DNA of 64,000 nt from positions 165,132,118-165,196,117 of the forward strand of contig OZ023265.1 of the NCBI GenBank assembly GCA_964006375.1. The letters run 5' to 3'. Positions 1 to 64,000 of this stretch are shown here, in pieces. Position 1 is the stretch's first letter. Every line of letters begins with the position of its first letter. Position numbers and translations under genes: made by a program. The notes beneath the pieces are model-generated. The model saw only the letters and a list, made by a program, of their open reading frames with translations. It made no database searches and had not been told where the DNA came from. Origin of the DNA: Tillus elongatus (taxonomy: Eukaryota > Arthropoda > Insecta > Coleoptera > Cleridae).

Positions 1-588
1 CGAGTGTGTGCTACAGCTCTTGCGTCTTCGTCTCTTCTACGAGAGACCAAATAAGATTTGCTCTGGGGTTAGTAAGATGAAAAACGTTTTCATATTACAA
101 GAGTGTACAAAGCAGGGAACAATAACTAGACATGGTAGCTTAGAGGTGGTAGAATTGTGTTTAGTCAAATGTTATGTAGATTTACCCTTATCAAAGTTAG
201 AGACCTTCCACTGTATATAAAATCTCTTTAATAAGATTGTTAGTTACATTAAAGGAATCGCACTCTGACAGTTCTCTGCGTTTAGCTAACAAGAAGTTAG
301 AAACCAATTACTCATATTTTTGCAATAAAAATGTTGCCTTTACGTAACTAGTGATGAAAACTTTGTATTATTACAATTTGATCAACGTTTCACTTACTTG
401 GTTCTAAGAAAAAAAAACGTATGGACACAGCAAGTGCATTCTGGCAGCGAATTTTCATAGAAAGGATATACGTTTTTTACGAGAATATAAATTAAATCTA
501 AATATTGCACAATTTAAAAACTTTGTGTATTGACATGTTGTATACTTGTGGCCAATGAACAAACATTTTTATTCTAACTATATAAACA
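1..588. other. Non-coding flank, no gene seen
   Basis: AT-rich sequence with only short chance reading frames and no recognisable domain. Around 423-462 there is a degenerate match to the terminal inverted repeat of the R repeat family (ACAGCAAGTGCATTCTGGCAG, compared with GACGCAGCAAGTGCG elsewhere), so part of this flank is an old R remnant. Confidence 0.5.
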
Positions 589-590
589 TA

Positions 591-917
591 CAGGCTGGCG
601 CATTGAAAACGAAACAGACCGATTTGCGTCCAGAGAAATTTCTTATTTAATAAACGCTGAAACACGTCAATATTAATATTGAGGGGGGCATGTTTTTATA
701 TAAAACTTAACTTTGTCACATCAAACCCCCTGAGGGTGGTGATAACAACGCTTATATTTTAAATAGGGAACCTGGGTCGAGTGTTACATCGTTTAAAAGC
801 TCTTTCTTTTCTGAATTCAGCACACAAATTTTTTTGGAATTTCTATCAACTCGTTTAAAAATTATTCACAGTTGGAATTGGAAGAACGTATTTCATTCAT
901 TGTAATAAGAAATGCAC
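591..917 (+). repeat. Left terminal inverted repeat of the 591-2478 transposon
   Basis: It matches the reverse complement of 2153-2478 over its length with scattered substitutions and small indels (roughly 80-85% by eye). The outer ~50 bp are almost perfect. The similarity runs through the block ATTATTCACAGTTG and fades near 917. Confidence 0.8.
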
Positions 918-980
918 TAATTAGTCAATTTTTCGTTAAAAAAAACTAAGAAACAAAACCAAACGTTAAAAAAGGTTTAT

Positions 981-2042
981 TCAGATAAGTAAGTGTTCAA
1001 ATTGTTGACCACCAGCTTCCATACAAAAGTACAAATTTTGTTCAAAACGAGCTCTGACATTCTGGAACATTTGTGGAGTTATTAGACGGCATTCTTCAAC
1101 AATGCGTCGTCGTAATTTTTCCAGAGACTCCGCTTCTCTTGCGTAAATTCTACTCTTTAAATGGCCCCATAGAAAGAAGTCTAAAGGAGTTAAATCCGGT
1201 GATCTAGGGGGCCACTCAATAGCACCTCTACGCCCAATCCATTGTGCTGGAAACTCTCTGTTCAAAAATTCCCTAACACGTTGTTAAAAATGCGGAGGAG
1301 CTCCATCTTGTTGAAACACTAATTGATTTTCTTGATAGCGATCATCATTTTCAACAATGTCAATTAGTAGAGGGTAAACGATATTTTCTAGTAACTTCAA
1401 ATACGTTTCGCCACTCAAATTGCCATCAAGAAAAAATGTTCCGATTAAACGGTCTCCAAAAATGCCTGTCCAGAAATTCAATTTCTGTGAAGTTTGAGTG
1501 TGGACTTCGTGAAAATTTCTTGGATTATTATCTGCCCAATGACGACAATTATGACGATTGACTGTAGAGTTTAATAAAAACGTACACTCGTCTGAAAAAC
1601 AGATATTGAACAGAAATTTCTCGTTAAAATCATCTTCATTCAGTTGTTGTACAAGATGAATTTTATACGGGTGAAATTTATGATGCTTCAATATTCGCTG
1701 AATAGTTTTTCTTTTGATGTTTGAAACAGTGACTAATTTTCTCGTGCTCAAAGTTGGGTCTGCAGCAATTTGTCCTAAAACGTGAATCTCAGTAGTCTCA
1801 TTTCTAACCGGAAATTCACGTTCAGGATCCCGTTTTTTGTTGGCTTTTGAACCAGTTTGTCGAAGCTTTGCAACTAACTCCAAAATGTATTTTCTGTTAA
1901 CATGTCTGTTCGGATGTCGTTCATTAAACAAATTTGCGGTACGGTTGGCACAGTCATCGTTTTTGAAAAAAAGAGTAATTATTTCAACTCGTTCTTCTAC
2001 ATAATACACCATTGTGAAATTAATTTTCGGTTGTACTATCAA
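981..2042 (-). pseudogene. DDE transposase (Tc1/mariner superfamily), one in-frame stop
   Basis: The product would be a cut-and-paste transposase of about 353 codons, starting at the ATG near 2010 or an upstream non-ATG codon. It has an N-terminal helix-turn-helix part (FFKNDDCANRTANLFNERHP, then a second helix-turn-helix near TLSTRKLV), then the DDE triad. The first acidic residue is in FSDECTF, the second in FQQDGAPPH and the third in SPDLTPLDFFLWG, followed by HLKSRIYA. About 41 residues separate the second D from the last D, longer than the 34 of classical mariners. A single TAA at 1284-1286, right after GAPPHF, divides the frame. The rest (down to 981) stays in the same frame and is otherwise clean, so the copy is young. 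It lies between the long inverted repeats of the element. Subfamily is uncertain; a DD41D-type or related insect group is my guess. Confidence 0.88.
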
Positions 2043-2152
2043 GTATCAAACCGACCAATAAACTGAAATAATAAACCGCATTTCCCTGATCCCGATAAGA
2101 AATGTTCTGATAGTAAATTTTTTGCTTACAAACCAACAAAACATTGACTATC

Positions 2153-2478
2153 AACACATTTCTTATCGGAATGAGTGAAATGCGTTTTTGCATCTTCAAC
2201 TGTGAATAATTTTTAAACGAGTTGATAAAACTTCAAACAAAATTAGTGTGCTGAATTTAGAAAAGAAAGGGCCGTCAAATGATGTAACACTTGACCCATG
2301 TTCTTTATTTAAAATATAAGGGTTGTTATCACCACCCTTAAGGGGTTGATGTGACAAAGTTGAGTTTTATGTCAAAACATGTCTTCCTCAATATTAAAAT
2401 GGACGTGTTTCAGCGTTTCTTAAAAAAAAATTTCTCTGGACGCAAATCGGTCTGTTTCGTTTTCAATGCGCCATCCTG
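2153..2478 (-). repeat. Right terminal inverted repeat of the 591-2478 transposon
   Basis: It is the inverse partner of 591-917. Its outer end reads CAATGCGCCATCCTG next to TA. The repeat includes a conserved block, AACCCTTATATTTTAAATAA in the opposite sense. Confidence 0.8.
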
Positions 2479-2652
2479 TATGCACTTAATCTACATGAAT
2501 CCTTCCTAAGTTTTCCTATGTATTGTTTACCAGCAAAATCTTAACACAACTAATTACTTCCACATCGTCACAACGTGTGGTAGCATCGCATTGACGACAA
2601 AAATTTTAAATATTCTTTTCGGCGTTCGCTTAAACGTTGTAAAAAGTATCAA

Positions 2653-2771
<119 letters not shown>

Positions 2772-3445
2772 CATGATTTGGGAACAAATGTTTTTGTCTG
2801 TCGGTCTGTGGATCTTCATGTCTGTCTGTTTATGGTCACGATAACTTTAGAACGAAATGAGATATCGTTTTCAAATTTAGTACACAGTTAGCATTCGACA
2901 AACGAACGGTTCGTATTGTTTTTGGGTAAAATCAATTTCGGTGGTAACAAATGAATGGGGGGTGATTTGGTAAAAATTGATGTATTTAAGTTAGACCTCG
3001 TGTAATATAACGTTTTAGGGTGTATTTATTAGAAAAATTTTAATTTCATCCAACATCTGGTATTTTGTGCTAAAATTAAATTACGGATTGAATGTGTGGG
3101 GGTTTAATATTGCTGACAAAAATTTCAATTTTTTTTTTGCTAAAACTTCATATAGAGTTTCAAAACATATAGCAAACTTAATTGTGGAAGGCAAATTGTT
3201 TGTCTGTGGGTGTGTCGGTCGGTAGGTCTGTCGGCATGTACGTCTGTCTGTCAGTAGGCGCAATAATGTTCGAACGAATTGAGATATCATCTTCAAATTT
3301 TGTATCAAGTTAGCACCCGACAAAGGACCTCTTCTAATTGTTTTTGGGTAAGATCACTTCAGGGGATAGGGGATAAATAAGGGGTGACTTGTTGAGAATT
3401 TACATTTTTTCGAGTAACAAAACGTTTTAAAAGTTTATGGGTACA

Positions 3446-3791
3446 GGAATACAAATATTTTCTTTGTGGTCAAGTCATGAGAATGTCTTTCTGAAGAGTA
3501 TTAATTATCACAGCTTCACAGATTCATTTCGCAGCACTATTTTTTAATGCTTTAAATTTCAATAACACAATGTACCCAAGGTTCGTCGGCTAGGAAACCA
3601 GTTTTTTCGGGAACATTTTAATAGTATTTTTGAAATTTTTTTTTTGCATTTTCAAACAACAAAATTTAATTAAATATGGTACATAGCTCCTACTATATAT
3701 TGTTACATTCTACGGGGTTCTGGATTTGTTGACTAACAAAACACAGCTTTTCAAACTACTATTTATTATAACCAACTATTTTCCAACACCA
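3446..3791 (+). repeat. Upstream copy of the long direct repeat flanking LINE copy A
   Basis: These 346 bp (GGAATACAAATATTTTCTTT... to ...TTTTCCAACACCA) recur at 5538-5868 with few changes apart from a ~15-bp indel. The repeat is itself composite. Its first ~255 bp belong to the inverted-repeat module of family R, and 3701-3791 are the start of an LTR whose full copy lies at 5778-6218. Position and sequence fit a target-site duplication made when the LINE inserted. Confidence 0.8.
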
Positions 3792-5537
3792 TAAGCACAT
3801 CATTTCTACCGCCCCGGGCAAGGCTGAACTTTTTGCTTCGTTGTTGGCGGGAAATTCTACTCTCAACCCACCTCCAAATGTTCAACCACCAACAGTCCCC
3901 AATGTCGCGCATAAAATGACTCATATCATTTTCAAAACTAAAAAGGTACGAAAGATGCTCTCTTCTCTTAATACCAGGAAAGCCTTGGCCTTGACGAGAT
4001 CCCAGCAATTGTTCTCAAAAAATGCGCACCAGAACTTGCTCCTGTCCTGACTCGTCTGTTTCAGATATCTTACAATAAAGGCATATTCCCTAGTAACTGG
4101 AAAACTGCTCGAGTACAACCCATCCCCAAGAAAGGATCCAAAGCGCTTCCTAGCAACTACAGGTCTATTTCTCTCCTTTCAGTCATCTCTAAAGTGATGG
4201 AAAAGTATATAAACACCGAACTACTAAAATTCCTTGAAAAACACAGTCTAATCCACGACAGGCCGTATGGATTCCGTCAGCGCAGATCGACTGCCGACCT
4301 CCTTTCCTTTGTCACCCATTCTTGGAACAAGTCTATGGAACAACACGGTGAATCCCAGATTGTTGCTCTAGACATATCCAAAGCATTCGACCAGGTCTGG
4401 CTGCGCTGGCTTAATAAACTTCCGGCCTATGGCCTACCACCAAAACTTTGTACCTGGACAGCAAATTTCCTCTCCAACAGTAGCATATCTGTTGTTGTGG
4501 ATGGCCATTCCTCTAAACTGTATCCAATTAATGCAGGAGTTCCTCAAGGTTCAGCTTTAGCCCCTACTTTGTTTCTTCTCCACATCAATGACCTCCTCTT
4601 TAGCACATCCAACCCAGTTCACAGTTACGCGGACGACAGCACCCTCCACTCAAATATACAATATTCTAAGCCTGTCTCTTTAGCCCAGTTAGATGAGGAT
4701 CGCAGACTCATGGAGGGTTCTGTCTCCGTGGACCTCCAAAAAATATTAGACTGGGGAAGTAGAAATCTTGTACAATTCAACCCCACCAAAACTAAGTCTT
4801 GCTTTCTTTCTCACAAGAGATACAGCAGCCCTAGACCCATCACAATGAACAACCAAGTTATTCAAAGTAATGAGTCCTTTTCTCTTGTTGGCATTTCTGT
4901 GGATCGAAATCTTAATTGGCACCAACATGTTACATCAATTGCAGAAGCGGCTGCTAAGAAATTGGGTTTCCTCTTCCGGGCTCGCAAATACTTTTCACCA
5001 ACTAATCTCTATACCTTATACACTTCACAAATAAGGCCAAACCTCGAATACTGCTCCCACATCTGGGGTGCAGCTGCCGCTTCTACACTCGCTATCCTGG
5101 ACTCCATTCAAAAGAGAGCTATACGTCTCATCGGTGACCCTGCCCTCACCCAAAGGCTGCCATCCCTTGCCCACCGACGTGCCGTTGGTGACCTCTCTCT
5201 CTTTTATAGATATCTGCACGGGCACTGCTCAGAGGAGCTTTCCTCCATAATTCCCCCACCTGCTGCCCCCAGCAGATCTACCAGGGGAACAGAGCGAATG
5301 CACCCTTTTAACGTCCAGGTCACCAGACATAGAACATCTTGTTATGCCCGCTCTTTTTTCCCGAGGACTTCCAAGTTGTGGAATTCCTTGCCGGCACATG
5401 TTTTTCCTTCTCCTCCGAACCTCCAAACCTTCAAGTCCTGAATTAACAAGCTGCCTCTTTCCTCCTTGTCAACACCCACGGTACGATAGTATTTAGGCTG
5501 TAAGCCCTCGTGGTGTGTTGTTGACATAAAAAAAAAG
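3792..5537 (+). pseudogene. LINE copy A: 5'-truncated non-LTR retrotransposon, reverse transcriptase ORF
   Basis: The decoded product is the C-terminal part of a LINE ORF2 polyprotein, covering the reverse transcriptase and the region after it. From 3792 the frame starts just before the RT. A one-base deletion near 3985, seen by comparison with copy D, shifts frame before GLDEIP. Then a long open stretch runs to 5441. Motifs in order are FDQVW in the fingers (DISKAFDQVW), GVPQGSALAPTLFLLHIND, the catalytic YADD (about 4626-4637), and the thumb region ending in SSPPNLQTFKS-like residues. The stop at 5439-5441 is an AGA-to-TGA change relative to copies B-D, so even this end is shortened. The 3' end has GTGGTGTGTTGTTGA followed by a short A-rich tail. 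EN is missing through 5' truncation. It belongs to the Jockey/CR1-like LINE assemblage; exact clade unknown. Confidence 0.88.
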
Positions 5538-5868
5538 GGAATACAAATATTTTCTTTGTGGTCAAGTCATGAGAATGTCTTTCTGAAGAGAATTAATTGT
5601 CACAGCTTCACAGATTCATTTCGCAGCACTATTTTTTAATGCTTTAAATTTCAATAACACAATGTACCCAAGGTTCGTCGACTAGGAAACCAGTTTTTTC
5701 TGGAACATTTTAATAGTATTTTGCATTTTCAAACAACAAAATTTAATGAAATATGGTACATTATTCCTACTATATATTGCTACGTTCTACAGGGTTCTGG
5801 ATTTGTTGACTAACAAAACACAGCTTTACAAACTACTATTTATTATAAACAACTATTTTCCAACACCA
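5538..5868 (+). repeat. Downstream copy of the long direct repeat flanking LINE copy A
   Basis: It is the second copy of 3446-3791. It begins directly after the A-rich tail of the LINE and ends at CCAACACCA, after which the LTR continues uninterrupted. That places the LINE insertion inside the LTR. Confidence 0.8.
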
Positions 5869-6218
5869 GTTTCAACTAAAATATTTCTCTATGTTACTAA
5901 ATCTCCATAGAATTATATGACACTATCCGCCTTCTATGATCGCTTCTTATACACGAACACTAACTGCTGACTCGCTTAATACTCTATGATCACTTCTTCC
6001 ACACCACACTAACTCAATGCTGAACTAACTTACTCTGCGCACCGCTCGCCTATTTATACTGTCCATAGAGATTCTTGACCTTCTACACTCTTCTACACCT
6101 GTCACTCCTGGTTCCTTCTAGAAATATCATTCCCGAGTGTTCGCTGTTACCAACACACTACAACTGACCATAGAAGTAACAAAGTCCATAAACTTAATTC
6201 TCATAGACAAATGTGACA
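5778..6218 (-). mobile_element. Solo LTR of a Gypsy-like retrotransposon
   Basis: The 441-bp block starts TGCTACG and ends GTGACA (TG...CA on either strand). It is flanked by the 4-bp duplication ATAT (5774-5777, 6219-6222). On the minus strand it has a promoter-like TATAAATAGGCGAGCGG near 6044-6060 and AATAAA near its far end (about 5839-5844), the expected order for an LTR. No internal gag-pol sequence follows, so it is a solo LTR left by recombination. A 4-bp AT-rich target duplication favours Gypsy. The interrupted family-R module resumes at 6223. Confidence 0.78.
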
Positions 6219-6345
6219 ATATTATAGCTCATACTAGTAACCAAATTGTATGCCTGCTTCCATTAAAAAAGCACATAGGTATTTGCTATTAAAAATATTT
6301 TAATGAAAATTCACCACCATAACGCACTTGTGCGTCCAGACTTTA
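6219..6345 (-). repeat. Tail of the family-R inverted-repeat module interrupted by the LTR
   Basis: The block continues the R module that begins near 3550/5640 and ends in the terminal repeat TTCACCACCATAACGCACTTG followed by TGCGTCC. It shows that the LTR landed inside an R copy. Confidence 0.7.
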
Positions 6346-7186
6346 ATATATTTCGATAGATAAAACAAACAAAAAAGAGACTTGCAAACAGAAATTTAAA
6401 AATATGAACTTCAAAAGTAATAAATGTCATAAAACTTAACTATTTTGTTTTACTTTAAAAAAATTTCCATTCTTGAAGGATTAGATGGATCTTATAGTGA
6501 GGTTAGTTTACGGTAAGCGTTATCACTGCTATGAGGTTACCTCCCGAGATTCAATTTGCTCAGCAATGCTCCGGTAATATCAAAGACTATCCATTTTACA
6601 GAGTAAACAAAATATGTACTGTGGTAAGTAGAGTCGGCTAGAAATACACCTGCGGGACAGGAAGGGTAAGGGTGAAAACTGGTGTACAGACATACACACA
6701 CAGACACACACTGCAGGGGCTGAAATAACGATGTTTACCTAGAGAACGGCTCTATTAGTGTATATTTATTGTGTGTATAACGAGGTGGAACGGACAGACG
6801 CTCTCGGAGTCCTGCTACAGCAAGCAGGAGAGCTTGACCAGCGGAGCACATGATGGCCGGCAGTATCGTAAGGAAAATACAGCGAGAGAGTAGCCCCTGG
6901 GAACCGGCGGATGGTTGATGCTAGATGTTCCCCATACCATCTACATGCAAAATATCTATCCTATTTCTTCATATTAATAATGATATCTGCATGATCTCGT
7001 CCTCCGCTGGTCTTTAGTGGTGTATTTCTTACCACTGATCGTCCGTCCGCTCTCCGATGTAACTGTCTCATCTTGTGTATTTTGATAGAGGATAATAACG
7101 ATATCCCTAGGACACGCAAGGAGGAATATGTCAAATGTAAATATTGTAATACTTTGTATGTTTAAATAACTCATCTCTTATGGGAA
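6346..7186. other. Low-copy non-coding sequence
   Basis: No repeat family of this window and no gene is recognised. The stretch 6480-6960 is more balanced in base composition than its surroundings. It holds a short CA-rich run near 6690-6710. Confidence 0.4.
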
Positions 7187-7282
7187 ATTATTAACTAGTG
7201 AATTTTCTTTTGAATTTTGAAACAAATTCTTCAAATGAGCGCAAACTAGGACCCCTAAAACCCATATCCGGGGTCAGTGTCA

Positions 7283-7336
<54 letters not shown>
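7187..7336 (+). repeat. Family-R half copy with (TA)n
   Basis: Palindrome-side end of the R family (AGTGAATTTTCTTTTGAATT..., then ATATCCGGGGTCAG) running into (TA)n at about 7287-7336. The part that usually follows the microsatellite is absent; the next sequence is unrelated. Confidence 0.75.
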
Positions 7337-7339
<3 letters not shown>

Positions 7340-7439
7340 CCAATGAGTGGGCGTCGGTCCATAGTTACTAAACCGTTGTACTTATTAAAGAAATTCTTAA
7401 TGAAACTTATAATGTGTCATCTTTGCTACATCTTTGATA

Positions 7440-8195
7440 CACCACCAAATCTCAGTCTTGCTTTCTATCTAATAAGAGATACACCAGCCCTAGACCCATC
7501 ACAATGAGCAACCAAATTATTCAAAGTAATGAATCCTTTTCACTTGCTGGAATTTCTGTGGATCGAAATCTCAATTGGCACCAACATGTCACACCAATTG
7601 CAAAGGCGGCTGCTAAGAAATTAGGTTTCCCCTTCCGGGCTCGCAATTACTTTTCACCAGCTAATCTCTATACCTTATATACTTCACAAGTAAGGCCAAA
7701 CCTCGAATACTGCTCTCACATCTGGGGTGCCGCTGCCGCTTCTACACTCGCTATCTTGGACTCCATTCAGAAGAGAGGTATACGTCTCATTGGGAACCCT
7801 ACCCTCACCCAAATGCTGCCATCCCTTGTCCACCGGCGTGCCGTTGGTGACTTCTCTCTCTCTTTTATAGATATCTGCACGGGCACTGCTCAGAGGAGCT
7901 TTCTTCCATAGTTCCTCCACCTGCTGCCCCCAACATATCTACCAGGGGAACAGAGCGAATGCACCCTTTTACTGTCCAGGTCACCAGATATAGAACATCT
8001 TGTTATGCCCGCTCTTTTGTCCCGAGGACTTCCAAGTTGTGGAATTCCTTGCCGGCACATGTTTTTCCTTTTTCCCCGAACCTCCATACCTTCAAGTCCA
8101 GAATTAACAAGTTGCCTCTTTCCTCCTTGTAGACACTCACGGTACGATAGTATTTAGGCTGCAAGCCCTGGTGGTGTGTTGTTGAAATAAAAGAT
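7440..8195 (+). pseudogene. LINE copy B: 3' fragment of the same LINE as copy A
   Basis: Only the region after the RT palm is left. The frame opens near 7441 and runs through ISVDRNLNWHQHVT and LYTLYTSQVRPNLEYCSHIWG to about 7860. There an extra TC dinucleotide in a (TC)n run shifts it, so the original frame continues out of phase to the end near 8130. The 3' terminus carries the family's TGTGTTGTTGAAATAAAA and an A-rich tail of about 25 bases. It is 5' truncated and dead. Confidence 0.85.
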
Positions 8196-8318
8196 AAAAA
8201 ATAAAAAAAAATTGCAATTACATGGCGACATTCATTTTACACTATGATGATGAACTATTAAATAAACAATAAGCGCCTCCGTGGCCGTGCAGGAAAGTCG
8301 ATTCAGACTTTCCAATAC

Positions 8319-8547
8319 GGACTCGGTCCAGGTCACCAGACATAGAACATCTTGTTTTGCTGTTATTTTGTCCCGAGGATTTCCAAGTTGCGGAATTCCT
8401 TGCCGGCACATGTTTTTCCTTCTTTTCCGAACCTCCAAACCTTCAAGTCTAGAATTAACAAGTTGCCTCTTTCCTCCTTGTCGACACCCACGGTACCATA
8501 GTATTTAGACTGCAAGCCCTCGTGGTGTGTTGTTGAAATAAAAAAAA
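8319..8547 (+). pseudogene. LINE copy C: last ~230 bp of the LINE
   Basis: It starts within the coding end (GTCCAGGTCACCAGACATAG) and ends with the same 3' sequence and oligo-A as copies A and B. It is the shortest copy. Before it, 8196-8318 holds an A-rich spacer and the segment GCGCCTCCGTGGCCGTGCAGG, which could be the head of a tRNA-derived repeat but is too short to call. Confidence 0.85.
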
Positions 8548-9043
8548 GTCACATAATATTATGCAAAGCAACGTAACTATTAAAGCATTTAAGCCTTATA
8601 AATATACACATATGATATTGTATTTTATTTATGTATTTTTTATTAATTCTATGACAATGCATTAGATAAATAGGCTAAGGTTCTGATAAATACAATTTTA
8701 AATATTACCTCAAAAGCTTTTAACAATTCAAAGTCGGACAGCTACTTATTTCCCCCGCGTTTCTAATCTTTCTTCTATTTTGCAGTATCTGTTCATCAAA
8801 ACGTTTTATTTTATAAGATTCTAGTTATATCAGAATTCATTTAAAATTAACTCTTTTCTTTTTTCCAGACATTTCCAATAAAAAATAACAAGAAAATAAT
8901 TTTTGTACAGAACAAAATGACAGGTTCAATATTTCATGAGAAACATACATACAAAAATATAGTAGAACGTTATGTTTCTTGAGCGCTTGCATAATTTTAT
9001 CTCATGGTCATAGACTAAGGGTATGCACAATCAACCAAATGTT
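8548..9043. other. Non-coding AT-rich spacer
   Basis: No gene and no family recognised. Confidence 0.4.
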
Positions 9044-9233
9044 GCAGTGCTATCGGGGCGGCAAGGCCGCGGACGAGCCCTAAGGTAGGAAAAAAGTGTA
9101 TTCTATTGCTTTTCCTATAGTAAATTAAATACATTTTGTAATAATAATTTTTTCCCAATATGCTCGCGCCTCCCATTTAGTTTTATCACGCCCCCTAGGG
9201 GGGGCGCCCCACAGTTTAAGAATCGCTGCACTG
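9044..9233. mobile_element. Possible hAT-derived fragment
   Basis: The right side reads GGGGGGGCGCCCCACAG followed by TTTAAGAATCGCTGCACTG. Its inverse starts CAGTG and then shows the C/G-rich step typical of many hAT ends. The left side starts CAGTGCTATCGGGGCGGC. A related GGGGCGGCAA...CGAGCCCT block occurs near 34390. No 8-bp target duplication is visible, so the call is weak. Confidence 0.3.
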
Positions 9234-9289
9234 ATACACACACGCTATAAACTGAATCAAATGTAGTACATAACTCTATGTATATTAAG

Positions 9290-9565
9290 GCTAGATGTAT
9301 TCTCACCACTATTAGAACCGTAAACCGGTTTCGCTCCAATTAGTGCTCGTCAGTACGCTTTACTAATTACAGCGAGAAAACACATATAAAGTAATACGGC
9401 TATGGTAGCCAACCTCACAGCACATAGTGAGATGTAAGACAGGAGTCGCCATCTCGTTGCGGAACCAAGTAATATATTGTCACGACAGCTCCAAATAACA
9501 CAAAATGTTATAAAATAGAGAATAGGTACAATCAAGTAAGAATTTTGTAAATTGTCAGCCCTGGC
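9290..9565 (+). repeat. Family-S repeat, copy 1 (order G-H)
   Basis: Two blocks are shared with 13966-14254. Block G is about 9291-9415 (GGCTAGATGTATTCTC to TATGGTAGCC). Block H is about 9430-9565 (TTGCGGAACCAAGTA to TGTCAGCCCTGG). Here G precedes H, whereas the second copy has H before G. No coding capacity. Confidence 0.65.
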
Positions 9566-10055
9566 CCATTTTTTCCCTAAATTGTTTAATTAAATTAAAC
9601 TAAATTAGCTTGATAACTGGTAATTTTAGTAACACCAGTGTCAATAATTTATCAGTGACAAATTACAGAAGCGTAGTGGTTGTGTTCAACATCGTTAGCC
9701 GAGAGGCCGGCGTGGCAACGTTACACCACCTTGTTAGAATATTTCAGGTATGACGGTCTGACATTACGATACAGTAAGTAATTCCCCAATGGTCACCGCA
9801 AACTCACATCCTTTTAATTATTTTTTATAATTAGAAGGCTGATACAAGCAACCTCTGTCTACTACATCTCTTCTATGTAGAAACCAGGTACCTACATATT
9901 CTGAATGGCATTTAACAGGTTATAGAAAAATAGTTTAAATATCAGCAGTTTTGTAATTCATTTGACGTATGTAAAAATTAATGTAATCATCATGGTCTAA
10001 AGGTGATGTCGCCATGTCGTGATCACCATGACTATCTGTCTTCGATAACTATTTT
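9566..10055. other. Non-coding spacer
   Basis: Nothing recognised in about 490 bp. Confidence 0.4.
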
Positions 10056-10593
10056 TTAGGAAATTTTCTTTAAAATATATCACTAATGAGGAGATCTGTG
10101 TTGATATATACAGTATGGCCCATTTTAAATGGAAACACCCATGTAACTTTTGCATTTATTATTCGATTTTGATGAACAAAAGATTAAAATATATAAGATG
10201 AAAAACTCTATTAATTCTGTGAAATTGTTCTATATATCACCTGACCAAGGTCTACTAACGCAGTTTTTCTGTCAAAAAATAAGAAGAAGGTTTGGGGCCA
10301 TTTTTATAAAAAAATAAGTACGCCACTGCATTTGGCATCGCTTAGAATAGATAATTACCAAATTTCATCGAAAAAGAAGAATTATTAACCATTTATTTTA
10401 TTTGTGTGACCCTTGTATATGGAAACATGTATGACCCTTGTATGTGGAAACACCCTCGTAACTTTTGTATTTATAACCCGATTTTTTTAACGAGATCTCA
10501 AAAGATAGAAAATAAAGTCTATAGACCCGGTAAAATTGTTCCCTATGCCATTCGATCACGGCCTACTAAAACTATTTTCATGTCGCAGCATTT
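10056..10593 (+). repeat. Inverted partner of 11990-12560, plus an R-type palindromic end
   Basis: The sequence starts with a damaged R palindrome (AGGAAATTTTCTTTAAAATA). It then carries GCCCATTTTAAATGGAAACA...ATTATTCGATTTTGATGAAC, whose inverse is found at 12225-12565, so the two flank the R copy between them. At 10405-10455 the phrase CCCTTGTATATGGAAACA is locally duplicated. Confidence 0.55.
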
Positions 10594-10724
10594 TTAGTGA
10601 ATTTTCTTAAAAAAATTCACTAATGAGGAGATCCCGACTTTTGAATTTAAAAAAAAATTCTTCAAATGAGTGCTAATTAGGCCCCCCAGAACACATATCC
10701 GGGGTCAGTTTCAATTTTTATATG

Positions 10725-10822
<98 letters not shown>

Positions 10823-11935
10823 ATGTATTACACCGATAACTCAAAAAATAATAGGCCGAATTTAATTAAATTTGGTGAATAAATTCCTTTTGCAAATGGC
10901 TTGGATAAGTTCGTTAGCCAGGAAAATCTGTTCAGGTTTTCCCGGAGAATTTTGTGTTTTCTTTCGAAAAAAATATATATCTCCGGAATTAACAAAGTAA
11001 GGGCAACTAAATATGGTACGCGGGTTTATATCCTTATTGGTAAGTTACCTACCAAAATTTAGCTATATAGGTCAAAAGACAAAAAAGTTACAGGCCCTTA
11101 AAGAAAAATAAATTTGGGTTTTCCTCAAAACGTCAAAGTTGCGATTTAAAACGTCAAAATCGGCAACATTTAGGCAAATAACTTGAATCTAATACGGCCT
11201 ATGGAAATCAGATGTCTCAAGAAGGATGTTTTACAAACCCTGAAGCCTTAGTTTCAACCTTCATTTTACTAAAATGTTTCCAGAAAATTCATTTCAAATA
11301 GATCCTTTCTCTGATGCTTGGCAGTAGTATCAGCTATAGAGTTTATCGTTTAATGGTATATAATTTTTGTCGAATTTTTGTAAAAAATCAATAAAGCTCA
11401 ATATATCCGTTATTATACAAGATATGAAAAAAATTTGTATATATTAATTATAGAGTGTCTTGAGCTACATTAAAAAAAATATTTCTACAATCACAGGGTG
11501 GACCATAAGTCGTTGTTGATACATTTTTTTTTAAAATCAAACACGCCTTATGTTATTGCATTTGTGTAATTTCCATCGAAATCTAATGCATGTTTGTAAG
11601 ACAAAAAATTCTGGACGCAGTAAGTGCGTTATGGTAGCGAATTTTGATCAAATGCTTCATATTTGAATAGCCCAATTGGCTATTAACCTATAAGGTTGAC
11701 CAAGAAACGAGTTTTTCCGGGAACACTTTAAGTTTACTTTTGGAAATTGTTGTACATTTTCACACAATAAAGTTATTTTTATGGAACATGGCACATTGTT
11801 TTTTTACTATATATGTTATACTGGTAGTCAAATTTGATGCATGCTTTCTGACAAAAAACACACATATTTGCTATTAAAAACATTTTTATGAAGATTCACT
11901 ACCATAACGCACTTGCTGCGTCTCAAAGTTTTATA
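10594..11935 (+). repeat. Family-R copy, near full length, palindrome end first
   Basis: The order is the palindromic end (10594-10623), then ATATCCGGGGTCAG, then (TA)n at about 10726-10816. Next come CCGATAACTCAAAAAATAAT, GTTCGTTAGCCAGGAAAATC and CAGGGTGGACCATAAGTCG. Last is the ~320-bp inverted-repeat module 11614-11935, bounded by GGACGCAGTAAGTGCG and CGCACTTGCTGCGTC. No open frame of note, so it is non-autonomous. Confidence 0.8.
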
Positions 11936-11989
11936 AACTTTTTTTCTTCAACTTTTAAGATGTTATTGTTGACTGTCATAGTTCCGTCA

Positions 11990-12724
<735 letters not shown>

Positions 12725-12784
12725 CGAGTGTGGGTCAAGAAGTCCGTGTCGTTTAAATGAAACACAGGTTTATTGACAAAAAAT

Positions 12785-13800
12785 TATTTAATTTCTCAAC
12801 ATAGTCTCCTTTACACTTCGTCAAAGGTTTCTTCAATGTTTTATCCCTTCCAAAAAATAAGATTTGTCGACGTCTTCAAAATAGGTATTTGTTTGTGAGA
12901 TGATTTCATCACTAGAGTCAAATCTCTTTCCATCGAGCCATTTATTTAAGTTTGGAAACCAGAAATAGTCACTCGGGGCTAAATATGGAGAATAGGGTGG
13001 ATGAGGGAGCAATTTGTAGCCCAATTTATGCAATTTCGCCATGAAGACTACACATGTGTGCACCCTTGGATTGTCTTGGTGGAAAATAACTTTTTCTTGG
13101 GCAAATGCGGTCGATTTTTCTTGAAATCGTCATTGAATCGGTCCAATAAGTTGGTGTAATATTCGCCATTGACTGTTCTTCAATTTTGAAGATATTCAAT
13201 GTGGATTATACCGCCTGCATCCCAAAAAACGGTCGCCATGACTTTATTGGCTGACAAACCCACCTTGGCCTTCTTCGGCGCCGATTCCCACGGAGATACC
13301 CACTGTTTTGACTGCTGCTTGGTTTCTGGTGTGATATGGTGAATCCATGTTTCGTCCACGGTTACGAAATGGCGCAAAACTCGTCCCTATTGCGGTTGAA
13401 CAACGCCAAACAATCTTTCGAAGTGGTCACACGATTTAGTTTGTGGTCGATTGTGAGCAAACGCGGCACCCGTCTTGCTGAAGGCTTTCTCATACCCAAG
13501 TGATCATGCAAAATCGAAACCACTGAGCCATGTGATATGCCTATGGCTTCCAAAATCTCCCGCACTTTCAATATCCGATCGGCCAACACCATATCGTGAA
13601 TTTTTTCGATTGTTTCGGGTGTAGCGACCTCAACTGGGCATCCAAAACGTTCCCGCGTCATTTGTACTTGTACGGCCGCAACGAAATTCAGTAAATCACT
13701 TTTTTACCATGGAAATTCATGGTTCAGAGTCCCCATAGTATTTATCAAGCTTAGCCTTGGCTTGAGTGATGGTTTTTTTCCGCAAAAAATAATGTTTGAT
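12785..13800 (-). pseudogene. mariner (DD34D) transposase, multiply broken
   Basis: The remains of a ~340-residue mariner transposase read from 13800 down to 12785. The N-terminal helix-turn-helix region (ITQAKAKLDKYYGD) has in-frame stops. After it come the segments with ILKVREILEAIGISHGSVVS, the first catalytic D in VDETWIHHITPET, the second in HQDN and the third in the SPYLAPSDYF block. In that block the usual SPD has become SPY while the catalytic PSD remains. One-base deletions shift frame near 13378 and near 13095, an in-frame TGA sits after EYLQN near 13183, and a further shift lies before the C-terminus near 12830. It resembles the SETMAR-type insect mariners. Terminal repeats are not clear. 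Confidence 0.88.
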
Positions 13801-13934
13801 AAGCACTTTTTTTCATTTTCGTTATAACTCAAGAGGTTGTCTGCTTTCAATGGCTATCTAACACAAACTAAATGACGCAGCTTGTTCAAAATTTGACGGG
13901 AGTCAACTGACAGATGCTTGTTGACAGGAGCAGA

Positions 13935-14285
13935 ACTAAGTGAGTGGTAAGACACGAAGCAACGTGCCACCACCTAATTGCGGAACCAAGTAGTATGTTG
14001 TCACGCCAGCTCCAAATAACACAAAGTGTTAAAAAATAGAGACTGTATGCAAACAACTAACAATTTAATTAATTGTCAGCCCTGGCTCATTTCTACCCTA
14101 ATCTATGGACAAAGTATGTAAGGCTAGATGCATTCTCGCCACAATTAGAACCGTACACCGGTTTCGCTCTAATTAGAGCCCGTCAGTACGGCATACTAAT
14201 TGTAGCGAAAATACACCTATAAAGTAATACGGCTATGGTAGCCAGCCTTCCAACACTAAGTGAGTGGTAAGACACGAAGCAACGT
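13935..14285. repeat. Family-S copy 2 between 31-bp direct repeats (order H-G)
   Basis: A 289-bp insert (13966-14254) is bracketed by identical 31-bp sequences at 13935-13965 and 14255-14285 (ACTAAGTGAGTGGTAAGACA...AACGT). That looks like a target-site duplication. The insert contains the same blocks as 9290-9565 but in the reverse order. No coding capacity. Confidence 0.65.
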
Positions 14286-14795
14286 TTTGAACAAGATCTT
14301 TTTGTTTAAAATTTTGTCACCATTGAGTCTGAAATTGTTTTTTCAGCAAATATTTTGTTATTGTTGATATTGAACAAACCGGTTTGATTAAGTTAACCAA
14401 AACGAAATTATTTTGGCCATTAATAAGGAAAAATAACTCCTACGTTTATAATTTGGCAGATACTTAACTTTTCTAAATATGAATTAAGTTTCCTTCTGGA
14501 AATCTTTTGTAACTTCAAATGAAATTTGTTATACAAGATTCTTTCAAAGAGACTTACACTATCTACAGATAGAGCAAAAATTAATTTTTTAGCTTCATAG
14601 AAAATTGAGTTTTGAGCATTTTTCTCAAAAGTAGTTAAAACCCAAGATTGTTTTGATAATAGAGAGATATCGTTGGTAACACTTCGGAAATGATTTTTCA
14701 AATGTGCGCATATTAACTTTAGTAATATGCCGTATAATAATAGTGTACAATTCTTATGAAAATTCATTACCATAACGCAGTTGCTGCGTCCCGAA
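14286..14795. repeat. R-related element with a different interior
   Basis: The right end has the R terminal repeat (TTCATTACCATAACGCAG then TTGCTGCGTCC). The interior (ATAATTTGGCAGATA, AAACTTTGTAACTTC-like text) is instead related to 19540-19790 and 20445-20720. It is probably a second subfamily using the same ends. Confidence 0.5.
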
Positions 14796-15900
14796 TTTTT
14801 TTATATACCGTTTATTATTATTTTTCAAAGAAAACAATTCCCATAAAAATTCCGTCTAGATTGTGTTTCAGGCTCCAATTCTAGTAAACGCTAATTACTT
14901 TAATTTTATCTTTGACTGGTCTTCATTGGATTCCATAGCAATATATTATTTTAGTATAAATGGGACTTTTTCTGTTTTAAAAATGACTAAATGCTTTAAA
15001 TATTCAAGTAGGAGAAAATCTTTTAACCCAAATGAGATGATTTTACTTTTTTACATCCCGGTAAATATTCAGATCTTTTATAAGTAAACACGTGAAAGAA
15101 ACGCTTCATTTTTCAGATAGAAGATAATATTGAAGTGTGTATAAAATTGAGAGAAAGGTGCAAGTGAATAATGATACGGCTAATAAATATGGAAACATCT
15201 CATGCAAAATAACAAGGTATAGACGAACGATGTTGAAATGCAGAACATTCTGGTAGGTACGAGTTTGGATGATTGGACGATTGGATGTATATAACAAGGT
15301 CCGGCAGCAGGAGTAGAAGTAGGAGAGAGGGTGGACGGTGGATAGAAGAGCATGTTTTGTCGAGTGGAAGTTTACATCGCGTTTTAAAAAGGCTATTTAA
15401 AGTGGCTGTAACTGGCCCTCGACCTGCCCTGCCAGCGCCGGTATAAGGATCTTGCTTGTTGTTATTATTATGGCTCTCTTACTCTCCACTGTCTAGCGGG
15501 GTCCAGGGACCGAGACGGTAATGGTCACTCTCACCAGATCTACATATCCACCTCCTGCAAAATACACTTTGCATGCCTGCGTGTTTACAAAGACCACACT
15601 TCTGAGAAGAATGTATCTTTGCGTGATATTTACACCAAAGTCGATTTGCTAAGTTAAGAAATAGGCTATATTTTAGAATCCTGAATGGCATCCAGGCTGT
15701 TACGCCGTGTTCAAACTCACTTATTAGGATCTTAGACCTTTTGAGTTTAGCTGGACTGAATTTGCTCTGGTAATTTTTTTTATACCTGTACATGACGTAT
15801 GCGTCAGAGTCAGCGACGCCGTTGTAAATGACGTAAACATTGCTGATAAATCACACGTTGATAGGAACGTATGAATCATTAGTGACCGCTTCTACAAAAA
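14796..15900. other. Low-copy non-coding sequence
   Basis: About 1.1 kb without recognised gene or repeat. A 104-codon minus-strand frame at 15479-15793 has no recognisable motif, apart from a chance C-x2-C/H cluster, and no supporting context, so I do not call it. Confidence 0.4.
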
Positions 15901-15904
15901 AGTC

Positions 15905-17010
15905 TGAACGCAGCAAGTGCGTTATGGTAGTGAATTTCCATAAAAATATTTTTAATAGCAAATATGTGTGTTTTCTTTTAAGAAAGCAGCCATCAAATTT
16001 GGTTACCAGTATAACCAATATAGTATAAACAATATGCCATGTTTCATCAAAATAACTTTATTGTCTGAAAATGTACAAAAGTTTCCGAACGTTAACTTAA
16101 GCTGTTCCCGAAAAAACTGGTTTCTTGGTCAACCTTATAAGTTAATAGCAAATTGAGCTATATAAATTTGAAGCATTTAATGAAAATTCGCTCCCATAAC
16201 GCACTTTAAGCGTCCCGAATTTATTTTCTCTCCAACATGCATTATATTTCTATGGAAAATGCAATAACATAGGCGTGTTCGATTAAAAAAAATATGAAAA
16301 TTTGGATCAGCAACGACTTATGGGCCACCCTGTGATTGCAGAAATATTTTTTTAAGATATATCTTAAGACACCTTATAATTAGTGTATATATTTTTTTCG
16401 TATCTTCTATAATAACAGATATATTGAGCTTTATTGACTTTTTACGAAAATTCGACAAAAATTTTATACCATTTAACTATAAACGCTGTAACTAAGACAA
16501 CTGACAAAGCATCAGAGAAAGGGTCTATTTGAAATGAATTTTCTGGAAATATTTTAATAAAATGAAGGATAAGGACGGTTGAAGCTAAGACTTCTGGGTT
16601 TGTAAAACTTTCTGCTTGAGACATTTTCATTCCATAGTGCGTATTAGTTTGAGGTTCTTTGCCTAAATGTTGCCAATTATTACGTTTTAAATCGCGACTT
16701 TGACGTTTTGAGGAAAACTCCAATTTATTTTTCTTTAAATGCCTATAACTATTTTGTATTTCAACTTAGAGAGCTAAATTTTGTTAAGCAATTTACCTAT
16801 AATGATACAAATCGGCGTACCAAATTTGATTGGTTTGTTATTTTACTTACTTTTGTTATTTTCGAAAGAAAACACAAAATTTTCCGGGAAAACCTTGGCT
16901 GATTTTCCTGGCTAACGAACTTGTGCAAGCCACTTGCAAAAGGAAGGTATTCGCCAAATTTTATCAAAATCCGCCCAATATTTTTTGAGTTATCGGTGTG
17001 ATTAATAACA
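15905..17010 (-). repeat. Family-R copy, inverted-repeat module first
   Basis: Module 15905-16213 is bounded by GAACGCAGCAAGTGCGTTAT and its inverse. It is followed by GGGCCACCCTGTGATTG, AACAGATATATTGAGC, TTTGACGTTTTGAGGAAAAC and TTTTTTGAGTTATCGGTGTGA. The (TA)n core and palindrome end are missing here. Confidence 0.75.
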
Positions 17011-17349
17011 TTTATAGGTAAATTAGCAGATTAGCGCATTGTTCGTTTTTTTGAAAAAAAAAAATCAGAAACATGCTTAGAGGAACCCATTTATGCATTA
17101 ACCATCGGGCAAATGCTGTGATCTCAACTACATAATACAGTTAAGAGACCTAAAGTAAATTTGAGGTTCTGTGCAAGGTAAACATGCTACAACGGAGCTA
17201 GAAATGCAAACTGTAAAAAACTCAGCTTATAGGAGTCCATGGAAAGGAGAAACTCCTTACCAACACCGTTTCTCGATAAAAAACGTCTTCTTTGCCCGAT
17301 TGAAGAAAAAACGCTAAATAATAATGCAATCTGATTCGTTATTAGGATT
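17011..17349. other. Spacer between two R copies
   Basis: Nothing recognised in about 340 bp. Confidence 0.35.
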
Positions 17350-18170
<821 letters not shown>

Positions 18171-18515
18171 AGAAAGTCGCAAAAGCAGTCCGCTCCCTAG
18201 AGAAACTGTGGAAGAAGATATTTTATCAACAGAAGACCAGATATATTGTAGCATGTCAGCAATGCTTAGTTATTCGAAATAATGAACTGAGGATATTCAG
18301 TTTCAGTGGAGCTACTGAAGCAGCCAATAGCTATGGTTAGCGAAACGTCTAGCAACCAACTGAGTGAGCTAACACACGACGTAACAGCCCGGAAGCGATT
18401 CGGGATTACAATCAAATCCGGCCGTGTAAGTCTACGTTATCAAATTCGCTTTAGTTAAAATAAGTCAGGTGTATTATAATCCACTGTTGCCGTTTCAATT
18501 TTAATCAAAATAATC
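18171..18515. other. Non-coding spacer
   Basis: No recognised gene or family. Confidence 0.35.
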
Positions 18516-18528
18516 ATGAAGTAGATCT

Positions 18529-18887
18529 CTGTGTGTGTGTTTTGTTTCTTTAACGTCGGCCTATTTCCGCGACTATGGCCAATCACCGACGCCAGGGAGC
18601 AGTTTCACCTCACAATCCTGGAAATTTTGCCGAACCCCTGCCTTTCTGTAAGAAGAGTAGGGATCTTTAACGTGGCCAACATCGCATGGACACGAAACAG
18701 ACGGCTTTACGCCCCCTCCGAAGGGCGAAACGTGCAGACATTCAACTTGCTCAAATATAATGCCAGAACCTCGGTTGATGTTAATGTTGCAGTTTGTACT
18801 GAAAAAGTAAAAGGAGTACCCTGGGATCGAACCCAGTACCCTTTGGTTCAGAGGCACACGTTCTTGCCCCTGAACCACCGAGGCTCT
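18529..18887 (-). mobile_element. tRNA-derived SINE with 13-bp target duplication
   Basis: Read on the minus strand, the head (about 18887-18808) has GAGCCTCGGTGGTTCAGGGG as an A-box-like region. About 45 nt on, GGTTCGATCCC is a near-perfect B box of a Pol III promoter. A ~250-bp unrelated body follows (CCTTCGGAGGGGGCGTAAAG, then CACGTTAAAGA), and it ends in AACAAAACACACACACAG. The 13-bp repeat ATGAAGTAGATCT flanks it at 18516-18528 and 18888-18900. The two ~120-codon frames on both strands are incidental. Head, tail and duplication together make this a confident SINE; its family name is unknown to me. Confidence 0.85.
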
Positions 18888-19284
18888 ATGAAGTAGATCT
18901 GAAACAAATATTACAATAATAAACACATCACGCTTCTGCACTTTCATTTATTTTATTTTATGGTGAACCTGGCTTTGTTAGCGAACTGGTCATCAGGTGT
19001 AAAAATGTGTTATTGTAAATTGAATTTTCTATAGTGTACTTATAATTACTTATCACTGGTTCCAAATGAACATAGTAAAATCATGACAATGATAAGAATT
19101 GTTAAGTAACGATAAAAAATATGGAATGCGGCAATGTGTAACACTGGCGAATTTTCATTAAAAAAAATCTGTCGAATTAAACAAAAAATCACAAAAAAAA
19201 GTTGTGTATCCTAAAATAATAAACTTGCTCTAATGAAATTTGGTACACATGTTCGGAATAAATATGTTTATTTTTTTAAATAAA
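18888..19284. other. Non-coding spacer
   Basis: It contains a short stretch (19033-19065, AGTGTACTTATAATTACTTA...) related to the right flank of the 12263-12476 hairpin. Nothing else is recognised. Confidence 0.35.
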
Positions 19285-20745
19285 AAAGTTCAAGACGCGG
19301 CAAGTGCGTTATAGTAGTGAATTTTCATAAGAATTGTACACTACTAGTAACATATTTTATGAAAAGTAATTCTTTAAATTTAAATGGACCTTGGTGATCG
19401 GTTTTTATTTATTAAGATTTATATTTTGTATGGAGCTAGAAAATTGAAATTTGGTCTTTGATATAATATCTAAGTACTGCAAGTCTCTTAAAAAAACTGT
19501 GTTACAAATTTCATTAAAATTACAACAGTTTTCAGGGAAAAAAAATCATTTACAAAGGAAATGTACCTCCCAAATTATAAATATGGCAGGTATTTTTCGT
19601 TATTAATTGCTTGGATGGTTTTATTTTAGCCAACCCATCCAGTTTTTGCAAAGAATAAACAACAAAAATGGTTTTTGAAACAAATTTGTAGTTATCCGCG
19701 AAGCTCAATATGTTATTTTTCTTTAATTTTGTACCCACAGTACGTTTACATAGGTTTGCATATTTATTGAGCTATCGGATTTGAAATATTTTTACGAAAA
19801 TTTTCTACCAAAACATATTTGCTGCACCCAGACCCTTTCCAACACATATTTACGGTTCCTGTATCCATACTTTTTGAAAATGATAAAATATTGCAGCTTA
19901 TTATGTAAGACTGACAAACAAGGCAACCTAAAAATCATTTTTGGAAAAATATTTTTAAAAATGAGATGAGAACAATTTAAATATAAATTGAAAATCTTGG
20001 TTCACGGCTTTCACGCGGGGGTTGTTCTTCCCCCTTTGCATGCCTACAATTACCCTTAATGCATAAACAAGACCAATGTAAACGAGAAAAATTCCTTAGG
20101 AACAAACCCTAAGAATGTTACGGGACCTGCGGTGAATATAGAGGTATTGCGCGCGGTAAACAGGATTTTAAGGACGTGTAGCTGCAAAATGGGATAAAGG
20201 CAGCTTATAAAGGTCCAACTAAGTTGTTTCTTTCGCACTTCTGCTCACATCTCCTTTTTATATTCTTCCCCGCCAAGCACCTCTATTCATTCCTGGTCCC
20301 GTAGCTTTCTTGTGGGCTGTTTGCAAGACATTCTTCTTGTGGTTTGGGCATCCAGAAGGGGTTCTAAGCATGTTTCTGAAAATATTTCTCTAAAGAGCCC
20401 CCATGTGCTAACCTGCCAATTTACCGAAAATTTAATTTCTATTTACAAACGGAATACATCTATGAAATTATAGGTGGCAAATAAGTATTTTTCCATATTA
20501 ATGGCTTGAATGATCGGTTTTAATCAACTCAATCGAACCAGTTTCTGCCATCAAAATAACAAAAAAAGTTTTTTAAAATACATTTGTAATTATCTCGGAA
20601 GCTCATTGTGTTATTTTTTTAATTTAGTACGCTGCTTTTATATAGGTCTTACTATGTATCAAAACTGAAGATTCTAGTTTAATGGGAAATTGAGTTATCA
20701 TCTTTTTTTTTTTTTGGAAAATTCGCTACCATAACGCACTTAAAC
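19285..20745. repeat. R-related copies with the alternative interior
   Basis: The left end is AAGACGCGGCAAGTGCG (19287) and the right end is TTCGCTACCATAACGCACTT (about 20726). Two interior blocks, 19540-19790 and 20445-20720, share AGTTATC..GAAGCTCA.TGTGTTATTTTT-like sequence. Between them, 19980-20440 is low-copy. Confidence 0.5.
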
Positions 20746-21567
20746 TTTTTAAACACTTATTTACTATTGCTGTATCCATACTTTTTTAAAATGAAATAAA
20801 AATAAACAATACAAAATTTTGTAATTAAAATTTTATTAATTTAACCTAAACATCTTTTCATATAATTTAAACTACGGATGCATGTACTTTATATTATGTA
20901 GTTTCATTTACTTCAAATTTTACGTACACCACATGAAGAGGTAAAGCTAAAAGTAATCAATAAGTAGGTACCTACCTAGATATTATAAGCTTGAGGTAGG
21001 TATCTTTCTTCTTGAAATAATTTTGTTTTACTTTGGTAATACATACCAGTGCATTCTGTGTAGAGTTCACTAGGTAATACATACAATATCTACAACCTAC
21101 ATGCAGTTTACCTACCACTTTCATATTTGTTTCTTTGTATGTTACAATCATAATATACTACTAGAGTCGACTGCCAACTGCATTTGTTAAAGTTAAGTTA
21201 AAATTAAAGTTGGGTTATTACTTACCTACCATTTGTATTAACCTTAGAATATAGGTACCTAGTTTTTTTTATATTATAAGATTCTAATAAGGTATTAGCA
21301 ATTAGCATCAGCAGAGTCGATTTCGAGATTATGTGATGCGCAGAGCGTACACGCTTTTCTGTGACAAATAGCTACGTGTGGTCAGAGAAGATAGAGATGA
21401 CTTTTAATTTTAAATACCGCGAACGTGAAGAATGGGAAGCTTAATACTTATACATAATAAAACGTCGTTTTAGATTGCTTTTAAACAAATTGAATCACTT
21501 TCATAAAAAATGCTAAAATTTAGCGCTTCTGGACGCAAACATTGTCCCGGTATTAGGAAGATGGTCC
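20746..21567. other. AT-rich low-copy sequence
   Basis: About 820 bp with many short GGTAGGTACCTACC-like steps (20965-21250) and no gene. Confidence 0.35.
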
Positions 21568-21720
21568 AAGGCTGACAACTGACAATTAACAAAATTGTTT
21601 GTTGGTTGTACATTGTACACAGTCCCTATCTATAAAGTTTTGTGAAAAATAGAGTTGTCGTGACAACATACCACCTGGTCCCGCACCGAGATGGCGTCCC
21701 TGTCGTATCTCTTCTCCATT
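21568..21720 (-). repeat. Family-S copy 3 (block H only)
   Basis: It is the inverse of block H. It reads from CTGACAACTGACAATTAACA to GTTGTCGTGACAACATACCA and then GTCCCGCACCGAGATGGCG. Confidence 0.6.
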
Positions 21721-22029
21721 TCTCCATTTTGACACCTTGCAATAACTTCAATTGTTAAGATGTTTATCTACGATTTATTTAAATAGCATAGCAGTACAGA
21801 TAACGTTATCTGTCTTCAACATTGTAGATATTGCATTACAGAATCTGAAGTGATGTCGCGAATTATTGAAAATTAATTTCGAATAAGTTGATTTTCCTTT
21901 GATCAAAAGACTTTAAAACTGGTACACAACCACGTCTGTCTATGTTCTTTTAAGCTGTAAATTTTCGTTTCAATCACTTAAACAGTTTTAGAGATATTGC
22001 ATTTTAAAAAATATTTTTTAATTTTTTAT
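21721..22029. other. Non-coding spacer
   Basis: Nothing recognised. Confidence 0.3.
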
Positions 22030-22345
<316 letters not shown>

Positions 22346-22439
22346 TATTTACAATGGATTTTTGCTCATATTTTAACGAAATGCAGGAAAATAACGACTT
22401 AGACACAGATTTAGGAGCTTGTTAGTAATTTCGTATCGT

Positions 22440-23140
<701 letters not shown>

Positions 23141-24417
23141 CTTTTTTTCATTTATATTAGTACGTCTACCATAATTATCAATTTTGACGTTTTAACATGT
23201 TTTAATCATAGGCTTACCTATATCTTTTTTGTCTTTTAACTTGGAGGTCTGATTTTTGGTACGTGGGATACTCTTTATGGCAGAAATCAGGATACCAAAT
23301 TTGGCTGCCCTTGCGTTGTTATTTCTGGATAAAAAAAATATTAGGAAATCAAGGACTGAAAGCTTCAGACATTTTCAGTTTTTCTTATTAGTCGGTACAA
23401 TATGTTCGATTATAAGAGAATCCTTACAAAAATAGTGTTTTGTATTATTTTTCTCAGAGAGTATAGATTATTGCCCAGTTTCACAAAGCTTGATTAAATA
23501 TTTAACGGGCGGTTAGTTAGTCAATTCTTCAGACGATCAATCACAGACTATAATTCAGGTTTTTGTCATGACAACCAAAAATTTTGAAACTATGATTGGT
23601 CACCTGAAGCCTTGATTACCTAACCTGGCCGTTAAATTTTTAATCAAGCTTTGTAAAACTGGGCATTAAAGATCTATAAAAGTCTGTGGCTAGTGGGTAT
23701 CATCCCCGAAGCCAGTAATTGAGACACACACATACACCTACATACATTATAGGTTAACTGTCAACAAGCACACATAACATTGTCTTAATGCTATAAATAA
23801 AGACTATAAAGACTTTTCCATGACGTAACTTACTCTATCACGTAAGCATATTACTGGACCTGTTTAAACTGATTTATAAATTTAAGTAAGTAATTTTTAC
23901 AAACAATTCACTTAAAAGTATCTCAATTTTTTTTTTTTTTTTTGGGTCATTTAGATACAAAAAATCTCACAAATTGTGTTATATTCCGTAGGTTGGCAAC
24001 ACGGACAATAACTAAATTATTTATTATTTCCATCTTTTTTTATGCTATTTGCCTTTATACTGGACAGCTGCACAGTAATGTCCTTTTCTAACAACAACGA
24101 ACATCATTCACCGCATTTTCCAAATTCCGTTTAATTTTACTGCGAAAAAACATGGATTAAAATTATTCAACAAAATTGAATTTGGCCTATTTTATTAAGA
24201 ATCTATAATAACCAGAAACAATTTAAGGCGCATTTTCTGCAAATTGTTGAGTTTGAACGAGCCGTGCTTACCTATTTGGCTGATTTACTGGAGGTGCCTA
24301 TATTGGTATATATAAAGCGTAGAGGACACACGTGTTAAGGGACGAAGAACAAATTTCCCTATGTGTTTGTTGCCATTATTGCAGGTGATCCTCAAGGTCT
24401 AATTAAATACAAAAAAA
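23141..24417. other. Non-coding sequence
   Basis: The first 200 bp are R-like (TTTTGACGTTTTAACATG). From about 23460 to 23665 there is an imperfect inverted repeat (GCCCAGTTTCACAAAGCTTG against CAAGCTTTGTAAAACTGGGC) about 200 bp long, probably a small MITE. The rest is unassigned. Confidence 0.5.
23474..23667. mobile_element. Small MITE with ~30-bp inverted repeats
   Basis: The left arm GCCCAGTTTCACAAAGCTTG (from 23474) pairs with CAAGCTTTGTAAAACTGGGC (to 23667), and pairing continues inward through TTAAATATTTAACGG against GCCGTTAAATTTTTAA. No coding sequence. The size is typical of a MITE. Confidence 0.6.
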
Positions 24418-25793
<1,376 letters not shown>

Positions 25794-25811
25794 AAAATAT
25801 AAATATAAACA

Positions 25812-26166
25812 GTCTGGACGCAGCAAGTGCGTTATGGTAGTGAATTTTCATACAAATCATCTGGCACCAAATATTTTTTTAACTTTTTTTTCTTTCAACT
25901 TAGAAATATATATTTTGGTATATAGTTTTACTTTAGTATTGTAAACTTACGTACCAGATTTGGTTACTATAGCTTTTCTACTTTTTGAGATAAAAAATTT
26001 TTTCCGAAGGAAAATTCCAAATTTTTACGGAAAACCTAGTTACATTTTCCTGGCTAACGAACTTATCCAAGCCACCTACAAAAGGAAGTTACATGCCAAA
26101 TTTTATCAAAATCAGACCATTATTTTTTGAGTTATCGGTGTGATACAAACATACACACACACAAAA

Positions 26167-26252
<86 letters not shown>

Positions 26253-26368
26253 AAACTGACCCCGAATATGGGTTCTAGGAGTCGTAGTTCGCGCTCATTT
26301 AAAGAATTTTTTTTCAAAATTCAAAAGTCGGAATCTCCCCATTAGTCAATTTCTTCTAAGAAAATGTA
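25812..26368 (-). repeat. Family-R copy with shortened middle
   Basis: TGGACGCAGCAAGTGCGTTA is followed directly by a different ~250-bp middle, then TTATCCAAGCCACCTAC, GAGTTATCGGTGTGATAC, (TA)n at 26165-26248 and the palindrome end. Confidence 0.8.
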
Positions 26369-26667
26369 CTAAAATAAATGGTTGTTATTCCCACTTACTG
26401 CATCCAGAATTTTTAATGTAAACACTTTGGCAATTTTTTTTATTTCAATTAACCAAAAAATGTAGATATTATCAAGACAAACCGATTGAATTCGTTGTGA
26501 ATAGAGACCTGAAACTTTTTGTAAAGGAAAGTGTTAGTGAAGTTCGTTATAAAAGTGTTAATAATAATTCAGAGATGAACAGTTTAATCATAAAAATTGT
26601 GCTATATTTAGATCTAACTATCATTTCACTAACACAGATGATTACACCAGAACCTACATTAGGAAAT
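26369..26667. other. Spacer between R copies
   Basis: About 300 bp without recognised feature. Confidence 0.3.
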
Positions 26668-27418
26668 TCTGGACGCAGCAAGTGCGTTATGGTAGTGAAT
26701 TTTCATAAAAATGATTTTTAATAGCAAATATGTGTTTTTTTAAGAAAGCAGGCATCAAATTTGGTTACCATTATAACCTATATAGTAGAAACAATGTGCC
26801 AGCTTTCATTAAAATAACTTTATTGTTTGAAAATGTACAAAAATTTCGGAAAGCAAACTCAAAGTGCTGATTTGTCGGTCAACCTTATAGGTTAATAGCA
26901 AATTGAGCTATTCAAATTTGAAGCATTTAATGAAAATTCTCAATCATAACGCACTTGCTGCATCCAGAATTTCTTTTGTTACTACCATGCATATATTTCG
27001 ATGGAAAATGCAAAAATACAATAACATAAGGCGTGTTCGATTAAACAAAAAAGAAAACTTGTATCACCAACGACTTATGGGCCATCCTGTGATTGTAGAA
27101 ATAATTTTTTTAGATCTATCTCAAGACACCGTATAATTAATGTATATCCTTTTTTATCTTGTATAATAACGGATACACAGAGCTAAATTTTGGTAGGTTA
27201 TTTACGTATAATGATATAAACTCGTGTACCAATCTGGTTGCCCTTACTTTGTTATTTCCGGATATATAATTTTTTTTCGAAAGAAAACACAAAGATTTTC
27301 GGGAAAACCTGGGCAAATTTTCCTGCCTAAGGAACTTATCCAAGCCACTTGCAAAAGGAAGGCATTCACCAAATTTTATCAAAATCGGCCCTTTATTTTT
27401 TGAGTTATCGGTGTGAAA

Positions 27419-27507
<89 letters not shown>

Positions 27508-27610
27508 TGAAACTGACCCCGGATAATTAGCGCCAATTTAAAGAAATGTTTTCAAAATGCATAAGTTGGGGTCTTCTCTTTAGTGAATTTTTTAAAGAAA
27601 ATTCACTAAA
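26668..27610 (-). repeat. Family-R copy
   Basis: Module 26669-26970, then GGGCCATCCTGTGATTG, AACGGATACACAGAGC, GAGTTATCGGTGTGAAAC, (TA)n 27420-27505, and the palindrome 27580-27610 (AGTGAATTTTTTAAAGAAAA then TTCACTAA). Confidence 0.8.
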
Positions 27611-28130
27611 AAGGTTAAGCTTCAATTGGTGAAATTTGACGTTACCTTAGACAATTATAACTTTGTATTATTTAATAACCTTAGTAGAAATTTATCAAGG
27701 TAGGCTACATAATTATACATCCTGGAAGTTATGTATCAGATTTGTATATTCCTGAATAATAGGCAGGAGTGGATTGCAAAATCGCCTGACTGGTCGTAGG
27801 AGGAGGTACGGACGGCTAAAGGAGAGTATCAAGTAACAGGCAGCAGATCGCCAGATCGGAATCCGTTATATACCTGTTAGGAATGATTAAATTGGTCCTT
27901 GTTAGTGAGGAGAACCTTATAAACCTCCCAGTTACAGAGAACGGGCTCTCCAGGAGTCTCCAGCTCCTGTCCAGTACATACAGTAGACGGGTTCAGCTCT
28001 AGGCACAATAACACCACTCTGATATTACGCTACCCTTATTCTACCAGCTGTTGATGTTAGTTACCTTACCCAAGCAGTCCACTCATCTCTTTATTGCTAG
28101 TCATTACAATTTAGTAAATAGTATACAGGG
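27611..28130. other. Low-copy non-coding sequence
   Basis: About 520 bp, more GC-balanced at 27765-28060. No gene recognised. Confidence 0.35.
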
Positions 28131-28385
28131 CGTTTGATTTTTTGATTAATATTGTAATTTCTGTTTGTACCAGAAATATGTCGGTACACATCTCCGGAAA
28201 TGATAAAGCTATAGCAATAAAATTTGGTACGCTGGTTTCTGCTATAAATACTATCCGATGTACCAAAATTCAGTTCTCTAAGTTAAAAGACAAAAAAGTT
28301 ATAGGTAAGCCTTTGATAAGAAAAGTTAAAACGTCAACATTTATAATTATGGTAGTCGTACTAATGTGAGTGAAAAATACGACAC
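28131..28385 (+). repeat. Family-R interior fragment
   Basis: It carries CATCTCCGGAAATGATAAAG, AAATTTGGTACGCTGG, AAGACAAAAAAGTTATAGG and AAAACGTCAACA in the same order as the R interior. The 75-codon frame across it is incidental. Confidence 0.65.
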
Positions 28386-28566
28386 GAAATTACTAAGAAG
28401 CTCCTAGATCTGTGTCTAAGTCGCTATTTCCTTCATTTTGTTAGCAAAATGAGCAAATGAGCAAAAAATCCATTGTCAATAAAAATTGTTTGGTATAAAT
28501 AATAAAGACGTTAGAAAATTAACACACTAGCGTATATACCTACTAGCGAGTTTTTGATATCTGTCA

Positions 28567-28652
28567 TGTCGACGGTAGTCGAGTCGTCTAAGCGTTGTGC
28601 ATCAGATAATCGAGTGATCTAATAAGACGAGTTCTAATCCTAGTTAGTGACA
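28567..28652 (+). repeat. tRNA-like (Leu/Ser type) SINE head or decayed tRNA
   Basis: GTAGTCGAGTCGTCTAAGCG resembles the D-arm/A box of Leu or Ser tRNAs. GAGTTCTAATCC, 45 nt on, resembles a B box. The acceptor stem does not pair, so it is not a working tRNA. Confidence 0.45.
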
Positions 28653-28919
28653 TCACTTTTTATTAATTTTTTTTAGTCTTTCATATCATTCTACCGTCAT
28701 CTGATCAGATTGTTGGTATTTCGATTAATTTTTTAGCGAGTTTTTGAATAAAAGATATTTTAGTAAAGAGGAGATAAAAACTTTTAAGACTTAATTGAAT
28801 AGCATATCTGGTTGTTTGTTCTTCCCTTACTTAGTGAAATCGTTCCATATTTAATACAGTCGTAAACTTTTCCGGTGGCTTCACAAGTGCTTGTTTTTTT
28901 TTGTGGAATCGATTTCAAT

Positions 28920-29230
<311 letters not shown>

Positions 29231-29243
29231 AAAAAATTTCAAA

Positions 29244-29635
29244 AAAAAAGAAGTTGTCCAAACTCGATGAAAATTTAACATAATATAGAGTACCTCTATT
29301 CAGTGAAAACAAAACAAAATCTGCCAAACTTTTTACTAAATGGCACTTTTGTAAAAAAAAATCTATAAAATTTTGTTCAACCAAATATCCATAATTAAGA
29401 AAATAAATTTAAGAAATCAAAGTAAGATTTATTGCGTTGTTATCCTAGTCCAAATTGACAAAAAAAAAGGAAGTTGTCCAGACTCGATGAAAATTTAACA
29501 TAATATAGAGTAACTCTACAGTAAAAATGAAACAAAATGTAACCCAATATCTGGCACACTTTAAGAAATAAGACTTTTGTTAAAAAAAAATCCAAAAATT
29601 TTGTTGGAATTATTTTTTTTATAGAAATATCGAAG
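29244..29635 (+). repeat. Two direct copies of a ~220-bp unit
   Basis: AAAGAAGTTGTCCAAACTCG at about 29248 and AAGGAAGTTGTCCAGACTCG at about 29468 start two related units. Both continue ATGAAAATTTAACATAATAT and AGAGTA.CTCTA. No coding capacity. Confidence 0.6.
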
Positions 29636-29638
29636 TAA

Positions 29639-29639
<1 letters not shown>

Positions 29640-29724
<85 letters not shown>
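29640..29724. repeat. (TA)n, left of MITE A
   Basis: Pure TA array. It is the first of three arrays separated by two inserted elements. Confidence 0.9.
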
Positions 29725-29727
<3 letters not shown>

Positions 29728-30435
29728 GTTGTAACATTTTGGCCGGGAAAAAATTTAATAGCTCATTTTTGACTCAAAATAAGATTTTTTCTCTACATGA
29801 ACATGTGTCCTATCTGTTTTAATTTCCACGATACAGGTTGTTGGTTTTCAAATAAAAAATAATTTTTATTACATAACTTATAAAGGAATAATTTTTTTTT
29901 ACAAAATTACCTGAGTTGTCTGAGTAGCCAAGGCTACATACACACATAGAAAATCAATGGCCTAGTTGCATCAGTGACGTAGATATAGGGTTTGCAGTTA
30001 TCCTTTTGAAAATAAAAAATGATACGTCACTGCTTTTTTTAATTTTCGCTCTTATAAATCTACAATAATTTTTCAACAAAAAGGGTTTCTTGTATTTTTT
30101 CCATACGTTGCTTACTTTACGCACAAATTGCGATTCGTAAAAGCTAGTTCATTTTCTCAATTTAAAAAAATCCTTTATTTGTTTTGCCCAGTAAATAATA
30201 AGACAGCAAGTTAAAATTCTGTGTATGACTAATTTAATAAGAAATAACATAAATCATTTTGTTGAAAAAATTCATGCCTTTAAAAGTTATGCAATAAAAA
30301 TGATTTTTTATTTTAAATTTCAACATCCTGCATCTCGGAAATGAAGACCGGTGGGACACATGTTCATATGAAGAAAAAGATTTATTTTTAGCTCAAAAAT
30401 GTGCTTTTAATTTTTTTTCCCAGCCAAAATGTTAC

Positions 30436-30440
<5 letters not shown>
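29725..30440. mobile_element. MITE A, ~716 bp with ~165-bp inverted repeats
   Basis: The left end CAGGTTGTAACATTTTGGCC pairs with the right end GCCAAAATGTTACACCTT. Similarity extends about 165 bp inward, through GAACATGTGTCC and the AAATAAAAAAT block. It sits between two TA arrays, which fits a TA target. No transposase. Confidence 0.75.

Positions 30441-30529
<89 letters not shown>
30441..30529. repeat. (TA)n between MITE A and element B
   Basis: Pure TA array shared as boundary by both elements. Confidence 0.9.
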
Positions 30530-30532
<3 letters not shown>

Positions 30533-31340
30533 GGCTTTCATTAATTCCCGAACCCCACGTGACCGGATTCTGTCTCTCAGTGGAGTATGATCTTATGAGT
30601 TGGCAGTCAAAAAGTAACCAAAAAACCACTAGACTAGGGACCCTAAAGTTACTAAATCAATTGACAATTGACAGTTGAGTCTATTGGCGCTCAATTCCCT
30701 TCTGACGGTTATTTTGTACGTATATTGTGCATTTTCCAAGTTCGACCAGTGTTCACCTTCTTCAAATAATTTTCTATCTGTTGGACAATAAAAATAAACA
30801 GTTTTTATCAAAACTTAGCATTTTCATTGCGTTTTTACGTAAGTTAAAAGTGTAGGTATGTTAAGGTTATGTTGTTGACGATATTCGACATCGCATGGAA
30901 CGAAGCTCTACCAAATCTGTTCGTCGGTAATCTGCCCAAACAGGTACATATTTGTTACATGTTACACAATACACATTCCTAAAACCGTAAATTAGAAGTT
31001 TAAATAATCGGACTTCAATTTGTTTCTGTACATTAGAAAATTTTGATATCTATACAAAATAAAAGTAATATCTTATTATGTTTTTAATTTATTTTTTTAA
31101 CAATCAATAACAGTAAACCATACATGAACAGACTTGCTGTTAAAAATACTAAATAATAAATACATTTAAGACATTTACTGTTTCACCTTATTATAATTTT
31201 TATATTTTTTATAAAACCTCAAAGGAAATATGAGACGACACTAGCAACTTAGGGATTTCATTAATTAAGGTTGTTCAACCGTGTATGCCGGGTTGCCTAA
31301 CTTAAGCGGTCACGTGGGTTTAGGGAATTAATGAAAGCCC

Positions 31341-31342
<2 letters not shown>
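30530..31342. mobile_element. Element B, 813 bp with ~36-bp inverted repeats
   Basis: CAGGGCTTTCATTAATTCCC...CACGTGACCG at 30530-30565 is inverted at 31307-31342. The interior encodes nothing. TA lies at the left junction and (TA)n begins 3 bp after the right end. Probably a non-autonomous Tc1/mariner-type element. Confidence 0.75.

Positions 31343-31345
<3 letters not shown>

Positions 31346-31418
<73 letters not shown>
31346..31418. repeat. (TA)n, right of element B
   Basis: Third TA array of the series. Confidence 0.9.
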
Positions 31419-31422
<4 letters not shown>

Positions 31423-32110
31423 AAGCTTAACATGGCAAAGACCGTAGTCCAAACTGTGAACGCCCCTTGTTATAAAAACTGTTGTAGCACTTTTCTGACC
31501 TAGCACAGTCTGATTTGATTAGGGTAATCACTTGTGGACATCGATAAGTGATCGGGACCTCGACCCTCCTTCATCCGCCTCAAACAAATAGCCATCCCTT
31601 CAAGTGTACGTTATCAGTTAGTAGAACAGCAGTGGCGCGACAATTTCCTTAATAAAACCCCCCAAATCTGGTATCCCGATTCCCTGATCCTTATTTCACC
31701 CCGGCTCTCATAATAATAGAGTATAAGAGTCTCCTTTTTAATGGCAAGATGGCGAGATCCTTGCCGGCTCTGTGCTCTCCTCTGACTTATAATGATCCCG
31801 TGATTCATTAAGCAAGTCGGCTCATTAATATGAGCTCTGAGGGCGAACACGCCGTGCCCTCCCCCCACATACCCCTTCTCGGCCCCGCGAATCCTACAAC
31901 AATAAACTTGTAATCATTACAACAGGAATGAGATTTAATGATATCGAAGAATGATTAGAGGCGCAAAGGCGATCACACAAAAGGCCCCGGCTGGGGCAGG
32001 GGCTTCTCTCGTACCTGTGGGAAAGTCGAGGTAATTGTGTTGAGAAATTCGAGCTTAACAAGCGACACTTTACAGTCTCCAAGATATAATGATATGCCAC
32101 GTTTCGGTTG
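31419..32110. other. Low-copy, GC-balanced non-coding block
   Basis: About 690 bp of non-repetitive sequence with higher GC than its surroundings, especially 31530-32060. Frames on the minus strand (84 and 68 codons) show no motif. It could be a conserved host regulatory or UTR segment, but nothing in it proves that. Confidence 0.4.
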
Positions 32111-32408
32111 CACTAATTATTTGTTTCTGATATTTCTTTCTTGGAGTTTCCAACGATACCTTCGTGTCGAAAGAAAAGTGCCCATCTTTTGCGATATCAT
32201 ATTTTGATAATTAAAATAAAAGTTCGTATTCACGTAAATCTAAGATGGTAAAAATTATTTAATTCTGAATGTTCTGGTGAAAGCACTATTTACTTAAAGC
32301 ATACAAAGAGGCATATAAAATAATTAAAAATAAGCTAGTAAAATGAAGAACGTCTCAGAATTAAGTAATTGATTAACGTTGCCGGCTGCTGGTATTATAG
32401 ATAGTTAT

Positions 32409-33016
32409 ATACAGGGTTTTTACGATAACCGTGCATTAGAAGTTTATAAAGTTCCCTGATATCCTAAATTTTGAAATTTTGGCAGCGTTCACAATTTCTA
32501 ATTGTCTTTTATTCTAAAATATTTTCAATGTCACATTACTTCCGGTTAGACCGGAAGTAGTCATTAACTTTGCTAATTTAAATAGAATGCCCTATTTTGT
32601 ATTGCATATTCGAATTCTCCATAAAGTTTTGTGGAGATTTATATTAGGCTTTCCTATCCCTATCTTCAACTGTTCCAAAGATATTGTGATTTATCTGTAT
32701 TTCGGTGATTTTGCAACCTTATTTATAATAGTTTGTATTTCACATGTATGTAAAGATATAAGGCTCGAATTTAGAATTTCGTAACTTGTGGGTGTGAGCT
32801 TTCATATTATGTGCCTTAAGTTTACCTGTGTCATACAGAGTGTTCTCAATTTATTTACTAACTTAGACAAATTCAACGTGGCAAAAGTATTTTTTTCAAA
32901 TAGAACACCCTGTATATTATTAAAAATTCTAGTTCTAAATTTAATTCTACACCGGTTTGATATAAGTTTTTCTATACCTATCTTCAATATGTTGCTCGTT
33001 ATTAGCATTTTTAGGT
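32409..33016. mobile_element. TACAGGG-ended DNA-transposon remnants
   Basis: TACAGGGTTTTTACGATAAC at 32411, CATACAGAGTGTTCTC at 32833 and AGAACACCCTGTATATT at 32905 are the kind of ends used by Tc1/mariner-type elements. Between them lies ACTTCCGGTTAGACCGGAAG, a perfect short palindrome (32539-32558). The remnants may be the outer part of the transposase copy that follows. Confidence 0.45.
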
Positions 33017-33218
33017 AACAACCTCCTCTTCTAAAGAGTACACGTTAGACTACACAACAAATGCAGCTGTGATTGTCATTCAGATAACAAAAGTGATATG
33101 ATTTCATAAAAATATTTAATGTAATTATTTAATTTTTTTTTAAATATTAACAATAAGCAAAACACTGAACAAAGACAAATAAATAAAAAAGTTAATTCAA
33201 ATTTAAATGCTACGATCA

Positions 33219-34133
33219 CTATAAATGTTCTATGTGACCACCATCCTGGTCAAGGCACTGCAAAATTCTATGGTTCATCGCATTCGTAGTAGCTCTTTTG
33301 ATTTCATTTGGATCCAAATTTCTAAAAGCTCTAATTACACGATTTAAAAGATCCTCTCTACTTTGCACTGTTGTGTCATACACTTGACTTTTTATACGCC
33401 CCCTGAGATAAAAATCGGCAGGCGTTAAATCAGGAGAGCGGGGAGGCCATCTCCAAGGACCGTTTGGCCCAATCCATCTGACTTCAAATAATTGCGTTAA
33501 GTGGGCAGGCGCCCTGTCTAGCTGATACCAGCTGCTTTGCCTTATATGGTAGTGGTAGCCTTGCCAGAAAATTACGGACAGATCCCCTTCATAGTTCCAA
33601 ATACTTTTCACCGTTTAAATTTTCTTCGTAATTGGCCTTATTGTCCATAATAATGCAAAGCACATTAAAACTTAAAATTGGTAAAAAACGTCCTTCTCTA
33701 AATATATTAGGGTTTTCACTTGCCCAAAAATGACTATTTCTCCTATTCACAATTCCTTCCCTTCTAAATTTCGATTTCGATCTTGTTGAATATTCAAAAA
33801 CATCTGTTCGCAGAATTCCACCCTTCTTAAATAGTCACCAGGTCGAAGTCCTTGTAGTACTATTTCTGAATATGGGTGCATTTTATGAGATTTCAATATT
33901 CTATGCACAGATGAACATGATATTCCCAAAGCTCGACTAGCTGCAGGAATAGAGCTACGCGGGTAAACTTGAAAATAAGCCAAAACGTTTATCTCATTAT
34001 CTTCATTTTTAGTTACTGGCTTTGGATCATGTCGTGTAGTTTTGACACTTCCAGTTAATTTAAATCGTTCCTCTATCCTTGCGAATTGTCCTCTAGTCAT
34101 TGCCGATAGAGTGGGATACCTCTCGTTAAACAT
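33219..34133 (-). pseudogene. Second Tc1/mariner-superfamily transposase, degraded
   Basis: Read from 34133 down, the N-terminal part opens with MFNERYPTLSAMTRGQFARI (helix-turn-helix) and SSIPAASRALGISCSSVHRI (second helix-turn-helix) and runs to about 33750. The middle, with the first two catalytic positions, is in several frames with stops. The C-terminal part (33611-33219) keeps WPPRSPDLTPADFYLRGRIK, with the last catalytic D, and ends GGHIEHL. The architecture resembles the transposase at 981-2042 (same N-terminal type, same SPDLTP.DF block), but the sequence is clearly different. Inverted repeats were not identified. Confidence 0.82.
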
Positions 34134-35060
34134 CCTGCATGTTCTGCTTATAATCCGATTGCATTCCCCATGAATATAAAATAAATTTTAAATATCCATA
34201 TTAGAGTACTCTTCACTATTCTGCATTTTTTATTGGCTTATTATTTCTATAACGTGAGTAATACAAACACACTCAGATTAACTTTAAAATATAAATGACG
34301 CTTTAGAATTCATGTGTTGTCAAAATTCTGTTTTCTGACAGCCACAGCTGCCTTTATTGTGCACAATAAGCCAAAGGCTGCAGTTTTAGGGGGGCGGCAA
34401 AGATTCGAACGAGCCCTGAGGGAAAAATATATAACTTAAGTTTTAAAAGCTCACTTGTATCCGACGCCAGCTAAAACTCTTATAGCCCTCATCTGCGCAG
34501 CAAAGACCCCAGAAGCAGCCGGCGAATGCCGCCACATAATAAGGTGCCAACAAAGTAGGCTGTGTGACCTTACAGAATAAAGAGCTTAGTAAGAATGTAG
34601 CCTTGCAGCCAATTTGCATGACGCGTGCCACATGACAGTCCCAAGATTTCTACAGCGTTGCCCTACAAATGTGTGGTACCCATGGAACTGGGGTCTATTT
34701 CAAAGTTATTGTGTCCCCATGAGGACCTGGAGCTGGTGCTTGATGCTGTGCTCCCATAGACAACTGGGGCTACTGCTACAATGTAGTGCCCCTATAAAGA
34801 TGTTGTACTCTCATAACGAGCTGAGGCTGTTGCTACACCGTTACGTCTCAATGAATACACTTACTTTTCAGACGTAAGTGTTTTATTTCTGACTCCAAGA
34901 GCATTAAATAACACTGTTAGTAATTTAGAACCGTTATCGTCGTCTTCTTAATAACTTCTCCAACGCTCAGTTCAGTTTGAATTTGCTTATTTCTCACGAA
35001 TCAAGAGACATTTACTGAAATTCGTAAAATGTTATTTTGAAAAGTCTAGTTTTTCAGGTT
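34134..35060. other. Low-copy sequence with degenerate internal repeats
   Basis: 34379-34420 has TAGGGGGGCGGCAAAGATTC...GAGCCCTGAGG, related to 9050-9085 (possible hAT end). At 34660-34860, degenerate units around TGTG..CCCATAGACAACTGGGG and GCTACTGCTACA recur three to four times at about 50-60 bp. No gene called. Confidence 0.4.
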
Positions 35061-35061
35061 G

Positions 35062-36911
35062 CATTTCTGTTGCATTTACCGGTCACCTTCTCACAACAAC
35101 TTTGTCCAGCTCTTCGAATACCTTTCTGAAAAAAAAAACGACCATCTGATTTCTGAATGTCCTTCCTCTGAGGTCACTGTTCTTGGTGACTTCAATGTCC
35201 ATAATAAGCAATAGCTAGGATCTTCAAAAATCGATCTACAAGGGACAGCAGCGGAGGCCTTCGCAGTCAGCAATTCTTTAGCCAATAGAGTTCAGCAACC
35301 TACTTACTTTTCTCGCATTCCAACACACAGCTCAGATTCCTTGGATCTCCTTCTTGCTACAAAACCTGAATGCTATAAGACATCAGTCCCCCTTGGTCGC
35401 TCAGACCACGGCATGGTCACTGCTTCCTGCGCAATGCAACCCGAGGTCACACAGTCATCACACCCACGTATCGTTTGGCACTACAACTCCGCGAACTGGG
35501 ACGAAATGCGGGATTACTTTTCCTCATTTCCATGGGCGTCTGTCTGCTTCTCACATCCTGACCCCTCTGATAACAGTCCTCAATGTCGCGCATAAAATGA
35601 CGGATATCATTTTCAAAACTACAAAGGTACGAAAGATGCTCTCTTCTCTTAATACCAGGAAAGCCCCCGGCCTTGACGAGATCCCAGCAACTGTTCTCAA
35701 ATAATGCGCACCAGAACTTGCTCCTGTCGTGACTTGTCTGTTTCAGACATCTTACAATAGAGGCACATTCCCTAGTAACTGGAAAACTGCTCGAGTACTA
35801 CGCGAGCATATAAAAGTATATAAACACCGAATTACTAAAATTTCGTGAAAAACACAGTCTAATACACGACAGGCAGTGTGGACTCCGTCAGCGCAGATCA
35901 ACTGCCGACCTCCTTTCCTTTGTCACCCATTCTTGGAGCAAGTCTATGAAACTACACGGTGAATCCCAGATTGTCGCTCTAGACATATTCAAAGCATTAG
36001 ACCAGGTCTGGTACGCAGCGCTACTTAATAAACTTCGGCCTATGGCCTACCACCAAAACTGGACAGCAAATTTACTCTCAATCCGGAGGATTTCTGTTGT
36101 CGTGGAGGGCTATTCCTCTAAACTGTATCCAATTAATGCAGGAGTCCCTAAAGGTTCCGCTTTAGCCTCTACTTGTTTCTTCTTCACATCAGTGACCTTG
36201 TCTCTAGCACATCCAACCCAGTTCACAGTTACGCGGATGACAGCACCCTCCACTCAAATATACAATATTCTAAGCCTGTCTCTTTAGCCCAATTAGATGA
36301 GGATCGCAGACTCATGGAGGGTTCTGTCTCTGTGGATCTCCAAAAAATATAAGACTGGGTAAGTAGAAATCTTGTAAAATTCAAGTCCACTAAATTTCAG
36401 TCTTACTTTCTATCTCATAAGAGATACACCAGCCCTAGACCCATCACAATGAACAACCAAATTATTCAAAGTAATGGGTCCTTTTCACTTGTTGGCATTT
36501 CTGTGGATCGAAACGTCAATTGGCACCAACATGTCACATCAATTGCAGAAGCGGCTGCTAAGAAATTAGGTTTCCTCTTCCGGGCACGCAAATACTTTTC
36601 ACCAGCTAATCTTTATACCTTATATACTTCACAAATAAGGCCACACCTCGAATACTGCTCGCACATCTGGGGTGCCCCTGCCGCTTCTACATTCGCCGTT
36701 GGTGACCTATCTCTCTCTTTTATAGATATCTGCCCGGGCATTGCTCAGAGGAGCTTTCTGCCATAGTTCCTCCACCTGCTACCCCCAACAGATCTACCAG
36801 AGGAACAGGGCGAATGCACCCTTCTACTGTCCAGGTCACTAGACATAGAACATCTTGTTATGCCCGCCCTTTTGTCCCGAGGACTTCCAAGTTGTGGAAT
36901 TCCTTGCCGGC
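35062..36911 (+). pseudogene. LINE copy D: endonuclease plus reverse transcriptase, decayed
   Basis: Same LINE family as copies A-C, and the only copy with endonuclease. From about 35062 the frame carries VLGDFNVHNK, interrupted by a TAG at 35212-35214, and further on LDLLLATKPE and LGRSDHGMV. These are the D/N and SDH motifs of an apurinic-type endonuclease. Near 35580 the part linking EN to RT is deleted, joining to VAHKMTDIIFKTTKVRKM. The RT is broken by several frameshifts but keeps QIVALDIF, VPKGSALAST and NRSI-like text. The post-RT region is open at 36449-36766, then shifted by the same (TC)n slippage as copy B, with an internal gap near 36690. The 3' end is missing: it stops at TTCCTTGCCGGCA and runs into unrelated DNA. 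Confidence 0.85.
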
Positions 36912-37209
36912 AATTACGAGTCACCTGATCGATTGCTTTGTTAAATAAAATTCGCACGTTTTCGGCACGTTCTAAAGATAACATAAGTATACAGTTATTT
37001 CCGCCAAAGAAATCGATGTTAATTTAGCTGTCGTTGAACTTTCTCAAAACTATTACAGATGGACACTTTTTAGATAAAGTAGTAGGGACAGCGCAAAGAC
37101 CTTGTCCGGCGATAAAAATACAATACACTGTGCAACTTTCCTGCGACTAGTTTCCCATCTCAGTTCGATCTCTTTACCTAAGATCTGGTATGTAAGTTGA
37201 TGTTAATTT
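36912..37209. other. Non-coding spacer
   Basis: Nothing recognised. Confidence 0.3.
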
Positions 37210-37526
37210 TTACGCCAACCATAATTATCAATTCTGACGTTTTAATATTTTGTAATCAGAGGCTTACCTATAACTCTTTTGTCTTTTAACCTAGAGTTTG
37301 CGATTTGGTATAAAGGATACTCTTTATGACAGAAATCAGCGTACCAAATTTGGTTCTCCTCACTTTGTTATTTCCGGAGATATTAATGTTTTCCGAAAGA
37401 AAACATTTTCCGGCAAAACCTGATCCGATTTTCCTGGCTAACGAACTTACCTAAGCTACTTGCAAAAGCAAGGTACATACCAAATTTGATCAAAATCGGT
37501 CTATTATTTTTTGAGTTATCGGTATG

Positions 37527-37616
<90 letters not shown>

Positions 37617-37735
37617 CTAAACTGACCCTGGGTAGGGGGCCTAGTTCGCGCTCATTTGAAGAAATTATTTTAAAATTCAAAAGTAAGGATCTTCTCATTA
37701 GTGAATTAAAAAGAAAATTCATCAAAAAGAAATTT
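37210..37735 (-). repeat. Family-R copy
   Basis: AATTCTGACGTTTTAATATT, AATTTGGTTCTCCTCACTTT, GCTAACGAACTTACCTAAGC, GAGTTATCGGTATGATAC, (TA)n 37535-37612 and the palindrome side at 37700-37730. The inverted-repeat module is absent. Confidence 0.75.
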
Positions 37736-37764
37736 CTGGAAATCCTGGATAATTAATGAAATGC

Positions 37765-40083
37765 GGAAGGTGCAATGAAGAGGAAAAACATGGATGCAAG
37801 ATTGCGACCACAAGGTAGTGTCGCTTTTAGACTGAGATTATAAGCAGAATCAAGCAAACACATCTACCTTTAATCAATCCATTACAGTGGTATCCTATTA
37901 TTATAGTTTAAAGATAGTCATGTAAAATATGACAGGGTTGTAAAATATGAAGTAGCATCAGCAGGAAGAGCACGACGAAGGGGAGAGAGCTGCTGGAGAC
38001 ATAGATGCAAGGTTGCGACCACAAGGTAACGTCGCCTCTAGACTGTGATGATAAGAAGAATCAAGCAAACACATCTACCATTAATCAATCCATTACAGTG
38101 GTATCCTATTATTATAGTTTAAAGATAGTCATGTAAAATATGACAGGGTTGTAAAATCTGAAATAGCATCAGCAGGAAGAGCACAATGAAGATGGGACAG
38201 ATGCTGTAAATATAGATGCAAGGTTGCGACCACAAGGTAACGTCGCCCCTATACTGTAATGATAAGCAGAATCAAGCAAATACCTCTACCATTAATCAAT
38301 CCATTACAGTGGTATCCTATTATTATAGTTTAAAGATAGTCATGTAAAATATGACAGGGTTGTAAAAACTGAAACAGCATCAGCAGGAAGAGCACAATTA
38401 AGATGGGACAGATGCTGTAAATATAGATGCAAGGTTGCGACCACAAGGTAACGTCGCCCCTAGACTAAAATGATAAGCAGAATCAAGCAAACACATCTAC
38501 CATTAATCAATCCATTACAGTGGTATCCTATTATTATAGTTTAAAGATAGTCATGTAAAATATGGCAGGGTTGTAAAATCTGAAACAGCATCAGCAGGAA
38601 GAGCACAATTAAGATGGGACAGATGCTGTAAATATAGATGCAAGGTTGCGACCACAAGGTAACGTCGCCCCTAGACTAAAATGATAAGCAGAATCAAGCA
38701 AATACCTCTACCATTAATCAATCCATTACAGTGGTATCCTATTATTATAGTTTAAAGATAGTCATGTAAAATATGGCAGGGTTGTAAAATCTGAAACAGC
38801 ATCAGCAGGAAGAGCACAATTAAGGTGGGACAGATGCTGTAAATATAGATGCAAGGTTGCGACCACAAGGTAACGTCGCCCCTAGACTAAAATGATAAGC
38901 AGAATCAAGCAAACACATCTACCATTAATCAATCCATTACAGTGGTATCCTATTATTATAGTTTAAAGATAGTCATGTAAAATATGACAGAGTTGTAAAA
39001 TCTGAAATAGCATCAGCAGGAAGAGCACAATGAAGATGGGACAGATGCTGTAAATATAGATGCAAGGTTGCGACCACAAGGTAACGTCGCCCCTAGACTG
39101 TAATGATAAGCAGAATCAAGCAAATACCTCTACCATTAATCAATCCATTACAGTGGTATCCTATTATTATAGTTTAAAGATAGTCATGTAAAATATGACA
39201 GGGTTGTAAAATCTGAAGCAGCATCAGCAGGAATAGCACAACGAAGGGGAGAGAGCTGCTGGAGACATAGATGAAAGGTTGCGACCACAAGGTAACGTCG
39301 CCTCTAGACTGTGATGATAAGCAGAATCAAGCAAACACATCTACCATTAATCAATCCATTACAGTGGTATCCTATTATTATAGTTTAAAGATAGTCATGT
39401 AAAATATGGCAGGGTTGTAAAATCTGAAGCAGCATCAGCAGGAATAGCACAACGAAGGGGAGAGAGCTGCTGGAGACATAGATGAAAGGTTGCGACCACA
39501 AGGTAACGTCGCCTCTAGACTGTGATGATAAGCAGAATCAAGCAAACACATCTACCATTAATCAATCCATTACAGTGGTATCCTATTATTATAGTTTAAA
39601 GATAGTCATGTAAAATATGGCAGGGTTGTAAAATCTGAAGCAGCATCAGCAGGAATAGCACAACGAAGGGGAGAGAGCTGCTGGAGACATAGATGAAAGG
39701 TTGCGACCACAAGGTAACGTCGCCTCTAGACTGTGATGATAAGCAGAATCAAGCAAACACATCTACCATTAATCAATCCATTACAGTGGTATCCTATTAT
39801 TATAGTTTAAAGATAGTCATGTAAAATATGGCAGGGTTGTAAAATCTGAAGCAGCATCAGCAGGAATAGCACAACGAAGGGGAGAGAGCTGCTGGAGACA
39901 TAGATGAAAGGTTGCGACCACAAGGTAACGTCGCCTCTAGACTGTGATGATAAGCAGAATCAAGCAAACACATCTACCATTAATCAATCCATTACAGTGG
40001 TATCCTATTATTATAGTTTAAAGATAGTCATGTAAAATATGACACGGTTGTAAAATCTGAAGCAGCATCAGCAGGAAGGGCAC
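37765..40083 (+). repeat. Satellite array, 211-bp unit, ~11 copies
   Basis: The phrase TTGCGACCACAAGG recurs at 37802, 38013, 38224, 38435, 38646, 38857, 39068, 39279, 39490, 39701 and 39912, always exactly 211 bp apart. Each unit has the invariant block CATTACAGTGGTATCCTATT...AAAGATAGTCATGTAAAATA. Two subtypes occur. The first has GGGGAGAGAGCTGCTGGAGA and CCTCTAGACTGTGATGAT; the second has GATGGGACAGATGCTG and CCCCTAGACTAAAATGAT. The order is one unit of the first type, then about five of the second, then the last units of the first type again, these nearly identical to each other. There is no open frame through the units and no indel between them. Confidence 0.95.
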
Positions 40084-40857
40084 CGCTTGCGGGCAGGATG
40101 GCAGAATACGTGTAGTTCACGTTATGGTGATGGTGACGAATGTAAGTGTAGGTGAGGTGGTAGGTGGCGATGCGCTGCTGCTAACCACTAGTAAATTAGT
40201 TCAATAAGAAGGAGTCCACGCTCTGGATGGCGGCGTTCCGGCCCCGGGCCCGACACACTCATTATTATCGTTATCGGCACCCCGACACTCGCCACCAGCC
40301 ACGAGGAGATCGGCTTTTGCATATTCCTTCCACCGTACACACATCTTGTACCTCTACGTGTCTCTTCTCGCTCTTCTTCTTTCTTCGATCCTACGCAGAC
40401 AGGTTAACGAGCACTTTGTACTCTATGTTATCTACTATAACATCACCCACACACCAATATATAATAATACGCACATAAAAGAGAATGGCATATACACGCT
40501 TTTATACCTGGTAAAGTAATTGGTTCATTCATTGTTATAAAAGCATGTAAGTAGTGTCAGATCATTCCAAACACATATATTCCAATAATGATTGAATATG
40601 GTAGATGACAGATTTTGGTACATTACTACCAGATTTCTTTGATATCGTGAGATGGAGCAGGGTAAGGACATCTCGTTCGTTATTAGGAACTAAATAATTT
40701 CAAGGGCTCAAATAAACATAAATGTTACAAATAAATCCTGCAAACAAGTAACCAACGATTGAAACATATTTTGCATCTAAAAAACGGCCAAGCTATTTTA
40801 ATGACACTTTTCCTTTGTGGAGTCTATAGTACCTACCAACCTGATCTAACTGTACAC
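40084..40857. other. Low-copy sequence, GC-rich in its first part
   Basis: 40085-40320 is GC-rich (GGCGGCGTTCCGGCCCCGGG at about 40229). An 83-codon frame at 40227-40478 has no motif and I do not call it. Confidence 0.35.
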
Positions 40858-41595
40858 CAGGGGCGGCTCATCAATAAGTGCGCCCGTGCGAGCGCACTGC
40901 CGCCTGCCGTGGAAAAAAATAATATTTTTGCTATGCTATATTTTAATAAATTTTTATTTACTTTCTTACCTCCTGCATTCAACAAATAAAATTAGTATAT
41001 CTAGGATCGCAGAGAGTCGGCAGCCATTAATACAGAATCAGAATAAGTAGTGTTAATCGTTGCAGACGTTATATACATCCATATTCATATAAAGCACTCG
41101 GGCGGCGGTGTGTATTTTTCGGCGCTCTCATGCAATGCGATACTTCAGTGCGAAATGATCGCCGAACCTTGATGCTCTTCGTCAAAAACGACCGAATAAG
41201 CATTCTGTTGTGCGCTGTAAAATTACACACTAACAGTTTGTAGTGGACTTTTGGCAGAGCGTGTGTACCTACTGCCTGGTAATTTTCGTCTTCGCGTCGG
41301 ATTGATTTTTAATTAGATCATTTCGTTGTTGTTTACATGTTCTAACAAGACAATTATTATTATTATGATGGCCACTACTTCGGGTTGCTTAATAAGTGGA
41401 CAAAATAATTGTGATACTGTGATTAATTCAGTGTATATTTTAAATTTAAAGGTTAACTTTTTAAGAAACTTTTTAACTACTATAACGTATAACTAACTAG
41501 AGGAAAACTTGGTAAGTAGTTATTAATTATTAATTTTAGAAAGTAGGTTTCTTTCTAATACATTTTCGGGGAAAAAATATGCGAGCCCTTCATTT
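40858..41595 (+). mobile_element. Possible 5' part of a hAT-like element
   Basis: It starts CCAGGGGCGGCTCATCAATA with a G/C-rich segment, a common hAT start. An ATG at 41367 opens a short frame (MATTSGCLISGQNNCD...) that is lost after about 45 codons. No transposase core or opposite end is seen, and R sequence interrupts it at 41596. Confidence 0.3.
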
Positions 41596-41713
41596 TTAGT
41601 GAATTTGTTTAAATAAATTCACTAATAAGGGGTATCGATGGGGAAACTTCGCAAAAATTTTTTTAAATGAGCGCGAACTAGGACCCCTAGAACCCATATC
41701 CGGGGTCAGTTTC

Positions 41714-41784
<71 letters not shown>
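41596..41784 (+). repeat. Family-R half copy with (TA)n, left flank of the Polinton
   Basis: Palindrome at about 41597-41626, ATATCCGGGGTCAGTTTCAA, then (TA)n 41718-41784. The R sequence that should follow the microsatellite is missing on the far side of the Polinton. Confidence 0.8.
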
Positions 41785-41786
<2 letters not shown>

Positions 41787-43638
41787 TAGGTATAGATGGT
41801 ATGTTCTGGAACCACCACCCACCACACACCACCGGTGGTGGAGGTGGAGGTGGAGGTGGTGGAACTGACCAGACCCGACGGCCTCCGACCAGACCCGAGC
41901 ATAAGGTGGTGGAGCTACTGACCAGACCCGAGCACCTCCACCACCTGACTTCGTATTTAACCCGAACAAGTAGCGAACTAACCTGAGATGACGTGAGCAC
42001 CTCCACCACCTGACTTCGTATTTAACCCGAACAAGTAGCGAACTAACCTGAGATGACGTAATCAAAAGCCAACTAACCTGTATTACGCCAGTTAAAATAA
42101 CATGCGTAATAAGAAGGTAATTATTAGTAATAAACCACATGCCAAAGACTAACCTGGTTATTAAAATCAAATCAATTTAAAATTATCTCATTAGAATTAA
42201 TATAAATAACGTCGTATGTAGGATGAAAATTAAGTCGATCGAATTAAATGGGAACCACCATTGAAAATGACGTGAAGCACTCGTCCCAGAATAATAATAT
42301 TATTAAAGCTGTTAGTATTGGATAAAGTATAAAAAGGTATTTACTTATATTTAAAAGGATAGGAAAATTCGCTACCATACCACACTTGCTGCGTTCAGCT
42401 TATTTATGTAAAAATTGGTAGACCAACTCACCAGACATAATCACCTTCAGACATAGCTTATTTTCGTAAAACGTTTTAGTTCTCATTTTTCACAAAAAAA
42501 AAACTAGACACATATTGATACAAAGTCACCAACAAACCATAGCTCTATATACACAGAACTTTCTACAAATAAACACACCTTCTCGCTTCACTAAAACCTA
42601 AACACCTGTAATGAAAACACACCTATGGTTTATTTAAATGTAAGCAAACAGTAATACACTTAAACATCTGATGCATTTTAGGTAAGATTCAAAAAATTAT
42701 TAAACACATAATTGTCATGACCGCACCCGACTGATGATTTAAACTGTTATTAGCAGGCTATTCACCTAAAGCGGAAACACTTGTGATAACGGTTAATCAG
42801 CTGGTGGCTGATGTACTAATGCGTTTGCACTAAAATCATAACGTTTTATTTCGCTTCCCAGATCATATGACGGCTTTAGTTTAAATAGAGAATCGGTAGC
42901 GAATTTTTATATAAGTTATTTGGTGTAAATTATTTTATTAGAAAATTGAAATACATGTTTTTTATATCGTAAACCCACCAAATTTGTTTCTTAGACAACG
43001 GTTTAAGGTTAGAAATAAAACACTCGATTGTAATACAATTAATTTATTAGGAGTAATAAGATTTACATACAAAATATTACATAATGGCTCTTACAATACC
43101 AGTTAGAGGTTTATATTCAAATACACAGTCATGAATAATTAAACAGTAGGCCCTAGTTCTCGGAGCAAAATTGTCTTTACTCATAAACTCCACTTTGATG
43201 TCGACTGTTGAAGACTTGATTGATTCATTCTGGTGTTGGCAATCGATTACAAATAGAGCTCGATCTTTAAACTCATCATAATTTAAAAGAGGCTCCGACA
43301 TGTTTTTATAGTAAAAACTTTTTTGAAAATCTGTATACATCTGGTAGGCTTCAACATATTTTGATCTTTCGAAATCCATATTCATAGCTTCATAAGGGTA
43401 GCATTCTGAATTTAGGAACACTCGTAGATCTACCATACCGATGTTATCGAAGAAGTCACCTTTTTTGCTAATGTTATCTTTCCGATCTGTTTGAAACGCT
43501 ATAATCACATATCTAGGTCTTTCCAAGTTGGTTGCAGTTTTAACAGCCCACACATCTCTGTTTATATCTCTGAGTGATGGTAGCTCATATATATCCCATT
43601 TCCGATATGCGAGAAATATAGATGTGTCTTTTGCTATT
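41785..43638 (+). repeat. Polinton left terminal inverted repeat, extending into the capsid gene
   Basis: It pairs with 51167-52928. The outer ~445 bp (to about 42231) are almost identical. The middle (about 42232-42960) is similar but rearranged by several indels. The inner part (about 42960-43638), which includes the capsid stop and the last ~187 codons, is again about 99% identical. The tip has a purine-rich GGTGGAGGTGGAGGTGG run (41829-41862) next to CACCACCGGTGGTG. A 65-bp unit is repeated in tandem at 41930-41994 and 41995-42059. Confidence 0.9.
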
Positions 43639-44282
43639 TTATCCATCAGTTCCAGCTTCATTTGATCGTTTGGAAATACATGTTTTGCTTTTAAAAACAT
43701 GTTGGTTACAGTTATCTTAGATCTTGCTGTACCTGTGCTGTAATAGCAGTTGGAATCATTTCGAGCTCTTGTAAATCGGAAAGTATGTTTGCCACAGAGA
43801 ACTCCTTTAAAGTGATGAAAGAAACTGAAGAGGAACCAAAGAGGTAGGAGCAAGTGAAACTTGTTATCGTTTAAGGTGATGTGATCTGATGATACATTTA
43901 ACCCAGCATTGCTAAGAGATTTTGCTTCATTCTTACTAAACGAAAGCAGAGTTTTGATGTTTGTTGTGGTGTATGGATCTCGTACTCGCTCCACTTCCTT
44001 GTTATTTAATTCATAGATCATTGATTCAAACAGAGCTACTCCTCCGTTATTTGACATGTGGCAGACACCAGTAGCATTTTGTACTGCTAGAGGTTCCAAA
44101 GCACCTTCGATTATTAGAGCTGACTCTGCTAGACATACGAATGCATCTTGCTGATTGATGTTTATTTCAACTTCATCGCTGTTACCAAACGATTTAGTTG
44201 ATGAATAGTAAGACCTAAGTTCTTCTCGATCAATGGAGTCGTCAAACTTGGGGTCTTTGAATATTTCTAGTTTTGATGACAT
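43077..44282 (-). CDS. Polinton major capsid protein (double jelly-roll)
   Basis: The product, 401 residues from the ATG at 44282, would form the pseudohexameric capsomers of the predicted icosahedral virion. I recognise it by overall similarity to insect Polinton capsid proteins. The N-terminal LEIFKDPKFDDSID and the beta-rich SYYSSTKSFGNSDEVEINI start the first jelly roll, and the LGxx-free C-terminal part (KWDIYELPSLRD, VDLRVFLNSECYPYEAMNMD) the second. The frame extends nine codons upstream only through a TTG, so ATG 44282 is preferred. AATAAA lies just past the stop (about 43049-43044). The length is at the short side of the family. The last 187 codons lie in the inverted repeat and are duplicated at 51167-51729. 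It overlaps the small ORF upstream by 41 nt. Confidence 0.85.
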   Translation of the reverse strand: MSSKLEIFKDPKFDDSIDREELRSYYSSTKSFGNSDEVEININQQDAFVCLAESALIIEGALEPLAVQNATGVCHMSNNGGVALFESMIYELNNKEVERVRDPYTTTNIKTLLSFSKNEAKSLSNAGLNVSSDHITLNDNKFHLLLPLWFLFSFFHHFKGVLCGKHTFRFTRARNDSNCYYSTGTARSKITVTNMFLKAKHVFPNDQMKLELMDKIAKDTSIFLAYRKWDIYELPSLRDINRDVWAVKTATNLERPRYVIIAFQTDRKDNISKKGDFFDNIGMVDLRVFLNSECYPYEAMNMDFERSKYVEAYQMYTDFQKSFYYKNMSEPLLNYDEFKDRALFVIDCQHQNESIKSSTVDIKVEFMSKDNFAPRTRAYCLIIHDCVFEYKPLTGIVRAIM

Positions 44283-44403
44283 GATAACCAAGACTTTTAA
44301 GGAATTCAATATTATCGGAACGAAGTGTATGCTTCAAAGGAGCTGATTGTACTAAATTTGTTTTGGTAGATTCGCTTGCTTTTATATCTTTAAAGACTAG
44401 CAT
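44242..44403 (-). CDS. Small Polinton ORF between penton and capsid genes (53 aa)
   Basis: An ATG at 44403 opens one base after the penton-gene stop. The frame runs 53 codons, ending inside the capsid gene in another frame (41-nt overlap). The product is basic and contains HTLRSDNIEFLKSLGYHVI. Tight placement between two structural genes, with no other use of this 120-bp gap, supports a real gene. I cannot name its function, and the conserved look of the FLKSLG phrase is only an impression. A chance frame is possible. Confidence 0.5.
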   Translation of the reverse strand: MLVFKDIKASESTKTNLVQSAPLKHTLRSDNIEFLKSLGYHVIKTRNIQRPQV

Positions 44404-44404
44404 T

Positions 44405-45121
44405 CTAGGCAATCTTTTTAAGCTCTAAGCGAACAGACACCTCTTCACCTTGAAAGTTTACAGGAACTGAATCTTGATCCACGATGTCGATGCTTATATT
44501 TGAAATCTCTCGTTTGTTTACTGGTAAATAAATTAGATTCTTAGGTTCTATATCGATTGCATAACCAGGATCGACCATCGGTGCAAACTCATATAACGTA
44601 TGTGAAGGTTTTCCATTATAGTAAGAACCAGACACAATATTAGTTTCTATACGAATCTGTTTAACATCCACTATTTCAACAGGTAAATCAGATTCATGGA
44701 AGACACCTGGTTGAAGAACTTGCTTTGAAAATCCCAGCATTCGCCCAATCGAATCATCAGATTCAAAACTGATACTTGTGAAACACTTTATTTCACATCT
44801 AATGGTGTTGGGATTAGGTCTTAGAATCAAAGCTAGCTGCTTTTGTTCACGTGTTGCTGTAGCACCAACAAGTTCATTTTGAAGCAAGTTTTCCAAATGT
44901 GTTATTTCATATGCACCAGTAGGTATCGTGATGATTCTCCAAGCAGCTCCTTCTTTTACATAAAATTTATTTTTACCTTTATATATGTTAGGTATGTTGT
45001 TGTATGTGTGAAAACCTATCAAAGCAACTGCATAACTACCACCTGGATCCAATTCAATTGGAGGATCGTAGTCTGTTGACAGATGACAACTGCGATCTTT
45101 CAACGTGAAGGTTTGCGACAT
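44405..45121 (-). CDS. Polinton minor capsid (penton-like) protein
   Basis: 238 residues from an ATG 16 nt after the protease stop. It has no enzymatic motif. The sequence is beta-strand rich (YDPPIELDPGGSYAVALIGF, IPTGAYEITHLENLLQN, EVSVRLELKK), matching the single-jelly-roll minor capsid protein that sits at the fivefold vertices in Polintons and related viruses. Its place next to the capsid and protease genes fits. The phrase DSIGRMLGFSKQVL is typical of this group. I assign it by family resemblance and context. The frame is intact and of usual length. Confidence 0.82.
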   Translation of the reverse strand: MSQTFTLKDRSCHLSTDYDPPIELDPGGSYAVALIGFHTYNNIPNIYKGKNKFYVKEGAAWRIITIPTGAYEITHLENLLQNELVGATATREQKQLALILRPNPNTIRCEIKCFTSISFESDDSIGRMLGFSKQVLQPGVFHESDLPVEIVDVKQIRIETNIVSGSYYNGKPSHTLYEFAPMVDPGYAIDIEPKNLIYLPVNKREISNISIDIVDQDSVPVNFQGEEVSVRLELKKIA

Positions 45122-45137
45122 GACTGAAACACAGATA

Positions 45138-45467
45138 CTACTGTTTAAGTCTTTTATTTAAAAATTTTAAACATAAATGACCACAATTATAAGTATTATA
45201 TTTCTGATACACATCATGATTGTACATTAGAGTAGAGTCTTTAAGGTAACGCTGCAGCTCAACTGGTGGCTTCAAGTTTCCATATGAGTCAAAGTACACG
45301 GTTGTGTCACCACGTTTCTTAACTGCAACCCAATGACTGCCAGGTTCCTTGTTTGTTTGCAAATTCATGATAAGTGATTCATTCTTGCGTGGCCCATTCG
45401 ATGGCAAAGTATCTCGCATGTATACACCTCTAAAATATGGAATTTTCATTTTACCAGCAAATTTCAC
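45138..45467 (-). CDS. Polinton maturation protease (adenovirus-type cysteine protease)
   Basis: It would cleave capsid precursors during virion maturation. Counting from the GTG at 45467, the catalytic set is His45 (GSHWVAV), Asp60 (VYFDSYG), Gln88 and Cys95 (YNCGHLC), in the order and spacing of clan CE adenain-type proteases. The conserved N-terminal part (LTNEDLVKFAGKMK then IPYFRGVYMRD) begins upstream of the first ATG (45449). The frame is open back to a stop at 45546-45548 with no ATG at all, so the start is not an ordinary one. It overlaps the end of the PLA2 gene in the -1 frame at a frameshift-like signal (see 45426-45518), and I infer that it is made as a fusion. Read that way, the protease part has 124 codons from 45512. 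Confidence 0.88.
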   Translation of the reverse strand: MKFAGKMKIPYFRGVYMRDTLPSNGPRKNESLIMNLQTNKEPGSHWVAVKKRGDTTVYFDSYGNLKPPVELQRYLKDSTLMYNHDVYQKYNTYNCGHLCLKFLNKRLKQ

Positions 45468-45518
45468 AAGGTCTTCATTTGTTAGAGGTCTTGCTGGTAA
45501 ACATCTTACTCGTTTTTT
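45426..45518 (-). promoter_or_regulatory. Candidate -1 programmed ribosomal frameshift signal
   Basis: On the coding (minus) strand the heptamer A_AAA_AAC lies at 45518-45512, in the X_XXY_YYZ phase of the PLA2 frame, one codon before its TAA (45508-45506). Ten nucleotides after it, TTTACCAGCAA (45501-45491) pairs perfectly with TTGCTGGTAAA (45460-45450), an 11-bp stem with a 30-nt loop. Within the loop ACCTCTAA (45489-45482) is complementary to TTAGAGGT downstream (45433-45426), so an H-type pseudoknot is possible. A -1 slip enters the protease frame directly. Heptamer, spacing and stem are seen; activity is inferred. Confidence 0.7.
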
Positions 45519-46327
45519 GGTTTCTGCAAATACAACCCATAACCGCTACGCTGCTTCTTCAGATATAATCCTTTACCTAGTCTCTTATACTTTGGTTTTA
45601 ATTTCAAACCATTACCTCTCTTACCCATAGCAATAGCCTCCATCGTTTTGTTATGCCGTTCTTCTTCTTCTAGTTTTTGTTTGGCTGATTTGGCATCGTT
45701 AACTGCTTTAGCAATGCCTGCAGCACCGCCACCCAGAGCACCTAGCGCTGACAGGCCACCAAAAATTAAAGGTAGTAGTGGAAGGAAGCCTCCGCTTTTA
45801 GGTATTGGAATAACTCGCGGTTTCAGCACATTCTTACGCCCACCAATCTGTTTAACAATTGCGTGAGCGATATCAAACACGGCATTCTCTGATGGAATAA
45901 GATTTCTGTCTTTTATAACTTCTCCAACCAGACTAAGAATGTTTTTAAAGGGAACTTTTTTCCTCGGTTTTGAGTTGATTACATCAAGACCCATACCGAG
46001 CTTTCTTTTAACTTTCATGGTGTTTGTAACACTCCAAGCGGCTAACTTTTCACCAAAACTCGCGTCCTTTGACTTGACTCTCTCCCAAGCTCGATTCTCC
46101 AACACTTCGTCGGCTCGATGCCTATCACTTAACTCTTTTGATTGAGAGTAAGCGATGTCGTGATCTCGACAAGCACGATCTAAAGGATTGATACCTTGAT
46201 CACCTCTAGCAAGACGTTCTTTAAGTTTAGTGCCCGGGCCACAAAATTGATAACCAGGTACGTGCAGCTCAACAGATAGCTTGTTAATGGCTGTGTTTAC
46301 AAGACCTTCACCCTGTGACACCAACAT
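45506..46327 (-). CDS. Polinton virion protein with parvovirus-type phospholipase A2 domain
   Basis: 273 residues. Residues 24-60 hold a compact PLA2-like domain, with the calcium-loop motif YQFCGPGT (26-33) and the catalytic DHDIAY (His56-Asp57). In parvoviruses such a domain opens endosomal membranes. Residues 178-208 (GGFLPLLPLIFGGLSALGAL...) are a hydrophobic, glycine-rich segment. Residues 211-232 are charged and probably helical. The tail (236-262) is very basic with repeated KGLYL/YGLYL, like a DNA-condensing core peptide. I infer a multifunctional internal virion protein for entry and DNA packing. The start ATG at 46327 lies 26 nt from the divergent ATPase region. The end overlaps the protease frame at the shift signal. 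Confidence 0.82.
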   Translation of the reverse strand: MLVSQGEGLVNTAINKLSVELHVPGYQFCGPGTKLKERLARGDQGINPLDRACRDHDIAYSQSKELSDRHRADEVLENRAWERVKSKDASFGEKLAAWSVTNTMKVKRKLGMGLDVINSKPRKKVPFKNILSLVGEVIKDRNLIPSENAVFDIAHAIVKQIGGRKNVLKPRVIPIPKSGGFLPLLPLIFGGLSALGALGGGAAGIAKAVNDAKSAKQKLEEEERHNKTMEAIAMGKRGNGLKLKPKYKRLGKGLYLKKQRSGYGLYLQKPKNE

Positions 46328-46353
46328 TGATACTAACTGTGTGATCCGCTTAC

Positions 46354-46404
46354 ATGTCTATATTTATATACATACTCGAAAAATATAGTTTAGTTCCAGT
46401 CAAG
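46354..46404. promoter_or_regulatory. Divergent promoter region with TATA-like sequence
   Basis: TCTATATTTATATACAT (about 46357-46373) lies between the PLA2 gene (start 46327, minus) and the preferred ATPase ATG (46405, plus). The only short intergenic interval at the head of both gene groups makes it the likely shared promoter. The TATA sequence falls inside the ATPase frame if the upstream ATG (46354) were used, which is one reason to prefer 46405. Confidence 0.45.
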
Positions 46405-47097
46405 ATGCACACCATCAAACACGCTTCTGTCTTACCTATTACAAATATAGACGATGTTGTTGATACAGCAGAACAACAACTAAGGCATGGTCCTCTCTTC
46501 CCAAACACAGTTAGAGGTATCATATGTGGTCCTAGTGGGTGTGGTAAAACAAATGTTATGTTAAGTTTATTGTTTGAACCGAACGGTTTAAAGTTTGATA
46601 ACGTGTATGTGTATTCAAAGTCTCTGTATCAACCTAAATATAAGATGTTACAAAGGGTGTTGGATGCTACAAAAAGTGTTGGTTATTATCCATATAGTGA
46701 AAACGATGAAATATTAGATCCAGCAGAAGCCCAGGACAACTCGGTGTTTATATTCGATGATGTGGCTTGTGACAAACAAGATAAAATGAGAGCATACTTT
46801 AGTATGGGGAGACATAAGAATATTGATTCATTCTATCTCTGTCAAACATATACTCGAATACCCAAACATCTGATACGTGATAACGCTAACGTTTTGATTC
46901 TCTTTAAACAAGATGAAACGAACTTAAAACACATCTATGACGATCATGTGACCACTGATATGGACTTTAAACAATTTAAAAATATATGTTGTCAATGCTG
47001 GAATGGTAATAAGTATGGTGTGTTGGTGATTGTAAAAGAAAACGAAGTCCACAGAGGGAGATATAGAAAAGGATTCGATAGCTACATATTAATCTAA
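46405..47097 (+). CDS. Polinton genome-packaging ATPase (FtsK/HerA, A32-like)
   Basis: 230 residues; the motor expected to pump element DNA into the capsid. Walker A GPSGCGKT is at 42-49, Walker B VFIFDDVAC at 114-122, and the sensor-like CQTYTRIPK at 146-154. The DNAN/LFKQDETNLKHIYDDHV region follows. The order and length match packaging ATPases of Polintons and large DNA viruses. An in-frame ATG at 46354 would add 17 residues, but the hydrophobic addition is not typical of the family. It is the first gene of the plus-strand group, 408 bp ahead of the next gene, from which a tandem repeat separates it. Confidence 0.9.
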   Translation: MHTIKHASVLPITNIDDVVDTAEQQLRHGPLFPNTVRGIICGPSGCGKTNVMLSLLFEPNGLKFDNVYVYSKSLYQPKYKMLQRVLDATKSVGYYPYSENDEILDPAEAQDNSVFIFDDVACDKQDKMRAYFSMGRHKNIDSFYLCQTYTRIPKHLIRDNANVLILFKQDETNLKHIYDDHVTTDMDFKQFKNICCQCWNGNKYGVLVIVKENEVHRGRYRKGFDSYILI

Positions 47098-47160
47098 TGG
47101 TCTACAACTAACAACAACAAAGAGATGTCTAGCAGGACAACCAACCAGCTAACAAGACAG

Positions 47161-47374
47161 ACAACCTGTCTAAAACAACCTGTCTAAAACAACCTGTCTA
47201 AAACAACTTGTCTAAAACAACCTGTCTAAAACAACTTGTCTAAAACAACCTGTCTAAAACAACTTGTCTAAAACAACTTGTCTAAAACAACCTGTCTAAA
47301 ACAACCTGTCTAAAACAACCTGTCTAACAACCTGTCTAACAACCTGTCTAACAACCTGTCTAACAACCTGTCTA
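47161..47374. repeat. Short tandem repeat: eleven 14-bp units, then five 12-bp units
   Basis: ACAACCTGTCTAAA (with T for C in some units) repeats from 47161 to 47314, then ACAACCTGTCTA from 47315 to 47374. The two differ only by the final AA, so the array seems to have grown in two phases. It fills the ATPase-DUF8207 intergenic space, and partial ACCTGT/GTTAG-like pieces continue to about 47400. It may hold regulatory sites, but nothing in the sequence shows that. Confidence 0.9.
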
Positions 47375-47505
47375 ACAACCGGGTCTACCTGTTGTGTTAG
47401 ATACCTAACACTAGATAGGCAGACATACAACCAATTCAAAGCTAGTACACCTTAAACCACCGAACTGTTTGCATCTCTTAACACGAAACAAATAACTTTA
47501 GCAAG

Positions 47506-48543
47506 ATGGAGGTGATGAGTAACCAAGAGAGAAAAATTAAGAAAAAGATTTTACAACTTGCTGAAAACATTCGAAAAAAACATTTAATACTTAAGCTTGG
47601 TAGAGCTGAGAATGATGAAGCCCTGCAGCGTTTATATAAACCACTTGTTGACCCACTGAGTGAAATATCTAAAAATACATCAACGCTTAAACTGCAGTCA
47701 CCAGCTGAACAAATCAAAGAAGAAGCGGTACCAGAAAAGAAACCCAAAGTTGAGTTCCTTAAAGACCATGAAGTTTTTGAAGCCGAACCAGAAGTAGAGA
47801 CAAGTTTTGATGATGAGGATATCCCAACATTTGAAGAGCTTGAGGTAGATCTACAAACTGTCACAAACAACCCAGCATATCAAGAATTTTTGGAGCAATA
47901 TCCTGAACGAGTTCGATATTATGTAGACAAGTATTTTACTGAACCACCGAGGCTTGCTACTATTGATCAAACGTATGGTGCTCGCTACGCTAAAGATACT
48001 GGTAGTTGGAGTCTTGGCAATAAACACTTGGACTTTACTGATAATGACATTCGACTAGGTCAAAGGAGATATCCGCAAACACAAGGTCTGCTAGAATTGA
48101 TATTTATGAAAACACCTAGAGGGTATACCTATGACGATCTTCAACACTATAGAGATATTCTAGAAGCAACTAGTGTTCATAAAATGAACTACGATCCCAA
48201 CGCACGAACCAAGGGTTGTTCCTCGGAAAAGTATCTGACTCTAATAAAACCAGTTATAAACCCAAGAGGACGAAGATCCTCAACTCCTCAAGGTTTTGGT
48301 TACGACACACATCATAACGCAGAACAAAAAACTGAACCTAGAGCTCAGAATGTAAGCAGCAACACTAACAACTATATGCTACAAAATAACAAACAAATAG
48401 AATATGTCTATTGGGATGACATAAATGAGCTGGTTGATAGACTTAGACTTTTAGTAGCTTCCCAAGCTGCTGGTAATAATGCTCATAACAATGAAATTCA
48501 GTCAATCATTGAAGAACTGAAGGAGGTTGGTGTTATCGCCTAA
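47506..48543 (+). CDS. Polinton protein of unknown function (DUF8207-type)
   Basis: 345 residues. An N-terminal basic helix (QERKIKKKILQLAENIRKKH) is followed by an acidic, probably disordered stretch (about 60-115). Next comes a conserved core (about 160-235) with WSLGNKHLDFTDNDIRLGQR, QGLLELIFMKTPRGYTYDDL and YRDILEATSVHKMNYDPNAR. A polar linker and the C-terminal YVYWDDINELVDRLRLLVAS...IQSIIEELKEVGVI complete it. This pattern recurs in insect Polintons under a domain of unknown function. I cannot state its role; its position with packaging and fibre-like genes suggests a virion component. The ATG at 47506 follows the tandem repeat by 132 bp. Confidence 0.75.
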   Translation: MEVMSNQERKIKKKILQLAENIRKKHLILKLGRAENDEALQRLYKPLVDPLSEISKNTSTLKLQSPAEQIKEEAVPEKKPKVEFLKDHEVFEAEPEVETSFDDEDIPTFEELEVDLQTVTNNPAYQEFLEQYPERVRYYVDKYFTEPPRLATIDQTYGARYAKDTGSWSLGNKHLDFTDNDIRLGQRRYPQTQGLLELIFMKTPRGYTYDDLQHYRDILEATSVHKMNYDPNARTKGCSSEKYLTLIKPVINPRGRRSSTPQGFGYDTHHNAEQKTEPRAQNVSSNTNNYMLQNNKQIEYVYWDDINELVDRLRLLVASQAAGNNAHNNEIQSIIEELKEVGVIA

Positions 48544-48592
48544 TATACCTACATATATCACAGATATACCTACCTTAGTGCTTAGTATAAAA

Positions 48593-49042
48593 ATGTCTAT
48601 CGATAAGTTCGGACGTTCCCAATCCAATAAAGGTTCTAAGTTTAAAATTATTGAAAGAGAGATTTTCCCAAGAACTGATAGTGGTGATTTTGATTTGCAA
48701 AGCCATAGATTGTGTAACATCGCTGATCCAGTCGATGCAACAGATGGTGTAAATAAAAAATTTGTTGATGTATGGATAGACGACTATCAGAAGAACAAAG
48801 ATGAGGTAAAACAAAGAATCATTGCCATACTACTTGAAGCTGTACACAAACCTGAGTTGGAAGATTTAAAAAACGAATTTGAAAATAAATTGAAAATTTT
48901 AGCTAAGAACATAACTACTCAAGTTTTAAAAGATATTGATGTGTTAAAGAATAAGAAGCTAAAGAATAAGCTGGGAGAAATAGACAGCAAACTAAAAGAT
49001 TTACATGATAAGTGGATACTTTTAAATCCAACATCGCCATGA
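48593..49042 (+). CDS. Polinton fibre/spike-like coiled-coil protein
   Basis: 149 residues from ATG 48593, 50 bp after the previous gene. Residues 41-58 read NIADPVDATDGVNKKFVD, a motif widespread in tail-fibre and virion spike proteins just before a trimeric coiled coil. The rest (about 59-145) is highly charged and heptad-like (DLKNEFENKLKILAKNIT, KLKNKLGEIDSKLKDLHDKW). I infer a trimeric rod or attachment protein; no receptor-binding head is seen. Its stop TGA (49040-49042) overlaps the integrase ATG as ATGA. The N-terminal SIDKFGRS phrase may anchor it to the capsid, but that is a guess. Confidence 0.6.
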   Translation: MSIDKFGRSQSNKGSKFKIIEREIFPRTDSGDFDLQSHRLCNIADPVDATDGVNKKFVDVWIDDYQKNKDEVKQRIIAILLEAVHKPELEDLKNEFENKLKILAKNITTQVLKDIDVLKNKKLKNKLGEIDSKLKDLHDKWILLNPTSP

Positions 49043-49983
49043 GACGCAAAACTGTTGAACCATCTGATGCTAAAAAACAAATTATTGATGAGTTATATAA
49101 ACCAGCAAGAATCAATTTTAAACGTAGACGTACAATAATCAAAGGTTTAAATGATTTATGGCAGATTGATTTAGCAGAATTTACAGACTACTACAAAGCA
49201 AACTCTGGTTACAAGTATATTTTAGTGGTTATTAATTGTTTTTCAAAGTACGTGTGGACTCGCCCTCTTAAATCTAAAACTGCTGAAGAGGTGACTAAAG
49301 CTATGGCTGATATTTTATCTACTAGTACAGCGCCCTCTAACATCCAGTCTGATCTTGGTCGCGAGTTCTATAACTCAAAATTTAACGCCTTAATGAAAAA
49401 ATATAACATCAATCACTACAGCACTTATAGTGTGAAGAAGGCTGCAATGGTGGAAAGAGTCATACGTACCTTGAAAGAGAAGATATATAAAAATTTCAAC
49501 TTGATTGGCTCCTACAAGTGGGTTAATACACTACCTGATGTCACTGCTACTTACAACACTACTGTTCATCGAACAACTGGTGTAAAACCTCAAGATGTTA
49601 ACAAGAAAAATGAAAAAGCTATTCTGAAACAAGTTTACTCAAATCTGAAAGTGTTTAACAAAAATAAATTTAAAGTGGGTGATGTTGTACGTATAAGTAA
49701 AGCAAAAGCTCAATTTGAAAAGGGGTATACACCTCGCTGGTCAACAGAATTATTCAAGATTGTTAGTATTCATTTCACAAATCCAGTAACATACTTTCTT
49801 GAAGATATGCAGGGGAAACCAATCAGTGGAGGGTTTTACGAGGAAGAACTACAAACGACTAAACAAACAGACATCTATCTGGTTGAACGCATCTTGAGGA
49901 AGAAAGGCAAGCAGCTCTATGTAAAATGGCTGGGTTTTGATAAATCTCAGAATTCTTGGATAAATTCAGATGATGTTAAATAA
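49039..49983 (+). CDS. Polinton integrase with chromodomain
   Basis: 314 residues; the retroviral-type integrase that inserts the element. The DDE triad is Asp44 (WQIDLAEF), Asp105 (QSDLGREF) and Glu139 (AAMVERVIRTLKEK), with 33 residues between the last two. The SH3-like region around 211-270 has FKVGDVVRISKAK. The C-terminal chromodomain (about 280-314) has VERILRKKGKQLYVKWLG and NSWI, expected to bind modified histones and bias target choice. The start is the ATG in ATGA overlapping the previous stop; the GTG at 49012 is not needed. All catalytic residues are present, so the protein may be active. Convergent with the KilA-N gene. Confidence 0.93.
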   Translation: MRRKTVEPSDAKKQIIDELYKPARINFKRRRTIIKGLNDLWQIDLAEFTDYYKANSGYKYILVVINCFSKYVWTRPLKSKTAEEVTKAMADILSTSTAPSNIQSDLGREFYNSKFNALMKKYNINHYSTYSVKKAAMVERVIRTLKEKIYKNFNLIGSYKWVNTLPDVTATYNTTVHRTTGVKPQDVNKKNEKAILKQVYSNLKVFNKNKFKVGDVVRISKAKAQFEKGYTPRWSTELFKIVSIHFTNPVTYFLEDMQGKPISGGFYEEELQTTKQTDIYLVERILRKKGKQLYVKWLGFDKSQNSWINSDDVK

Positions 49984-50014
49984 GCTTATATATTTAATGT
50001 ATTAATGTACTTAG

Positions 50015-50040
50015 AATAAAATAAAAGTCTTTATTAAAAT
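50015..50040. terminator. Overlapping polyadenylation signals of convergent genes
   Basis: AATAAA at 50015-50020 serves the plus-strand integrase (stop 49983), and its inverse TTTATT at 50030-50035 serves the minus-strand KilA-N gene (stop 50093). They are only 9 bp apart, a compact virus-like arrangement. The assignment rests on the hexamers alone. Confidence 0.5.
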
Positions 50041-50092
50041 AATGTTATTTTATTTTTTCATCTGGTTACATACAATTAAGCTAAGTGAACAA

Positions 50093-51031
50093 TTACAATT
50101 TATGTCGTAAATCAATAATATCCTGAATAAACTTCTCCTGAGGTACATCTGCTATCTGTAGATCGTTTCTCTTCGCCTTGAGGTATTCGACTTCGGTCTT
50201 TATTCTGTTAAAGAGATTTACAGAATTTGGATCATACAACATGTTTAAAACTACTTCGGAATTAGGGTGTTTATTTTTAAAGTTCTTGACAGCTCTTTTA
50301 AAACTTTTCTTCTGAGTCCTTACAGCATGATATGGATAGGTAGCATCCTTCTCATTTCTTGAAAGCAAACCAAAAACACAAAGTTTTCCAGGGTTGCTTG
50401 GTTTTGGAGATATATCTTCTAAATGTTCTGTGATTTTAGCATTTGTTTCTCGCATACGCTGCACTTCATCATCTATCTCCATTAATTTCACTTCAATTTC
50501 TTTGAGGTTATCCTTGTATTTTTGATTAAATTCACTTACGAAAAAATCAAAAATAATTTGGTTGCACTTTTCATAGAAACTATTGGATATCCAACAAGCC
50601 AAATTTAATATTAAATCTTTACAGACATATGTACCAGATATCAAGTTGTTTTCAGCTTGTCTTCCACCAAAGTCCACCAAGTATGTAGCGGTTGTAGGTG
50701 TTAGTTGAGATGTTGCTTCCGACACTTCTAGGGGGCCAGTATTCCGGCTCCCTGGAGATGAGTCTAAGTGGGCTCCTTTGGTTGAAATATTTAGGGTATC
50801 GGTATTCCGGCTACCTAACTGTTTCTTTAGCCGACCGTTGTAATAGACAATCAACTCTTTAGTTTTCTTATTTTCCAGCCAATGTCTGAATCTTTTCTCA
50901 CCATCTTTACACAGCTTAGTCGCATTAAAATAACCAGTGTTCTTATCGATAATTAGTTGAAAGTCTCCAAATAAACCATACCAGAAGTTATCTTTCATTT
51001 GCTGGTAACACACATCACTTAATGTAGCCAT
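50093..51031 (-). CDS. KilA-N / DUF3627-type DNA-binding protein carried by the Polinton
   Basis: 312 residues from ATG 51031 (a GTG 21 nt upstream is less likely). The KilA-N domain is divided. Its first part (about 13-65) has FWYGLFGDFQLIID, TGYFNATKLC and RHWLENKKT; its second (about 117-165) has YVCKDLILNLACWISNSFYE. Between them is a 50-residue, low-complexity insert in which GSRNT occurs twice (73-77, 94-98). A coiled coil covers about 165-205, and the C-terminal part (215-300: CVFGLLSRN, YPYHAVRTQKKSFKRAVKN, NLFNRI) matches the DUF3627-type tail that follows KilA-N in large insect DNA viruses. Function is probably DNA binding and regulation. Exchange between Polintons and such viruses is the likely source. 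Confidence 0.85.
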   Translation of the reverse strand: MATLSDVCYQQMKDNFWYGLFGDFQLIIDKNTGYFNATKLCKDGEKRFRHWLENKKTKELIVYYNGRLKKQLGSRNTDTLNISTKGAHLDSSPGSRNTGPLEVSEATSQLTPTTATYLVDFGGRQAENNLISGTYVCKDLILNLACWISNSFYEKCNQIIFDFFVSEFNQKYKDNLKEIEVKLMEIDDEVQRMRETNAKITEHLEDISPKPSNPGKLCVFGLLSRNEKDATYPYHAVRTQKKSFKRAVKNFKNKHPNSEVVLNMLYDPNSVNLFNRIKTEVEYLKAKRNDLQIADVPQEKFIQDIIDLRHKL

Positions 51032-51113
51032 TTTAAACACACTACTGAGCACTTGGATACGTTAGAGTTAACTGAAGCACGTCTTACTTACCTCTACGAT
51101 AACTAAATTTTGA

Positions 51114-51611
51114 ATGAGTTTAACAGTGTGTAGTGAACAATTTATAGATGTTGATACCACTATCGTAATAGCAAAAGACACATCTATATTTCTCGCATAT
51201 CGGAAATGGGATATATATGAGCTACCATCACTCAGAGATATAAACAGAGATGTGTGGGCTGTTAAAACTGCAACCAACTTGGAAAGACCTAGATATGTGA
51301 TTATAGCGTTTCAAACAGATCGGAAAGATAACATAAGCAAAAAAGGTGACTTCTTCGATAACATCGGTATGGTAGATCTACGAGTGTTCCTAAATTCAGA
51401 ATGCTACCCTTATGAAGCTATGAATATGGATTTCGAAAGATCAAAATACGTTGAAGCCTACCAGATGTATACAGATTTTCAAAAAAGTTTTTACTATAAA
51501 AACATGTCGGAGCCTCTTTTAAATTATGATGAGTTTAAAGATCGAGCTCTATTTGTAATCGATTGTCAACACCAGAATGAATCAATCAAGTCTTCAACAG
51601 TCGACATCTAA
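51114..51611 (+). pseudogene. Inverted partial copy of the major capsid gene, with chimeric start
   Basis: From 51167 onward the sequence repeats the 3' end of the capsid gene (43638 down to 43077) in inverted position. An ATG at 51114 adds 18 unrelated codons in frame, giving a 165-residue chimera. A TAA at 51609-51611 (AAA in the left copy) stops it. The original stop would be at 51727-51729. It lacks the first two thirds of the protein and is not expected to form capsids. Confidence 0.85.
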
Positions 51612-52926
51612 GTTGAGTTTATGAGTAAAGACAATTTTGCTCCGAGAACTAGGGCCTACTGTTTAATTATTCATGATTGTGTATTTGAATATAAACCTCT
51701 AACTGGTATTGTAAGAGCCATTATGTAATATTTTGTATGTAAATCTTATTACTCCTAATAAATTAATTATATTCCAATCGAGTGTTTTATTTCTAACCTT
51801 AAACCGTTGTCTAAGAAACAAATTTGGTGGGTTTACGACATAAAAAACATGTATTTCAATTTTCTAATAAAATAATTTTCACCAAATAATTTCTATGAAA
51901 ATTCGCTACCGATTCTCTATTTAAACTAAAGCCGTCATATGATCTGGGCATTCACCTATCATATCAGCCGGAAGCCGACGATAATGCAACGGTTACTCAG
52001 CTGGTATACTATTTACACGATTGAAATAAAAACATAACGTTTTGTTTGCATGTGATTTAATTCGATCGAGTTAATTTTTTAATTGTCATGACCGCACCCA
52101 GCTGATTAACCGTTATCAAGAGTGTTTCCGGTTTTGTTGAGTGACCAGCTAATACCCTCAGTTTAAATCATCAGCCGGGTGCATCATGAAAATTATGTGT
52201 TTAATAATTTTTGGAATCTTACCTAATAAGCCATAGGTGTGTTTTCAATACAGGTGTATAGGCTTAGTGAAGCGAGAAGTTGTGTTTATTTGTAGAAATT
52301 TCTGTGTATATAGAGCTATGGTTTGTTGGTGGCTTTGTATCAATCTGTGTCTAGTTTTTTGTGAAAAATCAGAACTAAAACGTTTTACGAAAATAATCTA
52401 AGTCTGGAGGCAATGACTATGTTTGGTGAGTTACTGAGTAATTTTTTGATATAGAACTGAGCTTAAAACCTAGGTACAGCTAATTTTCATCCTACATACG
52501 ACGTTATTTATATTAATTCTAATGAGATAATTTTTAATTGATTTGATTTTAATAACCAGGTTAGTCTTTGGCATGTGGTTTATTACTAATAATTACCTTC
52601 TTATTACGCATGTTATTTTAACTGGCGTAATACAGGTTAGTTGGCTTTTGATTACGTCATCTCAGGTTAGTTCGCTACTTGTTCGGGTTAAATACGAAGT
52701 CAGGTGGTGGAGGTGCTCACGTCATCTCAGGTTAGTTCGCTACTTGTTCGGGTTAAATACGAAGTCAGGTGGTGGAGGTGCTCGGGTCTGGTCAGTAGCT
52801 CCACCACCTTATGCTCGGGTCTGGTCGGAGGCCGTCGGGTCTGGTCAGTTCCACCACCTCCACCTCCACCTCCACCACCGGTGGTGTGTGGTGGGTGGTG
52901 GTTCCAGAACATACCATCTATACCTA

Positions 52927-52928
<2 letters not shown>
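51167..52928 (-). repeat. Polinton right terminal inverted repeat
   Basis: It is the partner of 41785-43638, 92 bp shorter because of indels in the middle part. The region 51940-52090 contains a segment absent from the left copy (about 140 bp, including ATTCACCTATCATATCAGCC). The left copy in turn has sequence near 42240-42420 not present here, including a degenerate R terminal repeat (ACCATACCACACTTGCTGCG). The 65-bp tandem pair and the purine-rich tip are conserved here in inverted form. Confidence 0.9.

Positions 52929-52992
<64 letters not shown>
52929..52992. repeat. (TA)n at the right end of the Polinton
   Basis: Continuation of the target TA array. LINE sequence follows directly. Confidence 0.9.
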
Positions 52993-52995
<3 letters not shown>

Positions 52996-53890
52996 TTATT
53001 AAATTCTACGGATTAAGTAGATGGCTGAAGATAATTTTTTACACATTTGGTCTATGTGGGGTTTCCAGCTTAAACAACCATCAATATGAAAGCCTAAAAC
53101 TTTATTATTTTCGCCTGAGTTCTGTAGACAGTCCCTGGTAGTTATGACAATGATGATATGATGTTTTTTCTGCATTAAGCAATAACTTGTTTGCCTTAAC
53201 TCATGCTTCCACCTGCTGGATGGATTGATCACCTTTGTGTTTTATAACATCTGGAACTGCTTTATTAATTACTGTCGTGTCATCTGCGAAGATGCAACTT
53301 CTGTCTGCCCTAATGTTTTCGGGCAAATCGTTGATATATAATAGGAAGAGCATTGGCCCCAGTATAGAGCCCTGTGGTACTCCCAAGTCTACCTGTTTAA
53401 AATTTGATGTGGTATTTTGCCAACTAACCAACTGCACCCTGTTACTTGAATATGATTGTAAAAGTGTTCCTATTCTGCCTCTCATTCCATAATATTCCAA
53501 CTTAGAGATAAGGAGCTGGTGGTTTACCATATTAAAGGCTTTGCTAAGGTCAAAACACAATAGCTCGGCAGTTTCTTTGTGATCAAGTGCTTCCAAGACT
53601 ATATCAGCTATATATGTCATCACCGTAGTTGTTGACCTATTTCTTCTGAATCCATGCTGGGAATGGTTTAGGATTTCCTGCCTATCAATATAGCTTGCTA
53701 ATCTCTCTTTAATAAGTGCTTCCAAAATTTTAGAGATTATAGGGTGAATACAAATTGGCCTATAATTGTTGCAGTCGTCATTTTTTGGGAAAGGAATTAT
53801 CTTTGCAAGTTTTAATAGATTTGGAAATATACCCTGAGCAAAGCACATATTGACAATTTTGCTCAGTGGGTCTGCAATCACGTGGATTAT
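52993..53890 (-). pseudogene. LINE copy E: reverse transcriptase fragment of a second LINE family
   Basis: It is unrelated in detail to copies A-D. From 53890 down the RT has QGIFPNLLKLAKIIPFPKND, QHGFRRNRSTTTVMTYIADI, LLCFDLSKAFNMVNHQLLIS, VDLGVPQGSILGPMLFLLYI and the catalytic FADD (about 53278-53289). A frameshift near 53200 is followed by the post-RT segment with LGFHIDGCLSWKPHID in another frame, ending at ...RRI where the TA array begins. Both ends are missing (no EN, no 3' UTR). Jockey/CR1-like; clade uncertain. Confidence 0.85.
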
Positions 53891-55131
53891 CCTTTGTAAA
53901 AGTACTATGCTTAATCCAAAGATGTGAATATCTTAATCCAAAGATGTGAATAAAATCCAGTCTGTGATATCCAACAGTAAAACGATAGAGCCTATATCAT
54001 AGGGCACTTTTTTAACTACAACTTCAATAATTAAATGAACACATTAATAAAAATAACAAGGCATCTTTCAATCAACAAAAGCATTTACCATATTCAGATA
54101 GAGTTTCACACAAACTAGCAGAGTCAGCGGGGTATGCGACCCACCTAACGCCTAAGAGAGGGAGTTGTCTATAATTAAGCACTGTATATTTATAAAATAA
54201 CTTAGATTAGGAAATCTGTTTTAATTTGCAGAAGTGCTGCAGACTTCTTTAATTTAATAAAAAAATATTAATCAATAAATCCAAATTTGGAAAAAAAGGC
54301 ATATAACAAAATTTTATATAAAACATTGGCCAAAAAAAAGTTGTGGGGATTAGTAAAGTTTAAGATGATTAGGCATATTTTAGGGATACATTTGTCATAT
54401 TTGTTTAGTATTCAATAAAGTTATATTGTTGTTTTGTTAGAAAAAATATTAGGGTTTTATTTTGATTATTTGATATACATACAGGGGCAGAGTATAGAAA
54501 AAACAAAGTTGAATAAATATCATGTCAATTTACAAAGGTATAAATATATAAGGAAGGGACCTGAACCTATTAGAAATCCCTCAGATAGTGTCATTTTGCT
54601 CTTTTATTTATTTAATAGTTAACCGAGGCAACAAATCAGGAAAGGAACAGGTAAATATACAAATATATAAACAGGTGGTAAGTTTTCCTTGGTGTATCAA
54701 CTGCTATAAATAATACGACTATCACAAATTTTCATAAGTTTATTTACGACACACAAATTTTACATTATAAAACATTTAATAACATAAAAAAACCTTTTAT
54801 TACGTTTCTTAACAATTGACATCCATTAACTTGGGGTGGTAAAGTAAAAATAATTTATTTAATTTTCTAAAACAAAGTCGCCCTAAGCGAGGAACTTAAA
54901 TTAACATAAATTAACATAAAACAAAATTCTATAACAAGTAATAAAACCATATAATTTCTATTTTCTCAAAACAGGTGAGAAATAAACCAATTAATTTTCA
55001 TTTAATGTAAATACAGTAAAACCGCTATTTAAAACCATATTAAAACAATTCTATTTCACCTAACACCCAATTGTGGGGCTTTAAAATATAAAAAACTATT
55101 ATTATTAATAAAAAACTTAAACATAACTATT

Positions 55132-55135
<4 letters not shown>
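53891..55135. other. AT-rich non-coding sequence
   Basis: A short tandem duplication CTTAATCCAAAGATGTGAAT occurs at 53911 and 53933. No gene recognised. Confidence 0.4.

Positions 55136-55208
<73 letters not shown>
55136..55208. repeat. (TA)n microsatellite
   Basis: Pure TA array, without R sequence on either side. Confidence 0.9.
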
Positions 55209-55211
<3 letters not shown>

Positions 55212-56298
55212 GCTGGGAAATTGCACATTATAAACTGTTAGTACATCAGAGTGTACATAATGCAAAGGCCATGTAAATTTCTATAAAACAAAAATGAAAA
55301 CCCTTACGGAAACTAGTTTGATGAAGTTAAGTTCCGATTATTGTTTCAATAATGTAAATCGTCAGACCTACAAAATTGGGGGGTCAGCTTAGCAATGGGA
55401 GGTTGTAGTAGAACCACTGGTCAGTAGTAAGTACAATACTTACGGTTTACACGTGATGCATATGGGTTCTCTGTAGATTGTGTACATATCCACATCGTTC
55501 GACATATTTTCCTTTACACTAAAACAGAAAACAAAATAATAACATTAATACAAGCATATTCTCTATTATTGTTAGTCAGTGTTATTTGGATAAGCAATGA
55601 AAGATATAAAGCCATAATTTGTTAAAATGATCATTAATTAAACTTTTGAAATTCATAACTAGCAAATTTGGAAAGTGTCTCAGTTTAAATGAATGTAAAA
55701 GAGCCAAAAATCTATATGCAAATAGATTAAACTCTTAAGCATGAAATACATACCAAAGAATTATGTTTTAAATCAATTACCTAAAAGTAATAAATAAACA
55801 AACACTTTGTATAATGTATCTAGATATAAGTTTTTTTTATGTGAACAATGAACTGGAGTTTACCAAAGACAGTGTTTGTGATGTGGGACTTTTCAAATCA
55901 AGAGTGCAACAAATATAAACTTATTTTAGTTTTGAAAGTTATTGTTGGTTATGAGTGTCAAAGAAGTAAGGTTAGGCCAAATGTCATTTTAAGAATAAGG
56001 ATGTAGAATAATGATATTTAAACTTACCGGGTGAATAGCTGTCAAAAATGTATTAATTAATTTCAAGAGAGGATTCCTTGAAACAGGAAACATTGGGAGA
56101 TGAATTTGGGCGAGATTTCCGCTTTTGTTATGAATTATTGTTGGTTGTTAAATAAATTCAGACGCCAGAGTAGCGCCATTCTTGCTTCCCAAAGAATTTA
56201 AATATTTTTAAAGTATATTTTGTGTAAAGAAGATCCATGTTATTACTGGAACAAACAGAAGTGTTAATTAAAGTTTTAAAGCAATAAACTACAATATA

Positions 56299-56303
<5 letters not shown>
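55209..56303. other. AT-rich non-coding sequence
   Basis: Nothing recognised in about 1.1 kb. Confidence 0.35.

Positions 56304-56369
<66 letters not shown>
56304..56369. repeat. (TA)n microsatellite
   Basis: TA array. The flanks are not R-like. Confidence 0.9.
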
Positions 56370-56370
<1 letters not shown>

Positions 56371-56975
56371 AGAATAATCATATCTAAAGATACCTACCAC
56401 AACTAGCGAGGAACTAAGGTTTGAAATCTATTTTATTCTATCTAAATCAGCACAAGGAGGCAAATTACTTTAACTAAAAGACAGTCTATTCTGTCAAACA
56501 TCTATCAAGCAAAAGCATTCATGGGAAAAATAAGATTTTATACATAAACAGAAATCTTAGTTTACATTTCACCAAAGTTCAAAGTTAAGAACTTAGAGGG
56601 AGTCAGGACCGCAGTAATGAATATTTGAAAATCAGCCAGAATTCTGTGAATAATATTAATCATTTAATTTATGAGTAAGATTGAGATTTATAATAACGGA
56701 TTCGTTTAGGTTTAAATTTAAAAATTGTGTCCAATAGAAGTTGTTATGAAAATTTCACTAAAAACATAATTCTTTGAGAAAATATAATAAGACCCAAAAA
56801 TAAAGTTAATTGCATATTAGCAGGCTATTTCTTTTCCCCTATTTAGCAGAATCCACGACTGAGAGAAAGTAAGTACATTAATTATTTGATTTCAATTTAA
56901 TTGGCATAACTACCTATAATATAGTAGAGGGGTAGGCAATCAATATTACACTGAATCTAGCTTTAATATGACATA

Positions 56976-56983
<8 letters not shown>
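56370..56983. other. AT-rich non-coding sequence
   Basis: Nothing recognised. Confidence 0.35.

Positions 56984-57046
<63 letters not shown>
56984..57046. repeat. (TA)n microsatellite
   Basis: TA array preceded by CATATATATGTATATA. The flanks are not R-like. Confidence 0.9.
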
Positions 57047-58373
57047 GGATCTAAATTAAAATTCAAACACCAGAGTCATAAACATTTCATTCAGCAAAAA
57101 AAATATACACTATAAAATCTACAGGGCATCCATAAACATTGTGTAAATTATCAATATAAAAATGTTTCTAGTTATATGTAAAATTACAATCAATAAAATA
57201 ATATCATCCCTAAAATTATACCAATTTAAACTAAAAAAAATACAAAAACAACCAAAGAGATTTACATTTATACAGGGTGATTATTTATATGAGATAACAT
57301 AAAATTATACAAATCAAAATAAATATATAATTAAAAATCTGTAATTACCAAACTTTATTTCCATGACCACAAAACAATATCTTTCTGTTCTGCTAATACT
57401 TTTTTCGACAGTATTTTAAAATGTTGCTTTGTCAGTTTTGCTACTTATGATCCTTAGTTTCAGCAAAAAATCATATCACTATAGTTGTGCATTCTTTTAC
57501 CTAATATGATTCTAAAATCACGGATTTTAACTATAAAGATTACGCCAAGCTGTAATATTTCATGATAGGATGTAAATCTGGTATATAAAGTGTACGTGTA
57601 CGAAGGGACGAATGTGTGTTAAACAGTTGAATAGACAGTTAAGCTAACAAGTTTCAATTATTTCTATTTCACAAATTTCACTCTGGCAATGAAAGCCGGG
57701 GTTCTGGGCTCCACATAGCTGAACTGCTCTCTCTTTCTCTGTGTATGTGTGTGCGTGCGTGTGTATCTGTGTAGTTTAGTATTTTAAGCGATAATTAGGG
57801 ATTCCCCGGGTTCTCTCTTAAATGAACGTCTCGTTAGTGAGGGATTAGCCACGTACGTGCGGAGGGTGTCTGATTCCACCTAGCCCGGCATCCTTACCCC
57901 ACTTTACTCTTTCTCTCTCTATTCCTTACCCCCAATACACACACACACATACACACACATACTGGCCCTAATTAGAGCCCAGCTTACACTCTCTATACCC
58001 AATGGGACGCCTATTAATAAACATCCCTTCTAATTTATTATTATCCCTTCATTTGTTAACAACTTTTGTTATTTCAGTTAAAAGTGTTTAATGATGCAAC
58101 AAAAAATCATGCTTTATTGTAACGGCAAAGTAAGGTAATGGATTTCGACAAAAGGCTTTAAGCACTGAATGTTAATTAGAATGAGATGCTTTAGCTCCCA
58201 ATACTCTAATTTCTATTCATTTGTTTGTCACACAATGATTTGATTATTACCTAACTCATCAGGTTTTGTCAATGTGCTCCTTCTATTGATTTAAGTTAAT
58301 TTAAATCATGTGACTACGCTGAAACGGGTTTAATTGGTAGGTTGTTATTTGTATGAAGAACTAAAAAGCCTGG
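57047..58373. other. Non-coding sequence, GC-balanced at 57690-58060
   Basis: 57120 (CTACAGGGCATCCATAAACA) and 57271 (ATACAGGGTGATTATTTATA) look like ends of Tc1/mariner-type elements. The block 57690-58060 is low-copy, holds pyrimidine-rich runs (CTCTCTCTTTCTC, CTCTTTCTCTCTC), (CA)n pieces and several TAATTA-type sites. No coding frame supports a gene. Confidence 0.4.
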
Positions 58374-58693
58374 ACGCAGCAAGTGCGTTATGGTAGTGAA
58401 TTTTCATAGAAATGATCTGGCGCAAAATATTTTATAACTTTTTTTGATTGCAACATAGAAATCTAAATTTTGGTGTGTAGTTTACTTTTTATATCGTAAA
58501 CCTACCTACCAAATTTGGTTATCATAGATTTTTTATTTTTTAAGATAAAATTTTTTTTCAAATGAAAACTCAAAATTTTCTAGGAAAACCTTGTCCGATT
58601 TTTTTGATTAACGAACTTGTCAAAGCCATTTACAAATGGAAGGTACGTGCTAAATTTTATTAAAATCGGCCCATTATTTTTTGAGTTATCGGT

Positions 58694-58784
<91 letters not shown>

Positions 58785-58916
58785 ATATGAAAATTGAAAC
58801 TGACCCCGAATATGGGTTCTAGGGGTCCTAGATCGCGCTCATTTGAAGAAATTTTTTCAAAATTCAAAAGTCGAGATCTCCTCATTAGTGAATTTTTTCT
58901 AAGAAAATTCACTAAA
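58374..58916 (-). repeat. Family-R copy with short middle
   Basis: TGGACGCAGCAAGTGCGTTA at 58374, the ATGATCTGGCGC variant as at 25812, GAGTTATCGGTGTGATAT, (TA)n 58697-58781, GACCCCGAATATGGG and the palindrome 58885-58915. Confidence 0.8.
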
Positions 58917-59035
58917 AAGAGTGTAGTGTTAACACAGTTTCCGATACATTAACTGCCATATTTGACACATATTTGACACATATATGAACCAAGCATGCTT
59001 ACATATTTACAGCTGTTACGGCAATTAAACAAAGT

Positions 59036-59740
59036 CTGGACGCAGCAAGTGCGTTATGGAAGTGAATTTTCATAAAAATGTTTTTAATAGCAAATATATC
59101 TCTTTAATGTAAGCAAGCATCAGTACGGTCACCGGTATAACCTATATAGTGGCACCAATGTGCCATATTTGATCAAAATAACTTTTTTGGAAATGTACAT
59201 AAATTTGCCAAAAATAAACTTAAAATGTTTCCGAGAAAACTGGTTTCCTAGTCGACGAACCTTAGGTTAATAGCAAATTAAAGCATTTAATGGAAATTCT
59301 CTACCAAAACGCTCACTGCGTTTCGATTTTTTTTTACAAACGTGCATCACATTTCGATGAAAAATGCAAAAATGCAGTAAGAGATGTTCAAAACAAACTG
59401 TAGGTATCACTAATGACTCTGTGATTGTCAAAATAATTTTATAAGATGCAGCTCAAGACACCCTATAATAAGTAACTTATACAATTTTTCTCGTATCTTG
59501 CATAATAAGAATTCTATTGAGGTTTACCGTAGAAATCCGTCACCCTGTATACATGTAAACACAAAGTAAACCCGGGTGTTTGTCGAATTTTCGTATAAAA
59601 TCTTTAAAGCTCAATATATCCGTCATTATGCAAGAAAAAAAAATTGTATACATGAATTATAGGGTGTCTTGAGCTAGATCTTAAAAAAATATTTCTACAA
59701 TTACAGGGTGGCTTATAAGTAGTTGGTGATTCAAATTATC
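59036..59740. repeat. Family-R module plus inverted pair of the second module
   Basis: The inverted-repeat module 59036-59325 is followed by the second module (ATGCAGCTCAAGACACCC) and then, after about 100 bp, by the same module in the opposite sense (GGGTGTCTTGAGCTAGATC to CAGGGTGGCTTATAAGT). The two thus form an inverted pair at about 59400-59520 and 59580-59735. Confidence 0.65.
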
Positions 59741-60640
<900 letters not shown>

Positions 60641-60647
60641 TGTTCTT

Positions 60648-60694
60648 TTTTAGTGAATTTTCTTTAAAAATTCACTAATGGGGAGATCCGTGTT

Positions 60695-60770
<76 letters not shown>

Positions 60771-61330
60771 TACCGATAACTCAAAAGATAATAGACCGAT
60801 CTTGATCAAATTTGGTGAGTACCTTCCTTTTGCAAGTTGCTTGGATGAGTTCGTTATCCAGGAAAATCGGACTAGGTTTTCCCGGAAAATCTTGTGTTTT
60901 CTTTCTAAAAAAAAATCATATTTCCAAAAATAACAAAGTAAAGGCAACCAAATTTGGTACGGCTATTTGTATTATAGAGTGTGAAGCATGTACCAAAATT
61001 TAGGTCTCTAAGTTTAAGCACAAAAAAGTTACCTGCAGCTAAAACAACAAATTTTGGAGTTTTCCTCAAAACGTCAAACTCGCAATTTAAAACGTCAAAC
61101 TCGCATTTTAAAACGTCAAAATTGCCAATGTTTAGGCAAAGAACTTGAAACAAATATGGATTGTGAAAATAAAATGTTGCAAGAAGAGTGTTCTGCGAAC
61201 CCTTAAGTTTCAGATTCAACCGTCATTGACCTTCATTTTACTAAAATATTTACAGAAAATTCATTTCAAATAGACCCTTTCTCTGATGCTTTGGCTGTCG
61301 GTTTAGTTCCTTCAAATTTCAATAACTCAA
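60648..61330 (+). repeat. Family-R copy, palindrome end first
   Basis: Palindrome 60649-60679, (TA)n 60697-60768, CCGATAACTCAAAAGATAAT, and a locally triplicated AAAACGTCAAACTCGC-type motif at 61065-61125. It ends near the AGACCCTTTCTCTGATGC block. Confidence 0.8.
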
Positions 61331-61395
61331 TTTGCTATTAACGTAAGTTTTGTTGGTTAGGAAACCAACATTTAACTTTATTTTCGGAAAATTTT

Positions 61396-61700
61396 TGTAT
61401 GAACGCAGCAAGGGCGTTTTGGTTGCGAATTTTCATTAAATGTTTCAAATTTCAATAACTCAATTTGCTATTAAGCTAAGGTTCATTGGCTTGGAGACCA
61501 GTTTTCTTAGAAACATTTACAGTTTATTATCGAAAAATTTTTGTACATTTTCAAATAATTATTTTGATATAATATGGTACATTGTTCCTACTATATAGGT
61601 TATACCGGTAACCAAATTGATGCCTGCTCGCATTAGAGCGATATTTTTGTAATTAAAAAGATTTTTATGAAAATTCACTTGCATAACGCACTAGCTGCGC
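61396..61700 (-). repeat. Family-R inverted-repeat module on its own
   Basis: Ends TGAACGCAGCAAGGGCG and TTGCATAACGCACTAGCTGC. The interior matches the module at 11614-11935. It shows that the module can stand alone as a MITE-like unit. Confidence 0.7.
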
Positions 61701-62775
61701 CCAAAGTTTTTATTATTGTTGCAATTTTTCTTTTTATACACTTTTTGTTGTATCTAGATAGGTTTTTCTTTTTATATTGTAAAAATACATCTCGCTAATA
61801 ACCTTTGGGTTGAAGCGAATTTTTAATAAAAAAATCATAGTAAGAAAAGAGATTAAAGAAAATAAAAATACTAAAGCCAGACTACAGTTATAATATTATC
61901 TTTTACGATCTTTGCTGTCTAATAAAATATCGGTTGTGTCTGTGACTTGTTGAGATTTATATCATCGCCAGCTTTGTTTAATCTTACATTGCATGTATAA
62001 AGCCATCTTTTCTCGTAATCTAATGAAGCTAATTGGTGTAACTGTAGGATAACGTACCCTAATAGAGTGAGAGCAAGGCAGCAGGAGCAACAGAACGTCG
62101 AGATTCATAATAAATTATATGACAAACGTTAGCTTGGTATGTGTGTTTGTTTCTAGAATTTTCATGCTCGAAAAGCTTAAGCCACACCACTGTACACACT
62201 TCTCCCTCTCTTTATGTAAGGTACAAAGTTGATGCAATTAAATTAACATGAACTGTCGAATTTCTAATTACCAAACTTAATTAAACTGAATTTCAGGGCC
62301 TCATCAAATATTTAATAACGCCAATCTAGTTTCCTTATGGCAACAAGGCGTTCTCTCTCTCTCTCTCTCTGTCTTAATTTAAAAAACACCTAGTTGCCGT
62401 GTTGCCTTCTTACCGGAGAGTTTTGCAGACATATTGCGAATTAATGTTGCTCACTAAATGCACTTTAACTTAACAATGCTAACTCCCTGCCGTTTAATGT
62501 ATTATAATCTAGGCGGCGAGCACCGTAAGATCATTGCCATGAAAGTTTTATGCAAATTTACTTGCAAGTTTTTGAACATTAAGTAGAATGTTTTCCATGG
62601 ATGGATTGATTAGGAATCTTAGCCATTAGACTGACAGTAAACACCGCCCATTACTGAACATCACTTTTGTTTGATTTTTCACACGTCATTCCACGTAATT
62701 TAAACCAAAATTTTGTTATTGTCCATGTCTTAGATAATTTCATCTAATTAAAAAAAACTGACAAAATCGAAAAAG
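61701..62775. other. Low-copy non-coding sequence
   Basis: A (TC)n run at 62349-62370. The stretch 61970-62650 is non-repetitive and contains several TAATTA and TTTAATTA-type sites. No gene. Confidence 0.4.
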
Positions 62776-63100
62776 CCTGAACGCAGCAAGTGCGTTATGA
62801 TTCAAATTTGAGGCGTTCAATAAAAATTCGCTACCATAGCGTACTTGCTGAGTCCCGAATTTATTTTCTTACAAAACATGCATTATAATTTCGTGGTCGA
62901 AATTCCATGCATATAAGGTCAGCTCAGAACTGATACTGACCGGGGGAATCCGTCTGTCTAATTAAAAAAAAATCATTGTTTAATGTATTTCAACTGAGCA
63001 GATTTTCCTGGCTAACAAACTCATCCAATCTACTGGCAAAAGAAAGGTACTCACCAAATTTGATCAAAATCGGCCAATTATTTTTCGAGTTATCGGTGTG

Positions 63101-63196
<96 letters not shown>

Positions 63197-63332
63197 ATAA
63201 AAATTCAAACTGACCCCGGATATGTGTTCTCGGAGGCCTAATTAGTGCTCATTTGAAGGAATTTTTTCAAAATTCAAAAATCGCGATCTCCTCATTAGTG
63301 ATTTTTTTCATTAAAAAAAGAGAGAATTCACT
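62776..63332 (-). repeat. Family-R copy with a collapsed inverted-repeat module
   Basis: Only ~80 bp lie between TGAACGCAGCAAGTGCGTTA (62776) and its partner ACTTGCTGAGTCC (62857). Then GAGTTATCGGTGTGATAC, (TA)n 63105-63191, GACCCCGGATATGTG and the palindrome (63285-63332, with an AAAGAGAG interruption). Confidence 0.75.
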
Positions 63333-63439
63333 AATACCCTTTGAGTTGTGGGAGTCAGAAAGCCGGCAAATGGGAAATATCGATACATATATTAAAATAT
63401 CGTATGCAAATAGTTATACATTTATTAGCAGAAAATGAT

Positions 63440-64000
63440 ATAAATAAATATAGTAAAAAGAATGTTTCATCAAAATAACTTTATTGTTTGAAAATGTACA
63501 AAAATTTCCGAAAGTAAACTTAAAGTGTTCCCGAAAAAACTCGTTTCTTGGTAAACTTTATAGGTTAATAGCAAATTGAGCTATTCAAATATGAAGCATT
63601 TGATTAAAATTCGCTACCATAACGCACTTGCTGCGTCCAGAATTTCTTTTCTTACAAACATGCATTCTATTTCGATGGAAAATGCAATAACATAAGGCTG
63701 TGTTTGATTAAAAAAAAAGAGAGAATTTGTATCAACAAGGACTTATGGGTCAGCCTGTGATTGTAGCTCCAGACACCCTATAATTAATGTATACAATATT
63801 TTTTTTCATATCTTGTATAATAATAGATATATTGAGCTTTATTGATTTTTTACGAAAATTCGACGAAAATTATATACCATTAAACGATAAACTCTCTAGC
63901 TAAGGCTACTGCCAAACATCAGAGAAAGGGTCTATTTGAAATGAATATTCTGGAAACATTTTAGTAAAATGAAGGACAATGACGGTTGAAACTAAGACTC
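63440..64000 (-). repeat. Family-R copy cut by the window end
   Basis: It lacks its first terminal repeat. It has AACTTTATTGTTTGAAAATG, the terminal repeat ACCATAACGCACTTGCTGCG (about 63620-63640), AGATATATTGAGCTTTATTG and AGAGAAAGGGTCTATTTGAA, and runs out of the window. Confidence 0.75.

Follow-up and report, generated by a model that had tools for sequence, protein, structure and literature searches.

In a Polinton of the beetle Tillus elongatus, an adenain-like cysteine protease is encoded in the -1 frame relative to a PLA2 virion protein whose gene it overlaps. The question raised by this locus is how such a protease is translated and how it would come to be inside a particle. A sequence-only reading of the window (the whole stretch of DNA analysed, 64,000 nucleotides of contig OZ023265.1) had proposed a -1 frameshift joining the two proteins, and the proposal is supported by related elements, in which the heptamer and the -1 register recur in eleven groups and an ATG is missing in nine. 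Judged from these sequences, programmed -1 ribosomal frameshifting very probably gives a minority PLA2-protease product of 396 residues.

The element and its PLA2-protease junction

The window's Polinton lies at 41718-52995, with inverted arms of 782 nt (98%) and 515 nt (100%) on either side of its genes:

41718..43638, no strand: left inverted-repeat region (arms 41718-42232 and 42857-43638)
43077..44309, minus strand: double jelly-roll major capsid protein ORF (PF21738, E 8e-77)
44405..45121, minus strand: ORF adjoining the protease, 238 aa, presumed from its position to be a minor capsid protein
45138..45512, minus strand: adenain-like cysteine protease, -1 frame, 124 residues and stop (PF02902, E 1.4e-4)
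45506..46327, minus strand: PLA2 virion-protein ORF, 273 aa, zero frame (PF08398, E 5.5e-12)
46354..47097, plus strand: A32-like packaging ATPase ORF (PF04665, E 1e-8)
49012..49983, plus strand: integrase (PF00665, E 9e-12) with chromodomain (PF00385, E 5e-5, under its curated cut-off)
51167..52995, no strand: right inverted-repeat region (arms 51167-51948 and 52481-52995)

The features that mark a Polinton/Maverick are present as an rve integrase with chromodomain, an A32-like ATPase, a double jelly-roll capsid protein, an adenain-like protease and terminal inverted repeats. A protein-primed PolB is not among them, the ORFs that overlap 34000-58000 reaching no more than 410 aa, short of PolB size, and the 3' part of the capsid gene is present again in the inverted-repeat arms (ORF 51114-51611 repeats part of 43077-44309); for these two reasons the copy looks like a PolB-less derivative. 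The PLA2 domain of the 273-codon ORF is of the parvovirus type, its sequence match to parvovirus VP1 chains being weak (best E 0.0013), and a Pfam search with the 238-aa ORF gave no match. The element also carries a gene with KilA-N and DUF3627 domains on the minus strand at 50093-51052; such genes are typical of large DNA viruses.

The junction itself, all on the minus strand, consists of the following:

45512..45518: slippery heptamer A_AAA_AAC, in phase with PLA2 (read from the sequence, conserved)
45506..45508: zero-frame stop TAA, one codon past the heptamer (read from the sequence)
45490..45501: stem 1, 5' arm, with 11 Watson-Crick pairs and one G-U
45450..45461: stem 1, 3' arm
45482..45489: stem 2 (pseudoknot), 5' arm in the stem 1 loop
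45426..45433: stem 2 (pseudoknot), 3' arm

The PLA2 ORF ends in CAG AAA CCA AAA AAC GAG TAA, and a 10-nt spacer separates the heptamer from stem 1, whose 11 Watson-Crick pairs join 45501-45491 with 45460-45450. The 8 pairs of stem 2 join 45489-45482 with 45433-45426, and the connecting stretches of the pseudoknot are 1, 21 and 16 nt long. The heptamer, spacer, stem and pseudoknot had been placed by the sequence-only reading at exactly these positions, and its description of the protease frame was likewise confirmed: the -1 frame runs uninterrupted across the overlap, starting directly behind a TAG that ends 27 nt ahead of the heptamer and reaching the stop at 45138, and has no ATG ahead of the conserved protease start LPARPLT. 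From the heptamer onward this frame contributes 124 residues, giving a fusion of 272+124 = 396. An in-phase heptamer, a structure at the typical distance of 5-10 nt 3' of it, and an open -1 frame holding a conserved domain without an ATG, by which a frameshift site is recognised, are thus found together.

The heptamer by itself is common (47 copies of AAAAAAC in the window, 38.4 expected), and the significance of the junction rests on phase, position, the long stem with its pseudoknot, and conservation. None of 3000 dinucleotide-shuffled versions of the downstream 100 nt contained an 11-bp Watson-Crick stem at a spacer of 3-12 nt, and the combined energy of stem and pseudoknot in the window was matched by 0 of 150 shuffles. 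The ordinary minimum free energy fold of the 90 nt downstream is unexceptional (z -1.08), and an Rfam search returned a single snoRNA match at chance level (E 6.6).

Conservation of the probable slip site

At the protein level, 116 of the best 120 of 3036 PLA2 homologues found end in x-K-N followed by zero, one or two residues (29, 41 and 46 sequences) and the stop, a count in which related sequences are treated as independent trials. The residue x is S in 43, P in 31, Q in 28, K in 5, T in 4, A in 2, and R, E and V in 1 each, and is compatible with an NNA codon in 116 of 116, against 78% of flanking residues further upstream. As scored, the ending is missed in P0150, P0191, P0198 and P0202, with KN followed by five residues in P0191. 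Among 90 database proteases, with P0014, P0032, P0070 and P0078 classed by eye, seven (P0016, P0035, P0039, P0043, P0045, P0054 and P0061) contain KK-L-xxx-LP, the -1 reading of AAAAAAC, in a register that matches the window's KK-R-VRC-LP, while 27, by our count, are predicted to start at or no more than 3 codons from LP. Of the remaining 56, eleven (P0009, P0018, P0034, P0053, P0069, P0073, P0074 and P0080-P0083; P0009 is possibly too short to judge) extend upstream of LP without the KK-x-xxx-LP register, and therefore not every lineage has the slip register; the others have their start further downstream.

A profile of 37 proteases matched human adenovirus adenain (1avp) with E 1.6e-7, and since profile positions 11-121 align with adenain 5-134, the protease domain starts a few residues past the slip site. 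His65, Gln108 and Cys115 are invariant in the 37-sequence alignment and Asp80 nearly so; these four we take to be the catalytic set, by analogy with adenain. The motif LPxRxLTNxDLxKYAK is conserved at the protease N-terminus, inside the stretch aligned with adenain from its residue 5.

DNA-level conservation was surveyed in the 1.72-Gb assembly of the window's own genome with four protease queries (the window protease, P0017, P0005 and P0068), each giving 2701 to 3534 first-look candidates (3534 for the window protease) of which 150 were scored. The best matches supplied 33 loci, and 60 further loci were picked by hand from the tables to cover different-looking rows, for a total of 93 (L003-L095, the window itself being L005), of which 91 were anchored on the protease motif (the exceptions are L086 and L088). 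An in-phase NNA_AAA_AAC is present in 84 loci (59 of 63 and 25 of 28), and is combined with a protease in the -1 frame in 81 of the 93, counts that treat related copies as independent. Within the 81, an upstream indel shifts the PLA2 frame in L046 and some others carry stops. In three single copies, L078, L080 and L081, lengthening of the A run places PLA2 and protease in one frame, through either mutation or homopolymer sequencing error, and the arrangement is absent from seven loci (L027, L028, L051, L053, L079, L085 and L094). Many of the protease copies in this genome are nearly identical, which suggests recent bursts. The divergent single copy L079 (G000:C5:104421684-104422937) has a virion-protein tail and protease in one frame with a T10 run at the junction, no heptamer and no intact PLA2 part; nothing firm is drawn from it.

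Sorting by eye gave eleven groups: F1 (the window), F2 (L024), F3 (L034), F3b (L050), F3c (L047), F4 (L039), F5 (L011), F6 (L020), F7 (L031), F8 (L087) and F9 (L093). The closest pairs, F3-F3c and F1-F2, are 86-87% identical upstream, and the upstream PLA2 DNA of F5-F7 is 56-58% identical to that of the window. The codon ahead of AAA AAC is CCA, TCA, ACA or GCA across loci, and the codon past the heptamer encodes Glu, Phe, Val, Tyr, Leu, Thr or Met or is a stop; in all 81 counted loci exactly six A's precede the C. Elsewhere codon usage is mixed, with Lys as AAA in 137 of 181, Asn as AAC in 23 of 50, and 83 of 265 Pro, Ser (TCN), Thr and Ala codons ending in A.

These data bear on whether the protease might be translated separately, by reinitiation after the PLA2 stop or from an internal ATG or non-ATG start, with the KN ending arising by coincidence or from a coding constraint. 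In two of the eleven groups (F5, in L011 and its kin, and F9, in L093) an ATG that could allow reinitiation does lie between heptamer and LP, and the 27 proteases starting near LP would fit an ATG overlapping the PLA2 stop, although these are starts predicted at the protein level; in a distant relative, L002, the protease starts from an ATG of its own, with no PLA2 ORF recognisable by eye ahead of it. However, nine of the eleven groups, the window included, are without such an ATG, and an internal start would remove the conserved LPxRxLTNxDLxKYAK from within the adenain-aligned stretch. Neither reinitiation nor an internal start explains why NNA_AAA_AAC survives where the upstream DNA has drifted as far as in F5-F7, and separate translation is accordingly considered improbable. 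The earlier claim of an ATG-less protease is upheld for the nine groups but not for F5 and F9, nor for some distant relatives whose proteases are free-standing and ATG-started or fused to integrase.

RNA structure and single-frame relatives

A 12-bp stem 1 and an 8-bp stem 2 are common to F1, F2, F3, F3b, F3c and F4, the stem spacer being 10 nt except in F4 (7 nt). The pseudoknot was found in these six of nine groups tested, and in each 0 of 150 shuffles reached it. In F5, F6 and F7 the heptamer is kept, and no stem or pseudoknot beats shuffles, an equally good pseudoknot arising in 130, 100 and 107 of 150, respectively; conservation of the slip site thus extends further than that of this structure. 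Third positions of amino-acid-invariant codons were compared for synonymous variation, and in the six groups 2 of 13 stem codons are variable versus 35 of 70 outside (one-sided Fisher p 0.020), a contrast that is modest because several codons bordering the stems do not vary either. Including F8 and F9, with the list of stem codons drawn slightly tighter, gives 3 of 11 versus 38 of 64 for eight groups (p 0.049). Six stem pairs vary among the eight groups, of which four stay paired through G-U and two are broken in F8; no pair is changed on both sides, and there is thus no true covariation. Of what the sequence-only reading proposed to look for by alignment across elements, the recurrence of heptamer and -1 overlap was borne out (in DNA within the window's own genome, at the protein level in other sources), while covariation of the stem was not seen; the stem and pseudoknot it described are kept within the window's clade with one-sided G-U changes, but are broken at two pairs in F8 and were not found in F5-F7.

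The A run, together with the structure, also bears on transcriptional slippage, in which RNA polymerase would add a base to give an A7 mRNA that reads from PLA2 into protease without a ribosomal slip. The signal is indeed an A run, the longer runs of L078, L080 and L081 do read in one frame, and a 3' structure was not found in F5-F7. Six A's are nonetheless short for transcriptional slippage, 81 loci have precisely A6 and then C, as suits tRNA slippage at A_AAA_AAC, and slippage by the polymerase would need no positioned pseudoknot; this explanation, too, is considered improbable.

A search for fusions, scored on the protease alone and open to fusion-sized proteins, gave 17 matches, of which nine were read. 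P0213 (303 aa, start missing, from a metagenome) and P0217 (362 aa, metagenome-type) each run from a PLA2 tail into the protease in a single frame. One-frame gene models are also present in Lucilia cuprina (P0212), Trichogramma kaykai (P0211) and Sitophilus oryzae (P0214), all possibly spliced by the annotator and the latter two without a Pfam PLA2 match; P0215 from Aphis glycines appears degenerate. A single frame would also result if mutation or a sequencing error had lengthened the run by one A, as in L078 and possibly P0213, an account that P0217, reading KKKAQIKFP, does not fit. In another lineage protease and integrase are joined in one protein, which is ATG-started in P0219, P0221 and P0225, as read from their sequences; P0220, P0222 and P0223 belong here according to their listed Pfam domains. 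Searches of viral contigs yielded nothing for the single protease or the protease alignment and one distant locus, L001, for the PLA2 alignment; genome contigs yielded nothing for PLA2 and one distant contig, that of L002, for the protease; and phages and plasmids searched with PLA2 yielded nothing. The L002 contig (JAKSCW010000563.1) is assigned to a Balneolales bacterium MAG but, given its Polinton-like protease with an ATG of its own, may be a misbinned eukaryotic virus contig.

The sequence-only reading had named an intron or an assembly indel as what might undo a frameshift, and neither was upheld. By eye, the window does contain a fair GT donor (GTAAGA from 45509) and a T-rich AG acceptor (TTTTAG ending at 45430), whose use would excise 80 nt, keep the frame and join PLA2 to protease as ...KNE-GVYMRD. 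Such an intron would, however, delete the conserved protease N-terminus, its donor is not kept (F2 has CGAATAGG, F4 CTAAAGTG and F8 ACGTAGG in its place), and P0213 and P0217 read through the junction in one frame; with conserved protein deleted and the donor not kept it was rejected, and is scarcely credible. An assembly indel was rejected because the KN ending (116 of 120, the best 120 of 3036) and the arrangement (81 of 93 own-genome loci) recur in relatives.

Reinitiation, an intron and transcriptional slippage each explain less than -1 ribosomal slippage, which is the simplest account. The anatomy of the junction, its conservation, the missing ATG and the related single-frame fusions are directly observed, and at the level of sequence comparison it is the conservation that makes the frameshift case convincing. 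A ribosome on the PLA2 virion-protein mRNA would arrive at CCA AAA AAC with the 12-bp/8-bp H-type pseudoknot ahead, and in a minority of passages its two tRNAs would slip back one base. Most ribosomes would stop one codon on to give the 273-aa PLA2 protein, with those that slipped entering the -1 frame to make the 396-aa PLA2-protease. With the virion protein as the N-terminal part of the fusion, assembling particles would take in the protease along with it at a fixed low ratio, and it would mature them there as Gag-Pro fusions do. The slipping, its rate and the co-packaging are what we infer, the fixed ratio by the precedent of Gag-Pol.

Comparison with known systems and implications

In retroviruses a slippery heptamer lies near the virion-protein stop with the maturation protease in the -1 frame. 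The window's junction resembles this Gag-Pro/Gag-Pol arrangement of retroviruses and retrotransposons in having an X_XXY_YYZ heptamer near a virion-protein stop, a maturation protease in -1 and a predicted minority fusion. Unlike the retroviral case, the Polinton is a DNA transposon/virus with an integrase and a double jelly-roll capsid, and pairs an adenain-like cysteine protease with a PLA2 partner in place of an aspartic protease with Gag. Coronavirus-type signals place an H-pseudoknot, its stem 1 measuring 11-12 bp, within about 10 nt of the heptamer. The window likewise has a stem 1 of 11-12 bp and a pseudoknot stem within about 10 nt, but differs in that stem 2 is 8 bp, with a stretch of 21 nt separating it from the 3' arm of stem 1, and in that the structure was not found in three divergent groups. 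The HIV frameshift fusion amounts to about 5%, according to PMC8537868.

The statement of the sequence-only reading that no frameshift had been described in Polintons requires some qualification. No description of a PLA2-protease frameshift was found in searches of open-access literature on Polintons, Mavericks, adintoviruses and virophages, but a 2024 preprint (PMC11071296) gives predicted slippery sites in adintovirus Penton and in a Hexon-Adenain fusion, which KnotInFrame pointed to in some of the genomes and which the preprint treats as hypothetical. These are similar in being predicted -1 frameshifts in Polinton-related viruses, in one case joining a capsid protein to adenain, and different in that the partners there are Penton and Hexon, whereas the window's is PLA2 and is conserved across groups. 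For the insect Sf Mavericks, the excerpts of PMC5803895 describe a PLA2-containing CAP and an adenain-like PRO, the same two proteins as the window's, as separate ORFs, and both uses of "frameshift" in those excerpts concern errantiviruses. In the corresponding excerpts of PMC8097293 and PMC8363768, the mentions of frameshift are of frameshift mutations and a search setting, and in those of PMC12567637 the ribosomal frameshift mentioned concerns a tombus-like virus.

In summary, -1 extension of the PLA2 virion protein is probably the main or sole source of the maturation protease across insect Polintons and would bring it into the particle at a set ratio, some lineages having fixed a single-frame fusion and others an ATG-started or integrase-fused protease. 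By analogy, the best reading of the PLA2-protease junction is a gag-pro-like logic in a DNA transposon/virus. What differs from PMC11071296 is PLA2 as the partner, with a slip site that is kept in most of the related elements checked. Maverick/Polinton particles had not been observed, as stated in the abstract of PMC8097293, and a conserved PLA2-protease frameshift predicts a capsid containing the PLA2 protein with a small share of PLA2-protease. Annotations of insect Polintons may accordingly list a truncated or missing protease. If true, the finding would mean that a double-stranded DNA lineage unrelated to retroviruses, with a protease like the adenoviral one, had arrived convergently at the logic of retroviral Gag-Pro, and selection on an RNA-level signal would support the view that these elements were making particles not long ago.
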